Counted from the first letter of the stretch, positions 1 to 64,000 are shown. The stretch is 64,000 bases of DNA from Denitrovibrio sp. (GCA_002869145.1 PKTM01000019.1:1-64000), one strand, 5' to 3'. Notes: generated by a model not told the origin, from the letters alone. A program made the numbers and translations.

Positions 1-1
1 T

Positions 2-229
2 GAAATGAAAGATAAGCGCCCAGAAATAAAATCACTAGCGCAAAGAGCCAAACAGTTTACAGTCCAGCAGCTCCGTTCAGCGAAACTTGTTGAACTACGT
101 AATGTCCAACGAGGCAAGTATTTTCGTATTGTCGCAGACGTCTATATTGATGATAAAAACCTTGGTGAGATGCTGATAAAAGCGGGGCTGGGTAAGCCTT
201 ATGACGGCGGGAAGAAAGAATGGTACTGA
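2..229 (+). CDS. C-terminal part of a thermonuclease-family (SNase) protein
   Basis: The reading frame is open at the left window edge, so the 5' end is missing; the ATG at 5 is probably internal. The visible 75 residues match the last third of staphylococcal-nuclease-like proteins: a basic helix, then a strand with RGKYFRIVADVYIDDKNL, then LIKAGLGKPYDGGKK, the usual end of the OB-fold. These are extracellular or periplasmic calcium-dependent nucleases, but the signal peptide and the catalytic Arg/Glu residues would lie upstream and are not seen. The stop at 227-229 falls exactly where an IS21 istB remnant begins in another frame, so this end of the gene may have been shaped by the insertion. 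Confidence 0.7.
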   Translation, partial: EMKDKRPEIKSLAQRAKQFTVQQLRSAKLVELRNVQRGKYFRIVADVYIDDKNLGEMLIKAGLGKPYDGGKKEWY

Positions 230-345
230 GTGCGGCGACGGTGGACAGGTTATTATACTACAGCCACATTGTTAATATTACTGGTGAGAGCTACAGGTTG
301 AAGGAGAAACAGAAGTCTGGACTTATGAAAATAACGACGGATTAG
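229..345 (+). pseudogene. istB 3' remnant (IS21-family transposition helper)
   Basis: Read in the frame of position 241, this stretch gives VDRLLYYSHIVNITGESYRL followed by KEKQKSGLMK and a stop at 343-345. That is the typical C-terminal segment of IstB, the AAA+ transposition helper of IS21-family elements. The rest of istB is absent, so this is a remnant. The spacer 346-615 holds no gene I can support, only a -10-like TATAAT at 540-545. A matching istA 5' remnant lies at 14.4-14.8 kb on the same strand. Confidence 0.7.
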
Positions 346-615
346 TGGCGTAATTATTTGCCTATGAATGGAGTAAAAATTCATCGGCGTTGACAGTGGG
401 AAACAAAACGATACATGAGTATGAAATATTTTACTAAAGCCGGAGATATAGAGATGGATTCAGTGGCTGGCTAACCAAAGACTACCGAACAGCAAAAATG
501 GATTTACGAAACTATCTTAACGGTACAAACGAAAACATGTTATAATTTAAATTTAAATATTAAAACATTTATAGTGATATGTAGTTGGTGGTCAATTACT
601 TTAAATCATTTATTT

Positions 616-2148
616 ATGTTAAATTTGATGAGGTCTTTAACGTTGAAAATATATAACTTTGATATGTTAGCTGGGCACATAGTAGTTCTTAATGGCAATA
701 CTAAATTACTTATTGATACAGGAGCACCATCTAGTTTTGGAGAGGCCTCATCGATTCTTTTTGCTGGGAATAAATATACATTGCTCAAAAATTATATGGG
801 TATCACAACAGAATCTCTTAGTAACAGTATTGGAGGTCCTGTTGATGCTCTTATTGGTTCTGATATTCTAAATGAGTACGATATTTTAATTGATCCAACA
901 AATAATTCTTTCATGTTAACGAAAGATGAGTTGCCTTTAACTGGCACATGTATAGGTTTAGATAACTTTATGGGCATTCCAATCATTAATGCAAAAATCG
1001 GAAATGAAATTGTGCGTATGTTTTTTGACACAGGCGCTAAGCTGTCATACCTCGACTCAGAAAAAACGCATTTTTATCATCCAGTAGGAACAGAATATGA
1101 TTTTTATCCAGGCTTAGGTGACTTTAGCACTATTACGTATGATATACAAATTGAGTTAGCTGAAGAACATATTATTTTACGAGTTGGAAACTTACCTGAT
1201 CTCTTGCAAACGACTTTAATGATGGCAAATACGAGTGGAATCCTTGGGACTGCAATTTTGAAAACACATAAAATAACTTTTGCTCCAAGAAGAAAAAGAA
1301 TTTCATTCAATAAAATTGATATCACTGTAAGCCACACATCAACAGAAAGAATGTACCGTTCCAGCAGAGTAAATAAAGAAGAAGTACAATATGATCAATC
1401 AAATATATTAATCGATATAATTGAAAAGGCCGATAGGAATGATTGGTGCTACGGAGAATTTGGTGCATGCAGTACATGTGGAGCATCAGACATTAAATAT
1501 GAGATACTTAAGTATACAGGGAAGGAAATAGAACAGGCATTTTTGACTTTAGACTATTCGAATAATCAATTATGCCAAAAATATTTGCCAAACTTACAAA
1601 AATTATATGCCATTTTGAAGGGGCACTATTTTCCAAATTGGACATGTCGTGAGCATAATCATTTTGATTTTGACATTAAAACTTTTGAACAAAAGTTGCT
1701 CACAAAATTCTCAAATAATATGAATGTAGAAAGTATCGTTGATTATATAAAAAATACTAGTGTAGCACATGACATGTATAGAGAAGCAAGAAGAAACGAA
1801 TACAGGAATCAGTATTTATATCCAGAAGAAAGCATGAGCGACAGAAGAAAGCGCATTAAAAAGCAAAAGCAAAATGATAATTTACTAAGACATAGTAAAT
1901 ACAGAAAAGATCTTATGGCGAAATTAGATAAAATGTCACCATATGAACGGTTCAAATATGTTGTTGAAGACAGGAAGCATACTATTAAATTCTTTCCTTC
2001 TTTCTATGTTAGGCCAGTTTTGTATTCGGGTGAAGGTGTTAGTAGAGAAGACGAAAGGGTTCTTAGAGCAAAAATAGCGGAAGTAAATAATAGAAAAGGT
2101 CCATGGACTTCAGTTAATCAATACCTGTTAGGAGGGTTACGTTATTAA
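616..2148 (+). CDS. Protein with two retropepsin-like aspartyl protease domains and a unique C-terminal half
   Basis: About 510 residues. The N-terminal half has two copies of the clan AA aspartyl protease signature. The first is LLIDTGAPSSFG with a following ALIGSDIL; the second is MFFDTGAK with a following GILGTAIL. Retropepsins normally dimerise so that two DTG motifs build one active site, so a tandem could act as a single-chain, pepsin-like enzyme. The C-terminal half is unfamiliar: a Cys-rich patch (CYGEFGACSTCG), a helical segment and a very basic stretch (RRKRIKKQKQ). No signal peptide is evident, suggesting a cytoplasmic location. The start is uncertain: GTG 574, ATG 616 and later codons are all in frame and none has a strong ribosome site. 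Function unknown beyond probable proteolysis. Confidence 0.65.
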   Translation: MLNLMRSLTLKIYNFDMLAGHIVVLNGNTKLLIDTGAPSSFGEASSILFAGNKYTLLKNYMGITTESLSNSIGGPVDALIGSDILNEYDILIDPTNNSFMLTKDELPLTGTCIGLDNFMGIPIINAKIGNEIVRMFFDTGAKLSYLDSEKTHFYHPVGTEYDFYPGLGDFSTITYDIQIELAEEHIILRVGNLPDLLQTTLMMANTSGILGTAILKTHKITFAPRRKRISFNKIDITVSHTSTERMYRSSRVNKEEVQYDQSNILIDIIEKADRNDWCYGEFGACSTCGASDIKYEILKYTGKEIEQAFLTLDYSNNQLCQKYLPNLQKLYAILKGHYFPNWTCREHNHFDFDIKTFEQKLLTKFSNNMNVESIVDYIKNTSVAHDMYREARRNEYRNQYLYPEESMSDRRKRIKKQKQNDNLLRHSKYRKDLMAKLDKMSPYERFKYVVEDRKHTIKFFPSFYVRPVLYSGEGVSREDERVLRAKIAEVNNRKGPWTSVNQYLLGGLRY

Positions 2149-2308
2149 TTCGGGTATTTTTTAAATTAGACCCTCAAGCGAAATAATAATAAATGTAAAC
2201 AAATTAATAGATACAACGATATTTGCCGTAGTGAAATACGAGAAAGCCTTTAACTTTGAATTTCCAGACTTTTATTAATACCTCAATATAAATTACAAAA
2301 GGTGAAAT

Positions 2309-3619
2309 ATGAGCAAAAATAATTCAAGCCCCTACCTGTTCTCAAATAAATGGGGCATTAAACTTGGCGATATAATTTATGCTGCTATACGAGTCATGTA
2401 TGAATCAGAAACGCCTGAACTTGAAGAAGCGACTGATGTTTTAGCTCATGAGCTCCATTCTACGATTGCTCCAACGTCTGAAAGCGAAGAATGCTTGGGG
2501 TTTATTATAAAAGCGATTAAAGACCTTCTGGAGCGCCTTACTGACGGCAAACTTTCAGATAAAGTCAGACGTAATGATGCTTATTTATTCTGTTCAAAAG
2601 CAGTAGAGATGATTCCTAAGAGGATGCCTCTAGAGGACAAGTGTGAACACTTTAAGAGGTTTGTCTATATTGGCAGCGGTGCAGTAACTATTCTGGATGA
2701 ACACATCTCAGATGGTAATATGGAATACGCACCTAAAATAGATGAGTCTATCGATAAAATTACTATCGCTTGTTATCGTCTGTATACAATCCTTACATGC
2801 ATAAAAAAACAAAAAGACTTTAGTTCACAAGAATTTGAGATAAAGACATGTATGGCCGATATCGTTTACGAAGCGTCATGGCTTTGGCTCGTGAAAAACA
2901 AAAAGAAAAAGATTAGACCTACAAAGAAGAAACAACCAGATAAAGACAATGTCGTACCTTTTGTGAAGCCTAATGACGCAACTGTACATGCAAACCTACC
3001 GGATACTTACCCTGCAACAAAAGTTGTATTCTATAAACTTAAAATTGAAATGATGCACGTTACTCCAAAAATATGGCGCAGCTTTTACGTCCCCAGTAAT
3101 ATCACTCTGGACAGACTTCATGACGTAATTCAGATAATCATGGGCTGGGAAGACTCACATTTGCATGACTTTGTAATAAATGGAAAGCCCTATACATCTT
3201 TGCCTGAGGATGAGCCAGATGGGGACTCTGAAGACGTTTACAGACTAAAAGAGCTGATTAAAAAGAAAGGCGAGAGCTTTGATTATATATACGATTTCGG
3301 AGATGATTGGTTTCATAAGATAAAGCTGGAAGATATTAATTACAAACCGGCTGATCCGTCAGAAATTCTAGGCTGTATCGCCGGTGAAGGTACATGTCCG
3401 CCGGAAGACGTCGGCGGCGTCGGTGGTTATGAGGAGTTCTGTGAAATAATGGCTAATTTTCAGCATGAAGAGCATAAAGAGACTTATGACTGGTATGTAG
3501 ACATGACGGGTAATACGATATTTGATCCAAGTGCTTTTGATGTGGATGAAGTTAACTGGGAGCTTGGTAAGTATGTGAAATGGACTCGTGATAGAGTGTT
3601 GGGGTGGGATGAGGTTTGA
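2309..3619 (+). CDS. pRiA4b ORF-3-like domain protein
   Basis: 436 residues; a ribosome site (AAAGGTG) sits 6 bases before ATG 2309. The N-terminal 220 residues are helical, end in a lysine-rich linker and have no family I recognise. The C-terminal part, from VFYKLKIEMMHVTPKIWRSF through HLHDFVINGKPY, DYIYDFGDDWFHKI and CPPEDVGGVGGYEEF, is the plasmid pRiA4b ORF-3 / IS1096 TnpR-like domain (PF07929). That domain is common on plasmids and mobile elements and its biochemical role is not established. The gene stands alone, with a 160-bp gap before it and about 210 bp after it. It is cargo of the element rather than proof of an IS1096 copy. Confidence 0.8.
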   Translation: MSKNNSSPYLFSNKWGIKLGDIIYAAIRVMYESETPELEEATDVLAHELHSTIAPTSESEECLGFIIKAIKDLLERLTDGKLSDKVRRNDAYLFCSKAVEMIPKRMPLEDKCEHFKRFVYIGSGAVTILDEHISDGNMEYAPKIDESIDKITIACYRLYTILTCIKKQKDFSSQEFEIKTCMADIVYEASWLWLVKNKKKKIRPTKKKQPDKDNVVPFVKPNDATVHANLPDTYPATKVVFYKLKIEMMHVTPKIWRSFYVPSNITLDRLHDVIQIIMGWEDSHLHDFVINGKPYTSLPEDEPDGDSEDVYRLKELIKKKGESFDYIYDFGDDWFHKIKLEDINYKPADPSEILGCIAGEGTCPPEDVGGVGGYEEFCEIMANFQHEEHKETYDWYVDMTGNTIFDPSAFDVDEVNWELGKYVKWTRDRVLGWDEV

Positions 3620-3833
3620 CCTAAGAAATTCAGTACGACAGTAGTTGTCGCTTTGATATTATTAAATTTATAACAGACCGCTAATCTTATAGAGAATTTA
3701 AGATGTCAGCAAATATTTGTGACAAAATATTAACATAAGTTAAACTTGTTTTTATTTATGTGTTTTTATGATACACAGGGATACCCAATTTAAGTTATTG
3801 TTTTAAATAATAATATTGTGAGAGGTGTGCTTT

Positions 3834-4226
3834 ATGGGTTTTATAAATAAATGTGTTTTACTTGGAAACGTGACAAGAGACCCGGAAGTGAAGCTTGTTA
3901 ATGATAAAAACTTGCCAATATGTAAGTTTGGGTTAGCAATCAACAGGAGGTATAAACATAATGACGAATTCAAAGATGATGTTTGTTTTATTGATGTTGT
4001 TGCTTTTGGGAAAAATGCTGAAATATGTGGAGAATTCCTCTCTAAAGGTAATCAAGTTCTAATAGAGGGTAGATTAAGCTATAATAAATGGGAACAAGAA
4101 GGCTCAATAAAAGCTAAACATGAAGTAATTGCTGAAAATGTCCAATTACTTTCTAAAGGCCAAAAGCGTACAGAAACTAATTCTAATGTGTCATTAGATG
4201 ACATAGATGTGATAATTCCTTTTTAA
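3834..4226 (+). CDS. ssb: Single-stranded DNA-binding protein (first of two paralogues)
   Basis: 130 residues with the bacterial SSB OB-fold: INKCVLLGNVTRDPEVK, FGLAINRRYK, CFIDVVAFGKNAEICGEFL and the glycine-containing VLIEGRLSYNKWEQEG strand. It ends in the acidic tip DDIDVIIPF, which in SSBs recruits helicases, nucleases and polymerases. An in-frame upstream GTG exists, but ATG 3834 has the GAGAGG ribosome site at a proper distance. It sits directly upstream of the palindromic operator and the MTase-RecQ helicase operon, so it may serve that system. A close paralogue is at 13,046. A mobile-element SSB commonly supports replication or conjugal single strands. Confidence 0.9.
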   Translation: MGFINKCVLLGNVTRDPEVKLVNDKNLPICKFGLAINRRYKHNDEFKDDVCFIDVVAFGKNAEICGEFLSKGNQVLIEGRLSYNKWEQEGSIKAKHEVIAENVQLLSKGQKRTETNSNVSLDDIDVIIPF

Positions 4227-4253
4227 TTATTTTATAAAATTGATTAATGCTTC

Positions 4254-4291
4254 TAACACGTTAACTTGTATAATATAAAGTTAACATGTTA
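4254..4291 (+). promoter_or_regulatory. Palindromic operator with embedded -10 box upstream of the helicase operon
   Basis: The arms TAACACGTTAACTT (4254-4267) and AAGTTAACATGTTA (4278-4291) are inverted copies with one mismatch. They enclose GTATAATATA, whose TATAAT (4269-4274) reads as a -10 box. A dimeric repressor bound here would cover the promoter. It lies 30 bp before the first gene of the run 4322-11181. The regulator is not identified; the small ORFs at 4322 and 4667 or the macro-HTH protein are possible candidates. Confidence 0.6.
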
Positions 4292-4321
4292 GGATAATAT
4301 AAGAATTTATGGGGTTATCAT

Positions 4322-4648
4322 ATGCTGATAAAAGCCTTTAAAAGTATTTGGTCGACTACTAAAAAAGCTAATTCTTTAAAAAAAGAGTTTGAGACGAAAT
4401 TCGTAGAAGATTGTAACGTTAAAATAAATAACCGTCACAGAGATTTTCTAAAAAAGCTCTTGTACAATCTCGATAGCCCCGAATCTCCATATGGTCCAAG
4501 AGCATTAGAATTATATTTAAACCACTTAGGAATCCCCTTAACTGTGGAAGAAGAAGAAACTTTAATAGAACAGCCGCCAAGCGCTTCAGAAATACAAGAA
4601 ATGTTTCATATCCTGGAGATGTTGGATGGTATACCTACAATAGACTAG
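4322..4648 (+). CDS. Small hypothetical protein, first gene of the helicase operon
   Basis: 108 residues, mostly helical, with a basic N-terminal half (SIWSTTKKANSLKKEFETK) and an acidic C-terminal half (VEEEETLIEQPPS). I recognise no domain. ATG 4322 follows a GGGG ribosome site and the strong palindromic operator-promoter at 4254-4291. Its gene leads a run of five same-strand ORFs with short gaps (18 bp to the next ORF). A role as regulator or accessory of the downstream DUF1848/RecQ genes is only inferred from position. Confidence 0.55.
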   Translation: MLIKAFKSIWSTTKKANSLKKEFETKFVEDCNVKINNRHRDFLKKLLYNLDSPESPYGPRALELYLNHLGIPLTVEEEETLIEQPPSASEIQEMFHILEMLDGIPTID

Positions 4649-4666
4649 ATAAATTACGAGCTAAGC

Positions 4667-4885
4667 TTGAAGTTACATGAAACAAAATATTCTCAAAAAG
4701 AAAACATTGAGTTTGAAAAGATGAAGCAAAAAAGAAAAATTTTTTCTCAATTAAATGACAATGAGCGTCAAAAATTCATTGAACTTAGAATTGGAAGTAT
4801 AGGAAAATCAACGGATACTAAAAAGAAACTTAAATTATTAAAAGAACCACCAAATGATATTGAACTTTCTATAATATCTGACTGA
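4667..4885 (+). CDS. Small basic hypothetical protein
   Basis: 72 residues, very lysine-rich and helical (ENIEFEKMKQKRKIFSQLND). It would start at TTG 4667, as no in-frame ATG precedes the conserved-looking part, and the ribosome site is weak. It lies between the 108-aa gene and the DUF1848 gene, with 37 bp to the latter. Codon use and AT content match the neighbours. It may be a real small operon member or a chance ORF; no family is recognised. Confidence 0.35.
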   Translation: MKLHETKYSQKENIEFEKMKQKRKIFSQLNDNERQKFIELRIGSIGKSTDTKKKLKLLKEPPNDIELSIISD

Positions 4886-4922
4886 ATAATATCCGCTTTA
4901 CGTATTATGAAATGGTGAAATT

Positions 4923-5960
4923 ATGAAATGGCCAAAAGAAGATTTAACGTTAGAAGATGGAGAGCGAATTGAGGCTCAAACACCAATAATCGTTTCCGCA
5001 AGTAGATCAACTGATATTCCCGCATTTTATTCTGATTGGTTTATGAGTAGGCTGAAAGCTGGTTATAGCCAATGGATTAATCCTTTTAATGGTGTTAAAT
5101 CGTACATTTCATACTCTAAAACAAGAGTGATTGTTTTTTGGTCAAAAAACCCAAGACCAATTATTAAACATTTAAATTATCTTGATGATAGTAATATCAA
5201 TTATTATTTTCAGTTCACGCTAAATGATTATGTAAACGAAGAATTAGAAAAAAAAGTAGGTTATCTAGATAAAAGAATTAATACTTTTATAGAATTGTCT
5301 GAAAAAGTTGGCAAAGAAAAAGTTATTTGGCGGTTTGATCCTTATATTCTAACTGCAACAACTGGAGTACAAGAATTATTAAGGCGAACAGAATACATTG
5401 GCAATAGTTTAAGCCAATACACAGAAAAGTTTGTATTTAGCTTTGCGGACATTAGTACTTACAGAAAAGTGAAAGCAAATATCGATAGGTTTGGAGTAAA
5501 ATACAAAGAATTTGATACTGATTCTATGAATGAGTTGGCAAAAGGGATAGCCGATCTTAATAATAAATGGAACTTTGATATTGGAACTTGTGCCGAAGGT
5601 ATTGATTTAGCTAGCTACAACATTACACATAACAAATGTATCGATGATGATTTGATGATAAAGCTTTTCGGGCACGACAACGAACTAATGGATTTTTTGG
5701 GATATAAAAGTAAAGATTATTATATCAGAAATATTGATGAAATATTAAATGAAGTTGATAATTCAAATAAATACAAATTAAAAAAAGATAAAGGGCAACG
5801 GGAAAACTGTGGTTGTGTTATCAGCAAGGATATTGGTCAGTACAACACTTGTCCACATGAATGTATTTATTGTTACGCTAATACATCAATTGAAAGGGCA
5901 AAAAATAATTACGACAACTATAAAAAGAATCAAAATAAACCAACGCTTACAGGGTATTGA
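4923..5960 (+). CDS. DUF1848 family protein with C-terminal CxxxCxxC cluster motif
   Basis: 345 residues, the length expected for DUF1848 (PF08902). Family hallmarks are IIVSASRSTDIPAFYSDWF near the N-terminus, FNGVKSYISYSKTRVIVFWSKNPRP, VIWRFDPYIL, FVFSFADI and GTCAEGIDL. The C-terminus holds CGC and then CPHECIYCYA (residues about 310-317), a CxxxCxxC arrangement like the iron-sulfur motif of radical-SAM enzymes, placed at the end of the protein as is usual in this family. The reaction is not established. The stop lies two bases before the start of the helicase gene, which argues for translational coupling and a shared process. The operon also encodes a methyltransferase domain, so a SAM-dependent modification is a reasonable but untested idea. 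Confidence 0.85.
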   Translation: MKWPKEDLTLEDGERIEAQTPIIVSASRSTDIPAFYSDWFMSRLKAGYSQWINPFNGVKSYISYSKTRVIVFWSKNPRPIIKHLNYLDDSNINYYFQFTLNDYVNEELEKKVGYLDKRINTFIELSEKVGKEKVIWRFDPYILTATTGVQELLRRTEYIGNSLSQYTEKFVFSFADISTYRKVKANIDRFGVKYKEFDTDSMNELAKGIADLNNKWNFDIGTCAEGIDLASYNITHNKCIDDDLMIKLFGHDNELMDFLGYKSKDYYIRNIDEILNEVDNSNKYKLKKDKGQRENCGCVISKDIGQYNTCPHECIYCYANTSIERAKNNYDNYKKNQNKPTLTGY

Positions 5961-5962
5961 TT

Positions 5963-8900
5963 ATGCAGTACTACGAGCGTGGCATAAATTTAATAAACAA
6001 TATCGATTTTCAAAGAATTAGGCAATTTGCAAATGAGAGCATTTCTCACCTCAGTAAAAATGAGAGAGATAATTTGTATAAAAGCTTATGTAGAGGTGTT
6101 GCGCTTTTAGATACAAATGAAGAAATGTGTCAATATCTTTTTTCTTTCGGAAATATGCACGAAGCAAAAATTCATGATGCTGTTAGTAGTTTGCCTGAAA
6201 GTATTTTTAATGATAATTTTGAAATAATTGATTGGGGATGTGGACAAGGACTTGGTACTATTTGTTTCTTTGATTATTTAAAACAAAAAAAACACAATAA
6301 TCATGTTCAAAAGGTTACATTGATTGAACCATCAAATCAGGCTCTTAGCAGAGCGTTGGTAAATTTAAATAAATATTTAAATAATGATGCCAAAATAACT
6401 GCGCTTAATAAATACATTAACGATGTTACAGAAGAAGATATCGCATCAGATGAACAGTTAACCAGAATCCACTTTTTTTCAAATATATTAGATATTCAGG
6501 AAATAGACCTTAAGCAATTGTCTAGAATAATAGATAAAACAACATACAGTGAAAACTATATTGTTTCATTAGGACCAGTAAATCCAAATAACCAAAGAAT
6601 CGATGCATTTTACCGCTATTTTGATGTTGCATTATTATATGAATATGAAAATTCTCAATTTACATATGGACACTCGAATAAATGCACTTATAAGGCTAAA
6701 ATCTATAAATTAGAACCACAGCATACTGGAAACATAATTCCTTTAGATTATTATCCATCTGTTCAGTTTCATTCTGCTTATCAGTTAGACAGTGTGACTG
6801 TTGATGATGTTGAGTTACAGCCTTTTTTTGAGTTGTTGAGTATATTTGAAGTTTCAACTCTTTTTGATATTGGAGCAAATATTTATGATGATATCCACCC
6901 TGTTTTTGCGGTCTTAAATAATATTATAACTCGTGGATTACCTACAAAAGCGAGCCCATACATAGAAGAATTATTCGAAAAAACTTTCGGTTTTTCAAAT
7001 AAATATATTAAATATGGGACTATTACATTTCCTCAAAAAGAAGCTGTCAATCTTAACGATGCATTATTATGGTGTAAATCAATCTTATTGGATCATAATA
7101 ATATTGATTACAGCAAAGTAAATAAAGAACATATACAAATAATATTTTCCCCTTTAGCTATAGCTCGGATACAAAAAACAGTACTTGAAGCATTAATAAC
7201 AGGTAAAATTGATATCAATAGCAAAAAGTGGAAAATATTTGTTAAAGAAAAAGATGTCCCATGTGCTGCTATTGCCTTTAAAGATTTAGAACAAATGTTT
7301 AATAATCTAACAGCACTAAGCAAAGATTATAATAATTTAGTTTTTCCTGATATTGAACTGGATATAATCAGTAATAATACTTTTGTAAGCTCGGAGTTAC
7401 ATCTGAGTTATAGAGTTTTGGAAGAAGCAAGTTATAAACAACTATCAACAGAATATGATTTGGTTATAGAAATTTCAATATTCGAATCGTTTGAGGCCAA
7501 TAAAGAAGAATACTCACACTACAAATGTAAAAACAATTGTTATTTTAAAATCTTTTCTGCAGAAAACAAACTTACAGATAGAACTATATATACTACTGAC
7601 AAGATAACATATCGACAGTTAGTAACAACCGATACATATAATAATTATTATGTCATTGATGAGACAAGAAAAATACTCGAATATTTTTTAAAGTTGTTAT
7701 TCAGAAAAGAATCATTTAGAGATGGTCAACTGCCTATTTTAAATCGTGCACTTTTAAATAAGAACGTCATTGGGTTACTTCCAACAGGTGGAGGTAAGTC
7801 ATTGACATACCAATTAGCAGCAATGTTACAACCTGGAGTAACATTGATAGTTGACCCACTAAAATCTTTAATGAAAGACCAATATGATGGATTAATAAAT
7901 GCTGGAATTGATTCCTGTGCATACATAAATTCTACTTTAGCAAAAGAAAAACGAGAGGAAGCTGAAAGAAGTATGGAGCAGTCAAAGCTTTTGTTTGTAT
8001 TTCTTTCTCCAGAGCGTTTGGCTATTTATAGTTTCAGGAAGAGACTGAGAAACATGCACGAATTAAATGTTTATTTTTCGTATGGTGTTATTGATGAAGT
8101 CCACTGTGTTTCAGAGTGGGGGCATGATTTTAGATTTTCATACTTACATTTAGGCAGAAACTTGTATAACTATGTGCGTGCAAAAAATGGGGAGATCTCT
8201 CTATTTGGCTTAACAGCAACGGCATCATTTGATGTTCTAGCCGATGTTGAGCGTGAACTATCAGGTAATGGAGCTTTCCCTTTAGACTCAGAAACAATTG
8301 TAAGGTATGAAAACTCTAATCGGCTTGAATTGCAATATAAAGTAGAAAAAGTAAAAATTGAATTTGATGATGAATATGTGTCATTAAAAAAATCAAAATA
8401 TGCCACAGATACAAAAATAAATGGAATAAAGAGAAAATACAAAGTATTGCTTGATAACAATCTGCCACTACCTGTTAAAATCTCTGCAAAATATGACTTC
8501 TATGATGCAAAAAGCGAATTTCTTAAAAATTATATTAAGCATATACCCAGTTATATTAATGAAATTCAGACTGAACATTCAATTAATAATATTAAAATAA
8601 CTTTTCAAGAACGCCAAGGTATTACTAAAAAAATAGAAGATGATATAAAAACTAATATATCTGAAAACTGCTATTCAAAAAAATTAAAATATGATGAAGC
8701 AGGTATAATATTTTGCCCTCATAAGAAAAATACGGGGATATCTGTAGAAAATAATAAAATTGCTTTGCAAGATGTAATACCTGATATTGGAACTTTTACT
8801 GGTGGTAATGAAGAAAGCGACATTTCAATGGAGAATCTTGAGAAATTTAAGGCTGACTCACAGCAATTAATGGTCGCAACAAAAGCATTCGGTATGGGTA

Positions 8901-10564
8901 TTGATAAACCTAATGTCCGTTTTACTGTAAATATGAATTATTCCAGTTCAGTTGAGAGTTTTGTACAAGAAGCTGGCAGGGGCGGTAGAGATAGAAAAAT
9001 TGCATTATCTGTTATATTGTTGTCTGATTATGAGTTAGCTAGGGTTAATAAAAAGTATCCAGATGAGACATTCCCGCTAAAATTACTAAAAGGACGATGG
9101 TTTAAGCCAGAAGATTTACATAAAATCCTAAATTATTTCAACTTTAATGTTAATAGTGAATATATTGATTATTTAACACCTGAAAATGATTTAGTAAGGC
9201 TATATTGTACAGAAGGCTTGCAGGCAAGATATTTCGATTTCCAAAATTGCAATGATAAAACTTGTTGGATGTATAAAAATTGTCAATTGAGACAAGTTCC
9301 TACTGATGCAGAAAACTGGATTTATAAAGACGATTTGTTTGAAATGCTTAAATCAAATAATTTAGAAATAAGTAACAAACATGTTGAATACCAAAATGCA
9401 GATTATGAGACAGTTCTTTATTTTTATAACAATAGTTTTAAGGGTGAGTTTATTGAGAAAATAGTGATGTATTATATACTTAGTATTAAAAGTCTTAAGA
9501 TGTTTTTTGGTGATGATGATGAAGCGAAAATTGATGAGACACACACTGTCAAAGGTTTTTTAAACACATTATCGAATTCAGATGAAAATGTTGAAATTGT
9601 CTCATTTATTGATTACAAAAATAAAAATTCTTTTGCAGGTATAGATATAGATGAAACTGATATTGCCAAAGCAATATACAGAATGACTTGTATAGAACTA
9701 ATTGAAGATTTCACCCAAGACTATATAAATAACCGTTATCGTATTGTTGCAAAAAGAAAGAGAGAAGGCTCATACTATAAAGCTCTCAAAAAGTTTTTAT
9801 TAAGATATTATTCTGAGTCTAGAGCAAAAGAAGAAATTAATAAAGTATATACAATTAAATTAAATAAAGAGTTGGACTCTAGCTTAGAGAAAGAGATATT
9901 TAAATGCTTAAACTATTTAACGACTTTTGTTTATGAAAAAATCTCATTAAAAAGGAAACGAGCTATAGATGATATGCGGACCTTTTGCATTATTGGGGCT
10001 GATGATTCAAAAGATTGGAAAGATATAAATGAAGATTTAAAAGATTTTATATATTATTATTTTAACTCTAAATACGCAAAACTTGATTACACTGCTGATA
10101 ATGGTGAAGATTATTCAATTACTATTGATACAGATAATGGCAAAATATCAGAAGATTGGATTCTTTTTAAATATTTAAAAATAATTGATGACACTGTTGA
10201 GCAATGCACTCCAATTGACAATATTAAACACTTGCAAGGTGCTGTTCGACTTCTGCGCCGATCTTTAACTGATGATAATCCAGCTTTATTTTTGTTAAAT
10301 GCGTTTTGTATTTTTTTTCTTGGCACAAATGGTAACGTCAATTTGATAAAAGAAGTTATAGAAATCTATCAAGAGGGGTTACTTGGTTTTTATAGAAGAT
10401 TAAATGACTCTATAGTTTTCTGGACTATTTTTAATAATTATAATACTTTAGCAGATGCTTATATGCAAAATAAAGAATTTATAACGTTAGCAAAAGAGCT
10501 GGAATTATATATCCATGGTCTTGAAATTGAAAAAATAACTAATAAATACTTAGAAGGACTATAA
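5963..10564 (+). CDS. Methyltransferase-RecQ helicase fusion protein, 1533 aa
   Basis: The N-terminus carries a class I SAM-methyltransferase core: IIDWGCGQGLGTICFF (about residue 90) and VTLIEPSNQAL after it. A RecQ-type SF2 helicase follows. It has Walker A LLPTGGGKSLTYQL (about 606), IDEVHCVSEWGHDFRF (about 710), LTATAS, TKAFGMGIDKPNVRF and the arginine-finger motif VQEAGRGGRDRK (about 1002). A long insertion separates the two RecA lobes. After the motor comes a cysteine cluster (C-x15-C-x4-C-x4-C, about 1090-1115), resembling a RecQ zinc site but arranged differently, then about 400 helical residues of unknown function. RecQ proteins are usually 500-700 aa, so this is more than twice the normal size. 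ATG 5963 directly follows the DUF1848 stop. A bacteriophage-defence or DNA-repair role is inferred. Confidence 0.85.
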   Translation: MQYYERGINLINNIDFQRIRQFANESISHLSKNERDNLYKSLCRGVALLDTNEEMCQYLFSFGNMHEAKIHDAVSSLPESIFNDNFEIIDWGCGQGLGTICFFDYLKQKKHNNHVQKVTLIEPSNQALSRALVNLNKYLNNDAKITALNKYINDVTEEDIASDEQLTRIHFFSNILDIQEIDLKQLSRIIDKTTYSENYIVSLGPVNPNNQRIDAFYRYFDVALLYEYENSQFTYGHSNKCTYKAKIYKLEPQHTGNIIPLDYYPSVQFHSAYQLDSVTVDDVELQPFFELLSIFEVSTLFDIGANIYDDIHPVFAVLNNIITRGLPTKASPYIEELFEKTFGFSNKYIKYGTITFPQKEAVNLNDALLWCKSILLDHNNIDYSKVNKEHIQIIFSPLAIARIQKTVLEALITGKIDINSKKWKIFVKEKDVPCAAIAFKDLEQMFNNLTALSKDYNNLVFPDIELDIISNNTFVSSELHLSYRVLEEASYKQLSTEYDLVIEISIFESFEANKEEYSHYKCKNNCYFKIFSAENKLTDRTIYTTDKITYRQLVTTDTYNNYYVIDETRKILEYFLKLLFRKESFRDGQLPILNRALLNKNVIGLLPTGGGKSLTYQLAAMLQPGVTLIVDPLKSLMKDQYDGLINAGIDSCAYINSTLAKEKREEAERSMEQSKLLFVFLSPERLAIYSFRKRLRNMHELNVYFSYGVIDEVHCVSEWGHDFRFSYLHLGRNLYNYVRAKNGEISLFGLTATASFDVLADVERELSGNGAFPLDSETIVRYENSNRLELQYKVEKVKIEFDDEYVSLKKSKYATDTKINGIKRKYKVLLDNNLPLPVKISAKYDFYDAKSEFLKNYIKHIPSYINEIQTEHSINNIKITFQERQGITKKIEDDIKTNISENCYSKKLKYDEAGIIFCPHKKNTGISVENNKIALQDVIPDIGTFTGGNEESDISMENLEKFKADSQQLMVATKAFGMGIDKPNVRFTVNMNYSSSVESFVQEAGRGGRDRKIALSVILLSDYELARVNKKYPDETFPLKLLKGRWFKPEDLHKILNYFNFNVNSEYIDYLTPENDLVRLYCTEGLQARYFDFQNCNDKTCWMYKNCQLRQVPTDAENWIYKDDLFEMLKSNNLEISNKHVEYQNADYETVLYFYNNSFKGEFIEKIVMYYILSIKSLKMFFGDDDEAKIDETHTVKGFLNTLSNSDENVEIVSFIDYKNKNSFAGIDIDETDIAKAIYRMTCIELIEDFTQDYINNRYRIVAKRKREGSYYKALKKFLLRYYSESRAKEEINKVYTIKLNKELDSSLEKEIFKCLNYLTTFVYEKISLKRKRAIDDMRTFCIIGADDSKDWKDINEDLKDFIYYYFNSKYAKLDYTADNGEDYSITIDTDNGKISEDWILFKYLKIIDDTVEQCTPIDNIKHLQGAVRLLRRSLTDDNPALFLLNAFCIFFLGTNGNVNLIKEVIEIYQEGLLGFYRRLNDSIVFWTIFNNYNTLADAYMQNKEFITLAKELELYIHGLEIEKITNKYLEGL

Positions 10565-10566
10565 TT

Positions 10567-11181
10567 GTGCAAATTAAAGAAACATTAATCGAACTAGAAA
10601 ATAATCTTAAGAAAATGGAATCAGCTAGAAAGCAAGTTGAGATAGTAAGCCAAAGTAGTTTTGATTTAACGAACTCATCAAAGGAATTAATTATTGAGAT
10701 TCAAAACCTAATTACTAAAATTGAGAATGAATCACTTAATATCTCAAATGATTTTTCAAATATTATTTCTAAACATGAAAACTCAATTACTGATTTATTT
10801 GAAAATAATAAACAAAGGATATTGCACGATATTGAAGTTGCTGAAAAATCTACTAAGAAGTTTAATGAGGAAATACTCGCTAATGTTAATATATTTGAAT
10901 CTAAATCAAAAAATGTAATTTCAGAATTGTCTAATTTAGTAAATGATCTTCACATATCTACTAAGGGTCTCATAAATGAACAAGAGCAGTTAGTGTCTAA
11001 TGTTATAACAAAATTAGAGAATGCGACCTTAAAGCAGGAAGAATCTTTAAATAGGTTTGTAGAAGTCATGCTTAGTAAATTTGCAGAACAAAACAAAAGT
11101 AATAAATTACAGAAGATATTGATATCGATAACTCTACTTATGTCAGTTTTTATAGTAATAATTAGTTTTATTTTAAAATAG
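10567..11181 (+). CDS. Tail-anchored coiled-coil membrane protein
   Basis: 204 residues starting at GTG 10567, two bases after the helicase stop, so almost certainly cotranslated. Residues 1-175 form heptad-like coiled coil with Leu/Ile spacing and abundant Glu, Lys and Asn, similar in feel to chemoreceptor signalling helices but without their conserved hairpin. Residues about 183-203 (KILISITLLMSVFIVIISFI) form one transmembrane helix ending at the C-terminus, so the coiled coil should face the cytoplasm. Helicase-associated membrane coiled-coil proteins in defence operons are often effectors or anchors; that role is inferred here from context only. Confidence 0.75.
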   Translation: MQIKETLIELENNLKKMESARKQVEIVSQSSFDLTNSSKELIIEIQNLITKIENESLNISNDFSNIISKHENSITDLFENNKQRILHDIEVAEKSTKKFNEEILANVNIFESKSKNVISELSNLVNDLHISTKGLINEQEQLVSNVITKLENATLKQEESLNRFVEVMLSKFAEQNKSNKLQKILISITLLMSVFIVIISFILK

Positions 11182-11434
11182 CTATAAGGATGACGCAATA
11201 CTATTGAATTATAATAAATTCCTTTTAATTTTAGCGAGTAATATGCCGAAAAAATTCAAATATTTAAACGGAATAATTAATGTTTTTTTCATGGTGTGGT
11301 AATCACGTAGGAGTTTTGCGGATGATCTATTATTTGTAAAAGCATAAACTTCTAAGATTTTGTTGTTACAATTATGCTGTTCTATTGGTATTTTTTTATT
11401 TCAAAGTATATTTTTCAAAAACACCGAGGAAGTT

Positions 11435-12517
11435 ATGCCATTATCATTCTTAACAGTTAGTGCCGTAAATACCAGAGAATTAGAAGTCGATGCCTTTGTA
11501 TGCGTCACTGGTATTGATGCTGAAGGTGTGGGTGCGCATATTTTCAAACCTGCTGATGAGGCGATTATCAGAAGTGTGTGTGACAAATTCGCCTATTTGA
11601 AGGATATTCAGTCCAGCAAGGTGAATATAGATACTGCAAAATGGCAGGATGTTGTTAGGCACAGTATAATAACTAATCCTTTAGCCGCAAAGCATATAAT
11701 TAATACAGTGGCTCCTGCGTACCGGGATGGCAAGCACGGAGAAGAAACGTTGCTACGTTCATGCTACATTGATGCACTCAATCTTGCTAAAAGCTACGGT
11801 TGTAAAAGCATCACATTTCCTCTGATTTCGAGTGAAGTTTATGGTTACCCACAAGAAGAAGCTCTTACTATAGCCACATATGCAATAAGAGACTGGCTAA
11901 TATCAAATGAAATGGATATAGCATTACTTGTATTTAATAAGAAAGCATTTTTGCCTCCAAAGTTACTGCTCAATGAAATCAATGACTTTATAGAAAATAA
12001 TTATGAATTTAAATGTAATAATATATATAAAGGTCTATTTGGCAAAATTAGAGCATTTAATGATAAATACGAAATTGAAGCAAAAGACCATTACTCAGCT
12101 AGAGAGTTAAATTACAATATTTATTATTCTGATCCTGTAAGTGAAGAACAGCGTAAGAGTGATTTTAATAGATTACTAGAAGAATCATTTTCCTCAACGC
12201 TGATGAGAATAATTGAAGAGAATGCTATGACTGCTACGGAAGTATATAAACGAGCTAATATTGATAGAAGGTTGTTTTCTAAAATTCGTAGTGATAAAAA
12301 ATATATGCCTAGCAAAAGAACTGCAGTTGCTTTGGCAGTTGCGTTAGAACTTTCCTTTGATGAAACGAAATTCCTTCTTAAGCGAGCGGGGTTCACGTTT
12401 TCCCGTAGTTTGCTATTCGATGTGATTATTGAGTATTTCATAATACAAGGTAATTATGACGTATATGAAATCAATAATGTACTTTTCTCATACGATCTCC
12501 CTGTTTTGGGTGGATAA
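11435..12517 (+). CDS. Macro domain protein with C-terminal helix-turn-helix region
   Basis: 360 residues from ATG 11435, which follows a GAGGA ribosome site; a longer in-frame ORF begins at 11360. The N-terminal 190 residues are a macro domain (ADP-ribose or derivative binding or hydrolysis): DAFVCVTGIDAEGVGAHIF, HIINTVAPAYRDG and the signature ITFPLISSEVYGYPQEEAL. The C-terminal 110 residues (ATEVYKRANIDRRLFSKI, then KRTAVALAVALELSFDETKFLL) resemble a lambda-repressor-like helix-turn-helix. A macro domain joined to this kind of tail could sense ADP-ribosyl metabolites and control transcription, or reverse ADP-ribosylation. No DarT-like toxin gene is adjacent. It lies 250 bp after the helicase operon on the same strand with its own likely promoter. 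Confidence 0.8.
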   Translation: MPLSFLTVSAVNTRELEVDAFVCVTGIDAEGVGAHIFKPADEAIIRSVCDKFAYLKDIQSSKVNIDTAKWQDVVRHSIITNPLAAKHIINTVAPAYRDGKHGEETLLRSCYIDALNLAKSYGCKSITFPLISSEVYGYPQEEALTIATYAIRDWLISNEMDIALLVFNKKAFLPPKLLLNEINDFIENNYEFKCNNIYKGLFGKIRAFNDKYEIEAKDHYSARELNYNIYYSDPVSEEQRKSDFNRLLEESFSSTLMRIIEENAMTATEVYKRANIDRRLFSKIRSDKKYMPSKRTAVALAVALELSFDETKFLLKRAGFTFSRSLLFDVIIEYFIIQGNYDVYEINNVLFSYDLPVLGG

Positions 12518-12636
12518 TACAATTTAGCCGCCGAAGCCTTCAAAAAAGTTTCTTTGTCGCTTTCTAAGCGACCTCTAAGCATTAGCAAAATGTTATGATC
12601 TTTTCATAAAAAACTACAGAATAAAAGGTGTTCAGT

Positions 12637-12921
12637 ATGATACTCAGATTAACTGTGATTATGATGTTAGCTTTGTTTTTAACGGGATGTCTTACAACAA
12701 CAAGCAGAGCGGTGCTAAAAGCACAGACAGTTACAGATCTAAAAGGATGTGAGAAATTAGGTAGAATTGAATTTTCTGGTGGTCAGATTTTCGCTGTTGC
12801 AATGATTGGACCAATGGCGTCAGATGGCGCAGCAAGGTCAAGTTGTGAAAAGATGGGAGGAAACGTAATCCTTGGCCAAGAGCTTTGTTATTACTGCTCA
12901 GATTTAGATACAGAGTATTAG
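12637..12921 (+). CDS. Small lipoprotein
   Basis: 94 residues. A hydrophobic signal sequence ends in the lipobox LTGC, so Cys is lipidated after signal peptidase II cleavage and the protein sits on the inner or outer membrane. The mature part is glycine-rich in the middle (GGQIFAVAMIGPMASDGAARS) with a CEKMGGNVI segment and a CYYCSDLD end, reminiscent of small DUF4156-type lipoproteins. ATG 12637 is preferred over the overlapping GTG 12628, because AAAAGG lies 8 bases before the ATG. It is monocistronic and its function is unknown. Confidence 0.7.
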   Translation: MILRLTVIMMLALFLTGCLTTTSRAVLKAQTVTDLKGCEKLGRIEFSGGQIFAVAMIGPMASDGAARSSCEKMGGNVILGQELCYYCSDLDTEY

Positions 12922-13045
12922 TATGTAATAGTTCTGAAATTATAAGGTTTATCCAGCAAATTAGACATGTGAAAGAGATACTTGACTACTGCTGTCGACG
13001 TTAATAGATGTGAAATTTTGTGTATCATAGTAGGGAGAGAAATAT

Positions 13046-13462
13046 ATGGGATATATTAACAAATGCATACTTCTTGGAAACTTGACAAGAGACCCTGAAG
13101 TACAATTTGTTCCAGATAAAAATTTACCAATAGCAAAATTTGGGATAGCGATAAACAGGTCGTATAAAAGTGATAATGAGAAAAAAGAAGACACATGTTT
13201 TATTGATATCGTTGCGTTTGGTAAATCTGCTGAAATTTGTGGTGAATTTTTATCAAAAGGTTCACCTGTGCTTATTGAAGGGCGATTGAATTTGTCCCAG
13301 TGGGAGCAAAACGGATCAAAAAGAAGGAAACATGAAATCATTGCAGAAAATGTACAACTGCTACCTGGGCAAGATAAAGTAAAAGAGGCAAATAACAGTG
13401 GAAAAGATTATGAATCATTTAATCCAGAGGATTTTATGAATGATGAATCTATACCTTTTTAA
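13046..13462 (+). CDS. ssb: Single-stranded DNA-binding protein (second paralogue)
   Basis: 138 residues and clearly homologous to the SSB at 3834 along the whole OB-fold (NKCILLGNLTRDPEV, FGIAINRSYKS, CFIDIVAFGKSAEICGEFLSKG, VLIEGRLNLSQWEQNG). It ends in DESIPF, the protein-interaction tip of bacterial SSBs. A GGGAGAG ribosome site precedes ATG 13046. Having two SSB genes 9 kb apart on one element suggests duplication with divergence. Either could be the SSB for rolling or strand-displacement replication and conjugal transfer. No partner gene follows; the next ORF is an LRR protein. Confidence 0.9.
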   Translation: MGYINKCILLGNLTRDPEVQFVPDKNLPIAKFGIAINRSYKSDNEKKEDTCFIDIVAFGKSAEICGEFLSKGSPVLIEGRLNLSQWEQNGSKRRKHEIIAENVQLLPGQDKVKEANNSGKDYESFNPEDFMNDESIPF

Positions 13463-13545
13463 TATTATTTTATGCATTCTGGTATAAATGATTGAGTAAC
13501 AAAATGAATTTTAAAGATTCGAATAATTAAACAAATGAGGACATT

Positions 13546-14241
13546 TTGGAAAGGATAATAAAAAGTAATGTTATATTTTATGATTTTGCTTGGGCTAGTA
13601 AGCTGCAATTGTGGCTTAGAGAACTAGGTGTAGATTTGCCTCGCAGAATGGATAATATTGTTGACTTAGAAGCCCTTTATTTGACAAATAAAAAGTTATC
13701 TTACTTGCATGAAAGTATTATTAAGCTTCACAAGTTAAAAACATTATCACTTGGTCAAAACAAGTTTGGAAGTATGCCACCTGAAGTTGCTAAAATGAGA
13801 AATCTAAAAATTCTACATATACCTCACAATAAACTTGAGCTAATTGATGAAAACATTAGTAATCTAAGTTCATTAGTGAGACTTGAGTTACACTGTAATC
13901 ATTTGTGCAAGATATCGCCTGCAATTGGAGAACTATGCCATTTGGAAGAACTATTTTTGCTATGTAACAAGTTAAATGAGATTCCAAAAGAAATCGGCAA
14001 TCTTGTTAGTTTAAAAATACTTAACATTAGCCATAATGAATTACAGTCTATACCAAATGAAATTGGTAAATTAAGAAATCTAGAAATATTAAATTTAGAA
14101 ATGAACCGGCTAACTACAGTTCCTAAAGATCTTAAAAATTTAAAAAAATTAAAAGTATTAAATATAAAACTTAATAGTTTAAAGCATATTCCTGAAGAAG
14201 TAAGAATGCTTAAGCAATATGGATGTAAAATTATTGAGTAA
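13546..14241 (+). CDS. Leucine-rich repeat protein
   Basis: 231 residues with about seven LRRs of 23 residues (consensus LPxEIGNLxxLxxLxLxxNxL). Examples are LHKLKTLSLGQNKFGSMPPE, NLVSLKILNISHNELQSIPN and NLRNLEILNLE-type units. It starts at TTG 13546, with ATGAGG upstream as ribosome site. There is no signal peptide or extra enzymatic domain, so it is a bare cytoplasmic binding scaffold, shorter than most bacterial LRR effectors. A partner is not evident. It ends just before the IS21 remnant and may have lost a C-terminal domain through that insertion, though the last repeat and stop look natural. Confidence 0.75.
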   Translation: MERIIKSNVIFYDFAWASKLQLWLRELGVDLPRRMDNIVDLEALYLTNKKLSYLHESIIKLHKLKTLSLGQNKFGSMPPEVAKMRNLKILHIPHNKLELIDENISNLSSLVRLELHCNHLCKISPAIGELCHLEELFLLCNKLNEIPKEIGNLVSLKILNISHNELQSIPNEIGKLRNLEILNLEMNRLTTVPKDLKNLKKLKVLNIKLNSLKHIPEEVRMLKQYGCKIIE

Positions 14242-14244
14242 TCT

Positions 14245-14890
14245 GGAGCAAAGTACCCCATGAGTCCGGAGTCTGGAAACCGCCATTCCGGCAAAAAGGA
14301 AACCACTGTTTCGGTGCTTGGAAACCGATATCAACTCATTAAAATGTATGTATGCGCAAAGTTGTCAAATACATTTTAGGAGTTGTCACGATGACAAAGT
14401 ATCGAGAAATTTTACGTCTCAGTGAGCATGGTTTCAGCCAGCAGAACATTGCTTACAGCTGTGGTGTGTCAAAGAAAACGGTAAACAAAGTTCTCAAAAG
14501 AGCGGCAGAGATCAATCTGAACTGGCCTCAGTATGCTGAACACAAAACCGACGGCGAACTATGTGAGTTGCTGTTTCCCAAAAATCAAGAATCCCAAACC
14601 CAAAAGCGCTACCGGATTACGAGTATATCCGTAAAGAGCTCTTGAAAAACGGAGTCACGAAAAAGCTTTTATGGACAGAGTATATGGAAGAGTGTCGGCT
14701 AAACAGCGACGAACCTCTGATGTATTCCCAATTCTGCTACTATGTCCAGCAGGACAATCAAGAGACATTTCAATGCGGGAGGTATATGGATTGGATAAAT
14801 CTATTTCTGAATAATTAAAGGGTACTCATGCCCGGGCAGGGTGGTTCCCTCCTGACCGGACACCCGGTTTCTTCGAATCGGAATATCCAA
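14245..14890 (+). mobile_element. Deleted IS21-family insertion sequence
   Basis: Three copies of a GGAAACC-type repeat (14276, 14299 and 14321 areas) precede an istA start. Inverted relatives (GGTTCC, CGGTTTC) follow the truncated istA at 14,838-14,875. Multiple terminal repeats of this kind are the transposase-binding sites of IS21-like elements. Most of istA and all of istB are missing between the ends, leaving a relic under 700 bp. I could not fix the exact ends. The stretch 14,891-15,179 holds no gene I can support. Confidence 0.5.
14391..14818 (+). pseudogene. istA transposase, 5' part only, frameshifted
   Basis: ATG 14391 (AGGAG upstream) begins MTKYREILRLSEHGFSQQNI, the helix-turn-helix of IS21-family IstA, with IAYSCGVSKKTVNKVL as the recognition region. 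Near 14,610 the family similarity moves to another frame: LPDYEYIRKELLKNGVTKKL, then LWTEYMEE and YSQFCYYV, ending at a stop at 14816-14818. The DDE catalytic core is deleted. The gene is therefore both frameshifted and truncated and cannot encode an active transposase. An istB 3' fragment on the same strand lies at 0.2 kb. Confidence 0.8.
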
Positions 14891-15179
14891 TTAGCTGAAA
14901 ACAGTAATCAAAGTAATCAATTGTCATCTATTCACCCCTCTCTCTTCTTCTATAATTAAGAGTTTTCGAAATAGAAACAGCGTAAATTATCTATAATAAA
15001 AAATTAGTATACACAAAAAAATAAGAATGCGCATATTGAACTACAGTCACATGTGAATTATTTTAGCTATATTTAACAGTAGTTTGGATATGCACGTATC
15101 GATGTAGCAGAAAGTAATACTTGTCAAAATATACAAAATAAGTTATACTATATAAAATAAACGAACGAGGTGTTTGAGA

Positions 15180-15473
15180 ATGGATAGAACAGAACTGACA
15201 CGATTTATAAAAAGTAACAGTAAGCTCAGCGCACGAGAAATACTCATGATTGTCGCTGAAGCCTGCGGCTGCTCCGGTGTGAGCTTATATCAGTCATATG
15301 CTGCAAAAGATGTAAAACAGAAATTTCTAGATGCAAAAATTGTCGACAAAAACGGTCGTATGCAACTTTACAAATTATCTGAATTCATTCGCATGATGAT
15401 TGAAGAAGACATGCTTGCAGAAACGAAAAGCGGAGCTGTTTTTAGAAAATTCAGAAGTCAAAAAAAAAACTGA
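15180..15473 (+). CDS. Small hypothetical protein preceding repA
   Basis: 97 residues from ATG 15180, with GAGG upstream; the in-frame TTG at 15174 is less likely. It is helical, with a basic C-terminus (FRKFRSQKKN) and a SAREILMIVAEACGCSGVSLYQSY segment that could be a helix-turn-helix. I recognise no family. It lies 43 bp upstream of the RepA-type helicase on the same strand and so probably heads the replication operon. A copy-number or transcriptional regulator would fit that place but is inferred. A -10-like TATACTATAT lies just upstream, at about 15,145. Confidence 0.6.
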   Translation: MDRTELTRFIKSNSKLSAREILMIVAEACGCSGVSLYQSYAAKDVKQKFLDAKIVDKNGRMQLYKLSEFIRMMIEEDMLAETKSGAVFRKFRSQKKN

Positions 15474-15516
15474 AGCTATAAATAATTAAAAATAAAAAAA
15501 ATCGGGGGAGAGTAAA

Positions 15517-17124
15517 ATGAGTGAAGCAACAAAAAAAAAAACAGAACAAGAACAAGAAGAAATGAAGAGAAAAATGATTGGAAAAAGCATAGTGAAGCGC
15601 TTTTTTAAAAACGAAGAAGAGCTCAATAATAAGAGAGATTTTATTCGAGATTTAATTTCTGAAAAAAATAAAGAAGACTATATCATAAATATAGAACAAG
15701 CTGACAAACATGAGTATTTTATGAATGTAGATCAACTCAAAAGACTTTTAATTTCTTTAGCGGGCGATGATAGAAAAAACTATATCTATACTGAAGTTAT
15801 AAACACTAAAGATAACTCAATCGAACTTGAATATGCGGTAGATAACGACATCAAAGCAGTTTTAGATTGTGACATTAAATATTTGAAAGAAGTAGGTATG
15901 CAGCAAGCAGTTAACAAAAATTTAAAGGATAGATATTATGACCCAGAGACTAAAAAAGACATGAGCTTTAGTGAACTTGCTGATGTTATTCAATTATTAG
16001 AATTGAGTGCTGAAGAAATAATAGAAAGCACTAGAGATCAATGGGCCGGAGATAAGGTTAGAACATTTACTGGCGGACTAGCACAGATTGAAGAAATGAG
16101 AAAAGCAGTGCCGGCTGATTTTGTACTACCCGGGCTAGCAATTAGAAAATGTGGAATTTTAGGCGGCGATAGCGGAATTGGCAAAAGTTTCATCGGGTTA
16201 AAGCTAGCAATTATGGTTGCTGCCCCGAAATTTGATATAGACAACATAAGACTCAATTATTCTGACTGGACAGCAAGAGAAAAAGGTGGAGATGTGCTCT
16301 ATTTTTCGGGTGAAGAATCTTTTGATGAAGTTGGTGAAAGACTAGGGAAAATAGTTAAAAAAGAAGTTGAAAATGGCTCAATTAGTCAAGAAGAAGCAAC
16401 AAAAATTATTGCTTCTATTCACATCGATGATCTCACAAACGAAATAGTGAATGTCGTTGATGGTAAAACACTTACAGCAACAGAACATTACTATTACACA
16501 GTTAATGTTATAAAGAAGTATATGCCTCGATTAGTTATAATCGATACTCTTTCGAAAATTCATGGACTCAATGAAACTGACAACATACATATGTCAAAAT
16601 TAATCGGTCTCTATCAATCAGTTGCTACAAAATACAACACATCTATCATCTTCGTTCATCATCTCAATAAGGCCGGTGCTGAAGAAAACAAATCAAGTAG
16701 TATTCGGGGGGCTAGCTCAATTGTTGGAAATAGCCGCTGGACGGGAATACTGCGCATCATGAGCGAAAAAGAAGCTGAAGCACTCGGAATAAGTGAGTCA
16801 ATATATGCGAGACGTCAATTTGTGAAAGTAGAAGTAACGAAAGCAAGCTATGGTGCAGCTGTACAGCCTGTCTGGCTTGAAAGACAAGAAGACGGAACAT
16901 TTGAATCAGTAGATGATCTTGGTGAAATGATTAGCAAAAATTTGGATGGCGGCGGCGATTTTACGGGACGCATAAACTTATCAGAAGTGAGAGAAAGAAT
17001 ATTGAGCGGCGGTGGTTCTAATCATGAAGAAATAATAAAAAAAAGACCGTTATCAAAAAACAGAGAAACTTTCGGAAATGACCTTATCGAAGTCATGGAA
17101 GCTGATTTAAAAAACAGGAGATAA
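15517..17124 (+). CDS. RepA-type replicative helicase (AAA_25/RecA-like)
   Basis: 535 residues. The C-terminal two-thirds is a hexameric RecA-fold helicase of the RSF1010 RepA type. It has Walker A LGGDSGIGKSFIGLKLAI (about residue 215), Walker B RLVIIDTLSKIHGLNE (about 340), then IIFVHHLNKAGAEE and SSIRGASSIVGNSRW. The N-terminal 200 residues are charged and helical, longer than in RSF1010 RepA (279 aa), and may bind partners. The GGGGGAG ribosome site before ATG 15517 is strong. The stop is 4 bp from the next start, so the helicase and the initiator are coupled. Together with the iterons and the primase downstream this is a complete IncQ-like initiation set. Confidence 0.8.
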   Translation: MSEATKKKTEQEQEEMKRKMIGKSIVKRFFKNEEELNNKRDFIRDLISEKNKEDYIINIEQADKHEYFMNVDQLKRLLISLAGDDRKNYIYTEVINTKDNSIELEYAVDNDIKAVLDCDIKYLKEVGMQQAVNKNLKDRYYDPETKKDMSFSELADVIQLLELSAEEIIESTRDQWAGDKVRTFTGGLAQIEEMRKAVPADFVLPGLAIRKCGILGGDSGIGKSFIGLKLAIMVAAPKFDIDNIRLNYSDWTAREKGGDVLYFSGEESFDEVGERLGKIVKKEVENGSISQEEATKIIASIHIDDLTNEIVNVVDGKTLTATEHYYYTVNVIKKYMPRLVIIDTLSKIHGLNETDNIHMSKLIGLYQSVATKYNTSIIFVHHLNKAGAEENKSSSIRGASSIVGNSRWTGILRIMSEKEAEALGISESIYARRQFVKVEVTKASYGAAVQPVWLERQEDGTFESVDDLGEMISKNLDGGGDFTGRINLSEVRERILSGGGSNHEEIIKKRPLSKNRETFGNDLIEVMEADLKNRR

Positions 17125-17128
17125 TATT

Positions 17129-18343
17129 ATGTCTGATAAAACAAGCTTAGTTATCACGCTCTTAGACAAAGATGGGAATAAAATTAAAACAGACAATGAA
17201 CATACTGTCATTCATAATAACAAACAACTAGAATCTCTCAATATATATAAAGATATAAGCAGAGTTGATATCAGCGAAACACACTATTATGAGACCATAA
17301 AATCTGAAGACGACATAGTTTTAGGAGGGAAATGGATTGCGCTTGATGAGAAATATGAAGAGTTAAAAGAAGATCAAGAGTATCAAGCTAAACTCAAAAG
17401 GGCAGTTAGTCACCATTATAAAGAACATCAATTTGAAAAAAAGAGTCAAACGAGAGGCAAAGATAAAGAAACAGGAAAGAACTACTTAGTCGTGAATTAT
17501 ATAGAAGTACACACAATTGGATTACTGACAGCTATCGAAAAACAGATATTTTATGGTTTATTATTAATTGGTTGCAAAAAAGGAACTGGATCAGATGACT
17601 TAGAAGCAATAGGAAAAATTGGAGCTGGAGAGTTCATCTTAAAAACGAAAAAAGAAGTGATTACTTTTGAAACTTCAATTCCTGAGCTGCTAGCTGCGAG
17701 CGGATTTAGCAGTAATAACAAATATAATTATGATTTAGCTTTAGAAGCTATAAAAAGGCTATCTAAAGTTAGAATAGAACAATTGAAATATCGGAAAATA
17801 AAAGAAAACAAAAAAGAAACAATAGAAAAAGAAGGCGGACCAACAAATCTAATTTATTATTCTTTCAAAGAAATCAATTCTAAAGACAAAAATATTGAAA
17901 TTGTTTTAAGCATAGTCAATTCTAAAATAATTTTAGATCCGGACAATACAAGCTTTTCTTACTGTCCGATTTCGCTACAAATAAGAAATAATTTAAAAAG
18001 CAAGACAGCACAACTATTGTATGACTACTTACTGAGAATTATTACTGAAAATAAAAAGAAAAGAAGATCAAACAAAAACATAAAGACTTCAGAATTCTCG
18101 AGTGTCACTCTATACAACATGCTCTATGCAGACAGTGAGAGCTTTAATGTTTTATCAGAGATTGAAAAGATAAATAGCACAGAAGATAAAAAAGATAGAG
18201 AAAAGCAGATGAAAAAAGTTTATAGAACTTTTGACAAAATATATGAAGCTCTCATTGAAATAGCAGAGATAAGAAAGTGGCAGCTTCTAAAAAGCAAAAC
18301 AAAAAAACGACAAGATGTCGTCTATTATATTAAACCTTTATAA
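17129..18343 (+). CDS. Replication initiator, RepC-like winged-helix protein
   Basis: 404 residues. The central part shows the pattern of IncQ RepC initiators: LTAIEKQIFYGLLLIG, then SIPELLAASGFSS, KYNYDLALEAIKRLSKVRIE, CPISLQIRNNLKSKTAQLLY and a final DKIYEALIEIAEIRKWQLL helix. Such proteins bind iterons and melt the origin. Five iterons begin 8 bp after its stop, supporting the assignment. It is longer than RSF1010 RepC (283 aa), mainly because of a charged N-terminal 120 residues. Sequence identity is not high enough for certainty, and Rep_3-type initiators are the alternative. ATG 17129 has GGAG 9 bases upstream. Confidence 0.7.
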   Translation: MSDKTSLVITLLDKDGNKIKTDNEHTVIHNNKQLESLNIYKDISRVDISETHYYETIKSEDDIVLGGKWIALDEKYEELKEDQEYQAKLKRAVSHHYKEHQFEKKSQTRGKDKETGKNYLVVNYIEVHTIGLLTAIEKQIFYGLLLIGCKKGTGSDDLEAIGKIGAGEFILKTKKEVITFETSIPELLAASGFSSNNKYNYDLALEAIKRLSKVRIEQLKYRKIKENKKETIEKEGGPTNLIYYSFKEINSKDKNIEIVLSIVNSKIILDPDNTSFSYCPISLQIRNNLKSKTAQLLYDYLLRIITENKKKRRSNKNIKTSEFSSVTLYNMLYADSESFNVLSEIEKINSTEDKKDREKQMKKVYRTFDKIYEALIEIAEIRKWQLLKSKTKKRQDVVYYIKPL

Positions 18344-18350
18344 TCTGAAA

Positions 18351-18617
18351 GGTTCGCTCAGATTGTCCGAGCAAACCACTTTAATAATATTAAAAAAAAA
18401 AGATTGCTATAGAGATTGTTTTACTAGTAATTATTCCAGCAATAAAGAGAAGCTATAAACCATTGATAATAATTGTAAAAATTTATGGACGGTATCGCAT
18501 TATGAAAAATAGGTACAAAACCCCATTCGGGTTCGCTCAGATTGTCCGTGGGGTTCGCTCAGATTGTCCGTGAGGTTCGCTCAGATTGTCCGTGAGGTTC
18601 GCTCAGATTGTCCGAGC
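18351..18617 (+). repeat. Iterons of the replication origin
   Basis: The 22-bp unit starts GGTTCGCTCAGATTGTCCG. There is one isolated copy at 18351-18372 and four perfectly adjoining copies at 18530-18551, 18552-18573, 18574-18595 and 18596-18617. They differ only in the last 2-4 bases (TGG, TGA or AGC). Directly repeated 20-22-bp units next to a RepC-like gene are initiator-binding iterons, as in IncQ oriV. The 157 bp between copy one and the cluster is AT-rich and could be the melting region. Confidence 0.9.
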
Positions 18618-19275
18618 AAAAAACTGAAAGCCTCTCCTAGAGCGGGTTTCAGAAGGGGCAAAGATGGTGTATATTATTAATGTATTGTTAATATAATAAA
18701 AATATATACAAAAAGACTGCGTACATAAGCTTGCTCCCTTTAAGTCGCAGCAATGTCCTTGTCTTTTTTTAAAAGACAAAGGCAGGGAAGAAAAGAGAAG
18801 AAAGTAAACTCAGAAAAAATTACTTTGTGACACATTTGAGCTTTTTGTTTTGCTTCTATAATGTTCATATTTTGAGCTTCGCTTGCAGCTCGCTTCGAAG
18901 AACGAGCTCAATATGACAGAATGATTCAGAGAATACAACAAGCACAGAAGGCTACTAACATGTTTTTTCTGAGTTTACTGAAACTAGAAGGAAAGAGGAG
19001 ATTTTTTGGTTTTTTTCGCTGGGCTTTGAAAAGCTCAGTTAATTTTAAGGTCAGAGTATGCGTTTAAATATGTCTTAGATGCGTTTTAAAGGACTTTTTG
19101 GTAGTTTTAGGAACATTGATACCTCGAAGGGGAAAAAGTGCAAAATACGGCGTTTATTTGAAGTATTTTAAAAATAGAGAGAGAAGGTAGTTTCAAATTT
19201 GTTAATTTTAATTTTTTGGAAGCTGACAAATTTGTTATAGAATAAAGAGAAATTGAATTTTTAGGAGAAGAGAAA
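18618..19275. other. Rest of oriV-like region, including an ssi-like hairpin
   Basis: About 650 bp without a gene between iterons and primase. It holds a large imperfect hairpin at 18866-18915 (CATATT/GAGCT/CTTCG pairing with CGAAG/AGCTC/AATATG). That hairpin is framed by an inverted pair of the motif TTTTTTCTGAGTTTA: reverse orientation at about 18805-18820, forward at 18963-18977. IncQ plasmids have two oppositely oriented single-strand initiation sites (ssiA, ssiB) with hairpins, used by the RepB' primase. The arrangement here is consistent with that but unproven. Confidence 0.5.
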
Positions 19276-21129
19276 ATGAGAATGGTACGCAAAAAAATGG
19301 GCAAATGTGGTGCTACTGAAGCAAGAAATGATCTTCTTGATACAAGATATTTTATAATATCATCTGAAGATGATTATAATGCAGCAAAAGAGGGCTTAGC
19401 TGACGGTGATAACAAAATTTTTTATAATAGATCTACTTTTGAAATTTTTACAGCTGATAGCAGTCAATCGAGAAGAGTGATTAATCTCTCAGAGCTGAGC
19501 AATGGAGTAGTTCAGAGATTTGAAAATTTTAATGGCAAAACGCAAAAATACTATATGATTTCTCTTAATCAGCAAGAACATCAAATTCCAAAAACTGTTG
19601 ATAAAATACAAGAATTAGCTAAAAACAGGGACGTATATGTGAGACACTGTTTATATACGAAGCGCTCTGATTATTTCTTTCAAAATCATTCAGATAAAGA
19701 CAAATTGAATGCGAAAAAAGTGCACAATGGAAAATTTAAATATATGATCGATCATATTGTCGACGAGCTTAATCATGAAGATTTTGTAGATAAATCGCTT
19801 GAGAAAGAAGTTGAAAAGCGCATTAGCAATGCTAAAAAAAGAAAAGAAAAAATAAAGATAGATTATGAAAAAAAAATTCAAAAAAATTCTCGTCTTGCAC
19901 AAGCAGTAGAAGGTTTTGTTGAGTTATGCGAGCTTTATTTTGCAAGCGGTGTTAAAGCATTATCATTTAACGAATTTAAGACGGTTACAGAAGTTTCTTT
20001 GTCGCCGCTTAGACATAAAATAGCTAAAAATAAAAATTATCAAAGTGAGATGATTTCAGTCTACAGTAAGCTTATAATTACTCCTGATTTTTTAAAGCAG
20101 AAGAGAAGTGAAATTATAAAAATATTTGAAAACTCTCTATATTTAAATAGTTTATTTGCAATTTCTGATCGTCAATGCGTAAATTATTCATATAATTTCA
20201 CAATTTATGATAATAATAAAGCAAAACACGGTGTTTTGTTTTTAGATGATGTGCCGATTTCTCTTAAAAATGAGCTGCCGTCAAATTTTTATCTAGTTGA
20301 AACATCAAAAGGTAATTGTCATTGTCATATCTTTCTAGATAAAATGCTTACTTCTGAAGAAAGAGCAGAAGCTATTGAAAAATTGAAAATTAAATATAGG
20401 GGTAGTTGTGATCCTGCTGCATACGACAACCAAGGCAGGCGGATTCCGGGCTTTCTGAACAGAAAAGCTAAGTATTTAGAAAGATGCAATTATCGTAGTC
20501 CAAATTCATCGAATGGTTATATGTATAAAGTATCTAGAGCAGATTTGTTGCTCCCTGTTATAGCTACAGCAGGGTTTGGCTGTGTTCCTGAGCCTCTTTT
20601 GGCAGCTGATATATTTAAGATGCCGTCTGCTCAAAAACTTCAGACAACACAACTAAATCATTCTAATCAAAAGAAATTGTCTGATGAAGAAGTTTATGAT
20701 AGATACAAAAAAAGGACTAAAAGTAAAACAGCAAAATCGTTTCGAATTAATCATAAAACTAATAATCAGTATGAGAAACGGGGTGATAAATCTATTTTGC
20801 CTGTGCCAGATTCTAGTTGCATTTCTGATATTTACAATAAAATGGTGGCTGCGGGAAACGGGTTACTAAGCGGTCATATTTCGTTTGTTATGCATATTAT
20901 GATATATGATTTATCTGAAGCAGAGATAGAAAATTATTTAAGACAGAATCATAATCCTGAAGCTGCTGTAGAATACAACGGTGCTGCGCTAGATAAATAC
21001 TATGCTGACACTGTGCAAACAGGACTGCGTTTTCTCAGAGAAAGCGAGCCGGGGCATCCAAGATTTCATAGTAATTTCAATAAGATAGGCAATACTTATA
21101 GTAACTCAGAATCCAATTTTAATTTCTAA
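19276..21129 (+). CDS. RepB'-like plasmid DNA primase
   Basis: 617 residues; GGAGAAGAG precedes ATG 19276. The diagnostic part is in the middle: FYLVETSKGNCHCHIFLDK, DPAAYDNQGRRIPGF and LNRKAKY. These resemble the catalytic region of RSF1010 RepB' and the RepB_primase family, which make primers at ssi sites without host DnaG. The N-terminal 270 residues are lysine-rich coiled coil not found in RepB'. The C-terminal 200 residues are helical (SCISDIYNKMVAAGNGLLSGH) and may correspond to the helix-bundle domain needed for template recognition. It follows the iterons and oriV-like region directly and completes the RepA/RepC/RepB' set. Confidence 0.75.
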   Translation: MRMVRKKMGKCGATEARNDLLDTRYFIISSEDDYNAAKEGLADGDNKIFYNRSTFEIFTADSSQSRRVINLSELSNGVVQRFENFNGKTQKYYMISLNQQEHQIPKTVDKIQELAKNRDVYVRHCLYTKRSDYFFQNHSDKDKLNAKKVHNGKFKYMIDHIVDELNHEDFVDKSLEKEVEKRISNAKKRKEKIKIDYEKKIQKNSRLAQAVEGFVELCELYFASGVKALSFNEFKTVTEVSLSPLRHKIAKNKNYQSEMISVYSKLIITPDFLKQKRSEIIKIFENSLYLNSLFAISDRQCVNYSYNFTIYDNNKAKHGVLFLDDVPISLKNELPSNFYLVETSKGNCHCHIFLDKMLTSEERAEAIEKLKIKYRGSCDPAAYDNQGRRIPGFLNRKAKYLERCNYRSPNSSNGYMYKVSRADLLLPVIATAGFGCVPEPLLAADIFKMPSAQKLQTTQLNHSNQKKLSDEEVYDRYKKRTKSKTAKSFRINHKTNNQYEKRGDKSILPVPDSSCISDIYNKMVAAGNGLLSGHISFVMHIMIYDLSEAEIENYLRQNHNPEAAVEYNGAALDKYYADTVQTGLRFLRESEPGHPRFHSNFNKIGNTYSNSESNFNF

Positions 21130-21257
21130 GAATTAAGCTATTTAGTAAAAATAACCTTATTATATCATTTTTAATTTCTGCTATAGAGTGTCATTTTTGT
21201 TATATAGAAATAGAGATTTAAATAGTAAATATAATTGTGAATGCAATAGTAATAAGA

Positions 21258-21300
21258 ATAACGATTGTTATTTAGAAAGCATTCTAAAGATTATTCATGA
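21258..21300 (+). repeat. Dispersed double-palindrome repeat, copy 1
   Basis: ATAACGATTGTTAT (21258-21271) overlaps TTTAGAAAGCATTCTAAA (21271-21288) and is followed by ATTATTCATGAA-like bases. The same block recurs at 29,011 and 29,841 with only a few changes, and the second palindrome recurs at 41,107 next to the attachment site. Here it lies upstream of the small membrane-protein gene at 21,339. A GTTATATAGAAATA promoter-like motif is at 21,194-21,212. Confidence 0.75.
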
Positions 21301-21338
21301 ATTTAATAACGAAATTAAAAAAAAAGAGGTATGAGTAA

Positions 21339-21703
21339 ATGAGCACTGAAACAAAAAAGCAACATGAAGCTGAAATTCATGAAACAACAGAACAAGAAAA
21401 ATTCCGTTCGGGCGGAAACATATTGAAAAATTTATACTTGCTGGATTATTGTTATCTGGCTTATTCTTAGTATTCATGTTTTATAATTCAAAAGACAATA
21501 TGCGCAACACAATAAATGATGCAAAAAGCACTATGCAAAATATTGTAGAAAATGCTGGATATGGCACAAAAAGTACGTCTGAAATACAATCAGAAATTAG
21601 CCAGCATTTTAAAGACAAAAAATCGCTAAATCAGGTACTTAACATAAAGAGGGCGAATTATGAGTCAAAAAAAAGAACGTTGGCAAACATATTACATGGA
21701 TGA
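21339..21703 (+). pseudogene. Small single-pass membrane protein, frameshifted
   Basis: ATG 21339 (AGAGGT ribosome site) starts a hydrophilic stretch, MSTETKKQHEAEIHETTEQE, that runs into a stop at 21467. In the -1 frame, from about 21,400, the sequence becomes KIPFGRKHIEKFILAGLLLS, continuing into a transmembrane helix and then a coiled tail to a stop at 21701-21703. That frame has no good start codon of its own. Joining the two at the A-rich site near 21,400 gives one sensible protein of about 120 aa. Either a one-base indel broke the gene or ribosomes shift at the A run. The tail overlaps the next gene by 44 bp. Confidence 0.5.
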
Positions 21704-22055
21704 ATTAGAAGAAGAGAACCCTGATATCTGGGATATGAGTGTCGGAGATGCCTCATCACCAAGAGGGTGCCCAGTATGCAAACCCGAAGACGAAAATTGT
21801 TCTCATTCAGTCTTCGAATACAGTTATGCTGCAGAACGGTATGAGGATATAGATGATGAATTTGCTGAAAAGATAATAGAATGGTTTAGAAACCAAGAGA
21901 TTGATGACGATGAGGAGGAAGAGGGAATAAATATTAATAACATTTGCCCTACTGATTATTTTGATGATTTCAATAATCTCTATATTGAAGAGATTTGTGC
22001 AGATTACGGAACTCATGCTTCAGTATCTTACTTATTTGGATATCTAGATAAATAA
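21660..22055 (+). CDS. Acidic small protein with CPxC motif
   Basis: 131 residues, very acidic (DDDEEEEG and many D/E clusters), with SPRGCPVCKPEDENCSHSVF, a possible zinc or iron knuckle of three Cys and one His. ATG 21660 follows GAGGG. No family is recognised. It overlaps the end of the frameshifted membrane-protein gene, so the two were probably cotranscribed. The region 22,056-22,703 after it has no intact gene, only a decayed ORF and the promoter of the next gene. Confidence 0.6.
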   Translation: MSQKKERWQTYYMDELEEENPDIWDMSVGDASSPRGCPVCKPEDENCSHSVFEYSYAAERYEDIDDEFAEKIIEWFRNQEIDDDEEEEGININNICPTDYFDDFNNLYIEEICADYGTHASVSYLFGYLDK

Positions 22056-22125
22056 TGAAGCAGTCAAACAAAATCAAGTGCAGAACATCAAGAGACTGTA
22101 AATACTGATCAAGAAATATACTCAA

Positions 22126-22308
22126 CTTTGATAATATGGATACTATTGAATGGGAGTGATTTTGACACTAAAGCAGAAGTTGAAGAAGACTTAAAACGTT
22201 AATATAAAACATTACACGAAATTGAGAAAACCGGTTTCTATAACGATGATACGTATAGAAGACGTAATGATGTTGGAAAATTAAGTTCTTGTTTGTTTTG
22301 TGTTTGAA
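22126..22308 (+). pseudogene. Decayed ORF remnant
   Basis: In one frame this reads NGSDFDTKAEVEEDLKR, a TAA at 22200, then YKTLHEIEKTGFYNDDTY and RRRNDVGKLSS. Composition and length are protein-like on both sides of the stop, so this is likely a broken gene rather than chance. No family is recognised and no start is evident. The rest of 22,056-22,666 shows nothing I can name. Confidence 0.3.
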
Positions 22309-22666
22309 GAATATAAGTTGGAAAAAGTAGCTAAATTCAAAATATGGAATCCAGTTTTAAGACAATTCTTTTTGAAAATCATGGTTTAGGTTTAAGGTTT
22401 TTACAATTTTCATATTTCCTTCTTAAATCACTATAAATTGTTTATCTCACAGTTAATAGTGTGATACATACATTAAGATTAAAGTTGTCATCTAAACAGA
22501 TAATTTCAGACACTTAAGTTATTCGTTCGCTGTTCTTCTGATTCGGTACTTTATCCCACTTTGACAACTGTTTCAGGACCGTCTTTTCTAATGACCTGAA
22601 TGAACTTTGAAGCAGAAAAAATAAGCTTCACTTCACTTCAAATATTGATTCCATTTTTTTAAGCAT

Positions 22667-22701
22667 GTATACTCTCTGATAAGATTATTCAGGGAGTATA
22701 C
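22667..22701 (+). promoter_or_regulatory. Inverted repeat covering the ribosome site of the next gene
   Basis: GTATACTCTCTGA (22667-22679) and TCAGGGAGTATAC (22689-22701) pair with one G-U in RNA around a 9-base loop. The right arm contains AGGGAG, the only ribosome site for GTG 22704. In mRNA this hairpin would hide the site; in DNA it is a good dimer operator. Confidence 0.65.
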
Positions 22702-22703
22702 TT

Positions 22704-23489
22704 GTGCGTACTATTAATACTATTAATGATCTAATCTTAGAATTAAAACTAATGGGTGATCCCGATTTTATAAGTGATTTCTTGAATCATAATGGATATA
22801 TGAGCATGAAAGAACAGTCTGTTCGTATGAAATTAGTAATGTATTCAGATCAAATTGCTCAAGAAGAAGATGAATATCATATTATGACTATCACTAGAGA
22901 TTTGATGTCTGAACTTGAATCGAGAGGCGATGTAAACGCTGAAGAAGTATTAGCAATTAGAAAAGCAGCAAAATCTGCGTCGCTCGATATGAATCTAAAA
23001 AATAATAATATAAAAGGTATTGAATTTATATCTTCTCTTGCAAATCTAGATTTGCATACTAAAAGCTATTTCTGTCAAAGAGTACATCAAAATTTACTTG
23101 AAAATAGTCATGTAGACCAAATTTTAAAAGCAGCACAAATTATCAGTGCTGTAGATTGTTCTTTAAGCGGTTTACTTCCTGCCAGTGCTGGTCTTATGTT
23201 TCAAATAATAGAGTATGAAAAATATGCAGCACAGATTGCAGAGATATTTACAATTTTTGATTTGTTTTTAGATCTTACTGATATGAGTCCTGTTCGCTAT
23301 AAGATCATTGCAGCGCAGTTGCGCTTGTCAATTTTGTTACTTAATGCTTTAGATACAGAAGGTCGGTTAGCTAATATGCAACCTTTTTATAAAGAGTTTT
23401 ATCCAGATGCTAAAGCTAATTTCCTTAAAAATAAGCAGTTTCTCAATCAGTTTGAAAGCGAGATAGTTTCTAATATATTGAACAAATAA
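22704..23489 (+). CDS. Hypothetical helical protein
   Basis: 261 residues from GTG 22704, behind the AGGGAG site inside an inverted repeat. It is predicted all-helical and slightly acidic, with no signal peptide or membrane helix. Segments include RTINTINDLILELKLMG, VLAIRKAAKSASLDMNL and IISAVDCSLSGLLPASAGLM. I recognise no domain. It is transcribed alone and ends at a clear terminator (23,537). Its position between replication and mobilisation genes suggests a plasmid-maintenance or regulatory role, but nothing in the sequence proves it. Confidence 0.65.
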   Translation: MRTINTINDLILELKLMGDPDFISDFLNHNGYMSMKEQSVRMKLVMYSDQIAQEEDEYHIMTITRDLMSELESRGDVNAEEVLAIRKAAKSASLDMNLKNNNIKGIEFISSLANLDLHTKSYFCQRVHQNLLENSHVDQILKAAQIISAVDCSLSGLLPASAGLMFQIIEYEKYAAQIAEIFTIFDLFLDLTDMSPVRYKIIAAQLRLSILLLNALDTEGRLANMQPFYKEFYPDAKANFLKNKQFLNQFESEIVSNILNK

Positions 23490-23536
23490 AACAAAGAAAG
23501 AGACGATTTCATTTTATTTTATTCATCTCAAATCAC

Positions 23537-23558
23537 GAGACTGCGGAGTCTCTTTTTT
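23537..23558 (+). terminator. Rho-independent terminator
   Basis: GAGACT (23537-23542), loop GCGG, AGTCTC (23547-23552), then six T. It ends the 22,704 gene on the plus strand and also faces the convergent minus-strand gene ending at 23,567. Confidence 0.85.
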
Positions 23559-23566
23559 CGCTGTAA

Positions 23567-23905
23567 TTATCCTATTACCACTATGACGTTTTTACGTTGG
23601 ACACCGTAGAGTTTTTGGCTCGGACAGCGTAACGCATATAGTTTTTCTTGACAGTTTATAGCTTTGGTTACTGACTCAGCATCATTCCTTGTTTTTTCAT
23701 TCAGACTTTCTAAATTATCGTTAATAATATTTAGGGCAATTTGATTTACATTTTTTGTTGAAAGGATTTCTTTTATAGCTTCAGCACCATCATGAGCTTT
23801 TATATTAACTGTTGAGTGCGTTCTCTTGTCAGCTAACCAGTCTCTTAATATTAGGGCTATTTTTTTATTAACTGTAATGGTTTTGACACCAGTTATATTT
23901 CTCAT
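23567..23905 (-). CDS. Hypothetical protein, second gene of the leftward operon at the oriT
   Basis: 112 residues, basic, mixed alpha/beta in feel: an N-terminal strand (NITGVKTITVNKKIALIL), a RDWLADKRTHSTVNIKAHDG segment and helical repeats to a CQEKLYALRCPSQ end. No family is recognised. It begins 18 bp after the 116-aa gene and so is cotranscribed. The pair diverges from mobC and flanks the candidate oriT, as accessory mobilisation genes do on IncQ plasmids. A relaxosome role is inferred from place only. Confidence 0.55.
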   Translation of the reverse strand: MRNITGVKTITVNKKIALILRDWLADKRTHSTVNIKAHDGAEAIKEILSTKNVNQIALNIINDNLESLNEKTRNDAESVTKAINCQEKLYALRCPSQKLYGVQRKNVIVVIG

Positions 23906-23923
23906 AACTTATCTTTACTCTCT

Positions 23924-24274
23924 TTAATTATCTTCAGATTTCTTTTCTTCACCAAGCGGACTGTCTTTCTCTCTAACAGATTCTTCTGTCTGATTTAAAT
24001 CATCATAGCTGTGTTCAAGCTCGTCTTTTGCACTGGGTTTATTTCCCCGATTGAACGGAGATTTGATCTCGTTGACCTGGCAGAATTTTTTAAGTAGATA
24101 ACCAGAAACATTTACTTTCGCTTCTTGTTTTAAGAACGTTATTACGTCAGCTTGCTTGGTACCATTTTCGATTAAGTATTTTACAGCATCTTTGCATCCA
24201 TCAAGCTTGACTAAGCCCTTGTTCTTTGCAATTGTTTTTTCTCTAAATAATTTTGCTTTTTCTAGTAGTTCCAT
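23924..24274 (-). CDS. Hypothetical small protein divergent from mobC
   Basis: 116 residues; AGGAGAAAAG lies just upstream of the ATG at 24274. The N-terminal 75 residues are basic and helical (LLEKAKLFREKTIAKNKG, FLKQEAKVNVSGYLLKKF) and could be a helix-turn-helix DNA-binding unit. The C-terminal 35 residues are acidic and disordered (EESVREKDSPLGEEKK). It is divergent from mobC across the 425-bp region with the candidate oriT, and has the element's TATATAAC promoter motif in reverse orientation at 24,330-24,350. A relaxosome accessory or a regulator of the mob promoter is plausible. Confidence 0.55.
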   Translation of the reverse strand: MELLEKAKLFREKTIAKNKGLVKLDGCKDAVKYLIENGTKQADVITFLKQEAKVNVSGYLLKKFCQVNEIKSPFNRGNKPSAKDELEHSYDDLNQTEESVREKDSPLGEEKKSEDN

Positions 24275-24506
24275 TTTCTTTTCTCCTTTTGACTATTTCG
24301 ACATTTCTTTTTGTTATTGATTGTCTTGCTATTTATATATAACAAAAATATATATCAAGGATAAATTAATTTTAAAATAAACTGGATGAATATATCTAAA
24401 TTCTATGTTCTATTACTGAAGAATAAGCTTCAAGTAGCTTTTAACTATTAAATAAATTTAATATTGAAAGACAAAAGTTCTTTTTTTTATTTTTTAAAAG
24501 TATAAA

Positions 24507-24525
24507 AATTGGTTATATAGAAATA
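24507..24525 (+). promoter_or_regulatory. Promoter-like GTTATATA motif upstream of the mob operon
   Basis: AATTGGTTATATAGAAATA reads toward mobC and the relaxase. The same motif, in the direction of the gene concerned, recurs at 21,194, 24,330 (minus), 29,719 (minus), 31,861 (minus), 37,571 (minus) and 37,675 (minus). It probably supplies the -10 region of the element's promoters. Confidence 0.5.
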
Positions 24526-24540
24526 ACTAGGATGAAGAGG

Positions 24541-24690
24541 GTAGAAATCATGGGTAGGCACGAATCACCTCCGGTATTCTAATTCCCCCCTACGGTGGAA
24601 TTGAATTCGGGGCCAGCCCCGAACCCCAAACACTTGCCGCTTTAGGCGGTCAACAGGCATACGCCTGCAAGATAAAACACATAAAAAGGA
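24541..24690 (+). other. oriT: Candidate origin of transfer (oriT)
   Basis: This 150-bp stretch is markedly GC-richer than its surroundings and packed with inverted repeats. They are AATTCC/GGAATT (24581-24602), TTCGGGGC-CA-GCCCCGAA (24606-24623), CCGC/GCGG (24637-24649) and CAGGC-ATAC-GCCTG (24654-24667). It lies immediately upstream of mobC and the relaxase and between divergent operons, the classic place for oriT. The nic site cannot be assigned by eye; the strand near GGTATTCTAATTCCC is a reasonable place to look. Confidence 0.6.
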
Positions 24691-24699
24691 GACCCAGAT

Positions 24700-25131
24700 A
24701 TGAGCGTGAAGCAGAAAAAAACTAAACCCAATTTTGTAGAAGCAGCAAAAAAGTTTAAGAAGACCCAGAGTGCTGGTGTTGAGCGAAAAGAAATAAAAAC
24801 ACGTCAAATTGCTATTAGATTCAACCCGTCTGATTATAGAGCAGTAGAAGAGAAAGCAAAGCACGCCGGAATAACAGTTACTGATTATATGCGTGAGTGT
24901 GTTCTTAGTGGTGAAGTGGTTGATAATAAGCCTGCAGAATTACTTGCTCACCTAGAGACTGAAAAACTATTTCTTCTATCTAAAATGAGCAACAACCTTA
25001 ATCAAATTGCACGTTATTGCAATATCTATAAATCAACAGATATTAGCGTATTAAACTACTTAAAACAAATCCAACAATCTGCCTTTTCCTTAATTCGCAA
25101 AAACACCGGGCAAATAAAGAAAGTGAGTTGA
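24700..25131 (+). CDS. mobC: MobC-like relaxosome protein
   Basis: 143 residues; AAAAGGAGAC precedes ATG 24700. The core matches the plasmid mobilisation MobC family: RQIAIRFNPSDYRAVEEKA, HAGITVTDYMRECVLSG (a ribbon-helix-helix-like DNA-binding unit) and SNNLNQIARYCN in the C-terminal helix. MobC proteins bind oriT and help the relaxase open the strands around nic. The N-terminal 45 residues are very basic. It is 10 bp from the relaxase start and forms an operon with it. The candidate oriT is directly upstream. Confidence 0.85.
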   Translation: MSVKQKKTKPNFVEAAKKFKKTQSAGVERKEIKTRQIAIRFNPSDYRAVEEKAKHAGITVTDYMRECVLSGEVVDNKPAELLAHLETEKLFLLSKMSNNLNQIARYCNIYKSTDISVLNYLKQIQQSAFSLIRKNTGQIKKVS

Positions 25132-25141
25132 GAGGTGAGTT

Positions 25142-28100
25142 ATGATTATTAGGTACAATAAGGATAGCGAAGGAATAATAGAATATCTGAAAACAGGAAA
25201 AATGCAGGGACGAGAACAGCAGCGTGAAGAACTTGATAGACGAGTACATCTGTTGGGTGATTTGGATGTCACTGAGACCATCATAAAGGACATTAAAAAG
25301 AATAAGAGTTGGCAGGACGACGGTTACCTTCATATAACACTTAGTTTTGGCGAAGAGATGTATGAAAAACTCGGCGTGAAACCTAACGGAGATCAAGAGG
25401 ATAATGAGTTTGATATAGGCATTATGAAAAAGATCGCTGAAGAAGCAAAAAGATTTTTTTCTGCCGGCTTTAAAGTTGATGATGTTAACGTTTATGCTGA
25501 AGCTCATATCCCTCGATTGAGGTCATATAAAGATAAAACAACTAGTGAAGAGGTTAGGCGATATCCGCACATCCATATGATAATACCTCAGGTACATTTG
25601 CCCTCTGGAAATAAACTCATTCGGTGCGAAAAGACCAAGAAAGACGAAAGGGAAATGGTCGAAGCTAACGACGCTTTCAAAGAACTTATTAATATAAAAT
25701 ACGGGCTCACATCTCCCAAGACTAATCGCCGCCTATTTAACAATCGAGGTGAAATAATAGGCCGCTATAAAGAAGGAAAAGGTGACATCAAACAGAAACG
25801 ATCAGAGGCTAAAACCCGCATTAATGAAAAGATCATAAATCAGATGAAAGCTGGAAAAATCAGTTCGCAAAATGAGCTAATTAATTACCTCAGCAGACAT
25901 GAAGAAATATCTAAGGTCGAGGTTGCTAGATGGAAAGGCAAAACAAAGTTAAAAGCATACTTAGATTATAAACATGCACCCCTTGTGTTTGATGGCTATA
26001 TGCATCAAACAGAATTCTTCAATGACCCTGAAAAAGACAATATAATAGATCGTCACATAAAGGGCATCTCAAGTGACAACATAGCCGTTGCTACTTCAAA
26101 TTCTCAGCTCAAATCAGATGCTGAGTACCGAAAAATCCTCTCATCTTACTACAAAAAAAGAGGTGCTCAAGTTCGCAAACGTTACCATTCCAGCACTCCT
26201 CCAGCACAGCGCCAGCAAAAACTTAAAGAGCACCTAAAAGAGCACGAGCGCAGCCAGCTCAAAAAGTCCCTTACTCCATCTCAAGCGGATCAGTTCAAAG
26301 AAGCAGCAATAAGAGAATACGATCAGCTCGCTTCTCTCTATAAAGATATGAAGCTCCTTAACGCTTCATCACAAAAACTCTGGGATAACGCTGAGAAGCT
26401 CCGGAATGATCTTTACGGCGGAACCTATCGTTCCCCAAAAGGCAGACCCTTAAAATTAACGGCACCGCCAGCTGACGATTACGGTTCTGATCTCGTTCAA
26501 AATCTGCTAATCGGATCTGCCAATTTACTGCTCTGGACAGCCCGTTGTTTTGCTACAGATGACAAAGGAATAAAGAAAGAGCATCTTGATAATCTTTATA
26601 TCCAGATGAGGAGTATTAAGCTTAAGAAAGAGGAGCTGAAAAGAGAAATAGATAGAATCCGTTCAGAGCAGGCTCAGAGGGAGAAAGAGTCTTATGTAAG
26701 TATGCGCCAGAAACTTGAAAGAGGCGGCAGTATGACTTGCAAGAAAGACTTTAAAACAGCATGTGAGAGAGACCTTACGAAATATGAAAATGCTAAGAAA
26801 ATCGAGATGGTGAGAGACCAAGTTATCAGTATTGGGGCTGACCTTTATCAAGTCGTTGCGAAAGATAGAGAAGGGAGCCTTAAGAGATATAAAAGTCCGG
26901 TCAACGGAGCTGAGCTATATTGTGATGATTTCCTAGGCGAGCTCAAGACAATAAACCTGGATGGGAACGAGATCCTGATCGAACCGAGATCTTCAGAATA
27001 TATATATAAAATGTCAGACATGGTGCCAGTGGATAAATCCGCTTTGAAGAGATGGGATAGCAAATATGAGGAGCAGCAGGTCTGCATTAATGTAGCGTGT
27101 GAGAATGGTGATTATATCTACTTTAAAGACATAAAAGCTGATGATAATACCCAATCTGACTATATACATCTAAATGGTTTTTTAAACTTACCTTGGGATA
27201 GAACGAAAAGTAGCTGGGTTAATAACATATGCAATTTGCCGAGACTTGATCAAGGTGAGGAATATATAGAACCAGATATTCTTAAAGGTAAAAAGTTGGA
27301 GTTGCCTTCAGCCGTGGATGATCTCGAAGAGTACTTTACTCGAGCAGAAAGGTCTGCTAAATACAAACAGGCAGCACCGGAGGTTCAGGAAGAGATTAGA
27401 AAAAAGAGCCAGCTGTTTTGGGCAATTTACAGGTGCGAGATCCCCGATGAGATTTTAATGGATTATCTAATAAAGCCTAATAGATATCAAGGTACGGTGA
27501 CGTATGAAAGGCCGGATCTCGGCTATAAGATAGTTGACAGAGGCGACAGAATTGCACTTGCCGGAGAAACAGTAGATATTGAGAAACAGGTACGCCTGAT
27601 GTTTGAAATAGCACTTAAAAAAGGGTGGAAGCTGGAGTTGATACATCCGCTGCCGGAGTCGACAGATGAGTTTGCAGATGCTCTTTATAAAGTTCAAGAA
27701 GAGCTGCTTACAGAGCAAACTGATGAAATGTTTAATCTGGAAAAAGAGGCGGTGCCGGAGTTGGAAGAGGGTGTAGAGATTAAGCAGTCAAAGTGGAAAG
27801 AGAGGGGGCTAGAGAAAAATCCTGAGCGGTATAGGAATAAGAATAGTGCACAAGCTAAACTTGATAGATATGAGGAGGTTCAAAGTTTAGAGGATAATAA
27901 AAGATTCCTTAAGGTCATTAAAGAGACTCTGGATCCGCAGGTGTGCCTGGATTATGCCACTGTTAAGTATGGGCTGAATAAAGAGACGTACAAAATAAAT
28001 GGCAGGTATATTATTCATAACAATAAGAAATATAATATCGTCGACTTCTTCTCAAAGCACTGTCAGATGAGGTTTCAAGACGTAACTCCGTTGCTGAAAG

Positions 28101-28168
28101 AGATCAGCAAGGATAACTTTGTGATGCCTGAGCCTGGGGATTTTGAAATAGATCTGTCTGAGCAATAA
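25142..28168 (+). CDS. Conjugal relaxase/mobilisation protein, 1008 aa
   Basis: The N-terminal 250 residues form an HUH-type relaxase. They include GYLHITLSFGEEMYEKLG, a long helix with FFSAGFKVDDVNVYAEAHIPR, and the metal-binding histidines in RRYPHIHMIIPQVHLPSGN (about residue 143). N-terminal tyrosines (YNKD, EYLKTG) are possible nicking residues. It should nick oriT, stay bound to the 5' end and pilot the strand into a host conjugation pore. The middle (350-560) is basic coiled coil; the C-terminal 400 residues have no recognised helicase or primase motifs. The family is distant from RSF1010 MobA, and I cannot assign a MOB class with confidence. No coupling protein or pore genes are nearby. 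Confidence 0.8.
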   Translation: MIIRYNKDSEGIIEYLKTGKMQGREQQREELDRRVHLLGDLDVTETIIKDIKKNKSWQDDGYLHITLSFGEEMYEKLGVKPNGDQEDNEFDIGIMKKIAEEAKRFFSAGFKVDDVNVYAEAHIPRLRSYKDKTTSEEVRRYPHIHMIIPQVHLPSGNKLIRCEKTKKDEREMVEANDAFKELINIKYGLTSPKTNRRLFNNRGEIIGRYKEGKGDIKQKRSEAKTRINEKIINQMKAGKISSQNELINYLSRHEEISKVEVARWKGKTKLKAYLDYKHAPLVFDGYMHQTEFFNDPEKDNIIDRHIKGISSDNIAVATSNSQLKSDAEYRKILSSYYKKRGAQVRKRYHSSTPPAQRQQKLKEHLKEHERSQLKKSLTPSQADQFKEAAIREYDQLASLYKDMKLLNASSQKLWDNAEKLRNDLYGGTYRSPKGRPLKLTAPPADDYGSDLVQNLLIGSANLLLWTARCFATDDKGIKKEHLDNLYIQMRSIKLKKEELKREIDRIRSEQAQREKESYVSMRQKLERGGSMTCKKDFKTACERDLTKYENAKKIEMVRDQVISIGADLYQVVAKDREGSLKRYKSPVNGAELYCDDFLGELKTINLDGNEILIEPRSSEYIYKMSDMVPVDKSALKRWDSKYEEQQVCINVACENGDYIYFKDIKADDNTQSDYIHLNGFLNLPWDRTKSSWVNNICNLPRLDQGEEYIEPDILKGKKLELPSAVDDLEEYFTRAERSAKYKQAAPEVQEEIRKKSQLFWAIYRCEIPDEILMDYLIKPNRYQGTVTYERPDLGYKIVDRGDRIALAGETVDIEKQVRLMFEIALKKGWKLELIHPLPESTDEFADALYKVQEELLTEQTDEMFNLEKEAVPELEEGVEIKQSKWKERGLEKNPERYRNKNSAQAKLDRYEEVQSLEDNKRFLKVIKETLDPQVCLDYATVKYGLNKETYKINGRYIIHNNKKYNIVDFFSKHCQMRFQDVTPLLKEISKDNFVMPEPGDFEIDLSEQ

Positions 28169-28223
28169 AAGAACAAATAAAAACCTTTACCGAGCCTTGG
28201 GATATTTCATTTATATCACTGAT

Positions 28224-28784
28224 CTAAAATTCAAATAATTTTTGTGAAGAGGCTAAAAAGTTTGAAGCTTTCATGTTGCGATCACTGTCTGTTTCAAAAA
28301 GAGTAATTGTAAATTTGGGGTCAGCTTGCTGCTTTAAATCATCGCCAATTACTTCTTTAATGTCATAAAGACAGTCGTCTTCTCCCATGATTTTAGTCAT
28401 AAGGTCTTGCTTGTGAATGTCTTTATCTAGCACATAGTCAAACTGGTCAACTGTAAAATATATATCATCGTAGTTTCCGCTATTTCTACTTATTGCAAAT
28501 TCAATAATCGCATCAGAGTATACTGTTTCAAAAATTAGGTATATTTTATTAGCCTCTACGATAAATTTGTTTTCAACTTTAATATTTTTTTCAAACTCTT
28601 CTTCTATATAAGTGATACCTTCTACTACAACAGTGTTTTCAAAACTGTTTATTTTGTCAGTGAAGCCGTCAGTGTTTTTTGAATTATACAAAGCTTTTAT
28701 TTCAGCTGCCTCGGATTCGTTTATTTCTTTTATTTCATAAACCACATATTCAGTGTTTATATAAAAATCAAAAGATTTATTCAT
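28224..28784 (-). CDS. Hypothetical acidic protein, last gene of the leftward cargo cluster
   Basis: 186 residues, acidic, alternating strands and helices (MNKSFDFYINTEYVVYEIKE, NKIYLIFETVYSDAIIEF). AAGGAGGGC lies before its ATG at 28784. It has no GPGM tail, ending in SSQKLFEF, so it is a neighbour rather than a member of the tailed set at 29.1-31.8 kb. No family is recognised. Its promoter region (28,785-29,010) contains a CCGCCT/AGGCGG hairpin at 28,863-28,880 and one copy of a structured dispersed repeat. Confidence 0.6.
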   Translation of the reverse strand: MNKSFDFYINTEYVVYEIKEINESEAAEIKALYNSKNTDGFTDKINSFENTVVVEGITYIEEEFEKNIKVENKFIVEANKIYLIFETVYSDAIIEFAISRNSGNYDDIYFTVDQFDYVLDKDIHKQDLMTKIMGEDDCLYDIKEVIGDDLKQQADPKFTITLFETDSDRNMKASNFLASSQKLFEF

Positions 28785-28882
28785 TATTCTGCCCTCCTTA
28801 ATAACTTGTATTATAAATGATATATATAAAATTCCAACAATAAAAAATTGATTTAATAGGTGCCGCCTTATTTGAGGCGGTG

Positions 28883-28931
28883 AACTCAGAAAAAATTAAG
28901 CTGCGCTATCAATAAGCGCTCGCTAGCTCGC
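28883..28931 (-). repeat. Dispersed structured repeat, copy 1 (inverted)
   Basis: The minus strand reads GCGAGCTAGCGAGCGCTTAT, then TGATAGCGCAGCTTAA and TTTTTTCTGAGTT. The same sequence in plus orientation is at 39,461-39,511 and, with a diverged left part, at 34,358-34,393. It can fold as GCGCT(TATTGAT)AGCGC. The last 15 bases also occur twice, inverted, in the oriV-like region. Confidence 0.8.
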
Positions 28932-29010
28932 AGAAAAATCCGGATTGTATAAACTATTTTTCATCTATATATCTTTCACTATTTAATTCGTGAATATAAT
29001 AAGGATAAAA

Positions 29011-29055
29011 ATAACGATTGTTATTTAGAAAATATTCTAAATATTATTCATGAAC
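29011..29055 (-). repeat. Dispersed double-palindrome repeat, copy 2
   Basis: ATAACGATTGTTAT (29011-29024) is joined to TTTAGAAAATATTCTAAA (29024-29041) and TTATTCATGAAC. It lies 3' of the tailed gene at 29,101, just beyond that gene's terminator hairpin, as does copy 3 behind the next cassette. Confidence 0.8.
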
Positions 29056-29062
29056 AAAAAAA

Positions 29063-29078
29063 GGCAGCCGAAGCTGCC
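29063..29078 (-). terminator. Terminator of the 29,101 gene
   Basis: On the minus strand GGCAGC-TTCG-GCTGCC is followed by seven T. The same hairpin follows the next gene (29,892-29,907). There a base change gives a G-U pair only in the minus-strand RNA, supporting function as a minus-strand RNA hairpin. Confidence 0.8.
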
Positions 29079-29100
29079 TGTTTGTTCCATAATCTCTGTA

Positions 29101-29679
29101 TTACATTCCAGGGCCTGAGATTTCTTCTTCATATTCTAGTCCTGCTTTTTTGTTTAGTCGCTCTCGAATGCGTTGAATGTCTGCTTCAGATTTTTCTCCA
29201 AGGTCTGTTGCGTGAACAGCTCTAGTATTAAGATTGGATAGTTTTTGAGTTAAGTTATCAATTATGTTGTCAGCCTTATTTTCATCTAGTTCTGTAGAAA
29301 ATATATATTTATTTAGTTTTGAAGAATATGCGTTTGATACTATATCATTCACTGAAATATATCTATGTCCCATCTCATCGTTTTTATCAGCAAATACACA
29401 TTTTTGGTCAGTATCAAGCACGCAAGCTTCTATATCTATATAGTATATATATCTATCACTGTCTAATGCTTCTTGAGCTGTGATATAACTCTCTGCACCT
29501 GCAAGTATTTCTACATCATTGTTTTCTGATTTGGCATAAATGAGCGTCTCCAGCGGTATTTCATCAATTATGCACGAAATATTATCAGCAATTTGATCTG
29601 CAGATATTTCTTCGTTGAAAAGATTCATTTTTTGTGTGCTGTTAGCTAATTCTTCGATTGAATATGCTGTTCTGTTCAT
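29101..29679 (-). CDS. Tailed cassette protein A (ends SGPGM)
   Basis: 192 residues, acidic. A middle segment, IPLETLIYAKSENNDVEI followed by LAGAESYITAQEAL, faintly recalls the ParB/DUF262 fold but lacks its arginine. A basic helix with AVHATDLGEKSEADIQRIRE follows, then YEEEISGPGM as the last residues. That ending is shared with proteins B and C and more loosely with D. The bodies do not resemble one another. The start has AAGGAGAATTAAG, and the leader carries a GCC-GAGA-GGC hairpin. The promoter is nearly identical to that of protein D. No signal peptide. The shared tail suggests recognition by a common partner, such as a protease, chaperone or export factor; this is inferred. Confidence 0.75.
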   Translation of the reverse strand: MNRTAYSIEELANSTQKMNLFNEEISADQIADNISCIIDEIPLETLIYAKSENNDVEILAGAESYITAQEALDSDRYIYYIDIEACVLDTDQKCVFADKNDEMGHRYISVNDIVSNAYSSKLNKYIFSTELDENKADNIIDNLTQKLSNLNTRAVHATDLGEKSEADIQRIRERLNKKAGLEYEEEISGPGM

Positions 29680-29699
29680 CTTAATTCTCCTTTGCCTCT

Positions 29700-29819
29700 C
29701 GGCTTTTTATTATTTTCTATACTTTATATATAACTAAAATATTCAGTTCCGTTCCTTTAAAATGCATATTTCTCAATATTTTATGCATTTTTTGCTGGTA
29801 TTTTTACCAGATAAAAATC
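29700..29819 (-). repeat. 120-bp duplicated promoter region, copy 1
   Basis: It matches 31,840-31,959 at 119 of 120 positions by my reading. In minus orientation it contains CTGGTAAAAATACCAG (palindrome, 29795-29810), the inverted pair AAATGCATA/TATGCATTT (29760-29790), the ATTTTAGTTATATATAAAG promoter motif (29721-29740) and the start of the leader hairpin. It drives protein A here and protein D at the other copy. Confidence 0.9.
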
Positions 29820-29840
29820 AGTGATATAATCAAAATAAAA

Positions 29841-29871
29841 ATAACGATTGTTATTTAGAAAGTATTCTAAA
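29841..29871 (-). repeat. Dispersed double-palindrome repeat, copy 3
   Basis: ATAACGATTGTTAT (29841-29854) plus TTTAGAAAGTATTCTAAA (29854-29871), then ATATTATTCATGAAC. It lies between the 3' hairpin of protein B and the promoter of protein A. Confidence 0.8.
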
Positions 29872-29891
29872 TATTATTCATGAACAAAAAA

Positions 29892-29907
29892 GGCAACCGA
29901 AGCTGCC
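29892..29907 (-). terminator. Terminator of the 29,934 gene
   Basis: The minus-strand RNA reads GGCAGC-UUCG-GUUGCC followed by U residues. The A-C mismatch seen on the plus strand is a G-U wobble in the minus RNA. Confidence 0.75.
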
Positions 29908-29933
29908 TATTTGTTCCACAGTGTCCTCTGGGC

Positions 29934-30281
29934 TTACATTCCAGGGCCTGTGGGCTCGTTATCATGCTCTCCTAAGCCAAAGCTAGTTAGAACCTCGCTT
30001 GGGTGACTTTCAAGGTATTTATAAAGAAACTGGTCTACAAATTCCTGTGGCTCACTTAGAGCTCTCTTTGCCTCTTCTGGAATTAACTGTATGTCTTTAA
30101 CATCATCATAGATGTGTAACACAAGTACAAGATTACCTCTGCTGTACTTTTCCGTGTTCTCAATAATCTTATAAAGTCTTGCGTAGCCAATGCTTATCCC
30201 GCCATTAAAGTCTGGATCAGAGTCTCTGCCTGCAATAATTTCTCCGTGTTCTTCAAAAAAAGATTTCTGTTTAAAGCTCAT
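29934..30281 (-). CDS. Tailed cassette protein B (ends TGPGM)
   Basis: 115 residues, acidic, alpha/beta (GGISIGYARLYKIIENTEKY, NLVLVLHIYDDVKDIQLIPE), with the C-terminus EHDNEPTGPGM. GAGGAGAATT precedes the ATG at 30281. Its leader has its own hairpin (GCCC...GGGC) at the place where the neighbouring leaders have GCC-GAGA-GGC: the base pairs differ but the fold is kept. No family is recognised. It is the third gene in transcription order (D, C, B, A). Codon use and AT content match the cluster. Confidence 0.7.
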   Translation of the reverse strand: MSFKQKSFFEEHGEIIAGRDSDPDFNGGISIGYARLYKIIENTEKYSRGNLVLVLHIYDDVKDIQLIPEEAKRALSEPQEFVDQFLYKYLESHPSEVLTSFGLGEHDNEPTGPGM

Positions 30282-30334
30282 TTTAATTCTCCTCGCCCTT
30301 ATTTCCCGGGCTTAATATGTTTTTGTATTCAACA

Positions 30335-30354
30335 GGGGCAGCCTCAGCCACCCC
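30335..30354 (-). terminator. Hairpin downstream of cassette C
   Basis: Minus RNA GGGGUGGC-UGAG-GCUGCCCC, with two G-U pairs. The same hairpin is found after cassette D (31,020-31,039). The trailing T-run is weak, so it may be a processing or attenuating structure rather than a full terminator. Confidence 0.6.
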
Positions 30355-30381
30355 CATTTATATTTTTTAACTTGTTAGTAT

Positions 30382-30975
30382 TTACATCCCGGGGCCGGTG
30401 GGTTCTTCTTCAGATTTAGGCTCCTCAAATTTGGGTAGCATGTCTAGTGCATACTCAATTTCATTAATGAGTTCTCTATCTTCGCAATAGTCTGAGTCTG
30501 TCCAGTCATCAATATCAATTTCAAAAATATCCGGATTAGCAGCCATTTCAGTTTTGAGTTTGTCCTCATCACCTAATATTTCGTGATAAGAGAGATACCC
30601 ACTATAATCACGACCTTGTTTCTTGCTAGCATAGTAATCATATTTCACCTCATTGATCTTTCCTGCAAGATAATCTTCAAGCGGATTTTCGCTTACATGT
30701 TTCTCTTCAAGCCGTTTCAACTCAGCTTTAAGTACTGCTCTCATAGCAACTTCAACAGACATAATTGATTTGTCCAGGTCAATCTTAAAACTGACTCCAG
30801 GTTTTAAATTTTTGTCAGCAAGTTTTTCACCGTCTTCGCAGTAGATGTGTTCATAAGTGTTGATATGTGTTTTGTAGTCACAACTAGAGAATGTATCGCC
30901 CAACTCGTGATTATCATATATATATACTTCGAACGCCCAGCACTCATACCCTTTTCTTGTTTCTAAAGTTTTCAT
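30382..30975 (-). CDS. Tailed cassette protein C (ends TGPGM)
   Basis: 197 residues, acidic in the C-terminal half. An N-terminal beta-rich part (CWAFEVYIYDNHELGDTFSS) is followed by PGVSFKIDLDKSIMSVEVAM, a helical region and EEPKSEEEPTGPGM. AAGGAGAATTAAG precedes the ATG at 30975, with the same GCC-GAGA-GGC leader hairpin as cassette A. The body has no resemblance I can see to A, B or D, while the ends do. No enzyme motifs, signal peptide or membrane helices. Confidence 0.7.
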   Translation of the reverse strand: MKTLETRKGYECWAFEVYIYDNHELGDTFSSCDYKTHINTYEHIYCEDGEKLADKNLKPGVSFKIDLDKSIMSVEVAMRAVLKAELKRLEEKHVSENPLEDYLAGKINEVKYDYYASKKQGRDYSGYLSYHEILGDEDKLKTEMAANPDIFEIDIDDWTDSDYCEDRELINEIEYALDMLPKFEEPKSEEEPTGPGM

Positions 30976-31019
30976 CTTAATTCTCCTTTGCCTCTCGGCT
31001 TTTTATTATTGTTTTTAAA

Positions 31020-31039
31020 GGGGCAGCCTCAGCCACCCC
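31020..31039 (-). terminator. Hairpin downstream of cassette D
   Basis: A repeat of the GGGGUGGC-UGAG-GCUGCCCC hairpin seen after cassette C, here followed by CUUU. It lies between the D stop and the C leader. Confidence 0.6.
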
Positions 31040-31065
31040 CTTTGTTTTTTAGCTTGTTGAGTTAT

Positions 31066-31818
31066 TTACATCCCGAGGTCTGAGATTTCTTCTTCTCGCA
31101 GCTGCTCATTAAAGAGCCTGAAAGCACCACTAAACGATCTCGCAGAAACTCCGCCTCGGCGTATCCAATAGTTATTCTCTTTGCAGTATTCACTAATTTC
31201 ATAGATTTCATAGACGTCTTCTTTGTCGTTCAGAGACATCTTTAAAGCCTTGTCAACTCTAAAGTCACTAAAAAGGTCTTTAAAATATTTTGTAGAATTA
31301 GTGTCTCGCTCATCATATTTTTTATCAGCATCTTCATCGATATTGTCATACAAACCAAGGTTTTCATAAATTTTAAAAAATGGATTTCTTTCGTCCATTT
31401 TTGTTTCGTTAAAGCGTTCTTCAACACTTTTAATTATTAGTTTGTGACCTTTTGTATCTAAGTACTTATTCATCGCATTAAGAAGTGTTTTTTTGTTTTT
31501 AAAACCTTCTACTCCTTCTGTTGTTTCAAGTGATTCATCTACAAAATCAAGATATTCAACTTTGCAAAAAACCCTGTCAATATGATCGAGAAGGATAGTG
31601 CTGTTAACTGTAAGTTTTTCATTATTTTCATGTTTTAGTTTCATAGTTAAAAGAACCCAGGGCAAATCTTTTTCAAAATAGTTGTTCATTTCGAAATCTT
31701 TAATTTCGTAAGTAATCTTCTTTCCTGCCTCTGTTGTAAGTGTGACTGTTTCAGCTGTCGCTTCTGCCTTGTTGTTTTTCTTCTCTTTTTGATTGTTGAT
31801 TACATCGTTTAAACTCAT
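31066..31818 (-). CDS. Tailed cassette protein D (ends SDLGM)
   Basis: 250 residues, first gene of the tailed cluster. A lysine-rich N-terminus (NNQKEKKNNKAEATAE) is followed by beta-rich sequence (VTLTTEAGKKITYEIKDF, WVLLTMKLKHENNEKLTV), a charged helical region and RRGGVSARSFSGAFRLFNEQ. It then ends LREEEISDLGM, a diverged form of the EEEISGPGM tail. The stop-codon context matches cassette C. AAGGAGAATC precedes the ATG at 31818, and the leader hairpin here is GCCG-AAA-CGGC, a compensated variant. It has the second copy of the 120-bp promoter. Function unknown. Confidence 0.7.
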   Translation of the reverse strand: MSLNDVINNQKEKKNNKAEATAETVTLTTEAGKKITYEIKDFEMNNYFEKDLPWVLLTMKLKHENNEKLTVNSTILLDHIDRVFCKVEYLDFVDESLETTEGVEGFKNKKTLLNAMNKYLDTKGHKLIIKSVEERFNETKMDERNPFFKIYENLGLYDNIDEDADKKYDERDTNSTKYFKDLFSDFRVDKALKMSLNDKEDVYEIYEISEYCKENNYWIRRGGVSARSFSGAFRLFNEQLREEEISDLGM

Positions 31819-31839
31819 TGTGATTCTCCTTTGCCGTTT

Positions 31840-31959
31840 CGGCTTTTTATTATTTTCTATACTTTATATATAACTAAAATATTCAGTTCCGTTCCTTTAA
31901 AATGCATATTTCTCAATATTTTATGCATTTTTTACTGGTATTTTTACCAGATAAAAATC
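31840..31959 (-). repeat. 120-bp duplicated promoter region, copy 2
   Basis: It carries the same operators and promoter as 29,700-29,819, with one base difference (T before ACTGGT instead of G). Palindromes lie at 31,900-31,930 and 31,935-31,950. It is positioned to transcribe cassette D. Confidence 0.9.
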
Positions 31960-31973
31960 GTGAATATAAACCT

Positions 31974-32005
31974 GAACATATCCCCAAATACTCAGGGATA
32001 TGCTC
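31974..32005 (-). terminator. Imperfect hairpin after the ribbon-helix-helix gene
   Basis: GAACATATCCCC (31974-31985) and GGGATATGCTC (31995-32005) pair with small mismatches. It lies just after the stop of the 32,017 gene and probably insulates it from the cassette cluster. There is no strong T-run. Confidence 0.5.
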
Positions 32006-32016
32006 ATAGATGAAAC

Positions 32017-32271
32017 TTATTGTTCAGGCTTTATTTTGCAGCACTTCAGAATGAAGTCTGTAAAAGACATGTTGGCATTTCTTGCCAGTTCTTTGACTTG
32101 AGCACACTCATTCTCTGTCATTTTCAAGCTGAGTGACTTTGATCTTTTCGGGCCGTTTTTTTCAGGCCTGCCCGCTTTCGGCTTGTCTTCAAGTGTTCCA
32201 CTATTTTTCAAAATATTAAGAACTGCTTTTGTGTCGTCTGTTGTGTTGTTTGTGTTGTTTACATTTTTCAT
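32017..32271 (-). CDS. Ribbon-helix-helix protein, probable centromere-binding partner of ParA
   Basis: 84 residues. The N-terminal 35 residues are polar and disordered. GRPEKNGPKRSKSLSLKMTE then leads into an RHH-like unit with ECAQVKELARNANMSFTDFI. Small RHH proteins encoded directly after a Walker-type ParA act as ParB-equivalents in type Ib partition: they bind repeats upstream of or within the cassette and stimulate ParA ATPase. The 12-bp repeats at 32,320-32,366 lie just upstream of this gene. The assignment rests on order, size and fold signature. Confidence 0.7.
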   Translation of the reverse strand: MKNVNNTNNTTDDTKAVLNILKNSGTLEDKPKAGRPEKNGPKRSKSLSLKMTENECAQVKELARNANMSFTDFILKCCKIKPEQ

Positions 32272-32319
32272 TTTATTTTCCTCTCTATTTATTTAGTTAT
32301 TATGTTCGTGAATAAAATC

Positions 32320-32366
32320 CCGATACTAATCTCGATACCAATCTCGATACCAATCTCAATAAAAAT
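32320..32366 (-). repeat. 12-bp direct repeats, candidate partition site and operator
   Basis: Units CTCGATACCAAT (32331-32342 and 32343-32354) are flanked by degenerate CCGATACTAAT (32320-32330) and CTCAATAAAAAT (32355-32366). They overlap the 3' end of parA and lie about 50 bp before the RHH gene, a suitable place for its operator and for a parS-like centromere. Confidence 0.75.
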
Positions 32367-32991
32367 CGCTATTTTGTTCACTAAATAATTCACGTTTTAT
32401 TTCTCGAATTAATTGTTCCATGCAAAATTTTGCTTTTGTGTCTCCCATCTCCATTACAGTCTTATTTTGGTCTATAGATGTTGCAAAAGACTTGTAGAGC
32501 CCGATGCAGAATGGATAATGGGGCAGCCCTCTTTTCTCTAACTCTTTTTTTGCATGATGAAAGTTGCTTGATCTGCTATCTACTTTACTGAGAAGTATTT
32601 TGTAATTTACTGTTTTTCCATAGCTTTCCAGTTCTTTTATTACGTCAAGCGTCTCTTCTAAGCCTCTCTTGTCAAGACTAGAATAGTTGACAGGTATGAT
32701 TACAAGATCTGCTACAGCAATAGCCATTCTGCTCCCTGCTGTGTCTTTGCCACCTGTATCGAAGATGATTAGATTGTCTTTGTCGCTCCCTTTTTTAATC
32801 TTCTCAAAGAAATCTACCTCTTTTTCGGGAGGGAGCAGGGTGCAAGTGATTCCCATTTCTTTACCTTTGAGATACGCACTTTTTTGGCGAAGATCGCAGT
32901 CTATTAATATTGCAGACAATATTTTTGCAATATTAATTGTTATTGTTGTTTTTCCTACTCCGCCTTTCATGCTCGCTGTTGTTATTATCAT
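32356..32991 (-). CDS. parA: ParA-type partition ATPase
   Basis: 211 residues, the size of small type Ib ParA proteins without an N-terminal DNA-binding extension. It has the deviant Walker A MKGGVGKTTITINIAKIL near the N-terminus, AILIDCDLRQKSA, LIIFDTGGKD (Walker B) and IIPVNYSSLDKRGLEETL. It should drive even segregation of an autonomously replicating form, which implies the element exists at times as a plasmid. It is preceded by the 231-aa gene (20 bp gap) and followed by the RHH gene, all on the minus strand, forming one operon. Confidence 0.85.
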   Translation of the reverse strand: MIITTASMKGGVGKTTITINIAKILSAILIDCDLRQKSAYLKGKEMGITCTLLPPEKEVDFFEKIKKGSDKDNLIIFDTGGKDTAGSRMAIAVADLVIIPVNYSSLDKRGLEETLDVIKELESYGKTVNYKILLSKVDSRSSNFHHAKKELEKRGLPHYPFCIGLYKSFATSIDQNKTVMEMGDTKAKFCMEQLIREIKRELFSEQNSDFY

Positions 32992-33011
32992 GATATTTCT
33001 CCGTGTTTATA

Positions 33012-33707
33012 TTAGTAGCATTGTGAAATGCAATTATTTGTTATGCTGTCTGAAGTTTGACTGTGAAATTTACTGCTCATATTGCAGTTTGTGAAATAAT
33101 ATCCTGAGATATCAATACTATATCCCATCCCAACTGGTTCTTGTTGAGCGTATTTTTTGTTTAAGCCATCATAAATTTTTCTATCTGTTGTTGTTTTAAT
33201 GATAAAGAAACGAGCTATATTGTTTTTAAATAATATGTTAGCTATTTCTTTTTGTGTTTTAACTAAAAGCGAGTTAACTTCTCTGAAGTCTTTATGTGAT
33301 TGTAGAGTGCTTGTGTTATAGACGTGTTTACAAGTTACATTTATACTAATTTCACCTTTTATTACGTTAGAATTGAACATCGATTCAAATTCTTGATAAT
33401 TTTGTGCTTCCATATTTCTTCTGTTTTGAGCTTTAATCGGAGATGTCCAAAAGTAGCAGCCGGATAGTTTTTTCCAGTCGTCTGATATTGAGAGTATGTT
33501 TTTTACTTCGTCAACGCAGACTCTTTTAGCTGCTTGAAGACCGAGATATCTATACGTTTTACTTTCCAGTGTTAGTTGCAATAGCGATTTTTTGCCAATT
33601 TTTTGTAAAATGTTAATATCTTTTGCTATTTCTTTGTTGTTCTTTTTGCAACGTTGTAAATATTGCTTAAACTGTTTTTCTGTTTCGAATGTTTTGATCT
33701 TGCTCAT
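33012..33707 (-). CDS. Hypothetical basic protein upstream of parA
   Basis: 231 residues, lysine-rich N-terminal half (KQFKQYLQRCKKNNKEIAKD) with a more beta-like second half (EISINVTCKHVYN, ARFFIIKTTTDRKIYDGL). AAGGGAGAAC precedes the ATG at 33707. No domain is recognised; a DNA-binding or replication-related function would suit the charge. It is the first gene of the partition operon. Upstream are two 20-bp direct repeats (33,743-33,785) and a GGTTATATTATAATATAG promoter-like motif (33,786-33,807, minus). Confidence 0.6.
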   Translation of the reverse strand: MSKIKTFETEKQFKQYLQRCKKNNKEIAKDINILQKIGKKSLLQLTLESKTYRYLGLQAAKRVCVDEVKNILSISDDWKKLSGCYFWTSPIKAQNRRNMEAQNYQEFESMFNSNVIKGEISINVTCKHVYNTSTLQSHKDFREVNSLLVKTQKEIANILFKNNIARFFIIKTTTDRKIYDGLNKKYAQQEPVGMGYSIDISGYYFTNCNMSSKFHSQTSDSITNNCISQCY

Positions 33708-33742
33708 AATGTTCTCCCTTAATTTTTCTATTTTTTTCTAGC

Positions 33743-33785
33743 TTTAATTCCAAATTTCTTTTTCGATTTAATTCCAAATTCTTTT
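33743..33785 (-). promoter_or_regulatory. Paired direct repeats upstream of the partition operon
   Basis: TTTAATTCCAAATTTCTTTT (33743-33762) and TTTAATTCCAAATTCTTTTC (33767-33786) sit between the promoter motif and the first gene of the partition operon. They are likely binding sites for an autoregulator. Confidence 0.5.
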
Positions 33786-33977
33786 CTATATTATAATATA
33801 ACCAATTTATATAAAAAAAACCAAGAAATAATTAACAAATAATGGGTAATTTTACCAGTAATGTTATAAGTCTTTAATAATAATGCGAATAAAAGATATA
33901 AAAAATTTCGATATATTTTATTTTATGTGGTATAATGTAACTTAATAAGTCGGCAGAGGGTAGTGCAGAGGGTAGTA

Positions 33978-34343
33978 ATGAGTAGGATAAAAAATGATAG
34001 AACACTATTAATTTTCAGAGAGTGGCAAAAAGACTTCGAATCAGTTCTAAAAAAAGACGGCACTCTTGATGCTGATAATCAAGCAGTCTTAGATTCAATC
34101 ATTTATGCAATAACTCATAAAACTATTAAATATGATTTAATTGTATACATCGCTGAACAGATTAATCTTCATAGAAAAGATGAGCTCGTTTATATGCAGC
34201 TCTCTAACGTTGATAGAGCAGCGCTACTATCTCTTAAAGAAGAATTTGAATATGTACTGAAGCATGAGCTTCAAGGCGAATTAGAAGAGATTACAGAAGA
34301 GGGTGGGGTGCTAGTACTGAGCTTCAAAGAAACCTGCGAATAG
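33978..34343 (+). CDS. Small helical hypothetical protein
   Basis: 121 residues from ATG 33978, with AGAGGGTAG upstream; the in-frame GTG at 33963 is less likely. Helical and acidic overall (DRTLLIFREWQKDFESVLKK, ELQGELEEITEEGGVLVL), no known domain. It is divergent from the partition operon. Directly after its stop comes the second copy of the structured repeat (34,358-34,393), which also lies before the phosphatase gene. Confidence 0.55.
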   Translation: MSRIKNDRTLLIFREWQKDFESVLKKDGTLDADNQAVLDSIIYAITHKTIKYDLIVYIAEQINLHRKDELVYMQLSNVDRAALLSLKEEFEYVLKHELQGELEEITEEGGVLVLSFKETCE

Positions 34344-34357
34344 CGAGTTTACGAGCT

Positions 34358-34393
34358 CTCATTGATAGCGCAGCTTAATTTTTTCTGAGTTTA
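34358..34393 (+). repeat. Dispersed structured repeat, copy 2
   Basis: CTCATTGATAGCGCAGCTTA continuing into ATTTTTTCTGAGTTTA; the left GCGAG arm is diverged here. The sequence is shared with 39,461-39,511 and, inverted, with 28,883-28,931. It lies between the 121-aa gene and the phosphatase. Confidence 0.75.
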
Positions 34394-34419
34394 TAGTTTT
34401 AGCTATTAGAGGGAATAAG

Positions 34420-35385
34420 ATGAATAAAAAGCAAGCGATTGTAGCAATAGGCGACATTCACGGGCATCAATACGAACACGTATCTCTGCTCCGGCAGATC
34501 TGGCAGCAGTACTATATAATTCAACTCATCTACCTTGGCGATTTGATCGACCGAGGCCCGCACTCTGATTGGGTGCTGCGTGATGTAAGAGACAAAATCA
34601 CTAAAGGTTACAATATCACTATGCTCCGGGGCAATCATGAGAATGAACTCATCAAATGGTTTAACACTCGAGATAAGTCTTTTCTTAATAATTGTTTAAA
34701 AAATGGCGGTAAAGAAACGATGAAGTCACTTACCGGTAAAAAATACGACACAGAAGGTTTGTTAAAAGCTCTTGAAGAATACATGCTTATTTTCAATGCT
34801 ATGAAATACTATCACGTTCAAATAATAGCAGGAAAAACCTTCGTATTCAGTCACTCCGGCGGCGACAGGGATACAATATATAAGATTCTGGATGATGAAA
34901 AGCTTACAGAAGGCGATCTGGAAGCGCTTATGTACAGTCGTCAACGCTATATGCACAGAGGAATCAAAGATTGTGACAATGTTTTTTGTGTTTATGGTCA
35001 TACTCCTGTTCACTATGCATCAGAGAATGACGGGATGGAACCACTAGTCATGTGGAATGACAGTCATACATCAGCAGATATAGATATCGATACCGGATGC
35101 TACACCGGCAAAGCCCTTTCAGCTCTTGTTATTGATGCTGAAACTGGTGAGTTTGAGACAGTGAGTTTTCCTTATACTAAGCCGCCAGTTAATAAAGATT
35201 CAGGAAGTGACGAGTATGAAAAATACTTTGACTGGCACTTTAATGAATGCATGAAAGAGGCAGGCGAAGAGTTTAAAACTAAGAAAAAGCAAAGAGAGTC
35301 TGCTCAACAGAGTTTTGTCCGCCGGCTGCTCGAAGATGCTGAAGAAGGCGAAGGCGAAAGAGGGAAGAGGAAAGATGAAAAATAG
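34420..35385 (+). CDS. PPP-family serine/threonine phosphatase (metallophosphoesterase)
   Basis: 321 residues. All metal-site motifs are present: GDIHGH (about residue 10), LGDLIDRGP (about 40), LRGNHEN (about 69), and later FVFSHSGGDRD and VYGHTPVHY. This matches the bacterial PPP family (PrpA/phage lambda phosphatase type), Mn-dependent enzymes acting on phosphoproteins or small phosphoesters. A hydrophilic C-terminal tail of about 60 residues, rich in Lys and Glu, is extra. The gene has GAGGGAA upstream of ATG 34420. Such phosphatases are common on phages and plasmids; the substrate is unknown here. It is followed, 73 bp later, by an MNT-type nucleotidyltransferase. Confidence 0.9.
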   Translation: MNKKQAIVAIGDIHGHQYEHVSLLRQIWQQYYIIQLIYLGDLIDRGPHSDWVLRDVRDKITKGYNITMLRGNHENELIKWFNTRDKSFLNNCLKNGGKETMKSLTGKKYDTEGLLKALEEYMLIFNAMKYYHVQIIAGKTFVFSHSGGDRDTIYKILDDEKLTEGDLEALMYSRQRYMHRGIKDCDNVFCVYGHTPVHYASENDGMEPLVMWNDSHTSADIDIDTGCYTGKALSALVIDAETGEFETVSFPYTKPPVNKDSGSDEYEKYFDWHFNECMKEAGEEFKTKKKQRESAQQSFVRRLLEDAEEGEGERGKRKDEK

Positions 35386-35458
35386 AAAGGTTATTGCTGA
35401 ACATCAGGTTTTTGGCAAAGTGATTGAGTTTTTAAGAAAGTAAAAAAGGAGCTTTATA

Positions 35459-35806
35459 ATGAGACCGGTTGACAAACTCATTAAGTGTAAAAACGAAGTT
35501 ATTGCTCTTTTTGAGAAATATGAAGCTTCAGATGTTCGTATTTTCGGTTCAGTAGCTGTTGATCTCGACACTGAAGACAGCGATATAGATTTTTTAGTGC
35601 GCTTAAAACCTAATTATGAATGTTTTCACAGGATAAATCTCAAAGAAGATCTTGAGGAACTGCTTGATAATAAAGTAGATGTCGTTACATACTACGGAAT
35701 TAAAAAAGCCGAATTAAAGGAAATTCTCGAGAATTCTTTACTACTCACAGCAGAGATGGACATAAAAGCGGAGATACTTAGATTTGCGAATGAAATTGTT
35801 GACTAG
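35459..35806 (+). CDS. MNT-type nucleotidyltransferase (MntA-like)
   Basis: 115 residues with the minimal nucleotidyltransferase core: VRIFGSVAVDLDTEDSDIDF (GSx10DxD, metal ligands) and DLEELLDNKVDVVTYYGIKK. In MntA/HepT toxin-antitoxin pairs this protein neutralises a HEPN RNase by AMPylation. No HEPN gene is adjacent; the next ORF is a prepilin. It is therefore a solitary antitoxin relic or has another target. AAGGAGC precedes ATG 35459. Confidence 0.85.
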   Translation: MRPVDKLIKCKNEVIALFEKYEASDVRIFGSVAVDLDTEDSDIDFLVRLKPNYECFHRINLKEDLEELLDNKVDVVTYYGIKKAELKEILENSLLLTAEMDIKAEILRFANEIVD

Positions 35807-35932
35807 CTAGATGATATGCGCACAAGCACATTAAGTATTATATATATGCAAGAGTATAGTTTTTCTTTTTATTCATACACTTCCGAAAATTTTTGTTATA
35901 TCTCACTTATAAATAAGAATGAGGTAATAATC

Positions 35933-36493
35933 ATGAGAACAAAAAACAAAAAAGGGTTCACTTTACTCGAAGTAGTAATTTCACTTACAATAATGTCAGT
36001 TGTTGCAGTCGCAAGCTTAGCTTTTTCATCTTACAATCAATTAAAAGTAGGCGAAGAGGCAAAAATTCATCTTTGTAATTTTAATAATATTACCAATGGA
36101 TTACAAAGTTATTACAGCAGTAATTTTGATTGGCGTAATAACAATAATGGAATATATCCGGAGGATTCTGATGGCGACGGGGAATATCTTGATGAAGAAA
36201 GATTTGTAAATAATTTTTTAGAATATTTCAGAGAATATTATAAATATATAGATAGAAATTTTGGAATAGACGGATATTCGTTAAGAAGTGGCGGCAGCGG
36301 TATATATACTTGTATACGCTTCAATATTCCAGCTGGCAGCAATATAGAGTCAAAAATTATTCAAAAATTAAAGAAAATTTCATATGGAGATGGATTTTAT
36401 AGCACAAATTGCGGAGCGATGATAGATAGTTCATTAAATAGTTTTATAACAGCAAGCACGTTATATTTCACTTATTGGAATATAAGATTCTGA
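35933..36493 (+). CDS. Type IV prepilin-like protein
   Basis: 186 residues from ATG 35933 (GAGGTAATA upstream). It has a short basic leader and the prepilin signature KKGFTLLEVVISLTIMSVVA, with cleavage expected between Gly and Phe and the conserved Glu at +5. The rest is hydrophilic with a calcium-loop-like DSDGDGEYLDEE and two cysteines in the C-terminal part (YTCIRF, STNCGAM) that could pair. No pilus ATPase, prepilin peptidase or secretin gene is near, so it would rely on the host machinery. A pilin on a mobile element could alter surface traits, DNA uptake or phage receptors. Confidence 0.85.
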   Translation: MRTKNKKGFTLLEVVISLTIMSVVAVASLAFSSYNQLKVGEEAKIHLCNFNNITNGLQSYYSSNFDWRNNNNGIYPEDSDGDGEYLDEERFVNNFLEYFREYYKYIDRNFGIDGYSLRSGGSGIYTCIRFNIPAGSNIESKIIQKLKKISYGDGFYSTNCGAMIDSSLNSFITASTLYFTYWNIRF

Positions 36494-36519
36494 CGAGTTA
36501 GTCTATATTATTCTTTCGC

Positions 36520-36560
36520 TTAATCTAGAGGATCCTGAAAATTCAGACTCGCTACATCGA
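36520..36560 (-). pseudogene. Duplicated C-terminal coding end (FQDPLD tail remnant)
   Basis: In minus orientation this stretch encodes NFQDPLD and a stop, the same end as the gene at 36,682 (SFQDPLD). The DNA CTAGAGGATCCTGAAAA is nearly repeated there. Upstream on the minus strand the frame soon loses protein character. Between the two copies, GAGAAAGTCCGGCGC (36586-36600) is repeated at 36,639. Confidence 0.45.
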
Positions 36561-36681
36561 AGAATTTCTCACAGACGAAGAAAAAGAGAAAGTCCGGCGC
36601 AAGAGTTTATTAAAATGACGGCGGAAGAGGGAGAGAAAAGAAAGTCCGGCGCCGGAAGTGTATCAACATATACAACTCTAG

Positions 36682-37284
36682 TCAATCCAGCGGATCCTGA
36701 AAAGACACCACAATTTCGTTTGCAATAGTACCATTCGGATTTTCGTAAACTCTTATAATATCAACGTTATACTGTGGAATTTTGTCGTATGCACATACTG
36801 AGTTTATGTCTGTTAAGACATCTTTCCCATCATAATTAAGAGCTACGATAACATCTCTTACGAGAACGTCGGGGATATTGATTTCATGAGACTTGATAGT
36901 AACCTTTTTTAGATCAAATTCGCTTCCATCAGGGGTGTCCATTATGTAATTCAGGCTTGAGGCTGAATATAAAGTTGATAACAGGATGTAATACCCGGTT
37001 TCAACGATTTTTGTTCTTGATTTTGTTTCATATGATATGGGAGCGTCTGCAATTCCTGTATCTTGTTTCTCGTTCCATTTTGTTTCAGGGCCTAGAATGT
37101 GCATAAGCTTATTCTCAAGTATCTTATCTAGTAGTTGATTAAAAGTATCTGATTCAGTGTTTTTTGTCTCTATCAGTTCAAGAATAATGTCTTTATCAGA
37201 ATCAGGGACCGCTACAAGTATATACTCGCCATATGTATCTGGTAAGATTGAAAATACATATTCGCTTTTGTCTTCTGCACTCAT
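36682..37284 (-). CDS. Hypothetical acidic protein
   Basis: 200 residues, acidic, with regular beta-strand and helix alternation (YGEYILVAVPDSDKDIILEL, NIPDVLVRDVIVALNYDGKD), ending VVSFQDPLD. AGAAGAGGTATTTC precedes the ATG at 37284. It resembles the tailed cassette proteins in size, charge and orientation but has a different ending. That ending is also found as a decayed copy 160 bp downstream. No family is recognised; no signal peptide or membrane helix. Confidence 0.6.
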   Translation of the reverse strand: MSAEDKSEYVFSILPDTYGEYILVAVPDSDKDIILELIETKNTESDTFNQLLDKILENKLMHILGPETKWNEKQDTGIADAPISYETKSRTKIVETGYYILLSTLYSASSLNYIMDTPDGSEFDLKKVTIKSHEINIPDVLVRDVIVALNYDGKDVLTDINSVCAYDKIPQYNVDIIRVYENPNGTIANEIVVSFQDPLD

Positions 37285-37504
37285 TGAAATACCTCTTCTT
37301 TAATAAATTTTACTTTTCACAAAGACCTGCTATTTTACCTTTAATATTAACTGTTAGCAAACAAAAAAGCGTCATAATGTCAGAAAGTTCAGACTCGCTT
37401 TGTTCAGAAAGAGAAGAAAAAACATCTTTTTTCTTAACTGTTCGCTTTAGAAATGTTGCATAAGAGTGTCCTTAGATTACGATTTATTGCAAATCTTAAC
37501 GCAC

Positions 37505-37563
37505 AAAACCCCTCTTTTTTAAAGAGGGGCTCTGCGCAATAATAAGTTGAGGTAGTCCACTCA
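37505..37563 (-). ncRNA. Candidate small RNA 3 of a tandem trio
   Basis: A GTTATATAGAAATA promoter motif (37,571-37,592, minus) is followed by about 30 bases with a small TTGAG...CTCAA stem. Then comes a strong hairpin, CCCCTCTTT/AAAGAGGGG (37,508-37,529), with TTTT after it on the minus strand. No ORF fits between. Transcript ends are estimated. Confidence 0.45.
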
Positions 37564-37611
37564 AGGAGCATATTTCTATATAACCAAAATTTTTAAAAAC
37601 AGAAGAATAAA

Positions 37612-37672
37612 AAACCCTGCTTTTTTAAAAACAGGGTTTCTTATCGGAGTTTTCACGAATTGAGCAAAAGTC
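37612..37672 (-). ncRNA. Candidate small RNA 2 of a tandem trio
   Basis: A TTTGTTATATAGAAGTATAG promoter motif (37,674-37,693, minus) is followed by about 35 bases and the terminator AAACCCTG...CAGGGTTTTTT (37,612-37,640). Same layout and length as its two neighbours, with an unrelated 5' part. Confidence 0.45.
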
Positions 37673-37721
37673 TATACTTCTATATAACAAAAAAAATAAT
37701 TATAAGAAGATAAAAAAAAGA

Positions 37722-37780
37722 AAAACCCCAAAAAAAATGGGGCTCTTCTTTACTTCTGACGTTTTTTAATGAAATCTCAA
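37722..37780 (-). ncRNA. Candidate small RNA 1 of a tandem trio
   Basis: On the minus strand a textbook promoter (TTGAAA, 17 bases, TATAAT at about 37,790-37,818) is followed by about 45 bases without an ORF. A GCCCCA...TGGGG hairpin (37,724-37,744) with a long T-run ends it. It also lies upstream of, and antisense to, the leader of the 37,881 gene. Confidence 0.45.
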
Positions 37781-37880
37781 GCTTTATTATTATAAGTGAA
37801 TACAGTTTTTCTTTCAATATTATCTGTATGATTATATTATATATTGTGTTATTTTTATTATATTTTATGGAGATTAAGCT

Positions 37881-39089
37881 ATGACAGATAAAATAGATTA
37901 TTCAGAAATTGAAGGGTGGAATGAAGTTATAATTCCTGAGAGTTTTACACGTAATAATACTGTATACCCGCCGCTTGATGAGATTCTTAAAAATCGAGAA
38001 TTGTATAATAAAGAGTTGTTGGGCGAAAAATATGAGAAATATACAAACTATGCAAGCTATGTAGCAAATCTCGTTGATGTGCTTTTCGACTTTATTATAT
38101 TCTATCGTGCAAATCCCGAATATGAAGACAGGGAAGGTGATAACAATTATATATATGCAGCACTGAGACATCATAAAGAGCTTAATAAGCGTAACTTCCC
38201 AGCTTTTCAGCAGCCAGAGAAAGCAATCAGGCGAAGCTGGATTTTGAATGTTGAAGAACAAGAAGAACTTGTCAGAAAATATACTCTTTTGCAAGAAGAG
38301 TTGTCTGAAAACTCTATGAGTCTTCCTTCTTTTAATAAACTCGTTTCAGATTCACTTGTGATGTTTTTTGTCAAAATATTTAAAGGATGGCATGGCATTG
38401 AGGTAGAGTCACTGACAGCAGATGCCGGAGATTTAAAGTGCATAAAGCAAGACATTCCGCCTGCTCCGCCAAAAAAACCTTTATCTGAAATCAACATCAA
38501 AAATAGGCTTAAGCTTATTGCAGCTGAAAATAAAGCAGAAGAGCAAATAGAGCGAAAAGAAATAGATGTAGAAACATTAATTAGTAATGTAGACGCACTT
38601 ATAGATACGCTTATTGAAGAATATGAATTAAACAAACATTTTAAAGCCTTTTTCTTCTCAGCTTCTCCTGCAGCTGACCTAAAAAAAGAACTAAATGATT
38701 TTAAATTTAATAATTATACAAGCTATAAGTTTTTGGTAAATATACTAAAAGAGGTATTTTCGAGATTTGGCGCAACACTTACGACTAAATATGTAGACAA
38801 AAATTTTAATAAAGCATTCAATACTATCAGAGAAAGTCATGAAAAACTGGGGCAGCCGGAAAAGGTGCTACTAATGGATGTAGTTGTGGGGTCTCCAGTT
38901 GTTGCAGTTGTAGGCTTTGCATATAAAGAATATCTTGATGATCAAGAGATTGTTCAAAAAATATTAGAGAAAGTGTATAACACTGACGTCAAGGTTTTGG
39001 GGCAGAGAATAACTAAAAACAGTAAAGAATATGAGATTATTACAGAGTTAAACGAGGGTAAACTAAAGTTAAGTGATAATGAATCTTAA
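37881..39089 (+). CDS. Hypothetical protein, 402 aa
   Basis: ATG 37881 has GGAGATTAAGC upstream, a strong site. The protein is mostly helical and acidic. Recognisable features are only compositional: an aromatic N-terminal segment (NYASYVANLVDVLFDFIIFY), a proline hinge near residue 193 (DIPPAPPKKPLSEINIKN) and a hydrophobic stretch VLLMDVVVGSPVVAVVGFAY near residue 340 that might enter a membrane. No family is recognised. It is monocistronic, and its own promoter region is rich in TATATT sequences. It is the last plus-strand cargo gene before the integrase. Confidence 0.6.
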   Translation: MTDKIDYSEIEGWNEVIIPESFTRNNTVYPPLDEILKNRELYNKELLGEKYEKYTNYASYVANLVDVLFDFIIFYRANPEYEDREGDNNYIYAALRHHKELNKRNFPAFQQPEKAIRRSWILNVEEQEELVRKYTLLQEELSENSMSLPSFNKLVSDSLVMFFVKIFKGWHGIEVESLTADAGDLKCIKQDIPPAPPKKPLSEINIKNRLKLIAAENKAEEQIERKEIDVETLISNVDALIDTLIEEYELNKHFKAFFFSASPAADLKKELNDFKFNNYTSYKFLVNILKEVFSRFGATLTTKYVDKNFNKAFNTIRESHEKLGQPEKVLLMDVVVGSPVVAVVGFAYKEYLDDQEIVQKILEKVYNTDVKVLGQRITKNSKEYEIITELNEGKLKLSDNES

Positions 39090-39460
39090 TGAGTATAGAT
39101 AAAGTCTATAATGCTAGGCTAGTTAATATTATAAAAAGTTAATAACAAAAACCATGCCAATAAGCTAATAACGCTAAAACCCTTTATCTACAGTTGTTCT
39201 AGGATATTTAAGTAAAAATAGAATAGTTAAAAAGTACTATTATAAATATCTATCGTTAATTAATAGTGAATTAGGCAAAATGGCAAAAAGCTCTGAAAGC
39301 CCTGTTATATGGTAAAAATAGCCCAAATTAAGGCTATATACTGGTCAAAAACACCACTAAAAAAGTTAACATCATTATTATCAATGACTTACAAGATTAA
39401 ATTGGAAAAACGTTCGCAATTTTGAAAATGGCATGAAAAACGTTCGCTGAAGAGGCTACG

Positions 39461-39511
39461 GCGAGCTAGCGAGCGCTCATTGATAGCGCAGCTTAATTTT
39501 TTCTGAGTTTA
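39461..39511 (+). repeat. Dispersed structured repeat, copy 3
   Basis: GCGAGCTAGCGAGCGCTCAT then TGATAGCGCAGCTTAATTTT and TTCTGAGTTTA. It overlaps the stop codon of the integrase on the other strand. The rest of 39,090-39,460 has no gene; it shows a direct repeat of GAAAAACGTTCGC (about 39,405 and 39,434) and nothing else I can name. Confidence 0.8.
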
Positions 39512-40912
39512 TCTGAGCTCTAATTTCATCTCGAAAGGGTTCCCATATTCTTTGATTTGACGAGTAAGTTCATCATTAGATGCGTGCGTATAAATGTCTG
39601 TAATAAAAGAACTACTATGCCCTAAATCAGCTTGTACATTTACAAGATTAAATCCATTTATAAAGTATGACCAGGTTGCGAAAGAATGACGAAATTTGTG
39701 CGGAGAAAATTGTTTAACCCTGTTTTTTGCTTCAAGACGAGACTCAATATTAAGTTTATCTGCTTCTTCTGACAGCGTCTTTTTTATCTCATAAAAAATA
39801 TTTTTCGGAAAATCACTAAAGACATAATCTCCATATTTTAGATTTTTATATTCTAGATATTCACCCAATTTTTGCTTCAAGACTGAAGTCATTTTTACAT
39901 GTCTAACAGTAGTGCCTTTTGAGCAAAGTTTTACTGTTCCCGCTTTAAAGTTAACATCTTCTACTTTAAGATTTCTGCCACATTGAGTTCTTGCTCCTGC
40001 GTGACATAATAAAAGAAAATATGCTTGTGCTTTCAATCTTGCATTTTTTCTATTAAATATATTTGTATATTCTATAAATGCTTTAAATTCGTCTGGATAA
40101 AGAAAAAACGGATCCGGATCTGGAAAACTCTCTCGCTTAATGCCGAGTGCTGGATTAACGTCTAGCGAGATATCTTTATCTTCTTCAAGCCATTTAAAAA
40201 AACATGATACATAAGAAATATATTTGTTTTTTGTGTTACTAGAGATAGTTGGCCCATTTTTAGCAAATTGAGCTCTGTCTTCAGCATAATCTCTTAAAAA
40301 TACTTTAATATCTGATTTAGAAATAATACCTATCTCATCATTTTTAAAATACTCAAAAAAAGCATCATATATTGGCAATTCATGCTTGTATTGCTTCTCT
40401 CTATTTTTTATTTGGTGGTCTCTAAATTCTTTCTCAAAGCTACTAACAGTAAGAAGAAGTTTCTCTTCATTTGCTAATTTTCTTTGTTTTAGCGGGTTTT
40501 TTATACTTATAAGTATATCATCAAAGTAACTAATCATTTTAGACATGCAGCGAATAAGTTCTTTTTGATTTTGAGATCTCGGAAGTTCAAACTTTTCATC
40601 AGAGACCAGCCATATCCTTTTTTTATTAACTGTAGAGAGTTTCTGTATAATAGCTCTCTCTGGCCTTTTTTCACTGCAAATAGAGCTCATCGTTCTAAAT
40701 AAACAGAATTCATCAATGACTCTGCTTCTGCCGCCGCAATGTGGGCATTTATAATAGAGCCCAAGACTATCATCTTTAGTGTTTTTAATGAGGTTTCTTT
40801 CTTTGCAACTAGAACAATGAAAATAAGGTCCGTCATCGTCATAAAAAGGATCTTTGAATTTATTATCTTTGCCGCATTTTATGCATTTGTAACGATATTC
40901 AGTGCTAGCCAT
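39509..40912 (-). CDS. int: Tyrosine recombinase (integrase) with N-terminal zinc ribbons
   Basis: 467 residues from the ATG at 40912 (AGGAAAAGAG upstream); a start 10 codons earlier has no ribosome site. The C-terminal catalytic domain shows the tyrosine recombinase residues: HAGARTQCGRNLKVEDV (Arg I), PHKFRHSFATW (His-x-x-Arg), ADLGHSSSFITDIYTHAS (His/Trp position and nucleophile Tyr). A SAM-like core-binding domain precedes it (YAEDRAQFAKNGP). The N-terminal 75 residues hold four CxxC pairs in two zinc-ribbon-like units (CIKCG...CSSC, CPHCG), unusual for integrases and possibly an extra DNA-binding part. It lies 250 bp from the tRNA-Leu attachment site and surely integrates and excises this element. 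Confidence 0.9.
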   Translation of the reverse strand: MASTEYRYKCIKCGKDNKFKDPFYDDDGPYFHCSSCKERNLIKNTKDDSLGLYYKCPHCGGRSRVIDEFCLFRTMSSICSEKRPERAIIQKLSTVNKKRIWLVSDEKFELPRSQNQKELIRCMSKMISYFDDILISIKNPLKQRKLANEEKLLLTVSSFEKEFRDHQIKNREKQYKHELPIYDAFFEYFKNDEIGIISKSDIKVFLRDYAEDRAQFAKNGPTISSNTKNKYISYVSCFFKWLEEDKDISLDVNPALGIKRESFPDPDPFFLYPDEFKAFIEYTNIFNRKNARLKAQAYFLLLCHAGARTQCGRNLKVEDVNFKAGTVKLCSKGTTVRHVKMTSVLKQKLGEYLEYKNLKYGDYVFSDFPKNIFYEIKKTLSEEADKLNIESRLEAKNRVKQFSPHKFRHSFATWSYFINGFNLVNVQADLGHSSSFITDIYTHASNDELTRQIKEYGNPFEMKLELR

Positions 40913-41045
40913 TTCTCTTTTCCTGTATTGTCGATTGATCATTAAATAAGTATAATATATTACAATTTGCGAAGAGTTACGTCAATAGCTTCCAAATCAT
41001 TTGTAACGATTTTGTAACACTTTTATTTCAAAGTTTGGAAATAAA

Positions 41046-41157
41046 CGGAAAGAGACGGAAATACTGTAGAGAGCAGTGTCTATAAAAGAAGGTTTAATAT
41101 CAGATATTTAGAGAAATATTCTAAATTTAAGGAAACAGGCGGAAAGAGACGGAAATA
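41046..41157 (+). repeat. Direct repeats at the attachment site (integrase arm-type sites)
   Basis: CGGAAAGAGACGGAAATA occurs exactly at 41046-41063 and 41140-41157, the second only a few bases before the tRNA fragment. Between them lies TTTAGAGAAATATTCTAAA (41107-41125), the palindrome of the dispersed repeats at 21.2, 29.0 and 29.8 kb. Paired direct repeats next to a tRNA attachment site are typical integrase arm sites. Confidence 0.7.
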
Positions 41158-41162
41158 GATTA

Positions 41163-41222
41163 TCAGGGACTTAAAATCCCTCGGGATATAATCCTGTACC
41201 GGTTCGATTCCGGTTTCGGGCA
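41163..41222 (+). other. 3' part of tRNA-Leu(UAA): element-chromosome junction (att site)
   Basis: AGGGA-CTTAAAA-TCCCT is an anticodon arm with TAA as anticodon. It is followed by a long class II variable arm (CGGGAT/ATCCTG), a T arm (ACCGG-TTCGATT-CCGGT), acceptor strand TTCGGGC and discriminator A. The D arm and 5' acceptor (expected GCCCGAA) are missing: the bases before 41,163 belong to the element. This is the duplicated tRNA end left by integration; the rebuilt complete tRNA should lie at the other end of the element, left of this window. Confidence 0.85.
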
Positions 41223-41253
41223 CTTTCAAACAGTAAATACTGTTTATATTTTA

Positions 41254-41285
41254 AAGGCGATACGCTACCAAGTATCGCCTTTTTT
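41254..41285 (+). terminator. Terminator of the original tRNA-Leu gene
   Basis: AAGGCGATAC (41254-41263), loop, GTATCGCCT (41272-41280) and TTTTT. It lies 30 bp after the tRNA 3' end and marks the return to chromosomal sequence. Confidence 0.9.
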
Positions 41286-41294
41286 ATTAAACAC

Positions 41295-41426
41295 AATTTT
41301 GGGTGGAAGCAAGAAGAAGGTCTTATTAATTATCTTCAAACCAAACTATCTGATATTCATGAAGCCATAGCGTGCATGTCAAGCAAACCAAAACCTGATT
41401 TAAGCAAAGCACTTATCATTGTGTAA
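41295..41426 (+). pseudogene. Truncated ORF remnant
   Basis: NFGWKQEEGLINYLQTKLSD, then IHEAIACMSSKPKPDLSKAL and a stop at 41424-41426. The segment has protein character but no start codon after the terminator. It is probably the end of a broken gene next to the insertion hotspot. Family unknown. Confidence 0.3.
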
Positions 41427-41516
41427 CTTTCATTTTTCTATCAAAGGAAATAATGTTGCATCCTTGAATTTCTAAAAGTATAGTTAATTAGTTAAATCAT
41501 CACCCTTGAGGTCACA

Positions 41517-44500
41517 ATGAAAAAAATATCTAAACTAACGACCATAATCTTCATTGTTCTTTTACAGACTGCATGTATGCCTGAATTTTACAGCAGCGGA
41601 AACACAAGTGATAACCCTGTGCTTCAGATAAGAAGCCTGCAGGCAGAACCAGAAACTGTAGCCTCGGGAACTGACACGGATGTAGTTCTCTCGTGGGAAT
41701 ATAATAAAAACGTCTCGGATAAAGTAGAGTGCATAGATATTAGCACAGGGTCTGTCATAGAAAGCGGTGGATCTTTAACAGTAAACACTTCAGATTCACA
41801 AATGATCAGCATTGAATGTATAGACGAAGGCGAAGCAACAGCCTCTTTTATTAATATAATTGCCGCACAAGCACCTGTAATTTCATCACTTAAGGTTTCC
41901 CCAAATGTGATGCATGTGAGTTCAACAGGTAAAGCTAACCTGACATGGGATCAGTCCGGCACTGAGTCTGACTGCATTATAAACAATTCGGCAGTTACAG
42001 GGCAAAGCTACACAGCAGACGCAGAAGCGGGGGGCACTTTTGTTTTAACATGCACAAACCCAGCAGGTACAGACACAGAGACAGTCTCAATAAATTCCTT
42101 TGTAATGGCTGACGAAGGTGTCGCAAAAACAGCTCCGGCTTCCGGAGGCACACTAACATGGGGACACGTACAGATCGACATACCTTCCGATGCTTTGTAC
42201 GAAGATACAGATATAACCGTCAGTGCATCTGACCCATACGAAGGGGCAGACCACCTTATTCACTTCCCTCTGGAGTTCGAGCCTAAAGGGCTGCAGTTCA
42301 AAAACCCAGTGACAATTACTGTCAGCTATGACGATTCACTTTTAACCGAGGATGTGGACGAAAATAATATTGTAATAACATACTACGATGAAAACGGCTG
42401 GAGAAATGTCAAAACCTCAGTCGACACCACAGCTAATACGCTCACATTTCAGACCAGCCACTTTTCAACATATGCCGCATCAAGCAATCCTGACGCGGAC
42501 ACACCGCCTCTTAAGACACTAATCACTGACCTCATAAGAACGGAAGAGGCAGTTGCCATGTCTCCTAAGTATGCGTTCAAATACATAGATGATGCAGGAA
42601 CAGGCTATGAAATGTCATCCATCAATGACAGAGACATTGTTACAGACATAATAGATACAACAGCCTGCGATATTGACGGAGATGGTAAGGAAGAATTCAT
42701 ACTGTTGAGAAAATATAACAGCACCATATATCTAATAGTAGGTGTAGCCGACAAAACATCTTTTACGGTAACGGACACTTGGAGTTTGTCAGAATTACAT
42801 AGCTACAATGCCCAGTATGGTGATATCGCATGCGGCAATGTGGCCAGCGAAACTGGTGAGGAGATTATTATTGTTTCCTCTGATAATGCGGGTAATGCTA
42901 ATCTGACTGTTTTATCAGCGGAGCGAAACAGTGGCTCACAATCTCACACTTTTGTTAACCTGCAGCAAGACGACACAATTTTGAAAATGACTGACATAAG
43001 GGGCAGGATAAAAGTGGATGTCGGCAATCTGGACGACGATGGTTACCTCGAGATAGCTGTGCTTGGTCTTACTTATTACAACTCCGCACCACACACTTAT
43101 CATGGCCGCGAGAGCTGGACTCCTACTTTTATAGTAATAAATGGCAACAAAAATGGTTCATTTTATTTGGAAGTAATGCGCCAGGGTTCAAATATTTCCA
43201 GCGACTTACTCGCTACACAATTTATTAAGGATGGCTCTATAATTAATACAAATGGAGTTATAAAGACTTATGACACTTACGATGTTCTTGATATAGTATT
43301 AGGAAATTTTGAAGATGACGACAACGATGAGATAGCTATTGTCGGATACAATTTTCCATCCCAAACAATCAAGTATTTGCCTAAGTCACCTTATAATTCT
43401 ATGCTGAACCCGGGCTCATGCAATAATGCAAGTTTATATCGCGAAAGCTTCACAGATATAGAATTAGTCTGTTTTGGCAGCTCTGTGCATAAGGCAGAAG
43501 TCTATGATTATTCGGTTCATTCTGCTAATAAATTAACCGTGAAGCAAAGCCTTGATTTCCCATTTAATTACTATAACAACAATAGCAGAATGACGCCATT
43601 CGATGAATACCCGCTTCGCAAGGGGGATTTCAATGGTGACGGTCTGGACGAAATTGTATCTGTTATAAGCGGCAGGAATAGTTCTTCGCCACTTCAATCC
43701 AATGAAAGACGTGATATGTGGATATCTCCAATGGTAATATCACCACTCAATAACAGCCTTGCAGCAAGTTTTAAGTTCGATGATAAATATAATATCCTTG
43801 CTGATTACATAGCCACAGACAACAGAACAACTGCTGAAATTAGCAATAACGTAACTTTTACGTTTAATTTTCAGTCAGCGGATGTTGACAGTGACGGCTT
43901 ATCTGAACTAGTCACACTTTTTGATGAAGAATACTCTGCTGATGGTGTTCAATTCACAGCATTTAAGTATGCAAACCGTTCGTTTAGTCTGAAAAAATAT
44001 GACAAGATTGGCTCGACTAAAGCAGGTCGAAGCTTTGGGTATTCTTCTTTGGTGGTGGGTGATTTCGATGCAGATAATACGAAGGTTTCATATACAGGAA
44101 ACCACAAGCTGATAGATGTGGATCCTGTTCCGCTAATGATCATAGCCGCATCACCGAACTATTTGGATTCCGACATACAAACTCTCGGATCCAGCACACT
44201 GAGCAACAGTATCACCAATTCAAGCTCTGACTCGACTTTCAAGTCTTATTCAGTATCAATGGGGTACGGCTTTAAATTTGAAGTCCCGGATGTGGCCTCT
44301 GCAGAAGTTACAGCAAGCATTAATAAAAGCTCAAAAACCAGTAAAAAATCAACTGTTATGACTGGTGAAGGAACTGATTATGAAACAGGTGAAAATGATA
44401 ACATAGTCTTTGTAGGTCCAGTAATAGATTCGTACCTTTATGAGGTTCTTTCCAGCCCAAAACTGGACAATATTGCTGCTAGCAGTGACGGAAAAAAATA

Positions 44501-45092
44501 TATGACCATAAATCTCCCCCACGATAGTCACAGATATCAGCAGGATCTGGCTTATTACAATGCGAATAACGGTGATGCACAAGACATAATAGCAGAAGAT
44601 TTTCTGTTTCACACTGAAGGACTGCCCACCAGTTATCCGACTAAACAGAGCATGATGAATCATCTCCCAAGCAATAATTTATGCAGCTCAAGTAATCTTC
44701 CGCCAGATTGCTATCTGGTGTCTGACGAGATGACTACACCTGAAGGTAATGCTAATACTGGGGGGGTGACACTTACATTGTCGCAAAGCCAGAACTTCGA
44801 ACAAACATTCCAGGTAGCAATGTCCTTTGCTGCGAATGCATGTGAAGGGCCTGTCTGCGAACACTTAAGCAGCACTTCAGGGACAGGTTACGGATTCTCA
44901 TTTACCGCAAGCAAAAATATGACGGCGAAGGGGAGCCTAGGCGCATTATCAAATAATATTGATCCTGGAACATCAAGCACTTACTACAACAACAGACTGT
45001 ATTTTGCTAACATGTTCCTCTATTTCGGAAGCTTATCAAACGGAAATCCGATACAGATACTGAACTACTCAGTGAACCCTGCATCTGATTAG
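41517..45092 (+). CDS. Large lipoprotein with ZU5-like domain and FG-GAP/VCBS-type repeats
   Basis: 1191 residues; GAGGTCACA precedes ATG 41517. The signal peptide ends in lipobox LQTAC, so it is a membrane-anchored, probably surface-exposed lipoprotein. Two Ig-like segments (residues about 35-195) precede a ZU5-like domain (about 200-315, ASGGTLTWGHVQIDIPSDAL, FPLEFEPKGLQF). Next come at least five integrin-type FG-GAP/VCBS calcium repeats (DIDGDGKEEFILL, NLDDDGYLEIAVLG, NFEDDDNDEIAIVGY, DFNGDGLDEIVSVI, DVDSDGLSELVTLF). The last 300 residues are unfamiliar and contain several Cys. An adhesive or structural surface role is likely. It is the first intact chromosomal gene beyond the element. 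Confidence 0.85.
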   Translation: MKKISKLTTIIFIVLLQTACMPEFYSSGNTSDNPVLQIRSLQAEPETVASGTDTDVVLSWEYNKNVSDKVECIDISTGSVIESGGSLTVNTSDSQMISIECIDEGEATASFINIIAAQAPVISSLKVSPNVMHVSSTGKANLTWDQSGTESDCIINNSAVTGQSYTADAEAGGTFVLTCTNPAGTDTETVSINSFVMADEGVAKTAPASGGTLTWGHVQIDIPSDALYEDTDITVSASDPYEGADHLIHFPLEFEPKGLQFKNPVTITVSYDDSLLTEDVDENNIVITYYDENGWRNVKTSVDTTANTLTFQTSHFSTYAASSNPDADTPPLKTLITDLIRTEEAVAMSPKYAFKYIDDAGTGYEMSSINDRDIVTDIIDTTACDIDGDGKEEFILLRKYNSTIYLIVGVADKTSFTVTDTWSLSELHSYNAQYGDIACGNVASETGEEIIIVSSDNAGNANLTVLSAERNSGSQSHTFVNLQQDDTILKMTDIRGRIKVDVGNLDDDGYLEIAVLGLTYYNSAPHTYHGRESWTPTFIVINGNKNGSFYLEVMRQGSNISSDLLATQFIKDGSIINTNGVIKTYDTYDVLDIVLGNFEDDDNDEIAIVGYNFPSQTIKYLPKSPYNSMLNPGSCNNASLYRESFTDIELVCFGSSVHKAEVYDYSVHSANKLTVKQSLDFPFNYYNNNSRMTPFDEYPLRKGDFNGDGLDEIVSVISGRNSSSPLQSNERRDMWISPMVISPLNNSLAASFKFDDKYNILADYIATDNRTTAEISNNVTFTFNFQSADVDSDGLSELVTLFDEEYSADGVQFTAFKYANRSFSLKKYDKIGSTKAGRSFGYSSLVVGDFDADNTKVSYTGNHKLIDVDPVPLMIIAASPNYLDSDIQTLGSSTLSNSITNSSSDSTFKSYSVSMGYGFKFEVPDVASAEVTASINKSSKTSKKSTVMTGEGTDYETGENDNIVFVGPVIDSYLYEVLSSPKLDNIAASSDGKKYMTINLPHDSHRYQQDLAYYNANNGDAQDIIAEDFLFHTEGLPTSYPTKQSMMNHLPSNNLCSSSNLPPDCYLVSDEMTTPEGNANTGGVTLTLSQSQNFEQTFQVAMSFAANACEGPVCEHLSSTSGTGYGFSFTASKNMTAKGSLGALSNNIDPGTSSTYYNNRLYFANMFLYFGSLSNGNPIQILNYSVNPASD

Positions 45093-45145
45093 AATGATGT
45101 GCCGAACCGATGTAAAAGGTATGTAATTATAATATTACAAATATA

Positions 45146-45556
45146 TTAAATTACTTTTTTGTTCTCTCCGCAAAAAGCAAATGGAATATTGTTTATTGAA
45201 TCATTGTCAAGAGATAGAATTTGCTGAATCTTCGACTTTAAAGTATCAAGGCATATTGGCTTTTCAATAATTACCATATCGTAAATATCTTTTACGGGCT
45301 CGCCAGTACAGATTATGATAGGAGTAGTAGTGTCTATTTTACGAATTTTCTTAACTAATTCGCACCCGCACATCACAGGCATGTTTAAATCAGTAATTAT
45401 GATGTCTGGTTTAATTTCTGAATATTTGCTGAAACCTTCTGCACCGTCGAATGCAGAAAATACCTCGAAATTCAGCATATTTAGTATTTTTGATAGCATT
45501 TTATTAGCGAGTAAATCATCTTCTACTACCAATATTTTTAATTTTTGACTTTCCAT
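45146..45556 (-). CDS. Single-domain response regulator (CheY-like)
   Basis: 136 residues from the ATG at 45556; longer in-frame starts exist. A complete receiver domain: LKILVVEDDLLANKML (acidic pair), DIIITDLNMPVMCGCELV (phospho-acceptor Asp), PIIICTGEP (Thr) and VIIEKPI (Lys). There is no output domain, so it works by protein contact or as a phosphorelay step. It is divergent from the PAS-GAF histidine kinase at 45,805, the probable partner. The intergenic region (45,557-45,804) would hold both promoters. Confidence 0.9.
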   Translation of the reverse strand: MESQKLKILVVEDDLLANKMLSKILNMLNFEVFSAFDGAEGFSKYSEIKPDIIITDLNMPVMCGCELVKKIRKIDTTTPIIICTGEPVKDIYDMVIIEKPICLDTLKSKIQQILSLDNDSINNIPFAFCGENKKVI

Positions 45557-45804
45557 GTCCCGCCTGAATAAATAATTCATATTTTTATATTTTAGTACAA
45601 TACGATTTTGTGTAACAAAAATCAATATGTAAAAATATTTTATAATTAACATTATGTAAATTAGAATCAGGTGATTAAGCTTTGTTTATTAAAAGTAGTA
45701 AATGTAATATGTTAATTTGGGCCGTTAATTCAATAGAATGTGAATATGAATTGATTTGCTCTTTAAACTTTTGTATAATTTAAAAAAACAAGTAGATACA
45801 AATT

Positions 45805-47853
45805 ATGAAAATTGATTATTTTAAAGAACAATACGAAAATGCCCCGCTTCCTTATCATTCATTAGATGTAGAAGGCAATATTTTAATTGTCAATCCTGCA
45901 TGGTGCGAGATACTTGGATATGACAAAGAAGAAGTGATTAATAATAAATATTCTGATTTTCTTACCCCTGAAAGTGTCATTACTTTAAAAAATAATTTTC
46001 CAAACTTATGCAAAAATGGCATTATTCATGGCGTGGAGTTTGACCTTATTCATAAAAACGGGTCAATTGTCAGTGTAGTTTTAGATGGTAAAGTTGCTTA
46101 CACTTCATCAGGTGAATTCAAGCAGACTCATTGCATATTTAAACCTGTCGAAAGATTTAAAAAGCATGAAATGACTTTAAGCAACAATACTTTTTTGTAT
46201 TTTAACAAATCCAACGCATGTGTTTATGTGTATGATCCAGAATCTCTTGAGATAATAGACGCAAACAAGAAAATGTGCGATTTATATGATTATACATACA
46301 AAGAAATTACAGCCATGAAACTGACAGACCTTAATCCTAACACTTTTGAAAATATAAGAAAAAATGTTGATTTGATACTTAGAGGGAATGTTGACTATTT
46401 TGAAGTAAATCACATTGATAAAAAAGGTAATGTGCATTATATAGAGACTCATCCCAGTGTTATTAATATTTCAGATAAAGATTATATATTGTCAATATTC
46501 CATGATATTACGGAAAGAAAAGAGAATGAGTTTCTTTTAAATGTCATAAGTCAGATACACAATACATTTTTGGAAGAAGACGCAGACTTGCTGTTTGCAA
46601 ATTTATTAGAAATATTTTTAAAATATTTCGATAGCGAATTCGGATTAGTTGGCTACCTCGACAAAGAAGACAACCTTATAGCACCGTCTATGACATACAC
46701 CATATTTGATCAATGCCGGGTCGAAAATAAAAGCATAGTTTTTTCTAAATCATCACGCAAAGGCATATTGAAAGATTCTATAGAGAACAAAACCATATAT
46801 ATAAAATCAGAAAATTTTAAATTTCCTAGTGGACACATCGAACTGGCAAATGCAATGAGTGTGCCAATTGTTAAAAGCAACAAGGTAATAGGTGCTATTG
46901 TGCTTGGGAATAAAAACAGTGGCTATACTGATGCAGATAAAAAAAGTAGTGAGAAAATTGCGAAACTAATGTCACCTGTGTTGAGCAACTGGCTAAGCAA
47001 TCTGTTTCATAAAGAAGAGCTGAAAGAAATCAATTTGAATTTAGCAGAGAGGATTGAAGAAGAAATCTCTATTAGAAAAAAGAATGAGCAGTTACTATTT
47101 GAACAAAAGAAGTTTGCTGATATGGGACAAATGATTAGCGCGATAGCTCACCAGTGGAGACAGCCATTAAATAATATGCAGCTGGTCTCACAAATGAGAA
47201 AAGAGATTCACTCCGGAGAAAATTACGATATAAGTTATGATGAATTATTTCAAAATAATACAGAACTTATAGAGCATATGTCATCAACTATAGATGACTT
47301 CAGGAACTTTTTTTCACCAAATAAAGAGATAACAGATTTTTCAATTGTGCAGCAGATGCTCAATACACTGGAATTAATTAATCCCCAATATAACAACAAT
47401 GGGATACAAGTTTCAATAAAGTGTCAATGTGAAAACGGCAGCATAAAATGCGGTAATATGTTTTCTGAGAGCTACTGCGCACAAGACAAAGATTTAATAA
47501 GCGGTTTTCCATCTGAAATAAAGCAGGTTTTTTTAAATATATTGAGTAATGCCAGTGATGCAACACTCGAAGCATTCAAAAACAACAACGGCTTAGACAA
47601 AATAATTGATATCTGTGTTGTGGTTACAGATGATGCTGTCTCTATAGATATCCATAACAATGGTAATAATATTCCTGTTGATGTAATTGGCAGAATATTT
47701 GAACCTTATTTCACAACTAAAGACGAAGGTAAAGGGACTGGTATCGGTCTTTATATGTCGAAAATGATAATTGAAAACAGCATGAATGGAAGACTCACCT
47801 GTAATAACACTGAAAACGGTGTCAATTTTAATATAAAAATTCCAATTCAGTGA
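45805..47853 (+). CDS. PAS-PAS-GAF sensor histidine kinase
   Basis: 682 residues, no membrane helix, so cytosolic. Two PAS domains come first (residues about 5-115, with GNILIVNPAWCEILGYDKEE; about 125-245, with YDPESLEIIDANKKMCDLYD and FHDITERKENE). A GAF domain follows (about 260-400), then a short coiled coil and the kinase core: H-box FADMGQMISAIAHQWRQPLN, N-box EIKQVFLNILSNASDA, and GKGTGIGLYMSKMII in the G-boxes. There is a Cys-rich insertion before the N-box (CQCENGSIKCGNMF). The divergent receiver gene at 45,146 is the likely target. Ligand unknown. Confidence 0.9.
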   Translation: MKIDYFKEQYENAPLPYHSLDVEGNILIVNPAWCEILGYDKEEVINNKYSDFLTPESVITLKNNFPNLCKNGIIHGVEFDLIHKNGSIVSVVLDGKVAYTSSGEFKQTHCIFKPVERFKKHEMTLSNNTFLYFNKSNACVYVYDPESLEIIDANKKMCDLYDYTYKEITAMKLTDLNPNTFENIRKNVDLILRGNVDYFEVNHIDKKGNVHYIETHPSVINISDKDYILSIFHDITERKENEFLLNVISQIHNTFLEEDADLLFANLLEIFLKYFDSEFGLVGYLDKEDNLIAPSMTYTIFDQCRVENKSIVFSKSSRKGILKDSIENKTIYIKSENFKFPSGHIELANAMSVPIVKSNKVIGAIVLGNKNSGYTDADKKSSEKIAKLMSPVLSNWLSNLFHKEELKEINLNLAERIEEEISIRKKNEQLLFEQKKFADMGQMISAIAHQWRQPLNNMQLVSQMRKEIHSGENYDISYDELFQNNTELIEHMSSTIDDFRNFFSPNKEITDFSIVQQMLNTLELINPQYNNNGIQVSIKCQCENGSIKCGNMFSESYCAQDKDLISGFPSEIKQVFLNILSNASDATLEAFKNNNGLDKIIDICVVVTDDAVSIDIHNNGNNIPVDVIGRIFEPYFTTKDEGKGTGIGLYMSKMIIENSMNGRLTCNNTENGVNFNIKIPIQ

Positions 47854-47980
47854 TACTGCTTTTTCCTCATCTAAAACGCTTAGCTTTCTGAAAGGACTTC
47901 TTGCTGTCACATATTACTTAAATAATAATTTCGTGTATTTAGTCAGTATTGAAATAATTGTATTTATGGGATAAAAAAAA

Positions 47981-47998
47981 GGGGAGCTTATGCTCCCC
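47981..47998. terminator. Bidirectional terminator between the kinase and htpG
   Basis: GGGGAGC (47981-47987), loop TTAT, GCTCCCC (47992-47998). It has T-runs on both strands and lies 8 bp after the htpG stop. Confidence 0.9.
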
Positions 47999-48006
47999 TT
48001 TTTATG

Positions 48007-49872
48007 TTATTTAACGTTTTCTGTTAATACTTTTGTGAGAAGGTTCGTGAACCTGCCGATGTCTTCCGGCATGTTACCTTCCAGTATAAGTGCCTGAGTG
48101 TAGAGCAGTTCACCTATATCGGTCACTTTTGCGCTTTCAGCGTTCTTTTCAAACTCTGCATTCAGCGCCACAACAAGCTCGTGATCAGGGTTTAGCTCCA
48201 GTATCTTCTGACGTGCAGGTACATTCTGCCCCATAGCTTTTAACATAGCTTCCATCTGGGGATCAATGTCGCCATCGCCTGACACAAGAACACACGGCGA
48301 GTTTTTAAGTCTTGCTGAGAGCCTTACTTCGCTCACCTTTTCACCGAGCATGTCTTTTAATTTGTCGGTAAGCTTTCCGAAAGTTTTAGTAGATTCTTCC
48401 TTCTCCTCTTTGGACTGAAGGTCGATGTCGCCTTTAAGTATGGATTTGAACTGCTTGTCCTTATACTTCATCAGGCTGGAGATAACAATGTCGTCTATCT
48501 CGTCTGTCATAAAGAGCACTTCGAGGTCTTTCTCTTTAAGTGTTTCCAGATATGGAGAATTCTCAAGTTCTTTTCGGTTTTTACCTGTTATATAGTAAAT
48601 TTCGTTCTGCTCAGTCTTCATCCGTGACATATAGTCAGATAATGTAGTGTATTTGCCGTTTTCAGTGGCTGTGGACTGAACAAGCAGCAGATCTGCAATC
48701 TCTTCTTTGCGGGAGAAATCGAAGTGAAGGCCTTCTTTCAGAACCCTTCCGAACTGCTCATAAAAATCCACATAAGTATCATACTCTTTCTCTTTCATTG
48801 TTTTGAGAGTTTCCAGAACTTTCTTGGTAATATTTTTGCGTATGATCTCTATCATTTTATTGTTCTGAAGTATCTCTCTGGACACGTTCAGCGGAAGATC
48901 AGATGAATCCACAACGCCTTTAATAAAGCGCAGATAGGTAGGCACCAGTTCCTCGCAGTTTTCCATTATCTGGACCCTGTGCACATAAAGAGCCGGGCCT
49001 GATTTGAAATCCTGATATAAAATATTCATAGGGGCAGTTTTCGGGATGTATAAGAGTACAGAGAATTCTGTAGTTCCTTCAGCCCTGTAGTGTATAGTTT
49101 TCAGAGGTTCAGTGAAATCTCTGGTCACATGTTTGTAGAACTCAGAATATTCCTCGTTAGACACCTCTGTTTTGTCCTTTAACCAGATGGCCTTCATGGA
49201 GTTCAGAATCTCTTCTTCAACAACGTCATCTTTGACAGTGTCCATTACTACCGGGTAGTTGATGTAGTCAGAGTATTTTTTTACAATATCCTTTATCTCA
49301 AAATCCTCGAGATATTCCTTACAATCCTCTTTCAGCTGGAGAATAACATCTGTACCTTTTGTAGTCTTTTCTTGTCTATCCACTGTGAAGTTGCCATCGG
49401 CTTCTGATTCCCATATGATGCCTACTGATTTGTCCTCGCCTGCTTTTCTGCTGAGTACGGTAACTTTGTCTGCCACAATAAAGCTGGAATAAAACCCCAC
49501 ACCGAACTGGCCTATCATCTCTGGATTGTCCTTAACGTCCTTTGACTCCAGAGCTTTAATGAACTCTTTTGTTCCCGAATGAGCAATGGTTCCCAGAGCT
49601 TCAACAATTTCGTTCTTTGTCATCCCTATGCCGTTGTCGGATACGGTTAAAGTTCCTGCATCTTTATCTAAGATAATTTTAATTTTGTAGTCTGCGTCCC
49701 CTTCGGCAAGAGCGTCATTTCTGATGGACTCGAAACGGAGCTTGTCTACAGCATCTGAGGCGTTTGATATAAGCTCTCTGAGGAAAATCTCCTTATGTGA
49801 ATAAAGAGAGTGGATCATCAGTTCAAGAAGCTTATTCACTTCCGTTTTGAACTGCATAGTTTCCTGTGCCAT
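48007..49872 (-). CDS. htpG: Chaperone HtpG (Hsp90)
   Basis: 621 residues, full length for bacterial Hsp90. The N-terminal GHKL ATPase domain has LRELISNASDAVDKLRFES, LTVSDNGIGMTKNEIV and GQFGVGFYSSFIVADKV. The middle domain has ADLLLVQSTATENGKYTTLS-type sequence and LPLNVSREILQNN. The C-terminal dimerisation domain ends near LLTKVLTENVK. Cytosolic, ATP-driven client remodelling, acting with DnaK under stress. GGAGGATTACA precedes the ATG at 49872. Monocistronic, with a terminator at 47,981. Confidence 0.98.
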   Translation of the reverse strand: MAQETMQFKTEVNKLLELMIHSLYSHKEIFLRELISNASDAVDKLRFESIRNDALAEGDADYKIKIILDKDAGTLTVSDNGIGMTKNEIVEALGTIAHSGTKEFIKALESKDVKDNPEMIGQFGVGFYSSFIVADKVTVLSRKAGEDKSVGIIWESEADGNFTVDRQEKTTKGTDVILQLKEDCKEYLEDFEIKDIVKKYSDYINYPVVMDTVKDDVVEEEILNSMKAIWLKDKTEVSNEEYSEFYKHVTRDFTEPLKTIHYRAEGTTEFSVLLYIPKTAPMNILYQDFKSGPALYVHRVQIMENCEELVPTYLRFIKGVVDSSDLPLNVSREILQNNKMIEIIRKNITKKVLETLKTMKEKEYDTYVDFYEQFGRVLKEGLHFDFSRKEEIADLLLVQSTATENGKYTTLSDYMSRMKTEQNEIYYITGKNRKELENSPYLETLKEKDLEVLFMTDEIDDIVISSLMKYKDKQFKSILKGDIDLQSKEEKEESTKTFGKLTDKLKDMLGEKVSEVRLSARLKNSPCVLVSGDGDIDPQMEAMLKAMGQNVPARQKILELNPDHELVVALNAEFEKNAESAKVTDIGELLYTQALILEGNMPEDIGRFTNLLTKVLTENVK

Positions 49873-50058
49873 TGTAATCCTCCTAAATGGTAAATGTTTA
49901 TTAATATTTTACTTTGTTGATTAAATTATACATGACTTGTAGGTTTAAATAATATACAAAAGTGTGAAAAAATCAAGGGGGCAATGCGCACTATTTATTA
50001 TAACGAAGCTGTTACAGCTGTTATCCACCCAGTTGTGTGTCCTTTATTCTGTTAACTA

Positions 50059-51378
50059 TTAGTCAAATTTTTTGTTAAATTGCTTCTCCAGCATTATGTT
50101 CAGAATTGTCCTGTCGGTTTCTACCATTCCAACGCTTGCCAACGTACCTATGTTTCTCATGGTTTGTTCAGGTGAATCTGCTGAAAGCCCATCTGTGGGC
50201 TGCACAACAACCCCTTGCAGTGAAAGCAGTGATGCGGTGACTGCTGTGCCGGCTGCTGTTGCGAGCTTTAGTGAACATCCCGCCTTTGCACCGTCGCAGA
50301 TAACTCCGGCCAAATCGTGCGTATGGTTTATGATTGAACCAGCAATATGATTGGCCGTGCCGCCGAGCATGTAGGTTATCCCCGCTGCTGCACCTGCTCC
50401 TGCCGCCACAGAACATCCGCATATTGCAGACAATCTGCCTGTATGCGCCTTAATATACGCCGTTACTAGATGTGAGAGCGCTATTGCTTCTAATACTGTT
50501 TTTTCACTTTCCAGCTCTATAAAGTCTTTAACCGCCCATATCGGCAGCATTGCTGTCAGCCCGTGGTTCCCGCTGCCCGCAGAGCTCATAGCCGGCATTG
50601 ATACTCCAGACATCCTCGCATCAGATGCGGATGAGGCTAGTATACGTGCTGCCACACCCATATCTTTTTTGATCAGCTTAGATCTTATGCTCCTCTCCAG
50701 AGCTCTGCCAATGCCAAGTCCGGCACCGTTTTTAAGGCCGAACTCTGCGAGACGCAGATTTGTATCCACACCTTCTTTTATAAACACAAAGTCTTCGTCA
50801 TCCAGATCGTTTATCATTAAAAGCAGGTCGGACAGCTCTAAGGTGGTGAGCCACTTCTCCATCCTTGCAATATCTTTCTTGTTATCTGTATCTTCGTCAC
50901 ATGCAGAGTCGAGTTCTATCTTCTCTCCATTTTTTTTCATAACAGACAGGTTATTATGAAACATTCTGATCTCTGCTTCTGCGGTATCCTCATCAGTCTC
51001 TATAAATACATTAATATATATCCCCTGTATGTCACGGTTCAGCTCTGTTTTGATTATCTTAGACTCAGCCATAGCTTCTGCTTTTGCCAGACCTTCAGGG
51101 GTTAGACAATCCAGAACCTCCAGAGTCTTTTTGTGGTCTCCAGCCATTATTCCGAGTGCCACTGCCAGTTCCACACCGCACTTGCCTTTGGTTCCCGGGA
51201 TAGATACTGCCAGAGCGTTTTTATACATGTTGGCATCTATGGATAATTTCACAGATTTGATTTTTGATCTGTCTATGAGTGATGCGGCGGCTGATGCTGC
51301 CAGTGCAACAGCTACAGGTTCAGTGCAGCCGAGAGCCAGTGTTACTTCCATCTGAAGAATATCTTTTACTTTATACAT
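50059..51378 (-). CDS. L-cysteine desulfidase / serine dehydratase-like protein (UPF0597, CyuA type)
   Basis: 439 residues. Family marks are MEVTLALGCTEPVAVALAAS at the N-terminus (first cluster Cys), SIPGTKGKCGVELAVALGIM, ICGCSVAAGAGAAAGITYML and CDGAKAGCSLKLATAAGTAV (remaining cluster Cys). These enzymes use a [4Fe-4S] cluster to split L-cysteine into pyruvate, ammonia and sulfide, and are typical of anaerobes. Cytosolic. No transporter (CyuP) is adjacent. It is divergent from the NFACT gene, with 110 bp between. The ribosome site is weak, although the start matches the family N-terminus well. Confidence 0.9.
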   Translation of the reverse strand: MYKVKDILQMEVTLALGCTEPVAVALAASAAASLIDRSKIKSVKLSIDANMYKNALAVSIPGTKGKCGVELAVALGIMAGDHKKTLEVLDCLTPEGLAKAEAMAESKIIKTELNRDIQGIYINVFIETDEDTAEAEIRMFHNNLSVMKKNGEKIELDSACDEDTDNKKDIARMEKWLTTLELSDLLLMINDLDDEDFVFIKEGVDTNLRLAEFGLKNGAGLGIGRALERSIRSKLIKKDMGVAARILASSASDARMSGVSMPAMSSAGSGNHGLTAMLPIWAVKDFIELESEKTVLEAIALSHLVTAYIKAHTGRLSAICGCSVAAGAGAAAGITYMLGGTANHIAGSIINHTHDLAGVICDGAKAGCSLKLATAAGTAVTASLLSLQGVVVQPTDGLSADSPEQTMRNIGTLASVGMVETDRTILNIMLEKQFNKKFD

Positions 51379-51488
51379 TAATTAATCTCACTGTTAGTTT
51401 GCGTGTTATCCATCTTATTAAATCTATGATTTATTTTCATCAACTTTATATAGTATAATGAACATTCTATCGTTAAAAGGGGAAGAAA

Positions 51489-53024
51489 TTGGACGGACTG
51501 AGCATCACTAAAGCTGTAAATATTATACGGGACAGATACCTACATAAAAAGATCACAAAAGTTACTGTTACAGAGGATTCTATATGTCTGGGTATATACT
51601 CCAAAGACAGAGCTTCTGTGTATATCCGTGTGACGGGTGGGAAGCCTTCCGTGCATACAGTTTTTTCTCAGATCGGCATAGATGACAAGTTTTTAAGCAG
51701 GCTCAACGGCGGTGCGATAACAGACATAGGATGCCGAAAATACGACCGTGTGCTCTGGTTCGAGATAGAAAAACGAAGGCCTAGCGGGAAGATGGAGAAG
51801 CACAAGCTTATATTTGAGCTGATAGGCAAGATGGCAAATGCCATGCTTTTAAACGAGGAAGGTATGATCATCTGGACTTTTTGCAAAAATAACGCTGACG
51901 CAGACAGACAGATGGGGGTGGGGCAGACTTATCAGATGCCTAAGACCAACAAAAGCCAGACACTGGAAAGACATGAAAGTAATAATTTTGCAGAATTGCT
52001 GGGTTTTTACCCTGTAACAGTTAAACATGCTGCAAAATATATGGAAAACAACTATTCATTTGCAGAAACAGCAATATATATAAAAGAATCACTGGAAGAA
52101 GGTACTGATTTTTATCTCGATGACTCAGGCAGGCTGATACCTTTTAAGCCTTATGACGCTTTCGAAAAGATAGATTTTGATAAAATAGGCGAGATGACAC
52201 CTCAGATATCAAAAGCAAAGAAGGATGAGAGCATCCGAAGGCGCTTGGAACGATATTTCGAGAAACAGGGGGAGAAATATCTCAACCTGAAAGACAAGCT
52301 GAAGCTTGAGCTGGAAAACGCTGAAAAGCATGAAGACACAGCTAGGCTGGCAGAGCTTCTTAAGAGCAATATGCATAAGCTGAAAGGAGCCGAAGGAAGT
52401 GTGGAGCTTGACGAATATACGACTGAAGGTGTGACCAAAGTTAATTACACTATCCCCGAAGGTTTTGATGTGAACAAAGAGGTTTCAAAGCTTTATAAAA
52501 AAGCTGAGAAGCTGAGACGGTCATTACCACTTTTAAAGACCCGAATAGAGGAAGTTGATAATAATATTGATTCTGCACTGGAGCAGCTTTATTTTGCGGG
52601 CATGTCAAAGGATGACGAACTGCGAGAGCTGGCTGCTGAGATGAAAAAGAATGAGCCGAAACAGCAAAAGAAGCAGACCAGCCAGAAAGCTTTTGAAAAA
52701 ATTCAGATTGGTGATGGGACAGCTTATATTGGCAGGAACTCAGTAAGTAACCATAGGCTGGTTTTTCAGTTTGCGAACCCTTCTGACTGGTGGTTTCATG
52801 CGCAGAAGATTCCCTCTGCACATATTATTTTCCGCAAAGACGGACAGATCACTCAGGAGGAGATAGAGAGGTGCGCCTCTATAGTGGCAGGGTACAGCAA
52901 GGCAAAAAATGACCTTAAGGTGACCGTGGATTATACACGGAAAAAACATGTGAAAAAACCGAAGAACACACCGCCGGGCTTTGTGATATATCACCGATTT
53001 TTTTCTGTGATAGTGGAACCTTAG
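51489..53024 (+). CDS. rqcH: NFACT family protein, RqcH (ribosome quality control)
   Basis: 511 residues starting at TTG 51489 (AAGGGGAAG upstream). NFACT-N domain: LSITKAVNIIRDRYLHKKIT, YDRVLWFEIEKR (the Asp-Arg pair needed for alanine tailing) and LIFELIGKMANAMLL. Two helix-hairpin and coiled-coil segments occupy residues about 250-390, and the NFACT-R domain has NPSDWWFHAQKIPSAHIIF. RqcH binds stalled 50S subunits with peptidyl-tRNA and recruits tRNA-Ala to add C-terminal alanine tails. It is slightly shorter than Bacillus RqcH (570 aa), mostly in the C-terminal part. It is followed by a 104-aa gene and rtcB, an RNA-repair neighbour. Confidence 0.93.
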   Translation: MDGLSITKAVNIIRDRYLHKKITKVTVTEDSICLGIYSKDRASVYIRVTGGKPSVHTVFSQIGIDDKFLSRLNGGAITDIGCRKYDRVLWFEIEKRRPSGKMEKHKLIFELIGKMANAMLLNEEGMIIWTFCKNNADADRQMGVGQTYQMPKTNKSQTLERHESNNFAELLGFYPVTVKHAAKYMENNYSFAETAIYIKESLEEGTDFYLDDSGRLIPFKPYDAFEKIDFDKIGEMTPQISKAKKDESIRRRLERYFEKQGEKYLNLKDKLKLELENAEKHEDTARLAELLKSNMHKLKGAEGSVELDEYTTEGVTKVNYTIPEGFDVNKEVSKLYKKAEKLRRSLPLLKTRIEEVDNNIDSALEQLYFAGMSKDDELRELAAEMKKNEPKQQKKQTSQKAFEKIQIGDGTAYIGRNSVSNHRLVFQFANPSDWWFHAQKIPSAHIIFRKDGQITQEEIERCASIVAGYSKAKNDLKVTVDYTRKKHVKKPKNTPPGFVIYHRFFSVIVEP

Positions 53025-53058
53025 CTTTTGGAAATAAATAATTAACCGGAGATAAATT

Positions 53059-53373
53059 ATGGAAAAGATGGAGATGCTGAAGAAGAAAGCAATATTTCAG
53101 GCCGCAAGAAGAGCGATTCTTGAAAATGAGGTATTTTTGAAAGAGTTTGTTGTGGAGCACCTGCCGGAGGATTATAACGAGCAGGATATGGTTGATTTTA
53201 ATTATATGCTGGAGAAAATATTCGATAACGACCTTTTTGATATTGTTATGGGTAATAAGCAGCCTTCAGACTTCGAAGGGGTATATAACCAGCGCTTCCT
53301 TACTGACATAGCTGATTTTGCCGTTAAAAAGAGGGAAGCTATAAAGTCAAATGTAGACAAGAGGATATTATAA
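53059..53373 (+). CDS. Small hypothetical protein cotranscribed with rtcB
   Basis: 104 residues, helical (LKKKAIFQAARRAILENEVF, DYNEQDMVDFNYMLEKIFDN), with no recognised domain. ACCGGAG lies before ATG 53059. It is 34 bp after the NFACT gene, and its stop overlaps the apparent start of rtcB, so the three genes form an operon. Translational coupling to rtcB seems likely. A role in RNA repair or ribosome rescue would suit the context but is only inferred. Confidence 0.75.
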   Translation: MEKMEMLKKKAIFQAARRAILENEVFLKEFVVEHLPEDYNEQDMVDFNYMLEKIFDNDLFDIVMGNKQPSDFEGVYNQRFLTDIADFAVKKREAIKSNVDKRIL

Positions 53374-53417
53374 AAGAACTTTATAAAAACTGTTATCAGC
53401 TGGAGATAGAAGAGGGG

Positions 53418-54770
53418 ATGAACTGTTCCCCTGTGGTTTTCACTGATGCAGAAGGTTTTAAAACTGCAAAAGCTGACGGAAGCCTTAGACAGGTCAGAAA
53501 TACTGCAATGCTTCCGGGCGCTGTTAGCGTTTCTGCCATGCCGGACATCCATCACGGGTACGGCATGCCCATTGGCGGAGTACTTGCCACAGGAGGTTCT
53601 GATGCCTGTATTTCTCCGGGCGCAGTGGGCTACGACATAAATTGCGGAGTCAGATACTACTCATTTAACATTTCAAAAGAAGACGCACAAAGCTTTATGC
53701 CTGATCTGGTGAAATCACTGTACCGGGCTGTCCCTTCCGGTGTCGGAAAAGGGGGGGATATTCATCTGAACGCAAAAGAGATTCATAAATTGCTAAGTAT
53801 GGGCGCTAAATGGTCTGTTCAGGCGGGATATGGAACAGAAGCAGACCTTGAAAGTGTCGAATCAGCCGGCCGGCTTGATTTTGCGGACTCTTCAAAAGTA
53901 TCAGAGCTTGCTTTGAAACGCGGTGCAGATCAGCTTGGAACCCTTGGCTCAGGAAATCATTTTGTAGAGATAGGGTACATTGACGAGGTTTATGATGAGC
54001 CTACAGCAGAGCTTTGGGGGTTGAAAAAAGGGCAGCTTGGCATGATGATTCACACAGGCTCCAGAGGATTAGGGCATCAGGTATGCACTGACTATTCACG
54101 CTCTTTTAAAAAAGCAGTAAAAAAATACAATATTGATATCCCAGACATCCAGCTTGCCTGTGCACCTGTTTCTGCTCAGGAATCAAAAGACTATCTGGGC
54201 GCAATGGGCTGTGCTGCGAACTTTGCCTGGGCTAACAGGCAGGTGATAGGGAGTCTTGCTCTTCAGGCTGTAAGTGATTCTTTGGGCGGTGTGCAGTCTA
54301 ATCTTCTTTATGATCTGGCGCACAACATTTTGAAGTTTGAAGAACATAACGGTATGAAATTGGCTGTGCATAGAAAAGGCGCTACTAGGGCTTTTTCTGC
54401 AGGGCATATTGAGTTGTCAGGCGTTTATAAAAAAACAGGTCAGCCTGTTATTGTTCCTGGTGACATGGGACGATGCTCATTCATTATGAAAGGTGGTGAA
54501 AAGAGTATGGAGCTGTCTCTGGGGTCTGCCTGTCACGGGGCAGGGCGTAAATTGTCGAGGAAAGAGGCCGTTAGAAATGCCAGAGGAAGAAACATTGCTG
54601 CCGAGCTTTCAGCTCAGGGTGTGCATGTTATGGCTGCGGATAAAATGTCGCTTTTTGAAGAGATGCCGGAAGCTTATAAAGATGTGCAGGTTGTCGCAGA
54701 TATTGTTAGTGGTTTGAAGATATCGGAAAAGGTGGTAAAGCTGAAACCATTATGCGTTATCAAGGGGTAG
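53418..54770 (+). CDS. rtcB: RNA-splicing ligase RtcB
   Basis: 450 residues from ATG 53418. It has the RtcB residues: AMPDIHHGYGMPIGGVLA, GAVGYDINCGVRYYSF (metal-binding Asp/Cys), GTLGSGNHFVEI, HTGSRGLGHQVC and LAVHRKGATRAFSAGH, with the histidine that becomes guanylylated. The enzyme joins 2',3'-cyclic phosphate and 5'-OH RNA ends with GTP and Mn(II). Family-like sequence continues upstream of this ATG (KELYKNCYQLEIEEG), so the true start is probably ATA 53370 or ATT 53367, overlapping the stop of the 104-aa gene and preceded by AAGAGG. The 3' end overlaps the convergent kinase gene by 21 bp. Confidence 0.95.
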   Translation: MNCSPVVFTDAEGFKTAKADGSLRQVRNTAMLPGAVSVSAMPDIHHGYGMPIGGVLATGGSDACISPGAVGYDINCGVRYYSFNISKEDAQSFMPDLVKSLYRAVPSGVGKGGDIHLNAKEIHKLLSMGAKWSVQAGYGTEADLESVESAGRLDFADSSKVSELALKRGADQLGTLGSGNHFVEIGYIDEVYDEPTAELWGLKKGQLGMMIHTGSRGLGHQVCTDYSRSFKKAVKKYNIDIPDIQLACAPVSAQESKDYLGAMGCAANFAWANRQVIGSLALQAVSDSLGGVQSNLLYDLAHNILKFEEHNGMKLAVHRKGATRAFSAGHIELSGVYKKTGQPVIVPGDMGRCSFIMKGGEKSMELSLGSACHGAGRKLSRKEAVRNARGRNIAAELSAQGVHVMAADKMSLFEEMPEAYKDVQVVADIVSGLKISEKVVKLKPLCVIKG

Positions 54771-56648
54771 CTCTGGCTTGCTCATTGGGAGATGTATGAT
54801 AAACTCCACCCCCTTATCATTGTTTTTAGCATAAAGTTTACCGCCGAAATGTTCATCAATAATTATCTTGGAAATAAAGAGCCCTATGCCAGTACCTTTC
54901 CCCTCCTCTTTGGTGGTGAAGTAAGGGTCAAATATGCTGGGCATAACATCATCATCTATTCCGCCGGCGTTGTCTTTGAACGTTATTATTATCTCATCAC
55001 CGGAAAGCTTAACAAAGATAGATATAAGCGGGCTTTTTATATTGCGTTCGGCAAAGGCATCTTTGGCGTTCATGATGATGTTTTGCATTACCTGCTTAAA
55101 CTCACCCGCTTGTCCATATATAGTAATCTTGTCATTTGAGCACTCAATATTGAGCAAGTCAGAGCTGAAAGAGTGTTTGCTTGGGCAAACGTCACATTCC
55201 AGTGTGAATTTTATATTGCTATTTGAAAGCTGAGCACTGGTAAGTTTTAAAAGGTCTTTAATAGCGTTGATAATGTTGAAACCCTCCTTCACTTTGTCAG
55301 TGGTGAAAAAGGTTCTGAAATCATCTATGGTCGAAGACATCTCCTGCACTATATTCATAAGGGTGTCTGAGTATTCCTGATATTCTTTTGCGGTGATATC
55401 GCCTTCTACAAATCCATCACATAAAAACTGCTGAATAAGCCCTATGTTGTTCAAAGGCTGTCTCCACTGATGTGCTATGGCGTTTATCATCTGCCCCATG
55501 TCTGCAAATTTCTTCTGCTCAAAAAGCATCTGTTCCATTCTTCTGGTTTTTTCTATTTCAGTTTTAATCTTTTTCTGAAGTCCTTCGTTGAACTCTTCAA
55601 GCTTGACAGTGTTGTTTTTCAGCTTCTCTGTCATATTGTTGAAAGCAATTGCCATATCTCCGATTTCATCATCAGCAAACACAGTTGCTCTTTTGTCCAG
55701 ATCGCCTGCCTCTATCTCGCTGGCTACTTTCGAAAGGTGGTTTATAGGATTTACTATGTACCTGATGTTAAAAGCTATAAGCAGGAGACACATGCTCAGT
55801 GTAAATAACATTACAACTGCTATTATAATCGTTATTCGTCCGATAAGTTTGAGTGCGTTTTCGGTTTTGTGTTCGGATACAACAGTAAAGTATTGATTTC
55901 CGAAGTTTACCTTTTGGTATTTGATATATGCATCTTCATCTTGGAGGCCTTTATCGATTTTTTGGAATGTGACATTATAGTTGATATTTTTAAGCACAAG
56001 CGAAGGGTTCGGATGTGCTACCAGTCTGCCATTAGAATCTAGGATATATACTGACTGTCCCGGCTGAACAGTGATATTTGCCAGCATGTTCCAGATAGGT
56101 TTCAGCCTGAGCGACACCAGCATGACTCCGTTTATTTTATTTGTCTTTGGGTCAGAAAGGTCAAAGGATATGTTTATAATAGGCTCGCCGGTCTCTTCAA
56201 TAAAGCGGACATCACCGTAGTACACTGATCTGTTGAGTTTTGGGAAAAGAAATTCAATCTCTTTTGAGTAATTTTTATGCTCTATAAGGCTCGTTATTTT
56301 ATATCTGTGCACATGTGCTTTTTCGCGCCCTTCATCATCTAATAGAATAATTTCGTCGAAATTATTGTTGAACATCAGCTGAGATATAAGTCTTTCTGTG
56401 AGCAGTCTGTTGTCATTGTATGGAAGTTCCTGAAGTTCTGTTGCCTGCTGCATCTGTGTAACATTATAATTTACATAGTTTTCAAATTCTGAGGACACTC
56501 TTTTTATCATCTGAGTGTGTATTATATTTAAATGGCTTACATGAGAGGCTTTTACGTGAGTGAGAAGAAATATTGCGCTGATCGTTATTGGTATAATGAC
56601 AAGCAAAACAAACGATACAACTACTTTTAATTTCAAACTTTTAAACAT
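54750..56648 (-). CDS. Membrane sensor histidine kinase with extracytoplasmic Cache-type domain
   Basis: 632 residues. TM1 is at about 8-29 (VVVSFVLLVIIPITISAIFL). A periplasmic region of about 240 residues with Cache features (FDEIILLDDEGREKAHVHRY, GQSVYILDSNGRLVAHPNPS) follows, then TM2 (about 275-297) and a HAMP domain (NPINHLSKVASEIEAGDLDK, DEIGDMAIAFNNMTEKLKNN). After a coiled coil comes the kinase core, with FADMGQMINAIAHQWRQPLN and a C-terminal ATPase with GKGTGIGLFISKIII. The core is nearly the same as that of the kinase at 45,805. Its start is 1 bp after the stop of the 56,650 binding-protein gene, so the binding protein may present a ligand to the sensor. No receiver is adjacent. 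Confidence 0.92.
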   Translation of the reverse strand: MFKSLKLKVVVSFVLLVIIPITISAIFLLTHVKASHVSHLNIIHTQMIKRVSSEFENYVNYNVTQMQQATELQELPYNDNRLLTERLISQLMFNNNFDEIILLDDEGREKAHVHRYKITSLIEHKNYSKEIEFLFPKLNRSVYYGDVRFIEETGEPIINISFDLSDPKTNKINGVMLVSLRLKPIWNMLANITVQPGQSVYILDSNGRLVAHPNPSLVLKNINYNVTFQKIDKGLQDEDAYIKYQKVNFGNQYFTVVSEHKTENALKLIGRITIIIAVVMLFTLSMCLLLIAFNIRYIVNPINHLSKVASEIEAGDLDKRATVFADDEIGDMAIAFNNMTEKLKNNTVKLEEFNEGLQKKIKTEIEKTRRMEQMLFEQKKFADMGQMINAIAHQWRQPLNNIGLIQQFLCDGFVEGDITAKEYQEYSDTLMNIVQEMSSTIDDFRTFFTTDKVKEGFNIINAIKDLLKLTSAQLSNSNIKFTLECDVCPSKHSFSSDLLNIECSNDKITIYGQAGEFKQVMQNIIMNAKDAFAERNIKSPLISIFVKLSGDEIIITFKDNAGGIDDDVMPSIFDPYFTTKEEGKGTGIGLFISKIIIDEHFGGKLYAKNNDKGVEFIIHLPMSKPELPLDNA

Positions 56649-56649
56649 T

Positions 56650-57627
56650 CTATTGCCTTATAATCAATGAGTTGCTAAGCAGGTAATCCGGGATTTCAAT
56701 ACCTATTTTTTCAGCAGTGCTCATATTTATTGTGATTTTAAAGTCTGATATCTCAACTGGGATTTCTGATGGTTTAGTTCCGCCGAGCACCATGTGAACT
56801 ATTCTGGCTGCCTGTGCGCCCAGATCTCTTATGCTGAAACCGTATGAAAATAGAGCTCCTTCATATACACCCTCTTGTTGGGGACATGTGTATGGGATTT
56901 TATTTTCAATGGCAAAATCAGCTATCTTTTTGTTTAATGCGACCATCATGGAGTCTGTAGGCACAAAAATGGCTTCAATTTCATCAGGTATTGATAAGAC
57001 CTGTTCTTCCAGCTCCTGCTCGCTCGTAATTTCAAACATGTGCAGATTCAGGTCAAGCCCTATCGCTATCTGTTTCAGTTCATCTACCCCGATTCTGGGA
57101 CTTGTATCATTTGGGTTATAAGGTATAGCTATTGTTTTTATATCTGGAGTTAGTTTTTTTAGCAATTCCAGTCTGCGTGGTTCCTGCGGACCAAAGGTAA
57201 CTCCTGTGATGTTGCCGCCGGGAAACTTCATACTATCTACGATACCTGCTTTTACGGGTGTGCTGACAGGGCCGAAAACAATAGGTATGTTTGTGTCCTT
57301 GGTGGCAGCTTTTGCTGCGATAACCGCAGGCGTTGACATAGCATAAAAGATATCAGGTTTAAGTGCGACCAGTCTTTTTGCCTCTTCTAAAAGCTTTGCT
57401 TTGTCACGGATGTATCCTCTATAGATCACTTCGAGGTTTTTATCTTTATCATAGCCGTATTTTGTAAGTTCCTGCAAAAGACCTTCCAGAGCACTGTCTG
57501 CTGCCGGACTGTAGTTTATCACTGCAAGTTTATAAACATGTGGGTTTTTTTTCAGAGAGATAAGACCGTAAATAATAAATGAGCATGCAACAATTAAAAA
57601 TAAAATTAAAGCTGTCTGTTTTTTCAT
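56650..57627 (-). CDS. ABC-type substrate-binding protein (PF04392, TrpX-like)
   Basis: 325 residues. The N-terminal hydrophobic segment (TALILFLIVACSFIIYGLIS) acts as signal peptide or anchor. The periplasmic-binding fold of the ABC_sub_bind family follows: YKLAVINYSPAADSALEGLL, LKPDIFYAMSTPAVIAAKAA, IPIVFGPVSTPVKAGIVDSM, NITGVTFGPQEPRRLELLKK, PDEIEAIFVPTDSMMVALNK and FSYGFSIRDLGAQAARIVHM. No permease or ATPase genes follow; instead the next gene, one base on, is a histidine kinase. A sensory rather than transport role is therefore favoured. Ligand unknown; tryptophan or other aromatic compounds are known for relatives. Confidence 0.88.
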   Translation of the reverse strand: MKKQTALILFLIVACSFIIYGLISLKKNPHVYKLAVINYSPAADSALEGLLQELTKYGYDKDKNLEVIYRGYIRDKAKLLEEAKRLVALKPDIFYAMSTPAVIAAKAATKDTNIPIVFGPVSTPVKAGIVDSMKFPGGNITGVTFGPQEPRRLELLKKLTPDIKTIAIPYNPNDTSPRIGVDELKQIAIGLDLNLHMFEITSEQELEEQVLSIPDEIEAIFVPTDSMMVALNKKIADFAIENKIPYTCPQQEGVYEGALFSYGFSIRDLGAQAARIVHMVLGGTKPSEIPVEISDFKITINMSTAEKIGIEIPDYLLSNSLIIRQ

Positions 57628-57789
57628 GCAGTTTGATCCATATTTTTATGTATTTTCTAGTATATACAATATTTTGTATAATGTAAGTAGATAATTACTA
57701 CTGCTTGACTAAAAAACTATTTAAAAATAGGATGTAAAATAAATTAATTCGAATATTTTAGGCAATATATTAAAGTTTTAAGGTGAAAA

Positions 57790-58092
57790 ATGGCTCAGAG
57801 ATGGATGCTTGTTTATGAAGATATGACGTGGTATGAGGTTGACGTTAATTGCAGCGACGACCTTTGCGAAATCTTTATATATAAGGATAAAAAGAAGATA
57901 AAAGCAAAAAAGATTAAGTCTAATGATATGACTAAAGTTTTACGCGTAAAAGACAAAGTGACCGGAGACTATCTGGATCTGGTGGACTTTAACGTTATGG
58001 ACAGTTTTTTTGAGGAGAATAAAGTTATCTTCAAAAACAGGGTGGGACTTCACAAAGAGGTTCGCAGATATATTGATTTCAGTCTGAAATGA
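57790..58092 (+). CDS. Small hypothetical protein, first gene of the HgdB/HgdC-like operon
   Basis: 100 residues, basic in the middle (YKDKKKIKAKKIKSNDMTKV), probably beta-rich, with tryptophans near the N-terminus (MAQRWMLVYEDMTWYEVDV). No family is recognised. AAGGTG precedes ATG 57790. Its stop overlaps the next start by 4 bases (ATGA), so it is translationally coupled to the dehydratase-like gene. It could be a small accessory or unrelated. Confidence 0.7.
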   Translation: MAQRWMLVYEDMTWYEVDVNCSDDLCEIFIYKDKKKIKAKKIKSNDMTKVLRVKDKVTGDYLDLVDFNVMDSFFEENKVIFKNRVGLHKEVRRYIDFSLK

Positions 58093-59075
58093 AAAGAGTA
58101 GGTTTTACAACCACCATTCCGGTTGAGATAATCTTTGCAGCGGGTAAAGTCCCTGTTGATCTGAACAACATATTCATAACAGATAATGATCCTTCAGCTA
58201 TGGCAGATTTTGCCGAAGACGAAGGGCTCCCCAGAAACCTGTGTGCGTGGATAAAAGGTATATACTCCGCTGTGAAAAGCGGTGCTGTGGATGAGGTGAT
58301 AGCAGTAACACAAGGGGATTGCAGCAATTCTCACGCCCTAGCAGAGCTTTTTCTCAGCAGCGGCGTGAAGGTGCACACCTTTAGCTATCCTTTCGAAAAA
58401 GGCCGCAGATATGAAGCACTGAAATACGAGATGGAACGTTTTGCAGAGTCCATAGGGACAACACTTTCAGAAGGTATAAAATATGCCGAAAAGACTAACA
58501 GTGTAAGAGAAAAACTACGGATTCTTGATAAAATGACCACAGACGGTTTAGTTACTGGTTTTGAAAACCACCTCTGGCTTGTCACATCTACTGATTTCAA
58601 CACAGACCACGTCAGATATGAGCAAGAGCTGGATGATTTTATAACGGAAGCTTCACAAAGGGAGCCTGCAAAAGACGGTCTTCGGATAGGCTTTATTGGT
58701 GTTCCTACGATATTCAGCGATATTTATAGTTTTATTCAGGGCAGGGGCGCTTCTGTAGTGTTTAACGAGGTTCAAAGACAGTTCTCCGTACCTTCTGTTT
58801 CTGATGATTATGTGCAGAGATATCTTGAGTATACCTATCCATATGACGTTTTCGGCAGGATAGAAGACATCAGCACGCAGATATCAAATCGCAGGCTGGA
58901 CGGCATAATACACTATGTGCAGTCTTTCTGTTACCGCCAGATACAGGATATAATAATGAAGCAGAGGCTTGAGTGCCCTATACTTGCCATCGAAGGAGAT
59001 GGGCCTGGAAGCATAGACAACAGGACAAAGATACGCATTGAATCATTTCTGGAGATGTTGGAGGCTAAAAAGTGA
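58089..59075 (+). CDS. 2-hydroxyglutaryl-CoA dehydratase D-component-like protein (HgdB/FldC family)
   Basis: 328 residues. It shows the family opening VGFTTTIPVEIIFAAGKVPV, then LPRNLCAWIKGIYSAVKSG, VIAVTQGDCSNSHALAELFL, a second Rossmann half with LRIGFIGVPTIFSDIYSFI, and VQSFCYRQIQDIIMKQ. The three cysteines stand where relatives bind a [4Fe-4S] cluster. In characterised systems two such subunits form the dehydratase or benzoyl-CoA reductase core; here only one is present, together with its activator gene. Single-subunit relatives with an adjacent activator are common and uncharacterised. Substrate unknown. Overlaps both neighbours by 4 bases. Confidence 0.85.
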   Translation: MKRVGFTTTIPVEIIFAAGKVPVDLNNIFITDNDPSAMADFAEDEGLPRNLCAWIKGIYSAVKSGAVDEVIAVTQGDCSNSHALAELFLSSGVKVHTFSYPFEKGRRYEALKYEMERFAESIGTTLSEGIKYAEKTNSVREKLRILDKMTTDGLVTGFENHLWLVTSTDFNTDHVRYEQELDDFITEASQREPAKDGLRIGFIGVPTIFSDIYSFIQGRGASVVFNEVQRQFSVPSVSDDYVQRYLEYTYPYDVFGRIEDISTQISNRRLDGIIHYVQSFCYRQIQDIIMKQRLECPILAIEGDGPGSIDNRTKIRIESFLEMLEAKK

Positions 59076-59815
59076 AGATAGGCATAGACCTCGGCAGCAG
59101 ATTTGTGAAAATAGCCGTAAAGACTAACGATGGTGTAGAGTTTTTCCGTGAAGATACGGTCTTTTTTTACAAAAACATGGTAAAGAGAGAAAATGGTGAG
59201 GTTATTATCGATTTGTCTTCTTACGGTGCAGAAGCAGGTGCTGATATTGTTGCCACAGGATACGGCAGAAATATGATGTCCTTTGCAAATGCGAACGTGA
59301 TCTCCGAAATCAAAGCACACTACAAAGGTGCGCTCATTGCCACTAAAGAGGAAGAGTTCATTCTGGTGGATATAGGGGGGCAGGACAGCAAGGTTGTTTA
59401 TGTTCGTGATGGGTATATAGAGGATTTTGTGATGAATGATAAATGCGCTGCAAGCACCGGACGCTTTCTGGAAAACGCCTGCCGTATTATGGATATAGAA
59501 CTTAGTGATCTTTCCACTATGACAAAAGACCCTGTGAAGCTGAGTGCCACATGTGCCATCTTTTCAGAAAGTGAGATAGTGGGTAAAATTGCAGAAGGAA
59601 TAAGTATTGAAAAAATTGGTGCAGGTATAAACGAAAGTATCAGCCGCAGGCTTTTCCCGCTTATAAGGAAATATCGCAATAAAAAGATTTTTGCCGCCGG
59701 TGGAGTTGCATCTAATTCTGCTATAATACATTTTTTGTCAAAGATGTCAGACTCAGACATTCAGGTTTTGTCAAACCCGCAGTTCAACGGCTGTTTCGGT
59801 TGTATACATTACTAA
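59072..59815 (+). CDS. CoA-substrate enzyme activator ATPase (HgdC/BadF family)
   Basis: 247 residues, the usual length of archerases. ASKHA-fold motifs: KIGIDLGSRFVKIAVKT, ILVDIGGQDSKVVYV, DKCAASTGRFLENACRIM, ATCAIFSESEIVGKI and IFAAGGVASNSAII. The two cysteines in CAASTG and TCAIF are those that in the family dimer share one [4Fe-4S] cluster. ATP hydrolysis drives a low-potential electron into the dehydratase-like partner encoded just before it. It ends QFNGCFGCIHY, with a further Cys pair. The terminator at 59,822 closes the operon. Confidence 0.93.
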   Translation: MKIGIDLGSRFVKIAVKTNDGVEFFREDTVFFYKNMVKRENGEVIIDLSSYGAEAGADIVATGYGRNMMSFANANVISEIKAHYKGALIATKEEEFILVDIGGQDSKVVYVRDGYIEDFVMNDKCAASTGRFLENACRIMDIELSDLSTMTKDPVKLSATCAIFSESEIVGKIAEGISIEKIGAGINESISRRLFPLIRKYRNKKIFAAGGVASNSAIIHFLSKMSDSDIQVLSNPQFNGCFGCIHY

Positions 59816-59821
59816 AAAGAA

Positions 59822-59845
59822 AAGGGGCACATTGCTGCACCCCTT
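59822..59845. terminator. Terminator between the activator and ompA-like genes
   Basis: AAGGGG (59822-59827) pairs with CCCCTT (59840-59845) around a GCACATTGCTGC loop with inner pairing. It serves the convergent genes ending at 59,815 (plus) and 59,857 (minus). Confidence 0.65.
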
Positions 59846-59856
59846 CATAAGATTAT

Positions 59857-60999
59857 TTATTTAACCACAGTGTCTATTCTGCGGTTTTTGCGCATGTTCT
59901 CAGGTGAATCATTTGGCACTACAGGCTTGTTCTCGCCGTAGCCCTTTGCTGTTAGCCTGTCTTTACTTACACCATACTTTTCTGTGAGTGCTTTTACTAC
60001 AGCTTCAGCTCTTTGCTGTGAGAGTGTCATATTATACTCATCAGTGCCTCTGCTATCTGCATGCCCCTGAACTTCAACGTTCAAATGCTTATTGTCTTTC
60101 ATAAATGCAGCAAATTCACGGATATCGTCAGCGAATCTTTCATCAATAATTAAGCTGTTGGTTTTGAAGTTTATCTGCAGAGTTTTAGATACAAAGCACC
60201 CTGCGGAGTTTACTTTTACGTCTTTCATAGTGTTCGGGCATTTATCCTCGAAATCGTAAACGCCATCACCGTCAGTGTCTGGTGTACAGCCATTGCTTGC
60301 AACTGGATATCCAGCAGGTGTGGCAGGACATTGGTCAACGTCATCATAAACACCGTCGCCGTCTGTGTCTTTCTTAGGCTCAGGCTGAGCCACTACAGCT
60401 GCACTCTCTTTTTTAGCAGATCTTGATTCACCAGCCATTTTTTCTTCTTCTTCTGCTGCTGGTTTTGCCTCTTCGGCTGGTTTGTCATAGCTTACAGGTT
60501 TATCATAGCTGCCGCAGAAGTGAATATTCAGAGATATTGAAGGGATTATGTCATTTCTGGCGCCAATGGAGTGGATCATATCTTTCACTCTGGCATCGAA
60601 GCTCACTGTTTCATTTACTATAAATCTGGCTCCTATCCCAAGAACGAGCGAACCCATATCGTTTTCATGAAAAAGACCGCCGACCCCTGCAAATATAAAT
60701 GGTTTGTAATAGTAGTTGTAATCCCAGTATTTGAGCACTGAAAGTGACAGGGAAGTTGCGCTTTTGTCGCCACCTTTGTCATAGTCGGTTTTAGTATAGT
60801 CCCCTTCGATCTCTAGAGAGTGGTCATCCATAAAGAAATATCCAAGACGGAGTCCCCCTTCTACTTTATCATCAAGTCCGTGGTCGTTATCAAAAAAATG
60901 ATAGCCTATGGTAGGGCTGAGGTATGCTTCGCCTTTATCAGCTGCAAACGCTGACGCTGTAAGCAGCAATGCTGTCAGCACCATGAAAATCTTATTCAT
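59857..60999 (-). CDS. OmpA-family outer membrane protein with TSP3 calcium repeats
   Basis: 380 residues from the ATG at 60999 (GAGGAGGATTTT upstream; a longer in-frame ORF has no such site). Signal peptide KIFMVLTALLLTASAFA-A. Residues about 20-195 form a beta-barrel like OmpA, with regularly spaced aromatic strands. A linker rich in Ala/Glu/Lys follows, then two thrombospondin type 3 repeats (DTDGDGVYDDVDQCPATPAG, DTDGDGVYDFEDKCPNT). The C-terminal peptidoglycan-binding domain has VEVQGHADSRGTDEYNMTLS (key Asp and Arg) and MRKNRRIDTVV. It tethers the outer membrane to peptidoglycan. Monocistronic. Confidence 0.95.
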   Translation of the reverse strand: MNKIFMVLTALLLTASAFAADKGEAYLSPTIGYHFFDNDHGLDDKVEGGLRLGYFFMDDHSLEIEGDYTKTDYDKGGDKSATSLSLSVLKYWDYNYYYKPFIFAGVGGLFHENDMGSLVLGIGARFIVNETVSFDARVKDMIHSIGARNDIIPSISLNIHFCGSYDKPVSYDKPAEEAKPAAEEEEKMAGESRSAKKESAAVVAQPEPKKDTDGDGVYDDVDQCPATPAGYPVASNGCTPDTDGDGVYDFEDKCPNTMKDVKVNSAGCFVSKTLQINFKTNSLIIDERFADDIREFAAFMKDNKHLNVEVQGHADSRGTDEYNMTLSQQRAEAVVKALTEKYGVSKDRLTAKGYGENKPVVPNDSPENMRKNRRIDTVVK

Positions 61000-61084
61000 A
61001 AAATCCTCCTCAGTTAGTATGCTGATTATATAATAGCAGTTAAATCGGAGGATTAATACCTTATTTAACGAAAAGTTGTTAAAT

Positions 61085-61723
61085 TTATTTAATGAAAAAA
61101 TCCGCAATACATTTTGGCGAGTCGAAAATGTGACGTGCGTCTTTAAGTTCGTCAATGGAACCAAAACCATAAGATACGCCGTAAGGAGTAAGTTTGTTGT
61201 TTTTAGCGCCTATAATGTCGTACTTTCTGTCGCCTATCATCACAGAACGTTCTGGGTTTATCTTTTCCTCTTGGATAATGTGAGCTATCAGCTGTGTTTT
61301 ATCCACCAAGGAACCGTCCATTTGACTGCCGTATATCTCTTTGAAAAAACCCGCAAACTCAAAATGTTCGGCTATCTCCTTAGCGAATACTGCCGGTTTA
61401 GATGTACAGATGTAAAGAGTGTAGCCTCTGCTTTTCAGTGTGTTCAGTGTGTCATGTATCCCATCGTAAGGTTTGTTTTCGAATTTGCCCTCTTTGGAGA
61501 AACGCTCTCTGTAAACCATTACGGCCTCATCAGCCTGCTCGTCACTGTCGGTGTTCAGCATCTCTTTGAAGCTTTCCCATAGTGAAGGGCCGATGTATTT
61601 TTTCAGATGATCCCTGTGTGGAGTATCAAACCCAAGCTTAATAAGCGCATACTCTATGCAGCCGAGGATACCCTCCTGAGGGTCAGTAAGTGTGCCGTCC
61701 AGATCGAAAAGAATATTTTGCAT
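61085..61723 (-). CDS. HAD-superfamily hydrolase, phosphoglycolate phosphatase-like
   Basis: 212 residues. HAD motifs: ILFDLDGTLTDPQEGILGCI (nucleophile and acid Asp), LYICTSKPAVFAKEIAEHF (motif II), a Lys in DKTQLIAHI, and SVMIGDRKYDIIGAKNNKLT (motif IV). The alpha-helical cap between motifs I and II is of the Gph/PGP type. The substrate is likely a small phosphomonoester such as phosphoglycolate or a nucleotide; it cannot be fixed from sequence. It lies 85 bp upstream of the ompA-like gene on the same strand, probably a separate transcript. Confidence 0.88.
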   Translation of the reverse strand: MQNILFDLDGTLTDPQEGILGCIEYALIKLGFDTPHRDHLKKYIGPSLWESFKEMLNTDSDEQADEAVMVYRERFSKEGKFENKPYDGIHDTLNTLKSRGYTLYICTSKPAVFAKEIAEHFEFAGFFKEIYGSQMDGSLVDKTQLIAHIIQEEKINPERSVMIGDRKYDIIGAKNNKLTPYGVSYGFGSIDELKDARHIFDSPKCIADFFIK

Positions 61724-61913
61724 GTGGATATATATATAACAGATAGACAGAAAAACAAACTAATTTGTGCAGTGTATCCTCTATTGCGAAAATATCGCCT
61801 ATGGATAGATTTATCATATTCGATTCAGGCGAAAACCTGAGTAAAATAGCAAAATATAAAATATTTCTGAATATTGCCAGCTAACTAAGCAACTGATAAA
61901 TAATACTAAATTA

Positions 61914-61952
61914 TTTAAGGCAATCTTAACTGGGGTTGCCTTAAATTTATTT
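61914..61952. terminator. Hairpin terminator with no obvious gene
   Basis: TTTAAGGCAA (61914-61923) and TTGCCTTAAA (61936-61945) form a perfect 10-bp stem followed by T-rich sequence. No coding gene on either strand ends nearby. The rest of 61,724-62,296 is AT-rich and shows no gene. Confidence 0.6.
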
Positions 61953-62296
61953 TTAACTTTTTTACACTATGAATTATATTTTTTTAGCTAAAACAATACA
62001 GAAATATAAGCTATTTCTAAATCTGGCAGTTCCAAAATTTGTTCATATTTATGCATGCATATCTTCAAGCCTCTGATAGTAAAATATAAACTGTCTATAT
62101 TTTAAAATTTTAGTTATCAGTTTTTGTTTTTATGAAATTTAATGTTACTTCTTACTGTGAAAATAAAACATAATGATAAAAATCGAACAGCAAACAGCAA
62201 AAGTGAAACAAAAATAAGACTTGTTTTAATTTTGTGAGGGTATATTATTTTTATAAGTTAATAACAGGCAACACTTTTATAAAAGAGGTAAAAGAT

Positions 62297-62380
62297 ATGT
62301 ACTCACTTTTAATTGGTTTAATTTGTGTTTTAGCGTTCGGCTCTTACTGGGGCTTCGTAAAACATCACGGCAAATATTAG
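62297..62380 (+). CDS. 27-residue single-helix membrane peptide
   Basis: ATG 62297 has AGAGGT 8 bases upstream, and TAG ends it at 62380. The peptide starts MYSLLIGLICVLAFGSYWG, one transmembrane helix, then FVKHHGKY, a basic His-rich tail on the cytoplasmic side. Its size and topology recall the small accessory subunits of terminal oxidases (CydX, CcoQ). No oxidase gene is in the window and no homology is claimed. A clean terminator follows at 62,448, so it forms its own short transcription unit. Confidence 0.6.
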   Translation: MYSLLIGLICVLAFGSYWGFVKHHGKY

Positions 62381-62447
62381 TATTAAGAAACCCTGGCTAC
62401 TCAGGGATATAATAGTAGTAAACTTTTCATAGAAACCCCCTTTAAAA

Positions 62448-62478
62448 AGACCGCCATGAGCAAGCGGTCTTTTTTTTA
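62448..62478 (+). terminator. Rho-independent terminator
   Basis: AGACCGC (62448-62454), 9-base loop, GCGGTCT (62464-62470), eight T. It closes the transcript of the 27-residue peptide. Confidence 0.92.
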
Positions 62479-62638
62479 TCCAAAACAGCAACGACGGAAT
62501 AAAAATATTTATAGATAAAAATTATCAGCTAATTAATATTGCAAATGTAGCTATTTGTGGTATAGTAAATTCAGTTGAAATTCTTGGAGGAATATAATGT
62601 AAAAATCACTTAAAGGGACAAAAACCTTAGAAAACCTT

Positions 62639-63190
62639 ATGAAAGCTTTTGCTGGTGAATCACAGGCTCGCAACAGATACGATTACGCAGCCGGTGTGGC
62701 CAGAAAAGAAGGCTACCGCCAGATAGAGAGTATTTTAATGGAGACATCCTTAAACGAGAGGATGCATGCTAAAAGATTTTTCCAGTATGCCTGCGACGGC
62801 GTGGACGAAATGCCTCTTATGGTAGAGATTAACGCCAGCTACCCTGTTGCTTACTCTAACACTCTTGATAACCTTAAATTTGCCGCTGATGGTGAGCGTG
62901 AGGAGTGGGAGATTCTTTACCCTAACTTTGCGAAGATAGCTAAAGAGGAAGGATTTCCTCATGTTGAAGCTCTATTTAAGAAGATCGCAGATATCGAAGC
63001 TCACCACGAGGCGAGATATCTTAAACTTGCTGACAATATCAAAAATGGGCTTGTTTTTAAGAAGGATACAGTTGTTCAGTGGAAATGCGATGTTTGCGGA
63101 CATGTACATTCAGCCATCGAAGCTCCTTCCGTATGCCCAGCCTGCGCACATCCGCAGGAGCATTTCGAACTTTTCGTAGAATCATACTAA
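62639..63190 (+). CDS. Rubrerythrin (with an in-frame stop at codon 2 of the expected start)
   Basis: Non-haem di-iron peroxidase that reduces H2O2 in anaerobes. The ferritin-like four-helix domain has FAGESQARNRYDYAAGVARK (Glu ligand), ETSLNERMHAKRFF, DGEREEWEILYPNFAKIA and DIEAHHEARYLKLA. The C-terminal rubredoxin domain has WKCDVCGHVHSAIEAPSVCP and ACAHP. Family N-terminal sequence begins earlier: GGAGG (62586-62590) and ATG 62597 are ideally placed, but the next codon is TAA (62600-62602), followed by in-frame KSLKGTKTLENL. Translation from ATG 62639 would lose about 14 residues including part of helix A and has no ribosome site. Either a nonsense mutation, a base error or a regulated start-stop. 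Confidence 0.93.
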   Translation: MKAFAGESQARNRYDYAAGVARKEGYRQIESILMETSLNERMHAKRFFQYACDGVDEMPLMVEINASYPVAYSNTLDNLKFAADGEREEWEILYPNFAKIAKEEGFPHVEALFKKIADIEAHHEARYLKLADNIKNGLVFKKDTVVQWKCDVCGHVHSAIEAPSVCPACAHPQEHFELFVESY

Positions 63191-63215
63191 GAAATTTATC
63201 GTTTAAAAATAAAAG

Positions 63216-63239
63216 GGAGTCCTTCGGGGCTCCTTTTTT
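63216..63239 (+). terminator. Terminator of the rubrerythrin gene
   Basis: GGAGTCC-TTCG-GGGCTCC followed by six T, 26 bp after the stop. It also separates the gene from the convergent desulforedoxin ORF. Confidence 0.92.
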
Positions 63240-63241
63240 GT

Positions 63242-63358
63242 TTACTGTTTTGTCATTTTAACCATACAGCACATCAGAGCACCGCTTCCGCCATTTTCAA
63301 CCTTTACCATCGCCTGACATACCTTGCAAATGTAGACCTCGTTTGTCTTTGTAGCCAT
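63242..63358 (-). CDS. Desulforedoxin-like small iron protein
   Basis: 38 residues, ATG at 63358 with AAGGAGG 6 bases upstream. The sequence MATKTNEVYICKVCQAMVKV continues into ENGGSGALMCCMVKMTKQ. The CxxC and the adjacent CC pair are the four ligands of the desulforedoxin Fe(SCys)4 centre, as found alone in Dx of sulfate reducers and as the N-terminal domain of desulfoferrodoxin. It would act as a small electron carrier, probably in oxygen or peroxide defence beside rubrerythrin, with which it is convergent. Confidence 0.85.
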   Translation of the reverse strand: MATKTNEVYICKVCQAMVKVENGGSGALMCCMVKMTKQ

Positions 63359-63446
63359 CTTGGCCTCCTTAAATTGTGTGACTCTAGCTGAATATATGTC
63401 CGATTTATCCTTTGGTCAATATTTGTTGAACAAAAACGATAGATGC

Positions 63447-64000
63447 CTATCTGTTTTTGAATTCTGCTTTTCGTTTTTCAAGGAATGCCGCCATCCCTTC
63501 CTTTTGGTCTTCGGTGGAAAAAAGTGCGCCGAAGAGTGAGCTTTCATACAAGAATGCGTCCTCTTTGGACATATTCATCCCTCTGTCCACACATTCTTTC
63601 CCATAACAAACTGCTATCAGTCCATTTTTTATAATATCTTTTGCTGTTTTTAAAACGTCTTCCATAAGGTTTTCCTGAGTGGAGACATGGTTTACTATCC
63701 CCCATTTTTCTGCTTTCTCAGCATCAATCATCTTACCAGTAAATATCATCTCACGGGTTTTGTTTGCACCTATCAGTCTAGGAAGGTTTTGTGTTCCGCC
63801 GAACCCCGGTATAATCCCCAGTGATACTTCCGGAAAACCGAATTTCGCATTGTCAGAAGCATATATAAAGTCACAGGCAAGGGCTATCTCCAGTCCGCCG
63901 CCGAGCGCAAAGCCGTTTACAGCCGCTATGATATGTTTTGGCAGGGTTTCCATTGTTCGCATTAGTTTCTGAGCTTTCCGGGCGAAGGCTATAGCTTCCT
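63447..64000 (-). CDS. Enoyl-CoA hydratase/isomerase family protein (5' end beyond window)
   Basis: The frame is open to the right edge, so the N-terminus is missing; 184 residues are visible. Crotonase motifs: HIIAAVNGFALGGGLEIALA (oxyanion-hole Gly and substrate site), DFIYASDNAKFGFPEVSLGI (a Glu is expected near here in hydratases) and IPGFGGTQNLPRLIGANKTR. The C-terminal helical part ends MAAFLEKRKAEF, a usual ending. It hydrates trans-2-enoyl-CoA in beta-oxidation or butyrate-type pathways; isomerase or other crotonase roles are possible. Cytosolic. Confidence 0.92.
   Translation of the reverse strand, partial: EAIAFARKAQKLMRTMETLPKHIIAAVNGFALGGGLEIALACDFIYASDNAKFGFPEVSLGIIPGFGGTQNLPRLIGANKTREMIFTGKMIDAEKAEKWGIVNHVSTQENLMEDVLKTAKDIIKNGLIAVCYGKECVDRGMNMSKEDAFLYESSLFGALFSTEDQKEGMAAFLEKRKAEFKNR

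Follow-up and report, generated by a model that had tools for sequence, protein, structure and literature searches.

Unrelated acidic orphan genes set between shared, mosaic joints and ending in a common tail on a probably integrated mobilizable element

To our knowledge, the assembly of operons from ready-made joints is better described for T4-like phages than for plasmids, and the PeSL cassettes of T4-like phages were reportedly treated by Arbiol in 2010 and by Comeau in 2014. In PMC4503421, PeSLs are the promoter early stem loops of T4-like phages, which are proposed to mediate gene shuffling. The four-gene array analyzed here, found in a 64-kb window (the whole stretch of DNA studied, 64,000 nt), resembles that description, with a conserved promoter and a stem-loop or terminator between unrelated orphan genes (here the repeat families D1, D4, D10, and D14, with their hairpins and terminators), and in anatomy it appears closest to PeSL joints. 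It differs from them in its carrier, which is a probably integrated mobilizable plasmid with replication, mobilization, and partition genes and not a T4-like phage, and in the extent of the joint, which takes in the last 5-9 codons and so gives unrelated proteins a common C-terminal peptide. It differs also in that only mosaicism inside one array is seen, since the searches returned no related array that would display exchange.

Other described systems share single traits with the locus. Anti-defence islands in plasmid leading regions are presented, in the extract of PMC11541004, as clusters of small, often uncharacterised genes near relaxase genes. The array is likewise a cluster of small genes near a relaxase on a mobilizable element, and such an island could plausibly be its functional setting; however, no anti-defence family was matched here, and the shared C-terminal tail is absent from the description in that extract. 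Such islands are also encoded on the T-strand beside oriT and have Frpo-type promoters; the D1 promoter block of the array folds, on both strands, as two simple palindromes. Integron cassettes and shufflons also arrange unrelated coding segments with common flanks in an array, but no paired RYYYAAC/GTTRRRY motifs of an attC site were seen by eye in the 3′ blocks, and none of the four genes contains any of the 49-nt repeats of the element, one of which is next to a tyrosine recombinase. The C-terminal tip of SSB is an acidic stretch of the DDDIPF type. The array proteins similarly finish with acidic residues and then a short terminal peptide, but the peptide is GPGM and not IPF, and it is carried by unrelated proteins, whereas SSB is one hub. 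We know of no described system with an (E)EE-(S/T)GPGM tail, and a literature search on "GPGM" and "C-terminal tail" returned one unrelated paper and no described system with the tail.

The array consists of four consecutive minus-strand genes between positions 29101 and 31818, which encode proteins of 250, 197, 115, and 192 aa in the direction of transcription (Table 1). The first-pass annotation had listed these four ORFs and their endings, and an ORF check of the window returned them as written. The interval that it had assigned to the array (28224-31818) does contain the four tail genes, but it also takes in a fifth gene (28224-28784) with neither tail nor leader. When all ORF ends in the window were examined (30 codons or longer), only those of the four genes finished in GM or had GPG among their last five residues. 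The GPGM ending described as common to all four is present in 29101, 29934, and 30382, but the fourth tail, that of 31066, ends in DLGM, which shows tolerance in the tail. The DNA word for GPGM and the stop, GGNCCNGGNATGTRA, has exactly three exact copies in the 2.88-Mb genome, and these are the stops of 29101, 29934, and 30382. By composition-free arithmetic, approximately 0.7 exact copies would be expected by chance genome-wide and approximately 0.001 per 3.6-kb stretch. Elsewhere in the genome, sites with one mismatch were not more numerous than in the reversed control, and the tail is unique to this locus within the genome.

Table 1. Coordinates of the array genes, their joints, and the adjoining genes; positions are those of the window.
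Feature	Coordinates	Strand	Description
Gene 31066	31066-31818	-	Acidic orphan, 250 aa, pI 5.0; end EEEISDLGM; opens the putative three-gene unit
Gene 30382	30382-30975	-	Acidic orphan, 197 aa, pI 4.5; end EEEPTGPGM
Gene 29934	29934-30281	-	Acidic orphan, 115 aa, pI 4.7; end DNEPTGPGM
Gene 29101	29101-29679	-	Acidic orphan, 192 aa, pI 4.3; end EEEISGPGM; putative second transcription unit
Gene 28224	28224-28784	-	Fifth acidic orphan, 186 aa; end KLFEF; without tail or leader
D1 promoter/operator block	31839-31969	-	Before 31066; palindromes CTGGTA-TACCAG and AAATGCATA-TATGCATTT
D1 block, second copy	29699-29829	-	Before 29101
Leader of 31066	31819-31846	-	Hairpin GCCG-AAA-CGGC and AAAGGAGAAT ribosome-binding site
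Leader of 30382	30976-31010	-	Hairpin GCC-GAGA-GGC and AAAGGAGAAT
Leader of 29934	30282-30315	-	Hairpin GCCC-(9)-GGGC and GAGGAGAAT
Leader of 29101	29680-29706	-	Hairpin GCC-GAGA-GGC and AAAGGAGAAT
Inter-gene hairpin after 31066	31019-31050	-	GGGGUGGC-UGAG-GCUGCCCC, no T run; family D14
Inter-gene hairpin after 30382	30334-30365	-	GGGGUGGC-UGAG-GCUGCCCC class; family D14
Intrinsic terminator after 29934	29891-29908	-	AGGCAGC-TTCG-GTTGCCT and T run
Intrinsic terminator after 29101	29062-29079	-	AGGCAGC-TTCG-GCTGCCT and T run
ParA-type partition ATPase	32356-32991	-	Directly upstream of the array
Small NikA-like gene	32017-32271		Adjoins the ParA gene; match E = 2e-6

The bodies of the four proteins are unrelated in sequence. 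When the last 10 residues were trimmed, all body pairs scored within the range of shuffled sequences in local alignments (P = 0.18-0.79), in agreement with the first-pass annotation, which had noticed no visible similarity in the bodies. With the tail kept, the pair 29934/30382 was significant against shuffles (P = 0.005). With body likeness at chance level, a full-length paralogous family is not supported. Profile, structure-sequence, and tblastn searches gave no convincing relative of any body in Pfam, PHROGs, PADLOC, PDB sequences, plasmids, phages, IMG/VR, or genomes of the phylum, although not every protein was searched in every collection and 29934 was left out of the phages and the phylum relatives. 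The 50 same-phylum relatives, searched with 31066, 30382, and 29101, yielded no body relative. Neither the four genes nor the fifth had a Pfam match above the curated cut-off, and PADLOC, whose models cover defence and not anti-defence, gave no match. The strongest match found was weak (helical residues 137-179 of 29101 to phrog_2380, annotated as of unknown function, E = 1e-4), and 31066 had a marginal match in the PDB (3nym, E = 0.03). Single-sequence AlphaFold models of 29934 and 30382 reached pLDDT values of 41 and 37, respectively, which are too poor for fold comparison.

The DNA between the bodies is shared. Repeat families were found at the leaders (D1 and D4), at the gene ends (D3), and at the 3′ hairpins (D10 and D14). 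The likeness that had been reported around the stops, leaders, and hairpins is thus real, except that there are two unrelated kinds of 3′ hairpin, GGGGUGGC-UGAG-GCUGCCCC after 31066 and 30382 and AGGCAGC-UUCG-GYUGCCU with a T run after 29934 and 29101. The two D1 copies, the only full copies in the genome, are 96% identical over 131 nt. Folding of D1 exceeds that of shuffles on both strands (at 29690-29840, the DNA fold has z = -2.9), and the fold consists of two simple palindromes. A small G+C hairpin lies immediately 5′ of AGGAGAAT in all four genes, built from different bases except that 30382 and 29101 have the same one, and 40 nt of the 30382 leader (30971-31010) are identical to the 29101 leader. 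An Rfam search gave no match. This layout is consistent with two transcription units, the first running from the upstream D1 block through 31066, 30382, and 29934 to the terminator after 29934, and the second from the other D1 block through 29101 to its own terminator; genes of the same unit would then be co-expressed.

The shared joints are also mosaic. The promoter block of 29101 resembles that of 31066, its leader end is instead the one identical to 30382, and its terminator region resembles that of 29934 (families D2 and D10). The joint pieces of 29101 thus match those of 31066, 30382, and 29934, whereas its body resembles none of them. The tails themselves give conflicting groupings: columns 10, 11, and 13 of the last 30 nt unite 31066 with 29101, whereas columns 21 and 24, together with the 3′ DNA, unite 31066 with 30382. 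One tree cannot yield both unless sites changed in parallel; otherwise, the pieces must have recombined. We regard this conflict as the strongest sign that gene ends have recombined, to which it points from one locus only. The module shuffling proposed by the first-pass annotation is supported, at this one locus, by unrelated middles combined with mosaic shared ends.

The reading that we favor, tentatively and with a probability of approximately 0.45, is a modular operon in which the joints permit exchange of bodies and the tail is also kept as a docking motif. Accessory genes would form two neighboring transcription units on an integrated, mobilizable, IncQ-like plasmid, with unrelated acidic orphan bodies placed between standard joints. 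Each joint would comprise the last 5-9 codons, the stop, the 3′ hairpin, the leader hairpin, and the ribosome-binding site up to the next ATG, and the joints at unit starts would additionally hold the promoter/operator block. Bodies would be swapped when joints undergo homologous recombination or gene conversion, and the expression signals and the tail would stay in place. The tail is probably, although with weak support, also kept at the protein level, as a short, acidic motif at the C-terminus by which the proteins would dock to a single partner, in the manner of SSB C-termini. Against exchange stands the fact that this is a single locus and that the searches yielded no related array; hence, no swap between elements is visible.

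A serious although unlikely alternative is that the tail has no function of its own and that a recombination or gene-conversion joint reaches a few codons into the genes, the tail being carried along with the terminator or the inter-gene hairpin. This would fit the DNA likeness that, among genes of one hairpin class, continues past the stop as far as the 3′ hairpin, the loss of likeness within approximately 30-36 nt upstream of the stop, the one degenerate tail (DLGM), and the failure of the scans to find the tail anywhere else. It fits less well with the pair 30382 and 29934, the 3′ hairpins of which belong to different classes: here the likeness ends at the stop, yet seven residues (EPTGPGM) are identical through four nucleotide differences, all of them synonymous and in third positions. 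The chance of such an all-third-position outcome is approximately 0.01 if positions are taken as equal, but this concerns few sites in a single pair out of six, and across all six pairs third positions account for about half of the tail differences. Thus, the signal of protein-level selection on the tail is suggestive only.

The tail may have one shared receptor, for which the support is this synonymous-only change between the 30382 and 29934 tails. We consider it doubtful that the tail is a common docking tag in the full sense, with one plasmid or host hub recognizing (E)EE-x-(S/T)-GPGM and new bodies gaining the tag through tail-hairpin-leader joints. No receptor candidate was identified for the tail, which counts against docking. 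If the tail is a docking tag, then it would be a simple natural plug of unrelated proteins into one machine, and a peptide of nine residues could serve to retrieve the partner. If the tail merely belongs to a recombination joint, then the array would still show how plasmids may put orphan genes together into operons whose expression signals are ready-made.

Descent of the four genes from old tandem duplicates, with bodies that diverged past recognition and ends that were conserved or homogenised, would explain why the genes lie side by side, encode small acidic proteins (pI 4.3-5.0), and share leaders and ends. It is nevertheless improbable, given lengths that range from 115 to 250 aa, body likeness that never rises above shuffles, and noncoding joints up to 96% identical beside bodies that are unlike.

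A role of the tail codons at the level of RNA or translation, in which they would either pair with the next leader hairpin and so couple translation or slow termination at PGM-stop, appears quite improbable. Hairpins do lie on both sides of each joint, and the third positions of the tail are not the same where another gene comes next (CTC/CCC GGG) as where a terminator does (CCT GGA). However, predicted pairing between tail and leader did not exceed that of randomly chosen synonymous codons (fractions 0.23 and 0.33), and the tail is kept equally in 29934 and 29101, both of which end at terminators.

The tail DNA pattern was absent outside this locus from viral contigs, 84,980 species, and 60 genomes, with the limits that the pattern used for the 84,980-species scan catches only the 29101 and 30382 tails, missing tails diverged like the other two, and that the searched collections may leave out the genome carrying the array. 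This absence indicates that the system is not widespread in that exact form. The neighborhood of a second related recombinase, on contig C23, contained no listed gene with the tail ending. When the relaxase of the element was used to find related elements, one distant copy was obtained in a genome of the same genus (G001; 46% over the N-terminal 385 residues) and none in the species scan. The 40 kb around the G001 relaxase contained no such array, so that no GPGM cluster is known from a related element, the comparison covering this one distant relative.

The relaxase itself (25142-28168, plus strand) is of the NikB/LPD7 type, with 30-31% identity to LPD7-domain relaxases, with MobC, on enterobacterial plasmids. 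The plus strand of the element also encodes an AAA protein of the helicase type and a protein resembling RepB primase, the latter with a match just under the Pfam cut-off. On its upstream side, the array is followed by the NikA-like gene, the product of which is probably a ribbon-helix-helix protein, by the ParA ATPase gene, and then by a gene without identification. These matches suggest an IncQ-like replication set combined with IncP/I-type (NikB-like) mobilization. The contig is 223 kb long and carries chromosomal genes; therefore, the element is probably integrated in the chromosome. Neither the VirB4 family (PF03135) nor T4CP (PF02534) was matched in the genome (99.4% complete), and the element thus probably needs a helper for transfer. 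Dot/Icm effectors have glutamate-rich C-terminal signals, and a tail acting as a translocation signal for type IV secretion or a conjugation channel would suit acidic C-termini encoded beside a relaxase, but the lack of both families makes a secretion role unlikely here (a helper channel from another plasmid could still serve), weakens the earlier suggestion of a secretion factor as receptor, and leaves this explanation very improbable.

Several other repeats were observed in the element. A 49-nt repeat beginning with AACTCAGAAAAAATTAAGCTGCGCTATCAATRAG has four copies (28883-28931, plus strand; 34343-34391 and 39461-39509, minus strand; and G000 contig C7:8498-8546, plus strand), which are 86-98% identical to the first and occur in no other genome of the 60 searched. 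One copy directly adjoins the stop codon of a gene for a tyrosine recombinase (39509-40942), and the repeats may therefore be attachment sites that split the element into exchangeable segments. A 68-nt repeat (81-94% identity; 21241-21308, 28994-29061, and 29824-29891) contains the palindromes TTTAGAA-TTCTAAA and AATAAC-GATT-GTTATT and is possibly an operator or partition site. After its copy at 21241-21308, the ORF at 21340-21650 breaks early and another frame continues, membrane-protein-like by eye; this seems to be a frameshifted gene or a sequencing error. An AT-rich motif around TTTTNGTTATATAKAAATA lies upstream of several genes on both strands (21193, 24329-24351, 24501, 29723-29742, 31863-31882, and 33789-33813), which suggests one promoter type common to genes of the element. 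Strongly acidic proteins without the tail (pI 4.05-4.30), with no Pfam match above the cut-off, are encoded at 21660-22055, 28224-28784, and 36682-37284, and the element seems to be enriched in small acidic proteins.
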